Shown here piece after piece: positions 1 through 33,554 of a DNA stretch of 33,554 bases (its first letter is position 1; every line of letters begins with the position of its first letter). The DNA is from Cytophagales bacterium. Lineage in GTDB: Bacteria; Bacteroidota; Bacteroidia; Cytophagales; UBA9547. The stretch is taken from assembly GCA_014376535.1 (NCBI GenBank), contig JACMRH010000185.1:1-33554 (forward strand), written 5' to 3'. The notes beneath the pieces were generated by a model, which did not search any database, was not told the origin of the DNA, and saw only the letters and a list, made by a program, of their open reading frames with translations. A program made the position numbers and the translations under genes.

Positions 1-26
1 TATTTAGGGCCAATTAGTAAGAAGTT

Positions 27-608
27 TTAACCATGAATGGTTTCTTTTTTTCCATAATTTGAAAGAATAGAAGCCTCAAAATCCAAGAATTCCTGCCAGC
101 GTTTATCTATGTCTTCACCATCTCCATATTTTCTTGCATAGCCCAAAAAAGTGGTATAGTGGGTTGCCTCACTGATCATTAATTCCCTGTAAAAATTACT
201 CAGTTCCTTATCCTGGATTTGCTCGCTTAATAATTTAAACCGTTCGCAACTTCTGGCTTCAATTAAAGCCGAAAACAATAATCTATCAATCAATACAAAC
301 TTACGCAAATAGCCCTTTCGCATAAATTTATAGAGCTCACCTACGTAATCATCTTTTCTTTCTTTGCCTAAAACCAAACCTCTGGAAAGGATGATATCAT
401 GTACCATTTTAAAATGCGTTATTTCTTCCTGAGCCAATAAAAGCATATCTGTAACCAAATCAGAATATTCCGGGAAGTTCACAATTATGTAAATAGCATT
501 TGTAGTTGCTTTTTGCTCGCAATAAGCATGGTCAGTAAGAATTTCAGAGATATTAGATTCAACAATATCTACCCAACGGGGGTCTGTGGCTAATTTTAAT
601 CCTAACAT
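27..608 (-). CDS. miaE: tRNA-(ms2io6A37) hydroxylase, MiaE family
   Basis: MiaE-family proteins are ferritin-like non-haem di-iron monooxygenases that hydroxylate the isopentenyl group of ms2i6A at position 37 of some tRNAs. The 193-aa product has the usual length and the expected Glu/His iron-ligand pattern of a four-helix carboxylate-bridged di-iron protein: EEITHF near residue 61, EARSCERF near 117 and SEATHY near 146. There is no signal peptide, so it acts in the cytoplasm. It is the last gene of a minus-strand run and begins 33 bp after the OppC-type permease stop, so it is probably co-transcribed although functionally unrelated. The ATG at 608 fits the MiaE N-terminus (MLGLKL). The family call comes from recognised motifs and overall resemblance; the exact tRNA substrate is inferred. 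Confidence 0.9.
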   Translation of the reverse strand: MLGLKLATDPRWVDIVESNISEILTDHAYCEQKATTNAIYIIVNFPEYSDLVTDMLLLAQEEITHFKMVHDIILSRGLVLGKERKDDYVGELYKFMRKGYLRKFVLIDRLLFSALIEARSCERFKLLSEQIQDKELSNFYRELMISEATHYTTFLGYARKYGDGEDIDKRWQEFLDFEASILSNYGKKETIHG

Positions 609-641
609 GTTGTTTTAAAATGATATAAAGATAGTCAAATC

Positions 642-1877
642 TTAAAGCTTTACTTTTCCTTGTGGATCGTAGGCATCACGAAGACCATTACCTAAAAGAT
701 TGAATGCCAGCACCATCAAGCAGATGCAGAGACTTGGTAAAAGTATTAAATGAGAACTGTTTTTTGTACCTATAGAATGAAAACCTTCATTTATCATCAT
801 CCCCCAAGAAGGCATCGGGGGTTGAACACCTAAGCCAAGAAAACTTAATCCTGCTTCAATTAAAATTGCATTGGCAAAATTTGAGGTCGCAATTACAATT
901 ATTGGGCCTGTAAGATTTGGCATAATGTGTTTGCTGATAATGTTAAGATCCGAAAGCCCTAATGCCCTGGCTGCTTCTATGTAGGTTTTTTCTTTCAAGC
1001 TTAATACCTGTCCACGTACAACTCTGGCCACCTCAACCCAAGTTGTAAGGCCAACAGCTACAAATGATACCCAAATACCTTTGCTTTGCAATGCTAAGCT
1101 GATTGCTATTACCAGCATAATGCTTGGAATGGACCAAACAACAGTCATGAGCCACTGTATGAATTTATCAGTCCCGCCGCCAAAATAACCCGCCATGGCG
1201 CCCAGACTCACTCCAACTAAAAGAGAAATTAAAACTGAAATAAAACCTATAGACAAAGAAATTCTGGTTCCGAAGAGTAAGCGACTTAATAGATCTCTTC
1301 CTGTTTTGTCTGTACCAAGTAAATAAAATTTTGATTTCACATGTTTATTTATGAATTCTTCTTTTAAATCATTTAATGAAGCATATTTCTGATTTTCTTT
1401 TAGGTCTAAATAAAGCAAGGAATCACCTTTGACAATAAAGTTTGCACCATGACTCTCCGGTAATTTTTTAGAATCTCCAACGTATACATTTCTTACAGCA
1501 TGAATCAAAGGGAGGTTTTCTTTTCTCTTTAATTTACCGTACTGAACATAATGTAATTCAGCCTTTTGAAACCAAAATGTATCAACAGGAACAAAAGTGA
1601 AATCCTTTTCCTGGCCTGATATAAGCTTTTCAAAAAAATTAACTTTTTCAACCTCAAGGTTTTTATTGAGAGTTATAACCTTAACATAAAAGCCGGGAGT
1701 TTGCTTTTGGATCTGGACTGCCCCTTCATTTGCATTTGGAGAATCATCTGGCATTATGTGATACCCAAGTATTGTTATAATGGCTGATAAAACTATGATG
1801 ACAAAACCAAATACAGCAGGTTTGTTTCGAACCAGCCGTTTTCTAAAATAATAAAAATTTACATTTCTCTGTTGCAT
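642..1877 (-). CDS. ABC transporter permease, OppC/DppC type, with large N-terminal periplasmic insert
   Basis: This is an inner-membrane permease of the binding-protein-dependent (oligopeptide/dipeptide/nickel) class. A first transmembrane segment lies near residues 18-40, followed by about 150 mostly hydrophilic residues predicted to be periplasmic. The standard BPD_transp_1 module follows from about residue 195, with the EAA coupling motif visible as EAARALGLSDLNIISKHIMP. At 411 aa it is longer than the roughly 300-aa enterobacterial OppC; the excess is the insert, a form I associate with Bacteroidota homologues. Its ATG shares one base with the stop of the upstream 84-aa gene (TAATG), so translation is probably coupled. 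No OppB, ATPase or binding protein lies nearby, so partners must be encoded elsewhere. The substrate cannot be told from sequence. Confidence 0.88.
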   Translation of the reverse strand: MQQRNVNFYYFRKRLVRNKPAVFGFVIIVLSAIITILGYHIMPDDSPNANEGAVQIQKQTPGFYVKVITLNKNLEVEKVNFFEKLISGQEKDFTFVPVDTFWFQKAELHYVQYGKLKRKENLPLIHAVRNVYVGDSKKLPESHGANFIVKGDSLLYLDLKENQKYASLNDLKEEFINKHVKSKFYLLGTDKTGRDLLSRLLFGTRISLSIGFISVLISLLVGVSLGAMAGYFGGGTDKFIQWLMTVVWSIPSIMLVIAISLALQSKGIWVSFVAVGLTTWVEVARVVRGQVLSLKEKTYIEAARALGLSDLNIISKHIMPNLTGPIIVIATSNFANAILIEAGLSFLGLGVQPPMPSWGMMINEGFHSIGTKNSSHLILLPSLCICLMVLAFNLLGNGLRDAYDPQGKVKL

Positions 1878-2131
1878 TAAACCTGGTTATGCGCCTTTAA
1901 ACCTTGTTTGGTAGCTATAAATTTAAATTGAGATTCAATGCTATTAAATTTTTCATTAGATAACTGAATTTCATTGTCGTGTTCATCAAGCACTCTTATC
2001 CAACCTTTAATAATTAACTTTTCAAGTTCAGAAATGAGTTTAGTACCAAAAGTTGGAAAGTCTTTTTGCAAATCCGCAAAACTTTTAACAAAATAAAGTT
2101 CATCTAAAATATCAAATTCAAGATCGGTCAT
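1877..2131 (-). CDS. Conserved-looking 84-aa protein of unknown function
   Basis: This small acidic cytoplasmic protein has no signal peptide or membrane segment. Predicted helices and a turn around SELEKLIIKGWIRVLDEHDNE resemble a winged-helix or DprA-tail-like fold, but I cannot assign a family. It is very likely real: it lies 2 bp after the glycosyltransferase stop and overlaps the permease start by one base in a TAATG junction, so it is tightly coupled on both sides. A role linked to the permease or to polysaccharide synthesis is conceivable, but nothing in the sequence proves it. Confidence 0.7.
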   Translation of the reverse strand: MTDLEFDILDELYFVKSFADLQKDFPTFGTKLISELEKLIIKGWIRVLDEHDNEIQLSNEKFNSIESQFKFIATKQGLKAHNQV

Positions 2132-2133
2132 TC

Positions 2134-3264
2134 TTAACTTAATTTACGTTCTTTCCAGGTGTAAGTCGACCCTCTTGATACCAGACCAAAAAATACGACA
2201 TAAAAACTGTAAATACCTTGTAGAAACAAAAATGCTGGCAAATTTATTCTTTTGCCAAGAAAATTCATCACATGCGAAATAAAAACATATTCAAAGATTA
2301 GCTTTATTGTAAAGGCGAGAATAAAATAGGGTAGAAGTGGTGTATAAATTAATGATAAAGCAAATAAGGATATCCAAACCAAGTGAAATCCAAAAATAAA
2401 TAATGCAAACCCTTTGGTTCTTTTAAGCAGATACTTTTCCCATTTGCCTGCCCATCTTTTTCTTTGATTTGCAAGTTCATCAATAGTGGAGACTGGCTTC
2501 GTAGTTACAATAGCCGAACGTGATTTGAGAAAAAGAACAGAGTCTTTTTTTGATTTAAATATTTTATGCAAAAGCAATTCATCGTCTCCTGAAGCAATAT
2601 TGCTGTTTGAGTTAAAGCCATTTACTTTATCGAAGGCAGATCTTCTAATTGCCAGGTTAGCTCCATTGCACATGCTTGGGATTCCCATTTTAAGTGATGA
2701 CAGAGAAGAACCAAGCAAGGCTGCCTGCTCTATTGAAAGGAATTCTTCAAGATAGTTTAATGAGCTGTATTTAATCGGCCCAAAAACCAGGTCAATATCC
2801 TTGTCATGAAAAGCTGAGCACATAGATTTAACCCATGATTTTCCAAATATGCAATCTGCATCTGTGAATAGCAGCAATTCTCCAACCGAAAAATTAATAC
2901 CAAGATTCAGGGCTTGTTTTTTTGGAGTAGAACTTGATATAGTGGTGTCTAAAATATTGATATTTAGATTCTTGTTTAAAATATAATTTTCTATAATTTT
3001 CCTGGTATTATCACTGGATTGATCGTTTATTACTATTATTTCCAGTCGATCTTCAGGATAATCCTGGTTAGAAATTGATTTAAGTAAATTTAAAATTTCC
3101 CCTGCTTCATTTCTTGCTGAGATAATTACGGATACTTTCAAGAAAGTATTTTCGGCCATAATATTAGTTTTGTACCTAAGCCAGGTAGAAATGGAAAATG
3201 CCAGAAAGGCAATATAAAAAATAAAATAACCTAAAAATAAAATTAGCAATATCTGCTTTTCCAT
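2134..3264 (-). CDS. Family 2 glycosyltransferase, membrane-bound, processive type
   Basis: This GT-A enzyme transfers a sugar from a nucleotide sugar to a growing glycan at the inner membrane. The protein has an N-terminal transmembrane segment, then the GT2 core with VSVIISARNEAGEI, the INDQSSDNT nucleotide-binding strand, the metal-binding TDAD, a DDELLLHK acid region and QRKRW. The last motif matches the Q-x-x-R-W signature of processive synthases. Two or three C-terminal membrane helices follow. The track ORF begins at 3342, but its first 26 residues are unlike GT2 sequence and overlap the upstream gene. I place the start at the ATG at 3264 (MEKQILLI), leaving a 22-bp overlap with the flippase-like gene. 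The neighbouring epimerase and flippase-like genes suggest exopolysaccharide or glycolipid synthesis. Confidence 0.87.
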   Translation of the reverse strand: MEKQILLILFLGYFIFYIAFLAFSISTWLRYKTNIMAENTFLKVSVIISARNEAGEILNLLKSISNQDYPEDRLEIIVINDQSSDNTRKIIENYILNKNLNINILDTTISSSTPKKQALNLGINFSVGELLLFTDADCIFGKSWVKSMCSAFHDKDIDLVFGPIKYSSLNYLEEFLSIEQAALLGSSLSSLKMGIPSMCNGANLAIRRSAFDKVNGFNSNSNIASGDDELLLHKIFKSKKDSVLFLKSRSAIVTTKPVSTIDELANQRKRWAGKWEKYLLKRTKGFALFIFGFHLVWISLFALSLIYTPLLPYFILAFTIKLIFEYVFISHVMNFLGKRINLPAFLFLQGIYSFYVVFFGLVSRGSTYTWKERKLS

Positions 3265-4205
3265 TTGATTTGAAGCAAAATAAAAGCGCCAGCAATTGAA
3301 GGCATTAATATGTTTATAAACCAGACATATAAACTGGCACAAATCACAATTGTATTAGGAATTCCCATTATCGGTAAAACAAGCAACGCAGCAAATTCTC
3401 TTATTCCAAGATCACTCAGAACATGGAAACTTGGCATCATAGACTTAGCCATAAATACAAGTGACAATCCTGAAGCTAATCGAATAAATTCTAATTCACA
3501 TCCTAAAAACCTTAGTATCAATATATATTGAAACGTGAATATTATGTAACGCAGTGAGGATAATAGAACTAATTTAAAAACTGTAATTGACGGAAGTTGA
3601 CTTAAAATCTTTGAAAAAATTCTCACATAGGTATTTCTCTTTTGTAGATACAGTATCGCTACCATAGCAATTATGGATATCAGCGAGATCGATAAAACAT
3701 AAACCCAGGCTTTACTTAAATTGATTTCTTTATATAAATAAAGAAATCCCATACAACTGAACCCAAATGTTACCAACATTTGTACAGTCTGACAAACAAA
3801 AACCAAACTTGCAGCTTGTACTTTAGACTTTTTGTCCTTTCCTATATTCACTATTCTGCCAAGAATATGCCCAACACTTGCCGGAAAGATGAAATTTAAA
3901 GCTTGGCCTGTTAAAACAGATTTTAATGCTTTTTTTATAGAAATTGATTCTATCAGATTCGCTGCAGTTTGCCATTTTGCAGCTTCATAAAACCAGTTTA
4001 ATGAACAGAGTCCAAATGAAAGCCAAAAATAAATGGCATTGACAGAATGAATGTTAACCAAAAAATATTCTGTTTGAGAGGAGAGAAAAGAGTCTAAAGA
4101 CCAAATTTTATATACAGAAAATGAAATGATCGTAATAAAAAGTAACAATTTGATTTTGGCAAACCATTGCTCATAAATTACTGATAAAGAGAGACTTTTA
4201 AGCAA
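3243..4205 (-). CDS. Flippase-like / lysylphosphatidylglycerol-synthase-type membrane protein (UPF0104/AglD-like)
   Basis: This 320-aa integral membrane protein has about eight predicted transmembrane helices and no soluble catalytic domain. The pattern matches the LPG-synthase transmembrane / AglD-like family: a conserved region LTGQALNFIFPASVGHILGR early on and SMMPSFHVLSDLGIREFAALL near the C-terminus. Members sit beside GT2 enzymes and are thought to help move or anchor lipid-linked sugars. The MprF aminoacyl-transferase domain is absent. The C-terminus overlaps the GT2 start by 22 bp, implying translational coupling. Flippase activity is an inference from the family name and context. Confidence 0.78.
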   Translation of the reverse strand: MLKSLSLSVIYEQWFAKIKLLLFITIISFSVYKIWSLDSFLSSQTEYFLVNIHSVNAIYFWLSFGLCSLNWFYEAAKWQTAANLIESISIKKALKSVLTGQALNFIFPASVGHILGRIVNIGKDKKSKVQAASLVFVCQTVQMLVTFGFSCMGFLYLYKEINLSKAWVYVLSISLISIIAMVAILYLQKRNTYVRIFSKILSQLPSITVFKLVLLSSLRYIIFTFQYILILRFLGCELEFIRLASGLSLVFMAKSMMPSFHVLSDLGIREFAALLVLPIMGIPNTIVICASLYVWFINILMPSIAGAFILLQIKWKSRYC

Positions 4206-4247
4206 ATTTGCAATAATGTATTAATTCAAATATCAATATAATCCAGC

Positions 4248-5219
4248 TTATTTCAAAAAATCTTTATTTTCCTCATACCAGGACACAAAACCTTTGATTC
4301 CATCAGAAAAATTCATTTTAGGATTATAATCTAAAAGGATTTTTGCTTTTGAGATATCAGCATAAGTAATATCTACATCCCCAGGTTGTTCGGGCAATTG
4401 TATAATATTCGGCTCAACTTTCAGAGATTCATATATAGTTTTAATTAAATCTTTCAGTTTAACAGGGTTTCGATTTCCGATATTGATGATTTCATAAACC
4501 TTTTCATGACTTGAAACAAAATTTATTGCTGAAATAAATCCATTGACTACATCAGTCACATGAGTATAATCTCTTGCTGTTGAGCCATCTCCATACATTT
4601 CAATAGCTTGTCCTGATTCTATTAGCCTTGTAAATTTATGTATTGATAAATCTGGTCTTTGTCTGGGACCATAAAGTGTAAATAGTCTCAAGTTTAAACA
4701 ACTAATGTTGTACAAAGTATGATATGTATAATTCATCAACTCGCAACTCCTTTTAGAGAATGCATATGGAGATATAGGACCATCAACTTTTTGATCTTCC
4801 TTAAATGGAACCTCTTTGTTGTTTCCATAAATAGATGAAGATGAAGCGAATACATATTTTTTTATACTTCTTGACTTCATGAATTCTAAAACATTCATCG
4901 TTCCTGTAATATTCACCGAAACATAGTCAAGTGGATTTTTAATAGAAGGTAGCACTCCCGCTTTTGCCGCAATGTGAATTACAAAATCAAAATTGCCTGA
5001 AATCTTTTCGAGATCTGATTGAACAGTTATATCAGCCTTTATAAAAGTAAAAAGTGAATAGGTTAGAGAATTATTCAGATTTCTTCTTTTGATGTTTTCA
5101 TTATAAAAAGGATCAAAATTATCGATTCCTGTAACGGAATGTCCAAGTTCTAAAAGTGCTTCAGAAAGATGCGATCCGAGAAATCCGGCAACACCTGTAA
5201 TTAGAAAAGATAAAGACAA
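4248..5219 (-). CDS. NAD-dependent sugar epimerase, probably UDP-glucuronate/UDP-glucose 4-epimerase
   Basis: This is an extended short-chain dehydrogenase that interconverts nucleotide sugars in the cytoplasm. The N-terminus carries the NAD-binding GVAGFLGSH loop (GxxGxxG). The active site shows SSSSIYG and the catalytic YAFSK (YxxxK). The substrate-side region has LRLFTLYGPRQRPDL and ARDYTHVTDVV. The early FDPFYNENIKRRNL stretch resembles UDP-glucuronate 4-epimerases more than GalE, but the distinction is not certain. The length of 323 aa is normal. It is the first gene of the polysaccharide operon, 42 bp ahead of the flippase-like gene, and presumably supplies the sugar nucleotide used by the GT2 enzyme. 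Confidence 0.87.
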   Translation of the reverse strand: MSLSFLITGVAGFLGSHLSEALLELGHSVTGIDNFDPFYNENIKRRNLNNSLTYSLFTFIKADITVQSDLEKISGNFDFVIHIAAKAGVLPSIKNPLDYVSVNITGTMNVLEFMKSRSIKKYVFASSSSIYGNNKEVPFKEDQKVDGPISPYAFSKRSCELMNYTYHTLYNISCLNLRLFTLYGPRQRPDLSIHKFTRLIESGQAIEMYGDGSTARDYTHVTDVVNGFISAINFVSSHEKVYEIINIGNRNPVKLKDLIKTIYESLKVEPNIIQLPEQPGDVDITYADISKAKILLDYNPKMNFSDGIKGFVSWYEENKDFLK

Positions 5220-5239
5220 ACGAGAGTTATTAAAATGAA

Positions 5240-5270
5240 AGAACCGTTAATAAACTTAATTAATGGTTCT
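5240..5270 (-). terminator. Candidate intrinsic terminator after the sigma-factor/small-gene pair
   Basis: A near-perfect inverted repeat (AGAACC.TTAAT / ATTAA.GGTTCT, one G-T wobble) lies between the small gene stop and the epimerase start. Read on the minus strand it is followed by a T-rich run (TTTCATTTT). It would end transcription from the sigma-factor promoter before the polysaccharide operon. The T-tract is imperfect, so strength is uncertain. Confidence 0.5.
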
Positions 5271-5286
5271 TCAAAAATAGTATTTA

Positions 5287-5493
5287 CTACATAGATTTCA
5301 ATGCGGCCATTATTTTATCAACACTTTGTTGAGAAGGTTCCAGCAAGCAATTGTCTACGACTTTTTGCATTCTTTTCAAAAGTTTGAATTCCCTCTCTGC
5401 AAAGCTCTGATTTTCAGAAAGATCAATGGGGAAGGCTTCGTTGTAAGCCAGTCGGGTGATTTCCAGATTTGTAAAAGTTGGTTTCATAGGCAT
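5287..5493 (-). CDS. Small protein downstream of and overlapping the ECF sigma gene
   Basis: The 68-aa product (66 aa if the second Met at 5487 is used) has no membrane segment. It ends in a helical stretch (LEPSQQSVDKIMAALKSM). The pattern resembles small proteins that often follow ECF sigma genes in Cytophagales and Sphingobacteriales and whose function is unknown to me. A sigma-binding or anti-sigma-like role is only a guess from position. The start lies inside the sigma coding region, overlapping it by 65-71 bp in another frame. That is long for an ordinary operon junction and suggests translational coupling or an extended sigma C-terminus. With the sigma frame broken, expression of this gene may also be affected. 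Confidence 0.6.
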   Translation of the reverse strand: MPMKPTFTNLEITRLAYNEAFPIDLSENQSFAEREFKLLKRMQKVVDNCLLEPSQQSVDKIMAALKSM

Positions 5494-6064
5494 GTTTATG
5501 TTTTTCTAACAATTTTCTAAGATTGATTAACGCATACCTCATTCTTCCGAGGGCAGTATTGATACTTACCCCGCTTGCTTCCGAAATTTCCTTGAAACTC
5601 ATATCAGCGAAGTGCCTCATTATTAGCACATCTCTTTGTTCTTCAGGAAGTTGAGCAATCAGTTTTCTTACCATAAGGCTTTCTTCCTGCTCTATCTGAA
5701 CAGATTCAGCATTACTTTCAGCAAACTGGAAAGAACTGAATATAGGGCTTCCATTCTCTGTTACGATAAGTGGTTGGCGTTTGTTTTTCCGGATGTGATC
5801 TATGGCAATGTTTCTAGCAACCCGAATAATCCAGGGCAGAAATTTGCCGTCTTCGTTGTACTTATTTTCATTTAATAGGCGAATAGCCTTTATAAATGTA
5901 TCCTGAAACAGATCCTCGGCTAGATATCTGTCTTTTACGATAACAACAATGCTAGTGTAAACTTTTGATTTGTGTCTTTTTAAGAGTTCAACAAATGCTT
6001 ACTGCTGGCCATTTTGAAATTGCAATACTAATTCAGCATCGCTAAAGATTAAGGCTTGGTTCAT
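5423..6064 (-). pseudogene. ECF-type RNA polymerase sigma factor interrupted by one in-frame TAA
   Basis: The track shows only the last 83 residues (from Met at 5674), but the same frame reads back as a complete ECF sigma factor from the ATG at 6064. It begins MNQALIFSDAELVLQFQNGQ, then a TAA at 5999-6001, then AFVELLKRHKSKVYTS. Region 2 follows (AEDLFQDTFIKAIRL, FLPWIIRVARNIAIDHIRK), then a linker and region 4 (LPEEQRDVLIMRHFADMSFKEI, SGVSINTALGRMRYALINLR). The total would be about 213 codons with no other stop or frameshift. The interrupted codon sits where this family commonly has a charged residue, so a single G-to-T change (GAA to TAA) would explain it. I saw no ATG, GTG or TTG between the stop and Met at 5674, so region 2 would be lost. 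A sequencing error remains possible. Confidence 0.85.
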
Positions 6065-6331
6065 TACTACGCTCACAATTTAAATAACGTAGAATTTTAT
6101 GCCATATTGTATTGGGTAGGTTATAAATTTAAAAGGGTTCGCAAATATTATTAAAACATTCCAAACAACAAAATCATTAAAATAATCTTTGTATTTAAGG
6201 TAGATAATTAGAGATTATAATGTTTTATTCTTTTGCTGATTAAAAAGTAACCTTTGTGCAGTAATACTACCTAACTTTAATTTGTTATGCTTTCAATCAA
6301 TTTCATTTTTCAAATGTAAATTGCAACCATA

Positions 6332-7348
6332 ATGAATCTTCCAGGGAGATATTTTGCTGATATTTTTGAAGGGATAAATTCTTCAATTGGAGGATTATTC
6401 CTTACATTAAAACATTTGTTTCAAGCAAGAAAAAGGACAAATGCAGTAGGAATTAGCAATAAGAAATATTTTGAACAAGCTACCGGGGTAGTTACCCTTG
6501 AATATCCTACACAATCCTTTCCAATTCCTGATAATGGGCGTTACAGGTTACACAATGAAATAGATGACTGTATAGTCTGTGATAAATGTGCCAAAATATG
6601 TCCGGTAGATTGTATTGACATTACAGTAATTAAATCTACAGAAGAAATTGGACTTACATCTGATGGTTCTTCCAAGAGATTGTATGCGTCAACTTTTGAT
6701 ATCGACATGGCAAAATGTTGCTATTGTGGCCTTTGCACAACAGTTTGCCCGACGGAATGCCTTACGATGACTTCAACTTTTGACTTTTCTGAATTTGACG
6801 TCAGAAATATGGTCTATCATTTTACTGACCTAACACCTGAAGAAGCGAAGGAAAAACAAAGATTATTTGATGTAAAACAGGCAGAAAAAGCTGCTGCCCT
6901 TGCTGCTAAGAGCAAGGTTTCTATTGAAAACCAATCCAATGTTGCTAATTCAGAAGTACAAGCGGATGTCAAGCCTGTATTTAAACCGAAGTTTCCCATA
7001 GTAAAACCTGTTGAAAATCAGCAAGATGCACAACAAAACTTAGAACTCACTTCAACTCCTAAACCAATTTTTAAGCCAAAAATGCCAGGTGTAAAAATGG
7101 TTGAACCAGTTAATGAAGAACCAATAAATGAGGAAAAAAGTAATCCAACAGTGAATAAACCGGTTTTCAAACCCAGGATACCTGGAATAGTAAAGAAGGA
7201 AGATTCGGTTGTTCCATCTTCTGATAAAATCCAGGATATACCCTTGAAGCCTGAACCTGAAGTTGAAAAGGCCATTATGCCAAAACCAATTTTTAAACCT
7301 AAAATGAAACCCATTATTCCTCCAAAAAAGGAAGATGATCCTGTATAA
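6332..7348 (+). CDS. nuoI: NADH-quinone oxidoreductase subunit I with a repeat-bearing C-terminal extension
   Basis: NuoI is the peripheral-arm subunit of complex I carrying clusters N6a and N6b, which pass electrons toward quinone. Two 4Fe-4S motifs are complete: C80xxC83xxC86xxxC90P and C129xxC132xxC135xxxC139P. The flanking EIDDCIVCDKCAKICPVDC and FDIDMAKCCYCGLC match Bacteroidota NuoI closely. The conserved core ends near residue 190. About 145 further residues form a low-complexity Lys/Pro-rich tail with four copies of a KPxFKPKxPG-like motif, near 214, 244, 276 and 318. This makes the protein 338 aa against about 160-230 aa for typical NuoI. It is transcribed divergently from the broken sigma gene. 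The downstream nuoJ begins 1 bp after its stop, or 14 bp inside it if the earlier start is used. Confidence 0.92.
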   Translation: MNLPGRYFADIFEGINSSIGGLFLTLKHLFQARKRTNAVGISNKKYFEQATGVVTLEYPTQSFPIPDNGRYRLHNEIDDCIVCDKCAKICPVDCIDITVIKSTEEIGLTSDGSSKRLYASTFDIDMAKCCYCGLCTTVCPTECLTMTSTFDFSEFDVRNMVYHFTDLTPEEAKEKQRLFDVKQAEKAAALAAKSKVSIENQSNVANSEVQADVKPVFKPKFPIVKPVENQQDAQQNLELTSTPKPIFKPKMPGVKMVEPVNEEPINEEKSNPTVNKPVFKPRIPGIVKKEDSVVPSSDKIQDIPLKPEPEVEKAIMPKPIFKPKMKPIIPPKKEDDPV

Positions 7349-7349
7349 T

Positions 7350-7847
7350 ATGATGACTGTTGTAGTTTTTGCATTTTTTGCTGGCATTACGGTTTTTTCT
7401 GCACTTGCTATTACTTTTCAGAAGAACCTAATGTACTCTGCATTTTATTTACTTGTCACGTTTTTAGGGATAGCTTGCTTATATATCTTGCTTGAAGCTG
7501 ATTTCCTTGCAGTTACACAGATATTAATTTATGTAGGAGGTATTCTAACTTTAATCCTGTTTGGTGTACTTATTACACAGAGAAGAGAAAACAGGGCATT
7601 AATAAGCGGAATCATTTACAGAAAGCGATCTGCATTTATTTCAATTACTTTAGGAGCAATCCTTTGTTATGTAATTTGGAATGAACGATATCGGTTTCAT
7701 GAAAATAATAAATTACAAAGTTCTGTCCATACCCTTGGTTATGGCTTGATGGGAAATTATTTGTTGCCATTTGAACTGGCCGGGGTTTTGATCCTTGTAA
7801 TTTTGATAGGGGTTCTTTCTTTGAGTTCTTCCATAAAGCCTCAATAA
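7350..7847 (+). CDS. nuoJ: NADH-quinone oxidoreductase subunit J
   Basis: NuoJ (ND6 homologue) is a membrane-arm subunit of complex I with five transmembrane helices, one of which contains the conserved pi-bulge region. That region is seen here as LEADFLAVTQILIYVGGILTL. The hydropathy pattern and length of about 165 aa are typical. The track starts at 7335, overlapping nuoI by 14 bp. The ATG at 7350, 1 bp after the nuoI stop, gives the better N-terminus (MMTVVVFAFFAG). No nuoK, L, M or N follows: the next gene is an outer-membrane protein. The rest of complex I must be encoded elsewhere. Confidence 0.9.
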   Translation: MMTVVVFAFFAGITVFSALAITFQKNLMYSAFYLLVTFLGIACLYILLEADFLAVTQILIYVGGILTLILFGVLITQRRENRALISGIIYRKRSAFISITLGAILCYVIWNERYRFHENNKLQSSVHTLGYGLMGNYLLPFELAGVLILVILIGVLSLSSSIKPQ

Positions 7848-7887
7848 TTCGCCATTGCTACTTATATTCGCCTGATTTTTCAATTTT

Positions 7888-9573
7888 ATGAAACAGCTAG
7901 CACTCGCATTTGCAATTGTATTTCTTGCAAATTTATCACAGGCACAAAGCGTTTATGCACCATTAAACAAAGACTACAGCCATCTTGTTGACAGGTATGA
8001 AATTCTGAATGGAACAATTTCAAACGATCTTCACACTTCTTTTAAGCCCTATTTCCGGGACAATGTATATAAACTGGCTGCAAAAACGCCTCTAGATTCA
8101 TTAGTTGAATTGAATCGAGTGGATTCATTTAATATACGCTATTTAAAAGATGATAACTGGGAATGGGCAGATTCTGCTCACTTGGAAGGAAATTCAAAGA
8201 AACCAGTATTCAGGCGCTTCTACAAAAAGAAAAATGCCTTGTACAATTTCAGAAATGATGATTTTGATGTCCAGGTAAATCCTGTTTTTTATGTTTTGGG
8301 TGGAAAGGAAAACGGGGGTTTGTCAACAAATTTTATCAACACCAGAGGAGCAGAAGTTCGAGGAAGCATTAATAGAAGGGTTGGTTTTTATAGCGTTATC
8401 ACTACCACACAAGCTCTATTTCCTAATTATGTCAGGGAAAGGATAAATACTCCAGGGTTGAGGGCCGTTCCTGGTGAAGGATATTTTAAAACTTATCAGG
8501 CAAATGGAGTTGACTATTTTACGGCGAGAGGTTATGTAACTTTTAAATTAACCAAGAACATAAATTTCCAATTTGGACATGACCGGAATTTCATCGGAAA
8601 TGGTTACCGTTCCTTAATACTTTCTGATTTTAGTTCACCGTATTTATTTGCTAAAATCCAGACCAAAATCTGGAAAATACACTATACCAATCTGTATGCT
8701 CAGATGTTCAACAATACCAATGTTTTTAAGGATACTACTTACAGTAAGAAGTTTATGACCTTACATCATTTAAGTATAAATATTGGCAGACATTTAAATG
8801 TTGGGCTTTTCGAATCTATTGTATATACAAGGGCAAATAATCAATTTGATCTCAATTATTTAAATCCAATAATTTTTTACAGATATGCAGAAACCTATCA
8901 AGGAAGTGGAGATAAAGCTACTCTTGGATTAGACTTTAAATTAAATTTTGCAAGAAGGGTTTCAATCTATGGTCAGCTTGTTTTGAATGAGTTTAGGATT
9001 AATGAAGTTAGAAATGGCAATGGTTGGTGGGGAAACAAGCAAGCTTACCAATTAGGTTTCAAGTATATAGATTTTGCAGGTTTGAAAAACGTGGATTTGC
9101 AATTTGAAGTAAATGCAGTAAGACCTTACACTTATACTTCAGTAAACGGACAAAACAACTATTCTCATTATAACCAACCTTTAGCCCATCCAATGGGAGC
9201 AAATTTTGTAGAAGTGGTAGGAGTTCTGAGAGTGCAACCACAGAAAAGGATTTTTATAACTGGTACGGGAATTCTTACCAGAGTAGGACAAAGTGATAGT
9301 ACTACTAATTTTGGCAATAACATTTTTACTCCTTATGATAAAGTGCCATCCACAAGGTCATATGGAAATTACATTACTCAAGGAGTAGCAACCAATATTG
9401 CTTATGCTGAATTAAACATTAGTTACATGCTAAGACATAATTTATTTATTGACCTAACTCAATTGTTCAGAGAGCAGTTTACTGATAAAAGTAATCCGAT
9501 TTACAGAAGATCAACTTCCTTTTCTTCTTTTAGCATAAGATACAATTTCGGCCAGAAGCAACAGGCATTTTAA
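7888..9573 (+). CDS. Wzi/RemB-like outer-membrane beta-barrel protein
   Basis: A Sec signal peptide (residues 1-20, cleaved after SQA) is followed by a 540-residue mature protein of alternating amphipathic strands rich in Tyr, Phe and Asn. It has the appearance of the capsule-assembly Wzi family and of the gliding-associated RemB proteins of Bacteroidota. The stretch NFQFGHDRNFIGNGYRSLIL is characteristic of that group as I recall it. The C-terminus is strand-like (FSIRYNFGQ). It is predicted to sit in the outer membrane and may hold or export surface polysaccharide, or take part in gliding. The neighbouring MsbA-type exporter, 40 bp downstream, fits envelope biogenesis. The precise role cannot be told from sequence. 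Confidence 0.75.
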   Translation: MKQLALAFAIVFLANLSQAQSVYAPLNKDYSHLVDRYEILNGTISNDLHTSFKPYFRDNVYKLAAKTPLDSLVELNRVDSFNIRYLKDDNWEWADSAHLEGNSKKPVFRRFYKKKNALYNFRNDDFDVQVNPVFYVLGGKENGGLSTNFINTRGAEVRGSINRRVGFYSVITTTQALFPNYVRERINTPGLRAVPGEGYFKTYQANGVDYFTARGYVTFKLTKNINFQFGHDRNFIGNGYRSLILSDFSSPYLFAKIQTKIWKIHYTNLYAQMFNNTNVFKDTTYSKKFMTLHHLSINIGRHLNVGLFESIVYTRANNQFDLNYLNPIIFYRYAETYQGSGDKATLGLDFKLNFARRVSIYGQLVLNEFRINEVRNGNGWWGNKQAYQLGFKYIDFAGLKNVDLQFEVNAVRPYTYTSVNGQNNYSHYNQPLAHPMGANFVEVVGVLRVQPQKRIFITGTGILTRVGQSDSTTNFGNNIFTPYDKVPSTRSYGNYITQGVATNIAYAELNISYMLRHNLFIDLTQLFREQFTDKSNPIYRRSTSFSSFSIRYNFGQKQQAF

Positions 9574-9613
9574 TCCTCCTAACAAATAATCTCTGAATTA
9601 CAGAGTAAGATAA

Positions 9614-11452
9614 ATGAAAACTTATTTAAGAATATTAAGTTATGGCAAAGAATATTCGGGACTTGTGCCTTTGTATTTTCTATTTGTAGTATTATCTGTC
9701 GTTTTTGGATTATTAAATTTTGGTTTATTAATCCCTTTATTGAACATCATCTTTGGATCTATTCAGGATGAAAATTTGCTTAAATACCAGGTTCAGCCTG
9801 AGTTTAACTTCAGCATTGAAACGGTTAAAGGAAATTTCTACTATTTCTTTAATTCATTTTTAAAGGATCCCAACCAGGGCAAATTAGGTGCTCTAAAATA
9901 TGTATGTGCGATTATTATAGCTTCCGTATTTTTTGCAAATGTATTCCGATACCTGGCAGAAAGAATCCTGACCCGCATTCGTGCAGGTTCGATCCGGAAT
10001 ATCAGGAAAGCCATTTTTGACAACGTATCACAATTACATCTTGGTTTTTTCACCAATGAGAAAAAAGGTGATATTATGGCGCGCCTTACAAGCGATGTTC
10101 AGGAATTAGAATACACTGTGTCAGCCACTTTGAGTGGGATGTTAAAGGATCCAATCAGTATAATTGGTTATTTTATCTTTCTCTTTTATATGTCTGCAGA
10201 ACTAACTTTTTTCTGTCTGATATATTTCCCAATATCCAGTTTAATTCTGGCTCAAATAGTGAAGTCTCTTAAAAAACAAGCTATTGATGGCCAGAATGCC
10301 ATCAGTAACATTATGAGCATGTTGGATGAAACTCTGTCAGGTATAAAAATTGTAAATGCTTTTAATGCAAGAGGTTATGTAACAGACAAATTCGATTATT
10401 TAAACAACAGGTATTCTGAAGTATACCGGTCAATGCAAAATAAAAGAGACCTTGCCTCACCTGTTTCTGAATTTTTAGGTGTTACGCTTGTAACAGGTTT
10501 ACTGTTATATGGTGGAATGCTGGTTTTAAATAAAGAATCTTCATTAACTGGCGTGCAGTTTATCGCCTATATAATTTTGATTGTGCAGACTTTGATCCCG
10601 GTTAAATCAATGTCGTCTTCTTACAGTACGATTCAGAGAGGTTTAGTAGCCGGTGAACGGATATTCGAGTTGACCGATGCTGAAACTCTGATAAAGGACT
10701 CTCCTAATGCCATAGAAATCAAGGATTTTACGAATCAGATTGAGTTTGTCAATGTAGGATTTGCTTACAAAGGCAAACAGGTTTTGCATGATATAAACCT
10801 GAAAATCGAAAAAGGAAGAACCATTGCACTTGTAGGTCCTTCTGGTGGAGGAAAATCTACCCTGGCAGATCTTTTGCCTAGGTTTTATGATGTCCAGGAG
10901 GGTGATATCAGGATTGATTCATTGTCTTTGAAAGAGTGTACTTTACATTCCTTGCGAAATAAAATGGGCATAGTAGGACAGGAGGCAATATTATTTAATG
11001 ATACTATTTTCAATAATATTGCATTCGGGAAAATAGATGCCTCACTTCAGGATGTAGAAGCTGCAGCCAAAATTGCAAATGCCCATGATTTTATTGTGCA
11101 AACAGAAAATGGTTATCAAACAGTAATTGGTGAACGCGGCTCCAGGCTTTCTGGTGGTCAGCGTCAGAGGTTAAGTATTGCCAGAGCGGTATTAAGAAAT
11201 CCTGAAATTCTCATACTGGATGAGGCTACTTCTGCTTTAGATAATGAGTCTGAAAAGCTTGTACAAGAGGCCCTTAACAAGTTAATGAAAGGCCGCACTT
11301 CATTGGTAATTGCTCATAGGTTAACTACAATTCAACAAGCTGATGAAATAGTAGTTATTGATAAAGGTAGGATTGTTGAGCAAGGTCCTCACGATTTTTT
11401 ACTTGCCAAAGATGGCCTTTATAAAAAGCTTTGGGGACTGGCTGAATTTTAG
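9614..11452 (+). CDS. ABC exporter, MsbA/lipid-flippase-like half transporter
   Basis: This is a fused type IV ABC exporter with six N-terminal transmembrane helices (about residues 15-330) and an ATPase domain (about 370-610). All ATPase motifs are canonical: Walker A GPSGGGKST, signature LSGGQRQRLSIARA, Walker B ILILDEATSALD and H-loop VIAHRLTT. The 612-aa length and homodimer architecture match MsbA-type lipid A or glycolipid flippases. Drug or peptide export cannot be excluded. The gene follows the Wzi/RemB-like protein closely, suggesting a shared envelope role. The stop codon lies 1 bp from the stop of the convergent GyrI-like gene, leaving no room for a separate terminator. Confidence 0.85.
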   Translation: MKTYLRILSYGKEYSGLVPLYFLFVVLSVVFGLLNFGLLIPLLNIIFGSIQDENLLKYQVQPEFNFSIETVKGNFYYFFNSFLKDPNQGKLGALKYVCAIIIASVFFANVFRYLAERILTRIRAGSIRNIRKAIFDNVSQLHLGFFTNEKKGDIMARLTSDVQELEYTVSATLSGMLKDPISIIGYFIFLFYMSAELTFFCLIYFPISSLILAQIVKSLKKQAIDGQNAISNIMSMLDETLSGIKIVNAFNARGYVTDKFDYLNNRYSEVYRSMQNKRDLASPVSEFLGVTLVTGLLLYGGMLVLNKESSLTGVQFIAYIILIVQTLIPVKSMSSSYSTIQRGLVAGERIFELTDAETLIKDSPNAIEIKDFTNQIEFVNVGFAYKGKQVLHDINLKIEKGRTIALVGPSGGGKSTLADLLPRFYDVQEGDIRIDSLSLKECTLHSLRNKMGIVGQEAILFNDTIFNNIAFGKIDASLQDVEAAAKIANAHDFIVQTENGYQTVIGERGSRLSGGQRQRLSIARAVLRNPEILILDEATSALDNESEKLVQEALNKLMKGRTSLVIAHRLTTIQQADEIVVIDKGRIVEQGPHDFLLAKDGLYKKLWGLAEF

Positions 11453-11453
11453 T

Positions 11454-11936
11454 TTAGCATTTTCTAGGCTGAATCGGTATCCAAATCTCTTCTTCAGAAT
11501 TCTCATCGTTGTTTTTGTGTTTTTCTCCTAACAATTCAAAGTGAGGTCTATCTGCTAGATCATAGATTGAATTTGGAAACCAGGTTCCAAATATGTATTG
11601 AAAAATACTGTTATCCGTATTTAGGCCTATGTAATTAAAAACAGCGTATAACCCACCAGGTAATATAAATGTATCCAATCCTTCCGGGACATTGTCAAAA
11701 GTATGTACTTCAACAGTTGCCCATTTAACGGACATCTTAGTTGGATTAAAGCTTGCAAAGTATGTAGGTTCATAAACCTGCATAGAAATAATATTGTTGC
11801 TGATGTTGTTCTTTATCTCTTTTCTTCTTGGCATAAATCTTCTCCAAAGCTCTGCAGTCTTATTGTCTGCTAAACTCATTGCTAACCGCATTCCAATTAA
11901 TTTTTTTTCACCTAAGTTTTCAATCTGCGGAAACAT
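11454..11936 (-). CDS. GyrI-like / AraC effector-binding domain protein
   Basis: The 160-aa soluble protein matches the GyrI-like small-molecule-binding fold (SHS2 repeat, BacR/SbmC group) as a stand-alone domain. Typical features are ENLGEKKLIGMRLAMSLADN at the start, FNPTKMSVKWATVEV in the middle, the LPGGLYAVFNYIG strand-loop, and a late FGTWFPNSIYDLADRPHFELL followed by the EEEIWIPIQ acidic strand. Such proteins bind hydrophobic cations or toxins, and some protect gyrase. No DNA-binding helix is present. It is transcribed alone and converges with the ABC exporter. The function is inferred from the fold only. Confidence 0.82.
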   Translation of the reverse strand: MFPQIENLGEKKLIGMRLAMSLADNKTAELWRRFMPRRKEIKNNISNNIISMQVYEPTYFASFNPTKMSVKWATVEVHTFDNVPEGLDTFILPGGLYAVFNYIGLNTDNSIFQYIFGTWFPNSIYDLADRPHFELLGEKHKNNDENSEEEIWIPIQPRKC

Positions 11937-12075
11937 AGAATATTGGTATTGCTTACTCTTGTTTTTTTATCATTAACATAGGAAGATAAAAGTAAAATTT
12001 GATAATCTAACTTTACAAGTATAATATGATCTTGATGAAGTGTACTTTTGAATTTCTTTAATAAGGCATTTTTGT

Positions 12076-13329
12076 ATGATCATTAAAAAATTACTAGTTC
12101 CTTTTATCAACGATAAGATATTGTTGAATGCGGAACATTGTTACATAGCTACTGCTTCAGTTTCTGAACCTGCTTTTGATTTTTTAATGTCTAAAATCCC
12201 TCCAAAATGTAAAGTGGATATTGTAACTGGCTTAGACTTTCCTACCGATCCAGAAGTTCTTACTAAGGCACTAAAGCAATATCCCAACCGCATAAATTTC
12301 AAAATATATACTAAAAACACTTTACACTCAAATGCTTTTATTTTTGATTTGCCTTTTAGGAAAATGGTAGCCTTTATAGGTTCTGGCAATTTTTCTATTG
12401 ATGGCTTTAAAAACAATGAAGAGCTTTCTTATAAAGTAGATACAGAAAAAGGAGTAGAAGAAATTAAAACCTGGTTTAGGTCTTATTTTGAATATGCTGA
12501 AGATCTTACAGAAAATATGGTAACCGAATATGAAGAGATCTTTCCTTCCCTTTTAGAAAGAGAAGCAAGGTCGAAACAGGAGAAACAGGAATTTAACGAA
12601 TGTATTTCACGACCTTTTAATTGGGAAAAATCCAACTTAAAAGACCAATATTTTCAAGAAGAAAACTACAGGATTTTTGAGCAACATAAAGTATCCACAA
12701 GCACACAATTAGTCCATTTTCAGCGAACTGAAGTTCAAAAAAAGCTTTTAGAAGTTCATGAACAGTTGAAACCAATTTTAAAAACTTTAAAACTATTTCC
12801 AAATTCAGATCCAAATAAAATAGTAAGCAGCCTTGACCCTCACCTACATTTAGAGAATAAAGTAAAAAGCATGTGGCTTACATATGGTAGGGGAGAAAAG
12901 GAACTGAAGGAGTACCATGCAAATATCTCAGATATGATTTGCATGCAGATTATCATCCGCAGAAAAGATGTAAGTATTTGGTTGACAGTAGGTAATCAAA
13001 CCTTGGGTAAAGTTGATCGGGGTTACTTTCGAAATGCAATGAAGGATGATTCTTATAGAAAGAAATTTTTTGATCTCCTCAAAGGTTTGGGTGAAGATTA
13101 TTGGATTGAAGTTGCGTGTGAGAAACATACAGTTACCTTCTTTAAAAATGTAGAAGATTTGGAGATTTTCACTGCAAGAGACAGTTTGCATTTTGATTTT
13201 AAAGTCGGAAGAACTTATCAACCAAACCATCCTGACCTGTCCTCAACTTTATTTATTGCAACTGTTCAAAATGAGATCACTAAGTTGCATCCATTATATA
13301 AGTTGATGAAAGACAAGTCTCATGAGTAG
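12076..13329 (+). CDS. PLD-superfamily-like protein with degenerate HKD motif and unknown C-terminal region
   Basis: Residues 1-150 look like a phospholipase D/nuclease-type domain. The strand-loop LHSNAFIFD...IGSGNFS aligns with the HxKxxxxDx6GSxN motif, with H84, D91, G102, S103 and N105 in place and a longer D-to-G loop. The catalytic Lys is Asn86. A trailing acidic NNEE fits restriction-enzyme-like PLD nucleases of the NgoFVII/BfiI group. Residues 170-260 are helical and charged. Residues 260-417 form an unrecognised alpha/beta region containing TYGRGEKELKEYHANISDM. Only one HKD-like motif is present, so a dimer would be needed for a PLD active site. A TACTTTTG box at 12043 may be the promoter. 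It could be an inactive or altered nuclease; the function is unknown. Confidence 0.65.
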   Translation: MIIKKLLVPFINDKILLNAEHCYIATASVSEPAFDFLMSKIPPKCKVDIVTGLDFPTDPEVLTKALKQYPNRINFKIYTKNTLHSNAFIFDLPFRKMVAFIGSGNFSIDGFKNNEELSYKVDTEKGVEEIKTWFRSYFEYAEDLTENMVTEYEEIFPSLLEREARSKQEKQEFNECISRPFNWEKSNLKDQYFQEENYRIFEQHKVSTSTQLVHFQRTEVQKKLLEVHEQLKPILKTLKLFPNSDPNKIVSSLDPHLHLENKVKSMWLTYGRGEKELKEYHANISDMICMQIIIRRKDVSIWLTVGNQTLGKVDRGYFRNAMKDDSYRKKFFDLLKGLGEDYWIEVACEKHTVTFFKNVEDLEIFTARDSLHFDFKVGRTYQPNHPDLSSTLFIATVQNEITKLHPLYKLMKDKSHE

Positions 13330-13410
13330 TTTATTTTAACTGTCCGAACATTAAACTTACATTTTAAGTGTTTCTGGCAAAGTTTTTATGAATTTATTTG
13401 AGCTGCCACA

Positions 13411-14163
13411 ATGGAAACCAAGGGTATTTTAAGAATAGGAACAAGTGGAATAGTTGTCCCGGGAAAAAAAACAGATTATCCTGAAATATACCGATCGGGC
13501 AGCCGACTTGCTTATTACAGTTCTTTGTTTCCAAGTGTAGAAATTAACAGCACCTTTCATAAGGTTCCAAAAGCTTCCACCTTTGCAAAGTGGTCTTCTG
13601 AAGTTCCAGAATCTTTTAAATTTACAATAAAGCTTTGGAGAGGAATTACGCATGCAAAAAAGCTTAAATTTAACCTACAGGATATTGATTTTTTCATAGA
13701 GGCTGCCAGTCAGATAGAGAATAAAAAAGGTTGTTTGCTTGTTCAGTTCCCCGGCAGTATCACTTCAGATTATTCTGAGGAGGTGGAAGAAATTCTTCAC
13801 CGTATTAATACTTTTCAGGAAGAGTATAAATGGCAGGTGGCCATTGAGTTAAGAAATATAAGTTGGTATCAGGAAGTAACTTATGATTTACTGGATAAAT
13901 ATGGTGTTTCATTAGTTTATCATGATTTAGCAGCGTCAAAACCCTCTTTCATAAGTCAAAAGGTGAATATAGTTTACTTGAGATTCCATGGACCAACTGG
14001 CAATTACAGAGATTCTTACTCAGAGCAGTTTCTTAATGCTCAGGCAATTTCTATTCGTAATTGGTTGTTAGAAAATAAGGAAGTGTATGTTTATTTTAAC
14101 AACACGATGGGCGGTGCTTTAAACAATGCCAGGTATTTACAAGATATTTTAATTAGGCCTTGA
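13411..14163 (+). CDS. DUF72 (YecE-like) domain protein
   Basis: This 250-aa cytoplasmic TIM-barrel-like protein has the hallmarks of DUF72: an opening RIGTSG strand, YYSSLFPSVEINSTFHKVP, a KFTIKLWRGITHAKKL strand, LLVQFPGS, a WQVAIELRN strand, VYHDLA, YLRFHGPTGNY and the closing VYVYFNNTMGGALNNA. Its length and strand order are complete. The biochemical role of DUF72 is unresolved as far as I know. It sits 81 bp after the PLD-like gene, and its stop overlaps a possible TTG start of the DCC gene. Confidence 0.88.
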   Translation: METKGILRIGTSGIVVPGKKTDYPEIYRSGSRLAYYSSLFPSVEINSTFHKVPKASTFAKWSSEVPESFKFTIKLWRGITHAKKLKFNLQDIDFFIEAASQIENKKGCLLVQFPGSITSDYSEEVEEILHRINTFQEEYKWQVAIELRNISWYQEVTYDLLDKYGVSLVYHDLAASKPSFISQKVNIVYLRFHGPTGNYRDSYSEQFLNAQAISIRNWLLENKEVYVYFNNTMGGALNNARYLQDILIRP

Positions 14164-14225
14164 ATTTTATTGAACTCTACACTTTAATTTCTGAAAGTCG
14201 TAAAAATAAAATTACCTTTAATGAA

Positions 14226-14663
14226 ATGGGAAACCCAGCGGATCTTCGAAATTCCAGTAATAATTTGCCAAATCACATTATCCTTTTCGATGGTGTTTGC
14301 AATTTGTGCAATGCCGTAGTTCAATTTATACTGAGAAATGATTCAAGAAAAGTGTTCAAATTTGGTTCACTACAATCAGCCGAAGGACAAAAATTGCTCG
14401 AATTAGCAAACCTTCCAAAACAGGATTTTGATACTTTTGTGTACTTCAGAAATGGTGAGTGTTTAATAAAATCGACAGCAGCTTTAATGGTCTTAAAAGA
14501 AATGGGAGGTGTATTTAGATGGTTTTATCCTTTCATTTTCGTCCCTCAATTTTTAAGGGATAGCATCTACAGCCTCGTTTCTAAATCTCGATATTCACTT
14601 TGGGGCAAAAAAAATGAATGTATGTTGCCAGACCCTTCCATAAAGGATAGATTTATTTCTTAG
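14226..14663 (+). CDS. DCC-family thiol-disulfide oxidoreductase-like protein (DUF393)
   Basis: The name-giving motif is visible as LFDGVCNLCN, a CxxC preceded by D, followed by the family features FGSLQSAEGQKLL, YFRNGECLIKSTAAL and a hydrophobic FRWFYPFIFVPQFLRDSIYS segment. DCC proteins are predicted thioredoxin-like redox proteins; their substrates are unknown. The track starts at a TTG at 14160 that overlaps DUF72. The ATG at 14226 gives a 145-aa protein of normal family length that begins shortly before the conserved core, so I prefer it. It probably forms a transcription unit with the DUF72 gene. Confidence 0.83.
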   Translation: MGNPADLRNSSNNLPNHIILFDGVCNLCNAVVQFILRNDSRKVFKFGSLQSAEGQKLLELANLPKQDFDTFVYFRNGECLIKSTAALMVLKEMGGVFRWFYPFIFVPQFLRDSIYSLVSKSRYSLWGKKNECMLPDPSIKDRFIS

Positions 14664-14701
14664 ATTCAAGCCAAAATACTTTATTGCAACCACTTGCAAC
14701 C

Positions 14702-15025
14702 ATGAGACTATTAAAAGATCTGCCAAACGACCTTTCTGTATTAAGCTTGTTCAGAATATTCAGGGAAGGAAAAATGAAATTGCCTTTGTTGGAGTATGAG
14801 AATATGGAAGGCTTGACCAGGGAAAGCTTTAAAATTCTGGAGAAGGAAGGCTATGTTCATCTTTTTACCGGCGATTATGATGAAGAAACTGGTATGCAAG
14901 ATGCCGAAACCATGTTGTATTGTTTTTTGACCAAAGAAGGCCAGGAATTGTATAGGGAGTTGAGGCTGAAAAATTTAGGATATGTTAAGCAATTTTTCTT
15001 GAACCTGAAAAGTGTCATCAGTTAA
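14702..15025 (+). CDS. Small winged-helix-like protein, function unknown
   Basis: The track ORF begins at a TTG (14684); the ATG at 14702 gives a 107-aa product starting MRLLKDLP. It is charged and soluble. The pattern LTRESFKILEKEGYVHLF...LTKEGQELYREL resembles the end of a winged-helix domain of PadR/MarR-like regulators, where a helix ends in EKEGYV and a beta-wing leads to LTxEG. No clear N-terminal recognition helix can be assigned, so I call it only winged-helix-like. It follows the DCC gene by 38 bp and ends 9 bp from the resolvase remnant on the other strand. Confidence 0.6.
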   Translation: MRLLKDLPNDLSVLSLFRIFREGKMKLPLLEYENMEGLTRESFKILEKEGYVHLFTGDYDEETGMQDAETMLYCFLTKEGQELYRELRLKNLGYVKQFFLNLKSVIS

Positions 15026-15034
15026 AGAAAACTT

Positions 15035-15449
15035 TTAACCTGATTTAACCCTGCCAACATTTAGAAAATCTAAATAGCTATAAAGTGGCTCTACTGATTT
15101 GGAGCTCTTTACAGATCTCAGTAATTGACGATTTACTCTTAGGATCATTATCCAGATAAAGTGTTCTGGCTTTGGATGCTTTTTTCCTTGCAGATGCTGA
15201 AAGCCCGTGTCAAAGCCAGAAATAAGGTCAAGTGAATCTCTGATTGAACTGCCAAGCCTATCAAGTTTCCAAACTAGGACAATGTCACCTTCTCTAAGTT
15301 GACCTTTTAATTTTTCAAGTTGAGGACGCTTTTTACTTTCCCCCAACTTTTTCTTCAAAGATAAATCCACATCCATGCTTTTTTAATGCATCAATTCGAA
15401 GTTCTAAATTTTGGTTTTTTGTCGAAACCCGTGCGTATCCAATCTTCAT
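15035..15449 (-). pseudogene. Remnant of a serine recombinase (resolvase/invertase)
   Basis: Reading from the ATG at 15449, frame 1 gives MKIGYARVSTKNQNLELRID...EEKVGGK and then a stop. The start contains the catalytic serine of the resolvase N-terminus (ARVS). The protein continues in the next frame as KKRPQLEKLKGQLREGDIVL and VWKLDRLGSSIRD. After FDTGFQHLQ the roughly 70 residues expected before the C-terminal domain are missing. A third reading frame then gives KASKARTLYLDNDPKS and SITEICKELQISRATL, the DNA-binding HTH, followed by a TAG and another one-base shift to YSYLDFLN. The gene therefore has at least two frameshifts and an internal deletion and cannot make a functional recombinase. 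It is probably the relic of a transposon or plasmid insertion. Confidence 0.85.
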
Positions 15450-15859
15450 TAATATAGTTATAACCTTACCTTTGTAAATTATAAAAATAGACTTAGTTAT
15501 TCATACTTTAATCCTTAATTAGGATAAGTATCTGTTAAGAAATGATGCGGTAATATAAAGTCTGTTTATACCCTCATTTGCATGAACTGACAATCAAGAG
15601 CCCTAAAAAAAATTGGCTTATAATAAAAGATTATTGAAGCGTATTTTGTGATTGTATTATATTAAACTATTTCCAATAGTCCTTTTCATAACCAGCACAT
15701 ACATATAAAAACATTTAATTAATAAAAATCTTTATTGCAACATCATGCCCAAAGTATGACCTACCTTTAACCTTGGTTTCCTATTATCCCAATTTGAATA
15801 TGGTTGATTACTCCTTCCTGTTATTATTTTAAATTTAATAGTGATAAGATTAAACTAAA
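15450..15859. other. 410-bp intergenic region without a recognised gene
   Basis: This AT-rich stretch lies between the resolvase remnant and the TetR-1 stop. A near-palindrome ATCCTTAATTAGGAT sits just upstream of the resolvase start and could be a relic of a recombination or regulatory site. A minus-strand stop-free run of about 40 codons (15732-15854) without an ATG ends KVGHTLGMMLQ; it may be the tail of a lost gene. I see no clear promoter, RNA gene or terminator. Confidence 0.5.
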
Positions 15860-16543
15860 TTAACTAAGAACTTTTAAACTCTTGTAGATAGTGTCTTTTA
15901 GAAATGTTTTTGTATTGCTAATATCTTTGGTCTCAGTAAAATCCGTTAATGATGGTAAGTTTTGCATGAAAAAATAAAGATTTCGTGACATTAATAGTAC
16001 GGTGCTTGCAAGATTTCTGGAATATGGATACTCAGGGTTAATTTCTTTAAATATTCCTGCAATCCTACTACATAAAGCTTTATAAGGTTTATAAAATCCA
16101 TACTCATTAAATTTGGTAACATCGTGGTTAAGGTAGGATTTTGAAGATTCTTTTATAACAAGCATGTGAAGTATTCTCTTATCAACTATAGGGCCACCAT
16201 CAATATAATCTTTGGTATTCAGTAATAAGACATCCAATAGAATGTCTACTTTTTTCTCCGAATTTTCAATATTATTACTTTTGAAAACTACAAGATATTC
16301 CAGCCATTGCCAGTACCAGCTCAAAACATATAACAATAGCATTTGTTTATTTTCAAAGTAACGATATATACTTGATTCTGTAGTATTCATTTCTTTCGCA
16401 AGTTTTTTAAAAGTAAAATCCTCTATTCCTATCTCTTCAATCATTATTATTCCGTTCCTGAGGATATTTTTTCCCAGATCGGAAGTTTTAGGATCACGTA
16501 GGTAAAGCTTGTCATTTATATTTATATCCAGGTTCCACTCCAT
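15860..16543 (-). CDS. TetR/AcrR-family regulator (TetR-1), divergent from the bicarbonate operon
   Basis: The 227-aa protein has an N-terminal HTH in which FTFKKLAKEMNTTESSIYRYF is the classic TetR helix-turn-helix followed by the YRYFENK helix. The C-terminal ligand domain is helical and rich in aromatics (YVLSWYWQWLEYL). Its N-terminal half is strongly similar to the second TetR gene at 25742-26413, from LYLRDP through the HTH to SWYW, so the two are paralogues. It is transcribed divergently from the carbonic anhydrase gene with 89 bp between them. That gap holds a near-palindromic operator over the carbonic anhydrase -7 box. I infer that it represses the carbonic anhydrase-sbtA-sbtB operon and perhaps itself. 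The ligand is unknown. Confidence 0.85.
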   Translation of the reverse strand: MEWNLDININDKLYLRDPKTSDLGKNILRNGIIMIEEIGIEDFTFKKLAKEMNTTESSIYRYFENKQMLLLYVLSWYWQWLEYLVVFKSNNIENSEKKVDILLDVLLLNTKDYIDGGPIVDKRILHMLVIKESSKSYLNHDVTKFNEYGFYKPYKALCSRIAGIFKEINPEYPYSRNLASTVLLMSRNLYFFMQNLPSLTDFTETKDISNTKTFLKDTIYKSLKVLS

Positions 16544-16582
16544 ACAGTCTTATAAGATTCTTAAAAATACGAAATAAAAGTA

Positions 16583-16612
16583 TTGTATTAATAAATGATA
16601 GTATTACTTTTG
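16583..16612 (+). promoter_or_regulatory. Predicted promoter of the carbonic anhydrase-sbtA-sbtB operon
   Basis: TTG at 16583-16585, a 19-bp spacer and TACTTTTG at 16605-16612 match the Bacteroidota sigma-ABfr pattern (TTTG, 19-21 bp, TAnnTTTG), with the -7 box an exact match. The predicted transcript would start about 20-40 bases before the candidate start codons. The operator at 16597-16611 covers the -7 box, which fits repression. Confidence 0.6.
16597..16611. promoter_or_regulatory. Candidate TetR operator, site 1
   Basis: GATAGTATTACTTTT is an interrupted palindrome around a central T with the core AGTA-T-TACT. Similar 15-mers occur in the cutA-like promoter (25635-25649) and upstream of TetR-2 (26479-26493). 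It lies in the divergent TetR-1/carbonic anhydrase gap and overlaps the predicted -7 box. Confidence 0.6.
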
Positions 16613-16653
16613 CAATAGAAAGTATAGCAAGCATGTTTAAAACATTAACTCTT

Positions 16654-17319
16654 ATGAAAATACCAGTGTATTTATTTGGCATATTGATTCCGTTATCAGG
16701 AATATGCCAAAACTCTGTCCTAAATCCAGAAGAAGGTTTAAAAAAATTAAAAGAGGGGAATGAACGATTTGTAAACGGGACGAGCCTAAAGCCTAATCAG
16801 GATATAAAACGTATTAAACAGGTTGCATTGGGTCAAAATCCATTTGCGATCATAGTAGGGTGTTCTGATTCAAGAGTGCCGAATGAAATAATATTCGATC
16901 AAGGTTTAGGAGATTTATTTATAGTAAGAACAGCTGGCCAGGTATCCACTTATGCTTCATGGGGTAGTATTGAGTTTGCACATTTTATCCTTGGTTCAAA
17001 ACTAATTGTGGTGTTGGGACATACAAAGTGTGGTGCTGTTTCTGCCGCTTGCAAGGTTCCGACTGTACCTGGGCACATTGTAACACTTATCAATAGTATA
17101 AAACCAGCAGCAGAAGAAGCAAAAAAGCATCCAGGTGATCAGGTAGAAAATGCAGTGAAAATCAATGTTGCTATGCAAGTAAAACAACTAAAGGACCTGG
17201 AACCTGTTTTACGTGGCGCAGTGGAATCAAATCAGCTAAAAATAGTAGGAGCTGTATATGACCTTGAAACTGGTCTGGTAGAATTTCTTTCAGAAGATTA
17301 CCTGAATACCCTAAAATAA
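16654..17319 (+). CDS. Exported beta-class carbonic anhydrase
   Basis: Beta-carbonic anhydrase interconverts CO2 and bicarbonate using a Cys-His-Cys zinc site. Numbered from the longer track start, the ligands and partners are C77, D79 and R81 in CSDSR, and H130 and C133 in GHTKCGA; all are present. The early FxxGNERFVNGT-type region and the late AVYDLETGLVEFL strand are typical. A hydrophobic signal sequence (MKIPVYLFGILIPLSGICQN) precedes the domain, so the enzyme should act in the periplasm. I chose the ATG at 16654 because it starts a normal signal peptide; the track start at 16633 is also possible. sbtA follows after 19 bp. Together they would make and import bicarbonate. Export of the enzyme rather than cytoplasmic placement is notable beside a bicarbonate importer. 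Confidence 0.9.
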   Translation: MKIPVYLFGILIPLSGICQNSVLNPEEGLKKLKEGNERFVNGTSLKPNQDIKRIKQVALGQNPFAIIVGCSDSRVPNEIIFDQGLGDLFIVRTAGQVSTYASWGSIEFAHFILGSKLIVVLGHTKCGAVSAACKVPTVPGHIVTLINSIKPAAEEAKKHPGDQVENAVKINVAMQVKQLKDLEPVLRGAVESNQLKIVGAVYDLETGLVEFLSEDYLNTLK

Positions 17320-17338
17320 CCAAAGTTAATTATTCATT

Positions 17339-18304
17339 ATGCAATTCTCTGATTTGTTTCAAAATTTTCTGAATACCCCAGTTCTCTTCTTTTTTCTGGG
17401 AATGATAGCGATCGCTCTTAAATCCAATCTTGAAATACCTCAACCGCTTCCCAAGTTTATTTCACTTTATCTTTTGTTTTCTATTGGAATAAAGGGAGGG
17501 GCAGAATTAAGTCATAGCGGATTTGGAAATGGAATATTAGGAATATTAGTAGTGGCCATATTAATGTCAGCACTTGTCCCGGTATACGCTTTCTTTATAC
17601 TAAAAAAGAAAACAAGCATTCCTAATGCAGCTGCACTTGCTGCAACTTATGGCTCTGTCAGTGCGGTTACCTTTATCACTGCTGTTGCTTTTCTTCAAAG
17701 CAAAAATGTTGCATTTGGTGGACATATGGTGGCAGCAATGGCACTTATGGAAGCCCCCGCCATTATTATGGCAGTTGTTCTGTATAAACTACATAATAAA
17801 GTATCAGATAATAAAACAACACTTGGACATACCATTAAAGATGCTTTTACAGAAGGATCTATTATTATGATCCTGGGAAGCCTTTTAATTGGGTTGATTG
17901 TTGGCCAGAAGGGATTTGAATCTGTGAAACCTTTTGCAGGGGATATGTTTAAAGGTATACTTTGTCTTTTTCTTCTGGATATGGGACTGGTAGCTGCAAG
18001 AAGATTAAAAGATCTAAAGGAAACCGGAATGTTTTCTCTGGTTTTTGCACTCTTAGTTCCTTTATTAAATGCTATAATCGGTATTTTCCTTGCATATCTT
18101 TTAAACATGAGTCAGGGAGATGCCCTTATGTTCACAGTTCTTTGTGCGAGTGCATCTTACATTGCTGTGCCCGCTGCAATGAGGGTAGCTATTCCAGAAT
18201 CTAATCCTGGAATTTATGTTCCCATGTCGCTGGCTATTACTTTTCCTTTTAATGTAGTTTTCGGAATCCCTCTTTATTATTATATTATTCAGAATTTTAT
18301 TTAA
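17339..18304 (+). CDS. sbtA: Sodium-dependent bicarbonate transporter SbtA
   Basis: The 321-aa protein has about ten transmembrane helices in two inverted halves and matches the SbtA family (formerly DUF897). Recognisable stretches are SIGIKGGAELSHSGFG, AALAATYGSVSAVTFITAV, MVAAMALMEAPAIIMAVVLY, LLDMGLVAARR and the late ASASYIAVPAAMRVAIPESN. In cyanobacteria SbtA is a high-affinity Na+/HCO3- symporter of the CO2-concentrating mechanism. Here it sits between an exported carbonic anhydrase and an SbtB-like gene. The three genes are spaced by 19 and 11 bp and clearly form an operon under TetR-1. In a non-photosynthetic host the bicarbonate probably feeds carboxylases or pH control; that is inference. 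Confidence 0.93.
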   Translation: MQFSDLFQNFLNTPVLFFFLGMIAIALKSNLEIPQPLPKFISLYLLFSIGIKGGAELSHSGFGNGILGILVVAILMSALVPVYAFFILKKKTSIPNAAALAATYGSVSAVTFITAVAFLQSKNVAFGGHMVAAMALMEAPAIIMAVVLYKLHNKVSDNKTTLGHTIKDAFTEGSIIMILGSLLIGLIVGQKGFESVKPFAGDMFKGILCLFLLDMGLVAARRLKDLKETGMFSLVFALLVPLLNAIIGIFLAYLLNMSQGDALMFTVLCASASYIAVPAAMRVAIPESNPGIYVPMSLAITFPFNVVFGIPLYYYIIQNFI

Positions 18305-18315
18305 CAAATATTAAT

Positions 18316-18609
18316 ATGATAAATCTTCAAAAAGTAGAAATAATTACAGAAAAAAGATCAATTGACGAAGTAATCAGGATACTGGAATCGCTAGGAGTAA
18401 ATGGGTATACGGTTATAAGAAATGTTACCGGCAAAGGCAAGAGAGGAATAAAGCACGGAGATGATCTTAACGATGTATTTATTAACAGCTTAATCCTGGT
18501 CGTGTGCGATGAATCGCAGGCTATTGCTATTGTAAAGGAAATGAAAGTATTCCTTCAAATTGTAAGCGGAGTTTGCTTTGTTTCAGATGTCAAATATGTT
18601 GTCCATTAG
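18316..18609 (+). CDS. sbtB: SbtB-like PII-family regulator of SbtA
   Basis: This 97-aa PII-like protein begins 11 bp after sbtA. It shows the ferredoxin-like start (LQKVEIITEKRSIDEVIRIL), a T-loop region (TVIRNVTGKGKRGIKHGDD, about residues 32-50) and the closing strand DVKYVV. The GKGKRG motif fits SbtB nucleotide-binding and SbtA-contact sequences better than GlnB/GlnK, and the uridylylated Tyr context of GlnB is absent. The C-terminal CGPxGC redox loop of cyanobacterial SbtB is missing. SbtB trimers bind adenine nucleotides and, depending on ligand, dock on SbtA and block transport. The same role is inferred here from gene order. Confidence 0.85.
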   Translation: MINLQKVEIITEKRSIDEVIRILESLGVNGYTVIRNVTGKGKRGIKHGDDLNDVFINSLILVVCDESQAIAIVKEMKVFLQIVSGVCFVSDVKYVVH

Positions 18610-18787
18610 TGAGCTAATTCAAATTAAAAATTAATGAATATCACATAACTATTCATTAAATAAACCTTTTTGATTGCAAAATTAAAGAGTTTTACTTAAA
18701 ACGAGATAGTTATGATACCAAATTCTAATTTTTGTTACGGTTCGTACTCTCTTTCAAAAAAGAATATAAATCATAAAGCCCAGTGAA

Positions 18788-18934
18788 ATGAGAATATTAT
18801 TTTTATTGATACTTACTTTTTATTTGACCCTATATGAACTCTACGCACAAAGTTTTGACCTGGGCAGTTGGAATATTCTGAATTTAAAATACAACCTTGA
18901 CCAGAAATCCTTGATAGTAAATAAAGGTAGATAG
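18788..18934 (+). pseudogene. N-terminal remnant of a DUF2490-type outer-membrane protein
   Basis: The frame from the ATG at 18788 gives a signal peptide (MRILFLLILTFYLTLYELYA) and then QSFDLGSWNILNLKYNLDQK, the characteristic opening of DUF2490 barrels. It then runs into unrelated sequence and a TAG at 18932. The other roughly 180 residues of the domain are absent, so only the first 40 codons survive. It lies downstream of sbtB, and its decayed end meets the convergent outer-membrane gene. It could still encode a short exported peptide, but no function is likely. Confidence 0.6.
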
Positions 18935-19012
18935 GAATTCTCGCATGTCTTTATCTTACAAATTGAAATCTTAACTCTACAACTATTCCAGATGTTTGCA
19001 TTTGGTAACGCA

Positions 19013-19759
19013 TCAGAACTCATACATTATCTCCATAATTACAGATCCTTTTTTTGCTGCTTCCAGGTTTGGGAACTTATATCCACCAATTAAAACAATG
19101 TGTTTAAAATTTAATTGAATGGCACTAATCAGTGCCCCTAAATCGTGTGTGCCTGAAAACCAATCAGCTATAATTAGAAACTTGTCTTTGTAGATAGGCT
19201 GTTCCACTCCACCCATAAATGAAAACGGATTTCGTTCTGTTACTTTCCTTTCCGTTATACCATTTTGGGTAGTACTCAAAGTATCGTAGCCAAAAAGTTC
19301 TGCAGAACCATAGCTTAAACCATAAGTGAGGCGGGTTTTTGTTCTGTCCAATTTGTTGCTGAACATGGCGTATGACCAACCTCCAACTGATTTTCTGTCT
19401 GAACTGAACAAAACATTCTGACCAAAAACAAATTTCATTTCTGGTAGTGGCACTGACTTCAGGTCTATAATTTTTTTAAAACCAAGGCCTAAACTTTCGT
19501 GCGAAAGAGGAGAATTGGAAATATTCGCAAAAGAAACAGTCACCTCCAGATTTTTCGCAGCACCATAACACATAAAATTAAAACTGTTCCATTTCATTTT
19601 GTCATAAGACCAGGAGTTTATCTGAGATTCATGGGTAAACATAAATCGTTTTTCAGGTGCCACATCTGCACTTGGTATTCCCGCTATGAGCGATTGGGAA
19701 TAAGATCTGTTAATTAGGCAGATTAAAATCGCAAAGGTGAAGAGGTTCAGCTTATTCAA
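19013..19759 (-). CDS. Predicted outer-membrane beta-barrel protein, unknown family
   Basis: This 248-aa product has a signal peptide (cleavage after RSYS) and a mature part of alternating amphipathic strands. Examples are KNLEVTVSFANISNS, MKFVFGQNVLFSSD and TRLTYGLSYGSAELFGYD. The C-terminus is aromatic (IMEIMYEF), as expected for an outer-membrane barrel of about 8-12 strands. The segment DKFLIIADWFSGTHDLGAL resembles a membrane-lining hairpin. It lies between the bicarbonate module and the ABC/HlyD/TolC operon, on the same strand as the latter, with 164 bp to the 57-aa gene. It may be a porin for either module, but the sequence does not identify a substrate. Confidence 0.65.
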   Translation of the reverse strand: MNKLNLFTFAILICLINRSYSQSLIAGIPSADVAPEKRFMFTHESQINSWSYDKMKWNSFNFMCYGAAKNLEVTVSFANISNSPLSHESLGLGFKKIIDLKSVPLPEMKFVFGQNVLFSSDRKSVGGWSYAMFSNKLDRTKTRLTYGLSYGSAELFGYDTLSTTQNGITERKVTERNPFSFMGGVEQPIYKDKFLIIADWFSGTHDLGALISAIQLNFKHIVLIGGYKFPNLEAAKKGSVIMEIMYEF

Positions 19760-19923
19760 AGGAAAGTTATATAGAATAAATAACAGAGAGAAGGCTATAA
19801 CCCTCTATCTGTAAACTTTTCAAAATTATTAAGATGGAATACCAGATTTCTCAGATACATTACCTAGTTAAGTTAATTAAATTTTTTCCACCTGAGCAAT
19901 GTTTTTAGCCATTTTTTGATAAT

Positions 19924-20097
19924 TCAATATCGTAAATGCTCTCGTGGTAGTTCATTTGCTGGATTAGAAAGTGTATATGTCTGGAAATAACCTTGTAATT
20001 GAAAAGACGCAGAAAAAATCCCTATAACAATAAGTATAAAAGGTTTTACACTGTTTATTAAATTTATCTTTTGCTTTAATTTCATCAACTGCTTCAT
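19924..20097 (-). CDS. 57-aa peptide gene at the end of the ABC/HlyD/TolC operon (not in ORF track)
   Basis: An ATG at 20097, 6 bp after the TolC-like stop, opens a 57-codon frame ending in TGA at 19924. The product begins MKQLMKLKQKINLINSVKPF, a basic start. A hydrophobic segment (FILIVIGIFSASFQL, about residues 20-34) follows, then a polar tail YFQTYTLSNPANELPREHLR. It looks like a signal-anchored or secreted small protein. The tight spacing to an operon of otherwise overlapping or near-overlapping genes argues that it is translated. It could be cargo, a small membrane partner of the exporter, or a chance frame. I do not recognise a family. Confidence 0.5.
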   Translation of the reverse strand: MKQLMKLKQKINLINSVKPFILIVIGIFSASFQLQGYFQTYTLSNPANELPREHLRY

Positions 20098-20103
20098 TAA
20101 AAA

Positions 20104-21537
20104 TCACAATAAAATTTCAGGCATAATTCCCGCTTTGTAGTACAGTTCACAGTAAGCCTTGTACACTTCAGTATTCACTTTGATATTTTTCAAAATGGCT
20201 TCAATCGCTTTCGTATCGTAAAAATTTATTTTCAATAAGTTTCCTTCTCCGGCTTGAAACTTTGTTATCTCACCATCACGGACTTTTATATAATTCTGGG
20301 TAGCTTTTTGTTGGGTTTCCCTGTTCCTGATATAATTGTTAAGTTTATTTTGTGATGCTTTAATGTTGTTGGTTGTTTCAAGAGTTAGCATTCGCTGTTC
20401 CCAGGAAACCTGCTCGGTTTTAAACATTACTTCTTTATACTTGGCCCTTTCTTTTCTTAAAAAAAGTGGCTGGTTTATCGTTAGTATTATTTTATTATTG
20501 TTGGCTATGTATTTTTCATTCCACAAACCTGAGTTGACGTTGCTATTTCCTGCCTTTACCAAAAGCTTTCCCGTAAGGTCTATATTTGGCAATAGAAAAT
20601 CCCTGGCCAGCTTTTTATCAATAGAGAGCGATTTTAATTTCAGGTTTACTTTATTTATTTCAGGATGGCCAGATAATGCATTTTGGATAAACAGTGGGGA
20701 TAGGGCCCTTGCCGTATTTAAAATTGTGCTGTCTGGATATGGCCTCAGTGAATCAGAAATCTCCCGGGGACGGCCGGTTTCGTCCCAAATGTAATTTGAG
20801 GCAAAAAGACGGGCGTTAATTAAGTCAGTTTCAGCCTGCTGTAGATCTGCTGTCCGCTCAAATAAAAGCAAGGATGATTCTACAGAATCAATCATGCTAA
20901 TGTCCCCCACTTCTATTGATGCTTTTACCATTTTAAAGTTGGCTTCAGCATTGATTTTGCTGTTGCTAATGGCAGTATATTTTTGATATGCAAAGTACCA
21001 GTCCCAATAGGCAACTGAAGCGTCATACAGGACTTTATTTACAATTTTCTGTCGTTCTGCTCTTCCGATTTCATTCATTAACCTTGCCTGGCTGACAGCT
21101 GCCCTTCGGTAATCAATTAACATTCCCTGGCCCAAGGGCAAAGTGTACCCCACATAAGCTAGTCCACCCGCAGGTGTAACATCAGTTGGATTTTGAAATA
21201 CTCCATTGTTGTCTTCAAAGCCAGCCGAGAGGTCTCCTATCCAGGTTGGCACTTTCAGGTAATTATCAAAATATCCGTAATACAGTTTTCCTCCGAATGT
21301 CTTTTGGGTGTAGTCGCTGTGTAAGAGAGGATCGAAATTTCCTTTTGCTTTTTTAATTTCGTTATATGCTATTTTTTCAGTAATTGCTGCTTGCTTACTT
21401 ACAGGATGAAATTCCTTCACCATACTTAAGTAAGTTACAAAAGGAAAAGGTAACAGACCGTCTGAAGCCTTCGTGTAAATGCAAATCTTAAGCATTAGAA
21501 ATAGCAAGCTTATAATAAATTTAGGCTGGCTTTTCAT
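20104..21537 (-). CDS. TolC-family outer-membrane channel protein
   Basis: The 477-aa protein has an N-terminal signal region and two OEP-type repeats rich in long coiled-coil helices and short strands. Typical features are AYNEIKKAKGNFDPLL early, YVGYTLPLGQGMLIDYRRAAV, LYDASVAYWDWYFAYQKY, and in the second half PLFLRKERAKYKEV. It would form the trimeric exit duct across the outer membrane. Its start codon shares a base with the HlyD stop (TAATG), so the pair is translationally coupled. It completes a tripartite ABC-HlyD-TolC exporter. Confidence 0.87.
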   Translation of the reverse strand: MKSQPKFIISLLFLMLKICIYTKASDGLLPFPFVTYLSMVKEFHPVSKQAAITEKIAYNEIKKAKGNFDPLLHSDYTQKTFGGKLYYGYFDNYLKVPTWIGDLSAGFEDNNGVFQNPTDVTPAGGLAYVGYTLPLGQGMLIDYRRAAVSQARLMNEIGRAERQKIVNKVLYDASVAYWDWYFAYQKYTAISNSKINAEANFKMVKASIEVGDISMIDSVESSLLLFERTADLQQAETDLINARLFASNYIWDETGRPREISDSLRPYPDSTILNTARALSPLFIQNALSGHPEINKVNLKLKSLSIDKKLARDFLLPNIDLTGKLLVKAGNSNVNSGLWNEKYIANNNKIILTINQPLFLRKERAKYKEVMFKTEQVSWEQRMLTLETTNNIKASQNKLNNYIRNRETQQKATQNYIKVRDGEITKFQAGEGNLLKINFYDTKAIEAILKNIKVNTEVYKAYCELYYKAGIMPEILL

Positions 21538-22871
21538 TATTTATTTTCTTTATACTTACTTTCTTTTTTTGATGACTTGAGAACTTCGTTAGGAGGAAAC
21601 CCATTCATTTCCCGCCATATCTCATACCAAATGGAAACATCGTTCAACATTGCCCATGCTTTTACACCTGATCCCATTGGAAGGATTTCCGGCCATTTCT
21701 TATTTGAATCATCTGGCACTACCAATAACCTATACAGACCATCGGTATCTACTTTGTCTACCACTTTAACAATTCCTCCAAACGTACCGAAGCTGGCACC
21801 TTGCCATCCTGAAAAAACAATTACGGGCCAGCCTTCAAATTGCAACCTTACAGGTGCCCCGGACTTGATCAATGGAATATCTATTGGCCTGAGGTATATT
21901 TCAGCGGCCATCTCCCGGTTAATGGGCAAAATATTTATAACCGCCTCGTTCTCTTTTACCACATCGCCAAGGCCAGCCTGCGTTGCCTTGATGACAAACC
22001 CGTCTTGAGGTGCCAATATAAAATAAAAACCACTTCTTAACCTTAAGCTCTCCAGCTCATTATCCATTTTCATAATTTCTGCTTCTGCCGTAAAGACATA
22101 AGAAATAGTAGCCTCATACTCGGCCATCGCTTTAAAAATTTTATCCTGATATTCGGCCCGTACGGTATTCAGTTCTATTAGAGCATTTTGCAAGTCCTGT
22201 ATGCTGTAAGCCAGTTTGTTATGGGCAGAATTAAGTTTTGCCATACTTTCCTGGTACTTAGAACGTTTGTTTTCTGTTTCCGTCAAAGATTTCAAACCCT
22301 GTTTTAAAAGTCCTTCAGTACGTTCCAACTGAGTGATTTGCACTTTATTTTCAAATTTTACCGCCTCCAGGTCCATACTGTCTATTCTTACCTTTTGCCT
22401 GGCTTGCTCTACCTTGTTCTGTGTTTTACTAAAACTAAGGTTGCTGGTCAATTTCAATATCTCTATTTGGGAGGAATAGGCCTGCGCTTTTGCCCGGTTC
22501 GCACCGATTGAAGATTTTTTTGATTTTATCTGAGATGCTAGCCTTTCAAGCATCCTTGGGTCTAAGAACTTTTCTTTTGTTTCCTCAAGAGTTACAATTG
22601 TATCTCCTTTTGTCACTCGCTGTCCCTCAGAAATGTGCCATTTAGATATTCTGCCGGTAATAAGACTGGGGATAGCCTGCGTCCTGCCTTGGGGCGAAAA
22701 GGCCGTAATCTTACCTTTTCCTTTGATGTTTTGGGTCCATGGAAGGAACAAGCCTAAAAATATCATTAATAAAAATCCTCCAAACCACCAGGCAAATATT
22801 TTGCTGTGTTTAGGTTTTTGCAGAAGCTGAAGGGAGTAAAAGTCGTCCCTTTCCGGAAACAGGTAATTCAT
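21537..22871 (-). CDS. HlyD-family membrane-fusion (adaptor) protein
   Basis: The 444-aa protein has one N-terminal transmembrane helix (FAWWFGGFLLMIFLGLFLPW, about residues 26-47). A lipoyl-type strand region follows (GRISKWHISEGQRVTKGDTI), then a long coiled coil of about 150 residues (KVEQARQKVRIDSMDLEAVK onward). The second lipoyl half reads FYFILAPQDGFVIKATQAGL, and a beta-barrel end follows. It would bridge the inner-membrane ABC protein to the TolC-like channel. It begins 2 bp after the ABC gene and overlaps tolC by 1 bp. The cargo is unknown. Confidence 0.88.
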   Translation of the reverse strand: MNYLFPERDDFYSLQLLQKPKHSKIFAWWFGGFLLMIFLGLFLPWTQNIKGKGKITAFSPQGRTQAIPSLITGRISKWHISEGQRVTKGDTIVTLEETKEKFLDPRMLERLASQIKSKKSSIGANRAKAQAYSSQIEILKLTSNLSFSKTQNKVEQARQKVRIDSMDLEAVKFENKVQITQLERTEGLLKQGLKSLTETENKRSKYQESMAKLNSAHNKLAYSIQDLQNALIELNTVRAEYQDKIFKAMAEYEATISYVFTAEAEIMKMDNELESLRLRSGFYFILAPQDGFVIKATQAGLGDVVKENEAVINILPINREMAAEIYLRPIDIPLIKSGAPVRLQFEGWPVIVFSGWQGASFGTFGGIVKVVDKVDTDGLYRLLVVPDDSNKKWPEILPMGSGVKAWAMLNDVSIWYEIWREMNGFPPNEVLKSSKKESKYKENK

Positions 22872-22873
22872 AA

Positions 22874-25075
22874 TTATATCAGGTTAGTAAGGTGACCGGC
22901 GTTTTTCAGGCTTTCAAAAGTGTCTTCAAACAAACTCTCGCCCTTGTCAAGTATTATAGTCCGGTCACATTTTTGCATCACCAATGGATCGTTGGAAAGA
23001 AATACAACAGTCCATGCACGTTTTATATCCAGAATTTTGGCCAACATTTTTTCTGTTTGCCTTTTATCAAAATTTAAAGACTCTATATCTATGACCAATA
23101 ACTTGGGTCGTTTGCAAATGGCCCTGGCAAGAATAATTCTTTGGGTAAAATCCTGGTGAAAATCATTGTTCTCGCCCGATAATTCGGTGTTGATACCTTC
23201 TTTTAGTTTGTTCACCGTTTCTCTAAGACCGGCAATTTCCAAAGCCCACAAGACCGAACTGATAGAAATATTTGATTTCCCGAGGGTTATGTTTTCAAGA
23301 ATAGTTCCATGAAAAACATCCTCCTGTGATATATTATCACCTACATGGCTTATGAAACTGTTAATGTTTAAATTCCTTATTGGTATATTATTTATGTTGA
23401 GAGCACCTTCATAGGCAGGATAATACCCGATCAATACATTGGCGAGTGTTGTTTTACCACTTCCGGAAAATCCTGAAAAACAAATCTTTTCACCTGTTTC
23501 AATATTAAAATTGATCCGATTCAAAGCATATATTTCTTCATTTTGAAATTTAAATCTAAGTTCCCTTGCCTCAATTGAAAAACCTTCCCCGTCGCTTAAG
23601 CTTTCTATGGTAATTCCTGTAGGCGTCTCAACCGGCAAATCCATTACTGCGCCAATTTTTTCAATTCCTGTAAGGACATCATATACCACATCAATCTTTA
23701 AAATGATCTTTTCAATAGCTGCCATGATCATGATAATAACTATTTCCGATGCTATAAACTGACCAAGGTTTATCTGTTCGTTGAGAATAAGCATACATCC
23801 AAGGACCAAAAGCCCTCCTGTAACAAATGTTTTGAAAAAAATAAATGTGGTATACTGAACGGAAAGCACACGAAAGTGATCTTGCCTTGAATGCAGGTAA
23901 TTGATGAGGTAGTGGTCTGTTTTCTGCATAGGCAAATTAGAGTATCCTGCAAGCTTAAAAGTACTTATGCTCCTCGCTATTTCCTGAAGCCAATAAGCAA
24001 GTTTATACTTGTATTTAGATTCATACAAGCTGGTTTTCAGTCCTTTGTACGAGGTAAGCCTTATAATGGCAAAGAGTACAACCAGTACAACAACCCCAAA
24101 AGCAATAAAGGATATATGGTAAAAACTTAAAAGCAGCAGGCCGAGTACAATTTGGACTATGGCTACAGTAAAATCTACCAGGATACTTGATACACCTTTT
24201 TGTAAACTAACCACCTCAAAAAAGCGATTAACTATTTCAGGAGCATAATTTCCCTTAAGTTCTTTCATTTTCAACCTTGGAATCCGGTAAGCAAATTCAA
24301 AAGCAGTTCTAGCAAAGATCCGTTGTTGAATATGCTCAACCAGGTTGATTTGCATAAGTTGTAAAGCCCCATGTACCAGGGAGCCAAGTACAATAAGTGC
24401 TATAAGCACAGTGACTGAGGTATTCATCTGCTGGTTAGAAACAAACCCTATGATCGCCTGAACGCCCAGTGGAAGGCTTAGGCTTACTATTGATGCAAAA
24501 ATAGAATAGGCATAAATATATCCTATCGCTTCCTTTTCATTGTTTAGGAATTTAAAAAACCGCTTAACAGGGTCAAAAGGCGGATTAGTATTGTTTTCAT
24601 CGGTGGCTGAATAAGTTATCTCTTTGGGGAATGCAGTTATAACCAGTTTACCACTTCTATCATCTGTCTCTTTTATAATATCATGCCTGTCAGCTAGTTT
24701 GATAATCCAAGCATCAATGTCCTTTAAATAAATTTTTTCGTTTATGCTATTGATGTAAAATGGATTGCCATTTTTCTCTTTCGAAACAAATACTGGCTTC
24801 CATTCATTGTTATGATTATTTTCAAAAACAATAAATGGAAATGTAGAATCAATTATTGTTTTCTTTAAATTCTGATCGGATACAACATAAGAAAGATAAA
24901 TTAAATTTAGCGACCCACCAGAATCAACAAGAGCATCCAAAAAAGCCGCCGGAGATAAATCAGGCACCATTTTATACCTGTTCTCAATGTTCAGCAAGGC
25001 TTTAGTATCCTCTTTAACAATGTAATGTTTAATAAAAGCTTTATGTAATAAACTTACAGCTTGTGCATGAACCAT
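22874..25075 (-). CDS. Type I-like ABC exporter with C39-like N-terminus and degenerate ATPase motifs
   Basis: Residues 1-150 look like a degraded C39-peptidase-type domain (STFPFIVFENNHNNEWKPVF, then an IYLKDIDAW end) with no evident catalytic Cys/His pair. Residues 170-470 contain six transmembrane helices. The ATPase domain follows, with an intact Walker A (GFSGSGKTTL, near 535). The signature LSGGQ is replaced by DFHQDFTQRIILARAI. Walker B reads LLVIDIES, so the residue after the Asp is Ile where the catalytic Glu is expected. The H-loop His is replaced (VVFLSND). Related Bacteroidota exporters are partly degenerate too, so this may be a functional variant. It is the first large gene after the cutA-like gene (42-bp gap) and pairs with HlyD and TolC-like proteins. 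Confidence 0.82.
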   Translation of the reverse strand: MVHAQAVSLLHKAFIKHYIVKEDTKALLNIENRYKMVPDLSPAAFLDALVDSGGSLNLIYLSYVVSDQNLKKTIIDSTFPFIVFENNHNNEWKPVFVSKEKNGNPFYINSINEKIYLKDIDAWIIKLADRHDIIKETDDRSGKLVITAFPKEITYSATDENNTNPPFDPVKRFFKFLNNEKEAIGYIYAYSIFASIVSLSLPLGVQAIIGFVSNQQMNTSVTVLIALIVLGSLVHGALQLMQINLVEHIQQRIFARTAFEFAYRIPRLKMKELKGNYAPEIVNRFFEVVSLQKGVSSILVDFTVAIVQIVLGLLLLSFYHISFIAFGVVVLVVLFAIIRLTSYKGLKTSLYESKYKYKLAYWLQEIARSISTFKLAGYSNLPMQKTDHYLINYLHSRQDHFRVLSVQYTTFIFFKTFVTGGLLVLGCMLILNEQINLGQFIASEIVIIMIMAAIEKIILKIDVVYDVLTGIEKIGAVMDLPVETPTGITIESLSDGEGFSIEARELRFKFQNEEIYALNRINFNIETGEKICFSGFSGSGKTTLANVLIGYYPAYEGALNINNIPIRNLNINSFISHVGDNISQEDVFHGTILENITLGKSNISISSVLWALEIAGLRETVNKLKEGINTELSGENNDFHQDFTQRIILARAICKRPKLLVIDIESLNFDKRQTEKMLAKILDIKRAWTVVFLSNDPLVMQKCDRTIILDKGESLFEDTFESLKNAGHLTNLI

Positions 25076-25117
25076 ATCACTTATATTTTTAAGTTGACCA
25101 GACCAGAGAAAAAAGAT

Positions 25118-25435
25118 TTAAACCAGTATTTTCTTCGTATGATTTCTTATTAAAGCGTCAAAGGAATCATTAGCTTGTGTTATAGGAAGACTATACAAAG
25201 GAACATGCTCTCCATGCAATTTTTTAATATAGCCTTGTATTTCAGAAAATAGAACTGCTCGTGTTTGTGCTGTTATAACAACGTGAGAATTAGCAACAAG
25301 TACTCCTCTATCTATTCTATAGATAACATTCTTGATATGTAAAGATGCATTTGCAACCAATTCTGCTGTTAGGAGATCATTTATTAACGCTTTTGCCTCG
25401 TTTTCTTTGTTCATGTATATAATCACGTTTATCAT
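25118..25435 (-). CDS. Divergent CutA-like protein (PII-type trimeric fold)
   Basis: The 105-aa product follows the CutA pattern: an N-terminal strand, then KALINDLLTAELVANASL, the IKNVIYRIDRGVLVANSHVV strand pair, and the C-terminal KKLHGEHVPLYSLPIT, which matches the HPYxVPEIxxLPI signature of CutA. The Trp residues usual in CutA are replaced. CutA proteins form PII-like trimers and were linked to divalent metal tolerance; their true role is uncertain. Here it is the first gene of an operon with an ABC exporter, HlyD and TolC-like proteins and lies under a predicted TetR operator. A regulatory role on the exporter, parallel to SbtB on SbtA, is my inference. Confidence 0.72.
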   Translation of the reverse strand: MINVIIYMNKENEAKALINDLLTAELVANASLHIKNVIYRIDRGVLVANSHVVITAQTRAVLFSEIQGYIKKLHGEHVPLYSLPITQANDSFDALIRNHTKKILV

Positions 25436-25633
25436 AATCTTAATTAATAGTAGATACCATTCTTGATCGTTACCACAAAGCCATTATCTCCAACAAATTG
25501 AATTAATATTCTCTCTTAAAATAAAGCTTCAGAATTTTCAATTACCACAACAGCGATTAATTTGGCAATTGTTAAAAGCAAAGTAAGAATAACATAGTAT
25601 TGGTATCAATAAAGATACTATTTATTCTATACG

Positions 25634-25664
25634 AAATAGTAATACTATTGTTTAACTGAACAAA
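25634..25664 (-). promoter_or_regulatory. Predicted promoter of the cutA-like/ABC/HlyD/TolC operon
   Basis: On the minus strand, TTTG (complement of 25661-25664) is followed after exactly 19 bp by TACTATTT (complement of 25634-25641), a partial match to TAnnTTTG. The layout is the same as at the carbonic anhydrase promoter, including an operator over the -7 element. The leader to the start codon is about 190 bases. Confidence 0.45.
25635..25649. promoter_or_regulatory. Candidate TetR operator, site 2 (perfect palindrome)
   Basis: AATAGTAATACTATT is a perfect 15-bp palindrome around a central A/T. On the opposite strand it reads AATAGTATTACTATT, which matches sites 1 and 3. It lies between TetR-2 and the cutA-like gene and overlaps the predicted -7 element. 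Nearby ATAGTAT (25594) and ATACTAT (25616) may be extra half-sites. Confidence 0.65.
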
Positions 25665-25741
25665 TTTATACTTTGATTTTCTATTAAGAAGCTACCCTAA
25701 AAATCGATGTTAATGTCTTACCCGATTAAGCAAATGCTATA

Positions 25742-26413
25742 TTAGGATATTGCTGAAAAAAGAATGTGAGATAGATATTCTTCTAACTGGGTGTAGTTAT
25801 TGTCTTTTATTTTAATATCTGTAAGTGAAGGCAAATGCTGAGAAAAAAATACCTGATTGTGTGAAGCCTCCATTACAGTGCTAACAAGTGAATGTGAATA
25901 CCTAAAAGTAGGATTGACCTCCAGTATTATTTCAGCAATATTATTACATAGCTGTTTATATTCTCTGTACAACCCGTCCTTATTAGCTTCATCGACTTCC
26001 TTAGTTAAATATGCTTTTGAAGATTCAGAAACCACGATCCTGTAGAGAGCAGCTTCATCTATTTCTGTATTTATATCATCCAGATGGGCCTGTGAAATAA
26101 TTCTTAAAATAATTTTAAGTCTTTCTTTTGGGCTTTTAATATTGTTTGTCTGAAAGCTTATCTGAAAATCCAGCCATACCCAGTACCATGATATTATGTA
26201 AATTAGCATTTTATGTTTGCTTTCAAAATATCTATATGCTGACGCTTCGGTAGAGTCTATTTCGATTGCAAGTTTTTTAAATGTAAAATGTTCAAAGCCA
26301 AGCTCATCAATCATTTTGATACTTGCTTTCACAATCTTTCTTCCAAGTTCGGTTTGTTCGGGATCTCTTAAATATAGTTTTTCGTTTAACGTTATTCGAA
26401 ACGTAGTTCCCAT
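25742..26413 (-). CDS. TetR/AcrR-family regulator (TetR-2), paralogue of TetR-1
   Basis: The protein has the HTH FTFKKLAIEIDSTEASAYRYF and an aromatic helix YIISWYWVWLDFQ, both closely matching TetR-1. The track starts at 26443, but the ATG at 26413 (MGTTFRITLNEKLYLRDP) gives an N-terminus that aligns residue for residue with TetR-1 up to LYLRDP. I therefore prefer 26413 (223 aa). It is transcribed toward the cutA-like operon, 306 bp upstream, and diverges from the GH5 cellulase. Near-operators lie on both sides of the gene (25635-25649 and 26479-26493), which fits autoregulation plus repression of the export operon. Because the recognition helices are so alike, cross-regulation with TetR-1 is likely. 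Confidence 0.85.
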   Translation of the reverse strand: MGTTFRITLNEKLYLRDPEQTELGRKIVKASIKMIDELGFEHFTFKKLAIEIDSTEASAYRYFESKHKMLIYIISWYWVWLDFQISFQTNNIKSPKERLKIILRIISQAHLDDINTEIDEAALYRIVVSESSKAYLTKEVDEANKDGLYREYKQLCNNIAEIILEVNPTFRYSHSLVSTVMEASHNQVFFSQHLPSLTDIKIKDNNYTQLEEYLSHILFSAIS

Positions 26414-26478
26414 GTTTTTCTGTGATTTTACACTTGTGAACACAAAACTACCTAAATATTTTAAACCAAAATCATAAT

Positions 26479-26493
26479 AAAAGTATTACTATT
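26479..26493. promoter_or_regulatory. Candidate TetR operator, site 3
   Basis: AAAAGTATTACTATT differs from a perfect palindrome at one arm position and shares the AGTA-T-TACT core with sites 1 and 2. It lies 66 bp upstream of the preferred TetR-2 start, in the 248-bp gap shared with the divergent cellulase. A weaker relative, AATAGTGATACTGTA, is at 26541-26555. Confidence 0.55.
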
Positions 26494-26691
26494 TTTAATA
26501 TTAAAATTTTAATTATTTTTAATTTTTTAAGGTTACATTTAATAGTGATACTGTATTACATACAATAATTAACAACATCAATTATATATGCAAGGATTTT
26601 AAGCCACAAAGACAAGCCTTCCTGGTTAACGAAACTTGACAACGCATTTAACTTTTGTATAAAGAAAAAGTATCTAACTAAATTCCATTAA

Positions 26692-27948
26692 ATGAAAATT
26701 AACAATATTATTAAAAAGAGATCATTTCTTTGGTCGACTTTACTATGTATTTTAGTAACAAATTATTCCAGGGCTCAAACACCCGTAGAAAGGCACGGAC
26801 AGTTAAAAGTTTCCGGCAACAGAATACTTGATAAAAATAATAACCCCGTTGTATTAAGGGGAATGTCTCTATTCTGGAGCCAGTGGATAGGAAAATATTA
26901 TAATTTTAACACAGTCAAATGGTTGCGTGATGATTGGTGCTCGAACGTAATACGAGCATCAATGGCCGTTGACCAGGGTGGATATGCTACCAGACCTTCA
27001 GAAAAAGAAAAAATAATTGCTGTTGTTGACGCTGCTATAGAGTTAGGAATATATGTAATAATTGACTTTCATATTCATGATGCGCCATTATATCAATCAC
27101 ATTCAAAGACATTTTTTGACGAAATGTCTTTGAAATACAAAGACAACCCCAACGTTTTATATGAAATTTGGAATGAGCCTTTAAACGTCTCCTGGCCTGA
27201 TGTTATTAAACCTTACAGCGAAAATATTATTGAGGTAATAAGGGCAAACGATCCAGATAACATCATTATATGTGGTACACGCAATTGGTCGCAAAGAGTT
27301 GATGAGGCTGCTATAGATCCAATACAACGTCCTAATATCGCATACACCTTACACTTCTATGCAGCAACCCACAGGCAAACCTATAGAAACTACATCACAA
27401 CAGCTATGAACAGAGGCATAGCAGTATTTGTAACTGAATATGGTACCTGTGCGGCTGATGGGAATGGCGATATCGATGAAACAGAAACAAAAACCTGGTG
27501 GGATTTTATGGAAAGAAATTTTATTAGCTATTGTAATTGGTCTGTGGCTGATAAAGTTGAAACATCTGCTGTTCTAAAGCCGAGAGCTAGTGTAAATGGT
27601 GGATGGAGTACAAATGAATTAACACTTTCCGGAAACCTGGTCAGAAATCACTTGAGATCCCTTTGTTCATTAACATTCCCAGGTGGAGGAACTGTAAACG
27701 GAATTGACGAAAGCTTAGAATCTACCAACAGAAGATTTATTCCAAATCCGTTTGAAAGCTCAACAACTCTGATAAGTAACTCAGAATTTAAATATTCTGT
27801 TTCCGATTTATATGGGGTGATCCATTTATCCGGCCATGGAAAGGGAAGTCTATCCCTTGGGGAAAACATGTATCCAGGTATATATTTTGTTAAAATTATT
27901 GAACAAAATAAAGAGACTATTTTAAAAATCCGAAAGGGCCTATTTTAA
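26692..27948 (+). CDS. GH5 endoglucanase (cellulase) with type IX secretion tail
   Basis: After a signal peptide (about residues 1-29) comes a single GH5 catalytic domain (about 33-325) that hydrolyses beta-1,4-glucan by a retaining mechanism. Seen in sequence are VVLRGMSLFWSQW, R88 in VIRAS, FHIHDA, acid/base E162 in EIWNEP, H221/Y223 in LHFYA, nucleophile E249 in VTEYG, and W283 in CNWSVADK. The pattern fits subfamily GH5_2. A short Gly-rich linker leads to about 75 C-terminal residues (RFIPNPFE, YPGIYFVKI, ILKIRKG) typical of the T9SS type A sorting domain. The enzyme should therefore be secreted or tethered at the cell surface. No carbohydrate-binding module is visible. It diverges from TetR-2, and operator-like sites lie in the shared gap. 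Confidence 0.93.
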   Translation: MKINNIIKKRSFLWSTLLCILVTNYSRAQTPVERHGQLKVSGNRILDKNNNPVVLRGMSLFWSQWIGKYYNFNTVKWLRDDWCSNVIRASMAVDQGGYATRPSEKEKIIAVVDAAIELGIYVIIDFHIHDAPLYQSHSKTFFDEMSLKYKDNPNVLYEIWNEPLNVSWPDVIKPYSENIIEVIRANDPDNIIICGTRNWSQRVDEAAIDPIQRPNIAYTLHFYAATHRQTYRNYITTAMNRGIAVFVTEYGTCAADGNGDIDETETKTWWDFMERNFISYCNWSVADKVETSAVLKPRASVNGGWSTNELTLSGNLVRNHLRSLCSLTFPGGGTVNGIDESLESTNRRFIPNPFESSTTLISNSEFKYSVSDLYGVIHLSGHGKGSLSLGENMYPGIYFVKIIEQNKETILKIRKGLF

Positions 27949-27964
27949 AAAAACCTGGTTTATA

Positions 27965-27991
27965 AAGCTCAATATTACTATTGGGCTTTTT
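27965..27991 (+). terminator. Intrinsic terminator after the cellulase gene
   Basis: AAGCTCAATA, a 4-base loop and TATTGGGCTT form a 10-bp stem with one G-T wobble, followed by TTT. It starts 17 bp after the cellulase stop and would end that transcript. Confidence 0.7.
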
Positions 27992-28020
27992 ATCATCTAA
28001 GCTTTCATTTCCTTTTTATT

Positions 28021-29281
28021 TTGAAATACTTTCTAAACATTCTCATTTTAACATACTATAGTTTTAGTGTAAGTGCGCAGGTTTACAATGATTTAGGAAG
28101 CGGTAGGTATATCTTCGTCCAAACAACCTACGTGTATAATCTGGATATTACGCCTACGGTTGGCAGTTCTTATATATAAACAATATTGGTTTGTTAGAAA
28201 AAATTAGTTTCAATAAAGTCACACCCATTTTAACCATCTCTGGTCTGTATTTTTGGGGATATGCTCAATTCTTCACAGGTTTTTCATTATTTAATTTGGC
28301 TTGGAAACAAAGTAACACTGATTACTATTTTCAGAGAAATGCAGGTACAGGTGCGAAATTTTATCCAATACCAGTAAAGTCGAAATATTTCAACCCTTAT
28401 ATAGGTTGTTCAATTTCAACATTCCGATACCGAAAGGACAATGCTGCAACTTTACTAATGACTGAATATCCATTTTTATTTGGTTTAACATATTCTTTTA
28501 AGAGAGGAATGCTTGAAATTGGGGGATTTATTATTATGCAAACAAGTATGAATACTATATATCAAATAATGAAAAAGTAAATCTTACAACACCTCCCTTA
28601 GCTATAAATCTTGATTTTAAGTACTTTATTGATTTCTCAATTCAAAATCAACAAAAGGACTTGAATGGTGAGAATAAAGAGATTTTTGAAAACCTTAAAT
28701 CAAGAAAACGCCTAAGTAGCTTCTTTTTCGCTGTCGGACCTGCTTACTCTTTCATCATTGGAAATTCAACTTAAAATAAAGATTTAAGACCTTATCTGGA
28801 TGACTATAAATCAACCTCTCTTTTTCCTGATCTGGGAATTGGATATTATAATTATTCTATGGATGGAGCAGTCAATATTTCCTCTCGCTTTTACGATATT
28901 TCTTTAAGTGGATTTGATGTACATCAAACAGTAAGGAGAAGTTCCTCTGCTTTAGAATTATACAAATTTTTAGGCGACTACCATGGATTTGTTCCTTTTG
29001 TCGGTCCCATCCTTTCTCATGAAACTATACATAGTTCTGAAACTGAAAAGGGAAAGAGTGTCTTTAACAATAATTCAATCTTTTTTACAGGAGGAATTAT
29101 TGCTGGTTGGGATATAAGACCAACCCGTACGGACTGGTGGAGTATCAGAACAAATATCAGATATTTCCCTTCTTTAAAGGTTCCTGCAACATCAGGAAAA
29201 CAGCTCGATATACAACAAATAGAACTTAACTTTTTACAACTTATTTTATACCCTGGCCGATTCAATGCTAATCACAAATAA
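28021..29281 (+). pseudogene. Decayed outer-membrane protein gene (about 410 codons, two frameshifts and one internal stop)
   Basis: A signal-peptide-like start (TTG at 28021, KYFLNILILTYYSFSVSAQ) reads to GSSYI and stops at 28177. Two bases later in frame the protein continues as INNIGLLEKISFNKVTP. The break is explained by one extra TA in TTATATATAA. A second shift near 28540 is needed to join GGF to NKYEYYISNNEKVNL. An in-frame TAA at 28772 splits AYSFIIGNST from NKDLRPYLDDYKS. The last part (track ORF at 28859) ends FNANHK. Strand-rich, aromatic composition suggests a barrel or surface protein of a Cytophagales family that I do not name. It lies just downstream of the cellulase terminator. 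Confidence 0.75.
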
Positions 29282-29902
29282 ACAACCCGAAATACTTAAA
29301 ATACTGAGAATAAATATATTGATCTGGTGTTGTCTTGCACATGTTAAAGTTAACGTGCAATCAAAAAGTTATGATAAATACATGGAGGTCTTATGGCAAA
29401 ATATGGAGATGATGGCTGATAAAGATTATGTATTAGTATCAGATACTATGGTAGTATTTGCTCAACAAGAAATTACGAACCCTTTAATTCCAGGAAATTT
29501 GGTGATAAAATTGATAGTACTAATTCAATGTATTGTGTCAATATTAACAATACTGGCCTTGCCAACCTAGAAGGTAAACAAAGAAACGCTCAGGGCACCA
29601 TTATCAATTAATAGGTCAGTAACGATTATTTGTCCCTCGTTAACGATGCTATTATTTTTGATTAGATTTCTAAATTGCTTTGACATTTCGTCCGCTTATG
29701 TAGTTTCACACTATTTCCAAACCCTTCTGACAATTCATTTAAAATACAGGCTCCTGATGAAGGATTAGTAAAAATCTTCGATATTTCAGGCACTTTATTG
29801 GACGAAATCAAAGTCCAGAATTATTTAGTTTATGGTGAAAATCTTAAACCAGGAATCTACTTTATCAGGTATGAATCTGATAACATTTCTAAAGTAATCT
29901 AG
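29265..29902 (+). pseudogene. Decayed secreted protein with an orphan T9SS sorting domain
   Basis: An N-terminal piece (track ORF at 29265) includes a hydrophobic signal-like stretch and MEMMADKDYVLVSDTMVVF. Near 29500 it must shift frame to continue as GDKIDSTNSMYCVNINNTGL and NLEGKQRNAQGTIIN before a TAA. After a noisy stretch the frame from 29711 gives LFPNPSDNSFKIQAPDEG, VKIFDISGTLLDE, LKPGIYFIRYE and SKVI-stop at 29900-29902. This is a complete type A Por sorting domain without a host protein in frame. The simplest reading is one T9SS cargo gene broken by at least one frameshift and several stops. Confidence 0.65.
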
Positions 29903-29928
29903 TGGGTGAAGTTCTAGTTCCAAAAAAA

Positions 29929-32745
29929 TCAGCTTACCTCATCCAATAAATATAGAAGGGAAACATAATCCTTTCCAGTTGTTTCAGTCATTGCAATTTC
30001 ACAAGTTCTTCCGGTAGAGTAATAGCCGCTGCAATTATTATTTTTCACTTCGTCTGATTCTAATTTGGTGGCAGCCTTGATTAGCTCAGGGAAGAAAAAG
30101 CCCCGGTCGCCAGCCATACCGCAGCAACCAGCGTGCAGTGGGATTATAACTTTTTCTGCGCAAGCTTCTGCCACCATTTTGAGCTTGCCGTTTAGTTTCA
30201 TTTTTTCTAATGAGCAAACCGGATGTAGAGTTACAGATTCTTTTTTCTGTTTAATGGTAATTTTAGGTAAAATATAATCAGCTGTAAATTCCGTAATATC
30301 AAGGATTTTTATTTTTGATAAACGCCCTTTATTTACTTCTGAAAGGAGAGGAGATGATTGATGAAGTGTAAAGGCACAAGAAGTTACATCAGTCACTACA
30401 GGATATTTTCCCTCTTCAGAATTTACCCATAACCAGTCAATTGAGTTATTTGCTGCAATCGAAGCTGCATCAGAAAAGCCTTTGGAAGAAAATGCCTGCC
30501 CACAACAAAGACCTTTGTTTTCATTCATAACTAATTGAATGTTAGACTTTCCGCATATACTTTGTAAAGTATCAGTTAATGACATGTGATTTTTGTTGCC
30601 ACCCATCATGCGATGTATACAAGTTGTATACAAGATAATTTTATCTAATGATTCTGCTTTACTATAAACATTTGTTATTGAGGTTGTTGAAACACTGTTC
30701 AACCATTGAGGAAATGGTACATTTACAGATCTTATGAAGGAGGTTAAGTTTGCTAAAGTGTTCTTGTTTAATACTTTATTAATAAAAATACCTGAGCTTA
30801 AAAGTGTTTTCAAAAACCACTCTACAATCTTAAAATTTTGAATAACCAGTACCGCTATTTTGTTGGCAACATTAGAATGACTTTCTCTTCTTAATCTCTT
30901 CACAAGAGTTCCTGTGTTTATATCAACAGGACAGTCTGTTGCACATAAGCCATCTACCGCACATGTTTCCAGGCCATCATATTCATATTCACTTCGAACT
31001 TTTTTGCGTAAGTGCAAGGGTTGAGATAAATCTGAAATAAACCTCCGAACAACAATTCTCTTGCGGGGGGTGAGAGTTAGGTCGCGGCTTGGACATAGTC
31101 TCTCACAGAAACCACATTCTATGCATTTATCGACTTCCTCTTCAACAACAGGTAAGGTCTTAAGATTTTTAAGATGGAGCTCCCTGTCAGAAGTAATGAT
31201 CACTCCGGGGTTTAGCAAGTTTAAAGGATCAGTTACTTCCTTTAATTCTTTCATGATTGAATAAGCATCAGCACCCCATTCAGTTTCCACAAAGGGTGCC
31301 ATATTCCTACCTGTACCGTGTTCTGCTTTCAGAGAGCCATTGTACTTTTTTATGACCAATCCCACCATTTCCTCAATAAATAGAGAATACCGGGCAATGT
31401 CATCCTTCGATTCAAAAGCCTGGGTAATAACAAAATGCAGGTTTCCATCTTTAGCATGGCCAAAAATGATAGCATTTTCATATTTATGTTTCAAAAACAG
31501 AGCCTGAAGATCCTTTACAGCCTCAGCAAGATGTTCAACAGGAAAGGCTACATCTTCCAGTATAACAGTCGTTCCTTGCTTTCTAATCGCACCAACTGCA
31601 GGAAAAAGACCTTTCCTTATCTTCCAGAGCAATGCCTGCTGATAAGGTTCGTAAGTAAATTCGATGGGAGAGGAGGTGGCAAAAGAATTAAGATTAGATT
31701 GAGCATTGTTTAATACCAGCTCTAAACCTTCCTTGGTAAGTGATTGGTATTCAACAAGCAATGCTGCGGAATCTTTGGGCAAAGTAATAAGTCCAGGAGG
31801 TAAACCTTCCAGATGTTCTATTGCCCGAAGCGACGCTCTATCCATCAATTCAACAGCTTCTGCATTAGAATTGATCAAAGGAACTATTGCATTGCAGGCT
31901 TCAGAGATAGTAGAAAACAGAATGAGAGCTGTAGCCTTGAAGGGCATGTCGGGTAATGTGTCCATTACAGCCTCTGCAATAAAGGCAAGAGTACCTTCAG
32001 AGCCTATTAGCAAATGAGCAAATATGTCTAATGGTTTTTCGTAATCAATAAACGAGTTAAGAGAATAGCCAACAGTATTTTTAAGTAAATACTTGTGATT
32101 GATTTTACTTGAAAGTTCAGAAGAACTAAGAATTCTTTGCCTTAATTCTTTTAATTTATTGGAAAGAATAGGTTCTTCCAATTCAAACCGTAAATAATCT
32201 TCTGTATGTGCAGTATTAAATTCACTGCCAGAAAATAAAACGAAACATATTGATTTTATGGTGTGATAGGAATTGTTCTTTACTCCACAACACATTCCGC
32301 TGGCATTATTGGCCAAAATACCACCCATCATAGCAGATGAGATAGAAGAGGGGTCAGGACCTATTTTTCTACCGTATTTCTTAAGGGAGATATTCACCCA
32401 GGAGCCTATTGCACCTGGTGAAACTTTAACCGACTGGCCCTCATTTTCCGGGGATATCTTTCTCCAATGTTGACTGAGGTCTATTAAAATTCCATCAGTT
32501 ACAGCTTGTCCTGACAAACTGGTTCCACCGGTCCTGAAGGTTACAGGAATATTTAGTTTCTTAGAAACATTGAAAATGGCCTTTACATCTTCAATTGTTT
32601 CAGGAAGGACAATAGATTGAGGAGTAAGACGATAAAAACCTGCATCACTGGAATATGCCACCCGGTCAATTAGTCTCGACCTGATTCTTTCTGATGGAAG
32701 AATGGCTTTAAGGGCATTCTCTAAATCTTTACGCTCTTCTTTCAA
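29929..32745 (-). CDS. FAD- and Fe-S-containing D-lactate (2-hydroxyacid) dehydrogenase, Dld-II type
   Basis: This 938-aa protein joins three parts. An FAD-binding PCMH/VAO domain (about residues 1-260) carries TFRTGGTSLSGQA, ILANNASGMCCG and HLLIGSEGTLAFI. An FAD-oxidase C-terminal domain (about 260-520) includes IFGHAKDGNLHF and LKAEHGTGRN. A 4Fe-4S ferredoxin domain has C-x2-C-x2-C-x3-CP near 540 (CIECGFCERLCPSRD) and CAVDGLCATDCP near 595, followed by two CCG domains (CCGQAFSSKG, CCGMAGDRG). The architecture and length match the NAD-independent D-lactate dehydrogenases of Shewanella Dld-II type. E. coli YdiJ (D-2-hydroxyglutarate) is a related alternative. It would pass electrons to the quinone pool from the inner face of the membrane. 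The cupin gene upstream is 35 bp away and probably co-transcribed. Confidence 0.88.
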   Translation of the reverse strand: MKEERKDLENALKAILPSERIRSRLIDRVAYSSDAGFYRLTPQSIVLPETIEDVKAIFNVSKKLNIPVTFRTGGTSLSGQAVTDGILIDLSQHWRKISPENEGQSVKVSPGAIGSWVNISLKKYGRKIGPDPSSISSAMMGGILANNASGMCCGVKNNSYHTIKSICFVLFSGSEFNTAHTEDYLRFELEEPILSNKLKELRQRILSSSELSSKINHKYLLKNTVGYSLNSFIDYEKPLDIFAHLLIGSEGTLAFIAEAVMDTLPDMPFKATALILFSTISEACNAIVPLINSNAEAVELMDRASLRAIEHLEGLPPGLITLPKDSAALLVEYQSLTKEGLELVLNNAQSNLNSFATSSPIEFTYEPYQQALLWKIRKGLFPAVGAIRKQGTTVILEDVAFPVEHLAEAVKDLQALFLKHKYENAIIFGHAKDGNLHFVITQAFESKDDIARYSLFIEEMVGLVIKKYNGSLKAEHGTGRNMAPFVETEWGADAYSIMKELKEVTDPLNLLNPGVIITSDRELHLKNLKTLPVVEEEVDKCIECGFCERLCPSRDLTLTPRKRIVVRRFISDLSQPLHLRKKVRSEYEYDGLETCAVDGLCATDCPVDINTGTLVKRLRRESHSNVANKIAVLVIQNFKIVEWFLKTLLSSGIFINKVLNKNTLANLTSFIRSVNVPFPQWLNSVSTTSITNVYSKAESLDKIILYTTCIHRMMGGNKNHMSLTDTLQSICGKSNIQLVMNENKGLCCGQAFSSKGFSDAASIAANNSIDWLWVNSEEGKYPVVTDVTSCAFTLHQSSPLLSEVNKGRLSKIKILDITEFTADYILPKITIKQKKESVTLHPVCSLEKMKLNGKLKMVAEACAEKVIIPLHAGCCGMAGDRGFFFPELIKAATKLESDEVKNNNCSGYYSTGRTCEIAMTETTGKDYVSLLYLLDEVS

Positions 32746-32780
32746 TTAAAGTAAAGCTTTAAGTAAATTATAAATTAAAA

Positions 32781-33392
32781 TTAAGCTGCAATCCGTTGAA
32801 GGATCACTTTACAGGGTATTTCTGAGGTAATTACTACTCTGTGGTCTGTATGCAAGGGTACGTCAAAGTAATCACCTGAGTAAAGTTCTTTTACCTCGTT
32901 GCCATATGTGATCTCACAACTTCCTTCTATTATAAGAAGCCTTTCCATTTCATTGTGATGAACTTCTAAAGGAGCTTCATGTTCAATCCAAACTATGGCG
33001 CAAGACATGGCAGGAGTGTGGGTTAAGATTTTAATGTGGTAATCTTTGAAATCTTTAGGGATAACCATGTCATCACGTGAAAGCCATTCTTGAAAATCAG
33101 ATATTTTCGAATCCGGGCCTAATACAGGCGTAATTTTATGAGGTTCACCGCCTTGTAGTCTTTCCATGTAATCGATGCTGGCAAAGAGAAATGGTTTAAC
33201 AGTAACTCTAGGAGTTTTGTTAATGGTGCTGGACAGGTCCGTTAAAGTAGATTTGATCAGGTTAATTTCATCAAGTATTTCAGGTAAAGATATTAACAGT
33301 CTTTCAACTTCAACAGTTTCTTCCAGAGTTGTGGCTCCCAAAACGTACAAGTCAAGTATTCCAGACTCTATAATTTCCCTAATATTATCCAT
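32781..33392 (-). CDS. Anti-sigma-factor-like protein with C-terminal cupin domain
   Basis: The 203-aa product starts IREIIESGILDLYVLGATT and continues VEVERLLISLPEI, the opening of RskA/ChrR-type anti-sigma factors in Bacteroidota. There is no membrane helix. Residues 120-203 form a cupin, with WIEHEAPLEVHHNEMERLL giving the metal-binding His/Glu set and GDYFDVPLHTDHRV the second motif. ChrR-like proteins use such cupins to bind metal and release an ECF sigma factor under oxidative stress. No sigma gene is seen in the 162 bp left in the window, so a partner may lie just outside. It precedes the lactate dehydrogenase by 35 bp. Confidence 0.78.
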   Translation of the reverse strand: MDNIREIIESGILDLYVLGATTLEETVEVERLLISLPEILDEINLIKSTLTDLSSTINKTPRVTVKPFLFASIDYMERLQGGEPHKITPVLGPDSKISDFQEWLSRDDMVIPKDFKDYHIKILTHTPAMSCAIVWIEHEAPLEVHHNEMERLLIIEGSCEITYGNEVKELYSGDYFDVPLHTDHRVVITSEIPCKVILQRIAA

Positions 33393-33554
33393 TAAGTTTT
33401 TAATTGATTGGCTGTAAGCGGAGTATATCAGTCCAACAATGTTGCAAGATAAATAATTCCACTATAATAATGCAGATTATTTACTTGTGAGTAAATGAAG
33501 GGGCATCTCCCAAAATCCTATTTAACATAATATAAATTATAAAACAAATTCAGA

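Follow-up and report, generated by a model that had tools for sequence, protein, structure and literature searches.

A carbonic anhydrase–SbtA–PII-like operon in a Cytophagales genome and its possible role in bicarbonate supply

Introduction

The DNA analysed here, a stretch of 33,554 nucleotides referred to as the window, belongs to a Cytophagales MAG and carries genes for a beta-carbonic anhydrase (CA), an SbtA-family transporter and a PII-like regulator, arranged as a likely operon. The most probable role of this operon, to which we assign a probability of about 0.68, is the PII-gated supply of bicarbonate to PEP carboxylase (PEPC) and other bicarbonate-using carboxylases. It would constitute a stand-alone, regulated inorganic-carbon supply operon, in which an exported beta-CA would bring periplasmic CO2, also that leaked from the cell, into equilibrium with HCO3-, and the transporter would carry HCO3- inward with Na+. 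The PII-like protein would sense an adenine nucleotide, perhaps together with bicarbonate, and its T-loop, inserted into the transporter, would close it when the carbon or energy status of the cell needs no uptake. A TetR-family protein would govern transcription from the shared intergenic region, and the imported bicarbonate would reach PEPC and other bicarbonate-using carboxylases, not Rubisco. An earlier note on this DNA had presented such a module as surprising in an apparent heterotroph; as heterotrophs commonly possess the individual parts, the surprise is smaller than it first seemed, and the interest lies in their regulated three-gene form, which is uncommon and apparently doubled.

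Organization of the Locus

The features of the locus, with the matches on which their assignment is based, are as follows.

15860..16543, minus strand: TetR-family regulator gene (PF00440, 33.6 bits)
16575..16615, plus strand: conserved intergenic block, candidate promoter and putative TetR operator (conservation; pattern match at 16583-16612)
16633..17319, alternative ATG at 16654, plus strand: beta-carbonic anhydrase with a putative N-terminal export signal (PF00484, 136 bits, 1.7e-39)
17339..18304, plus strand: SbtA-family transporter, 321 aa (PF05982, 400.8 bits, 5.3e-120)
18316..18609, plus strand: PII-like regulator of CPII/SbtB type, 97 aa (PF00543, 56.9 bits, 2.9e-15)

The transporter lies far over its Pfam cut-off (27 bits), and the CA, the PII-like protein (cut-off 25 bits) and TetR are clearly over theirs, while a search of the module proteins against NCBIfam returned matches below cut-off only. 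The CA, sbtA and PII-like genes share one strand, with gaps of 19 bp between the first two and 11 bp between the last two, and the next sizeable listed open reading frame is on the opposite strand, at 19013, so that the three genes likely form one operon. A survey of Bacteroidota for the same gene order, which the earlier note had suggested, found it again on a second contig of the same MAG (C213), in a genome of the same genus (G390) and in a genome of another family (G454). This recurrence excludes a chance gene order and confirms the CA-SbtA-PII-like gene set that had been described, and the conservation of the module across two genera, each from its own family, argues for bicarbonate supply.

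The TetR gene diverges from the operon in the window, C213 and G390, at 75-92% identity; the short upstream sequence of the G454 locus showed no TetR gene. In the same three loci the intergenic block is near-identical and its flanks diverge. The block includes a TTG-N19-TAnnTTTG element, which fits the promoter pattern of Bacteroidota, and in C213 a weak palindrome lies across it. The module had been placed under a TetR regulator; the divergent gene is there, and it likely encodes the transcriptional regulator of the operon. The conservation of the promoter block in three loci, together with the matching families and folds described below, is a further argument for the supply of bicarbonate. 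The attribution of the region to a cellulose-degrading Bacteroidota is supported for the phylum, the closest named relative being a Cytophagales MAG, and not for the lifestyle, which a single GH5 gene (26692-27948) is insufficient to establish.

The SbtA-Type Transporter

The match to PF05982 spans profile positions 3-308 of 308 and thus the whole transporter. Its structure, predicted from 40 relatives with a pLDDT of 86.8, has Synechocystis SbtA as its PDB fold matches at ranks 1-5 (TM 0.71-0.82), the bile-acid symporter fold following well behind, and membership of the SbtA family is secure. Identity to Synechocystis SbtA is about 25% in a structure-based alignment, and on the SbtA tree the Synechocystis protein, whose row was assembled from aligned stretches only, has a branch length of 4.3 changes per column; the window's SbtA belongs to a deep non-cyanobacterial branch.

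In Synechocystis SbtA, the side chains of Ser114, Tyr140, Ser324 and Ser327 have been proposed to contact HCO3-, and alanine substitution of any one of these residues left ~10-40% of activity (PMC8352866). Alignment of this site indicates that Ser114 and Ser324 are kept, as Ser108 and Ser273, and that Tyr140 and Ser327 are changed, to Met134 and Ala276. Ser108 and Ser273 are conserved in nearly all sampled Bacteroidota SbtA proteins, and Ala276 is found in virtually all of them. Because overall identity is only about 25% and two of the four proposed side chains differ, bicarbonate is regarded as the probable, inferred substrate, and the two changes weigh against a role in bicarbonate supply.

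Functional data for non-cyanobacterial relatives of this kind were found only for Shewanella SO_3758, the wild-type form of which confers formate tolerance when expressed in Zymomonas (PMC12093963). Its pocket residues, Val, Ser, Ser and Ile (PMC12093963), correspond in our reading of the alignments to Val107, Ser108, Ser273 and Ile275 of the window protein. This phenotype also weighs against bicarbonate supply and, together with the altered pocket (Met134, Ala276), the deep divergence from cyanobacterial SbtA and the missing CA and PII neighbors of most Bacteroidota copies, favors a transporter that would move another small monocarboxylate, such as formate, with the CA and PII-like protein acting alongside it. 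Such a substrate is nevertheless quite improbable, given that SbtA entries fill all the top ranks among the structural matches, that Ser108 and Ser273 are retained in nearly all copies and that linkage to a CA is repeated in several lineages.

The PII-Like Protein

The third gene had been named sbtB. Its product has a PII-like fold and is encoded directly downstream of sbtA, as that name implies, yet the name is too specific, the protein being closer to CPII by both sequence and fold. Its best solved sequence relative in a single-sequence search is CPII of Thiomonas (5d4n, 2.9e-8), and ranks 1-12 among the matches to its predicted fold are CPII structures, followed by SbtB at TM ~0.7-0.8; in a mixed 30-row profile search, TTHA0516 outscores CPII. 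The C-terminal CGPxGC R-loop, which is common and not universal in SbtB, is absent from the protein (which ends DVKYVVH) and from its whole 30-member alignment. CPII of Thiomonas intermedia (PDB 5D4L-5D4P, 5DS7), the closest solved protein, is of similar length and was crystallised with bicarbonate, but its identity to the window protein is only ~30%, and binding of nucleotide or bicarbonate by the latter is putative. The title of Wheatley et al. 2016, as cited in PMC6458275, describes CPII as carboxysome-associated.

Among plasmid sequences, the nearest relative is encoded at the end of DabB-DabA(DUF2309)-PII operons of Nitrobacter, in which DUF2309 is taken to be DabA. That the closest solved PII protein is CPII, with its bicarbonate crystal, and that the plasmid relative belongs to DAB operons, another inorganic-carbon system, argues for a function in bicarbonate supply.

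In the T-loop, residues 38-55 by bounds chosen after the alignment had been viewed, all 18 of 18 positions are identical across the four closest modules, vs 36 of 79 elsewhere in the protein. Such invariance would be expected of a loop that fits into a conserved partner, and it too supports gated bicarbonate supply; the structure model is least certain in this loop. A second, quite different PII-like subfamily, recognizable by a WEGRNI/WEGENI stretch, adjoins SbtA at loci L040, L186, L036, L044, L048, L051 and L078, so that two PII lineages pair with this type of transporter.

The Carbonic Anhydrase

The zinc and catalytic motifs of the CA are complete, with CxDxR present as GCSDSR and HxxC as GHTKC (in GHTKCGAV), and its closest solved structure is 2a5v (4.8e-36). 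The enzyme had been described as an exported beta-CA, and its identity as a CA holds. Export to the periplasm is suggested by a hydrophobic N-terminus ending in CQ; a hydrophobic N-terminus followed by CQ, AQ or a similar end occurs in six related CAs, which are that of the window and five relatives adjoining SbtA. Three kinds of CA neighbor Bacteroidota SbtA genes: exported, lipoprotein-like and cytoplasmic.

The MAG encodes two further CAs, cytoplasmic in type by appearance, and the cell therefore has no shortage of CA, which weighs against a role in bicarbonate supply. Since these enzymes could already make HCO3- from CO2, and an exported CA would suit pH buffering equally well, the same parts might serve periplasmic or cytoplasmic pH and Na+ balance, or the export of respired bicarbonate, carbon supply not being their main role. 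The earlier note had offered pH balance as an alternative, and the data on the Shewanella relative are compatible with either direction of transport (PMC12093963). This purpose is considered unlikely, as a nucleotide-reading PII protein paired with inorganic-carbon uptake, as with CPII, SbtB and DAB-linked PII, better suits gating by carbon or energy status.

Distribution in Bacteroidota

SbtA is widespread among relatives of this bacterium. In a sample of 295 genomes from the class, 76 carry PF05982, and within the order the SbtA profile matched 84 genomes out of 195, the two samples overlapping by a few genomes; plasmid relatives of SbtA span Pseudomonadota, Actinomycetota and Bacillota. These counts, and the literature precedent discussed below, contradict the view that SbtA is surprising in a heterotroph.

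The regulated three-gene arrangement, by contrast with its common parts, is uncommon. Among 158 Bacteroidota SbtA loci with flanks, two of them the MAG's own, a PII-like gene was adjacent at 33, a CA gene at 12 and both at 7, numbers that are approximate lower bounds because some flanks are short and the two samples overlap slightly. An iterated profile was used to identify the 33 PII-like neighbors; single-sequence phmmer identified few. The majority of SbtA genes (120 of the 158; loci L032-L195) had neither neighbor, which weighs against a role in bicarbonate supply. The 12 CA neighbors compare with ~0.3 expected by chance, on the rough assumption of three CAs per 3,500 genes, and the CA-neighbor label requires at least seven changes on the SbtA tree, so that the CA-SbtA linkage has been gained or lost repeatedly. 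Both this linkage and the PII-like neighbors, the label of which is clustered on the tree, argue for the supply of bicarbonate.

Relation to Known Systems and Physiological Role

The absence of Rubisco from the window, remarked upon previously, extends to the genome: PF00016 had no match in the MAG, which is 94% complete, nor in a further 33 SbtA carriers, control genomes being positive, and Rubisco-based carbon fixation was rejected as a role. A search for other carboxylases showed that the MAG encodes PEPC, a possible sink for bicarbonate. The presence of PEPC and the finding of Rubisco in none of the 34 carriers favor, of the two uses put forward in the earlier note, the supply of bicarbonate to carboxylases, the substrate being probable as discussed above.

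Cyanobacterial SbtA-SbtB (Synechocystis slr1512-slr1513; PDB 7CYE, 7CYF, 7EGK) likewise comprises a transporter gene followed by a PII-like gene, with the same transporter fold and a PII fold with a T-loop. The window differs in its low identity, in the loss of Tyr140, Ser327 and CGPxGC, in the inclusion of a putatively exported CA in the operon and in belonging to a MAG in which no Rubisco was found. In the PII-linked DAB operons (Nitrobacter hamburgensis plasmid), a related PII-like gene is likewise the last of an inorganic-carbon uptake operon, but these operons use the DabA/DabB complex whereas the window uses SbtA. MpsAB/DAB of Staphylococcus aureus similarly provides bicarbonate or CO2 for anaplerotic reactions in a non-autotroph (PMC6689103), through a transporter family unrelated to SbtA.

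SbtA in heterotrophs, and a CA with a bicarbonate transporter and PEPC in heterotrophic Bacteroidetes, have already been published. SbtA-like proteins have been noted in heterotrophs (PMC10117731), and sbtA is enriched in rhodopsin-bearing Flavobacteriia (PMC5932025). The heterotrophic Bacteroidetes species Schleiferia thermophila has a CA, a Na+-dependent bicarbonate transporter and PEPC, for which anaplerotic fixation was proposed (PMC4148732), and the same combination is cited there for Polaribacter MED152. The physiology proposed in these cases, anaplerotic use of inorganic carbon, is that proposed here, but the reports tie the system to proteorhodopsin, and operon structure and a PII partner are undescribed in the portion of PMC4148732 consulted. 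A PF01036 search for rhodopsin gave no match, in control genomes either, and so carries no weight for or against such a link here. An operon joining an exported CA, SbtA and a CPII-type PII was not found in the open-access literature searched.

If bicarbonate supply is the correct reading, the transporter-plus-PII switch of the cyanobacterial CO2-concentrating mechanism would be a general means of supplying bicarbonate without Rubisco, here with an exported CA built in. It would explain how carboxylases are supplied at low CO2 in some heterotrophs and would offer a small, testable system for PII gating of bicarbonate transport. It would also caution against taking sbtA as a marker of autotrophy.

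Second Copy of the Module

The MAG has a second full TetR-CA-SbtA-PII module, which lies beside pgi on a separate contig (G000:C213:9611-12372, L108), and the module of the congener G390 likewise adjoins pgi. C213 and G390 are 83-92% identical across the module, and each shares about 72-80% identity with the window copy. By these comparisons the C213 copy is the orthologue of the G390 module, and since its identity to G390 exceeds its identity to the window copy, the latter would stem from an older duplication or from transfer.

The three-gene set is thus apparently carried twice, in a MAG with 5.55% contamination and 551 contigs. These figures suit a binning artefact, in which two congeners were combined and the module is single-copy per genome, as do identities to G390 of 93% for pgi on C213 and 95% for PEPC, vs 70% for the NuoI-like protein and 81% for the FAD-oxidase of the window. 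On the other side, the MAG contains a single close copy each of pgi, the NuoI-like protein and the FAD-oxidase, and the window contig and C213 correlate at 0.95 in composition, a level also seen with further contigs from this bin. Single-copy markers and composition favor one genome for both modules; a mix of two congeners is possible and deserves consideration, if short of an even chance, and as it concerns copy number only, it is compatible with a role in bicarbonate supply. Foreign contamination by the window contig was rejected, since its composition and its FAD-oxidase, 81% identical to that of G390 but 56% to that of the next genus, indicate that it belongs to the genus.

A more elaborate form of bicarbonate supply, which we regard as doubtful, is a self-contained bicarbonate-concentrating operon of a heterotroph, in which the periplasmic CA would recapture leaked CO2, SbtA would re-import it as bicarbonate past a CPII-type gate reading nucleotide and bicarbonate, and anaplerotic carboxylation would consume it, the two copies perhaps having different settings.

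What appeared to be two PEPC genes proved to be one, split over contigs G000:C231 and G000:C5, pieces of which overlap at 99.4%, which points to mixed strains within the MAG. Just upstream of the window module is a serine recombinase fragment (PF00239; 15035-15376, minus strand), which may be a trace of past insertion of this copy. Downstream, a short open frame on the plus strand (~18788-18930) has a signal-peptide-like start (RILFLLILTFYLTLYELYAQSFDLGSWNILNLKYNL) and an early stop, and it resembles the beginning of a disrupted gene for an outer-membrane protein.
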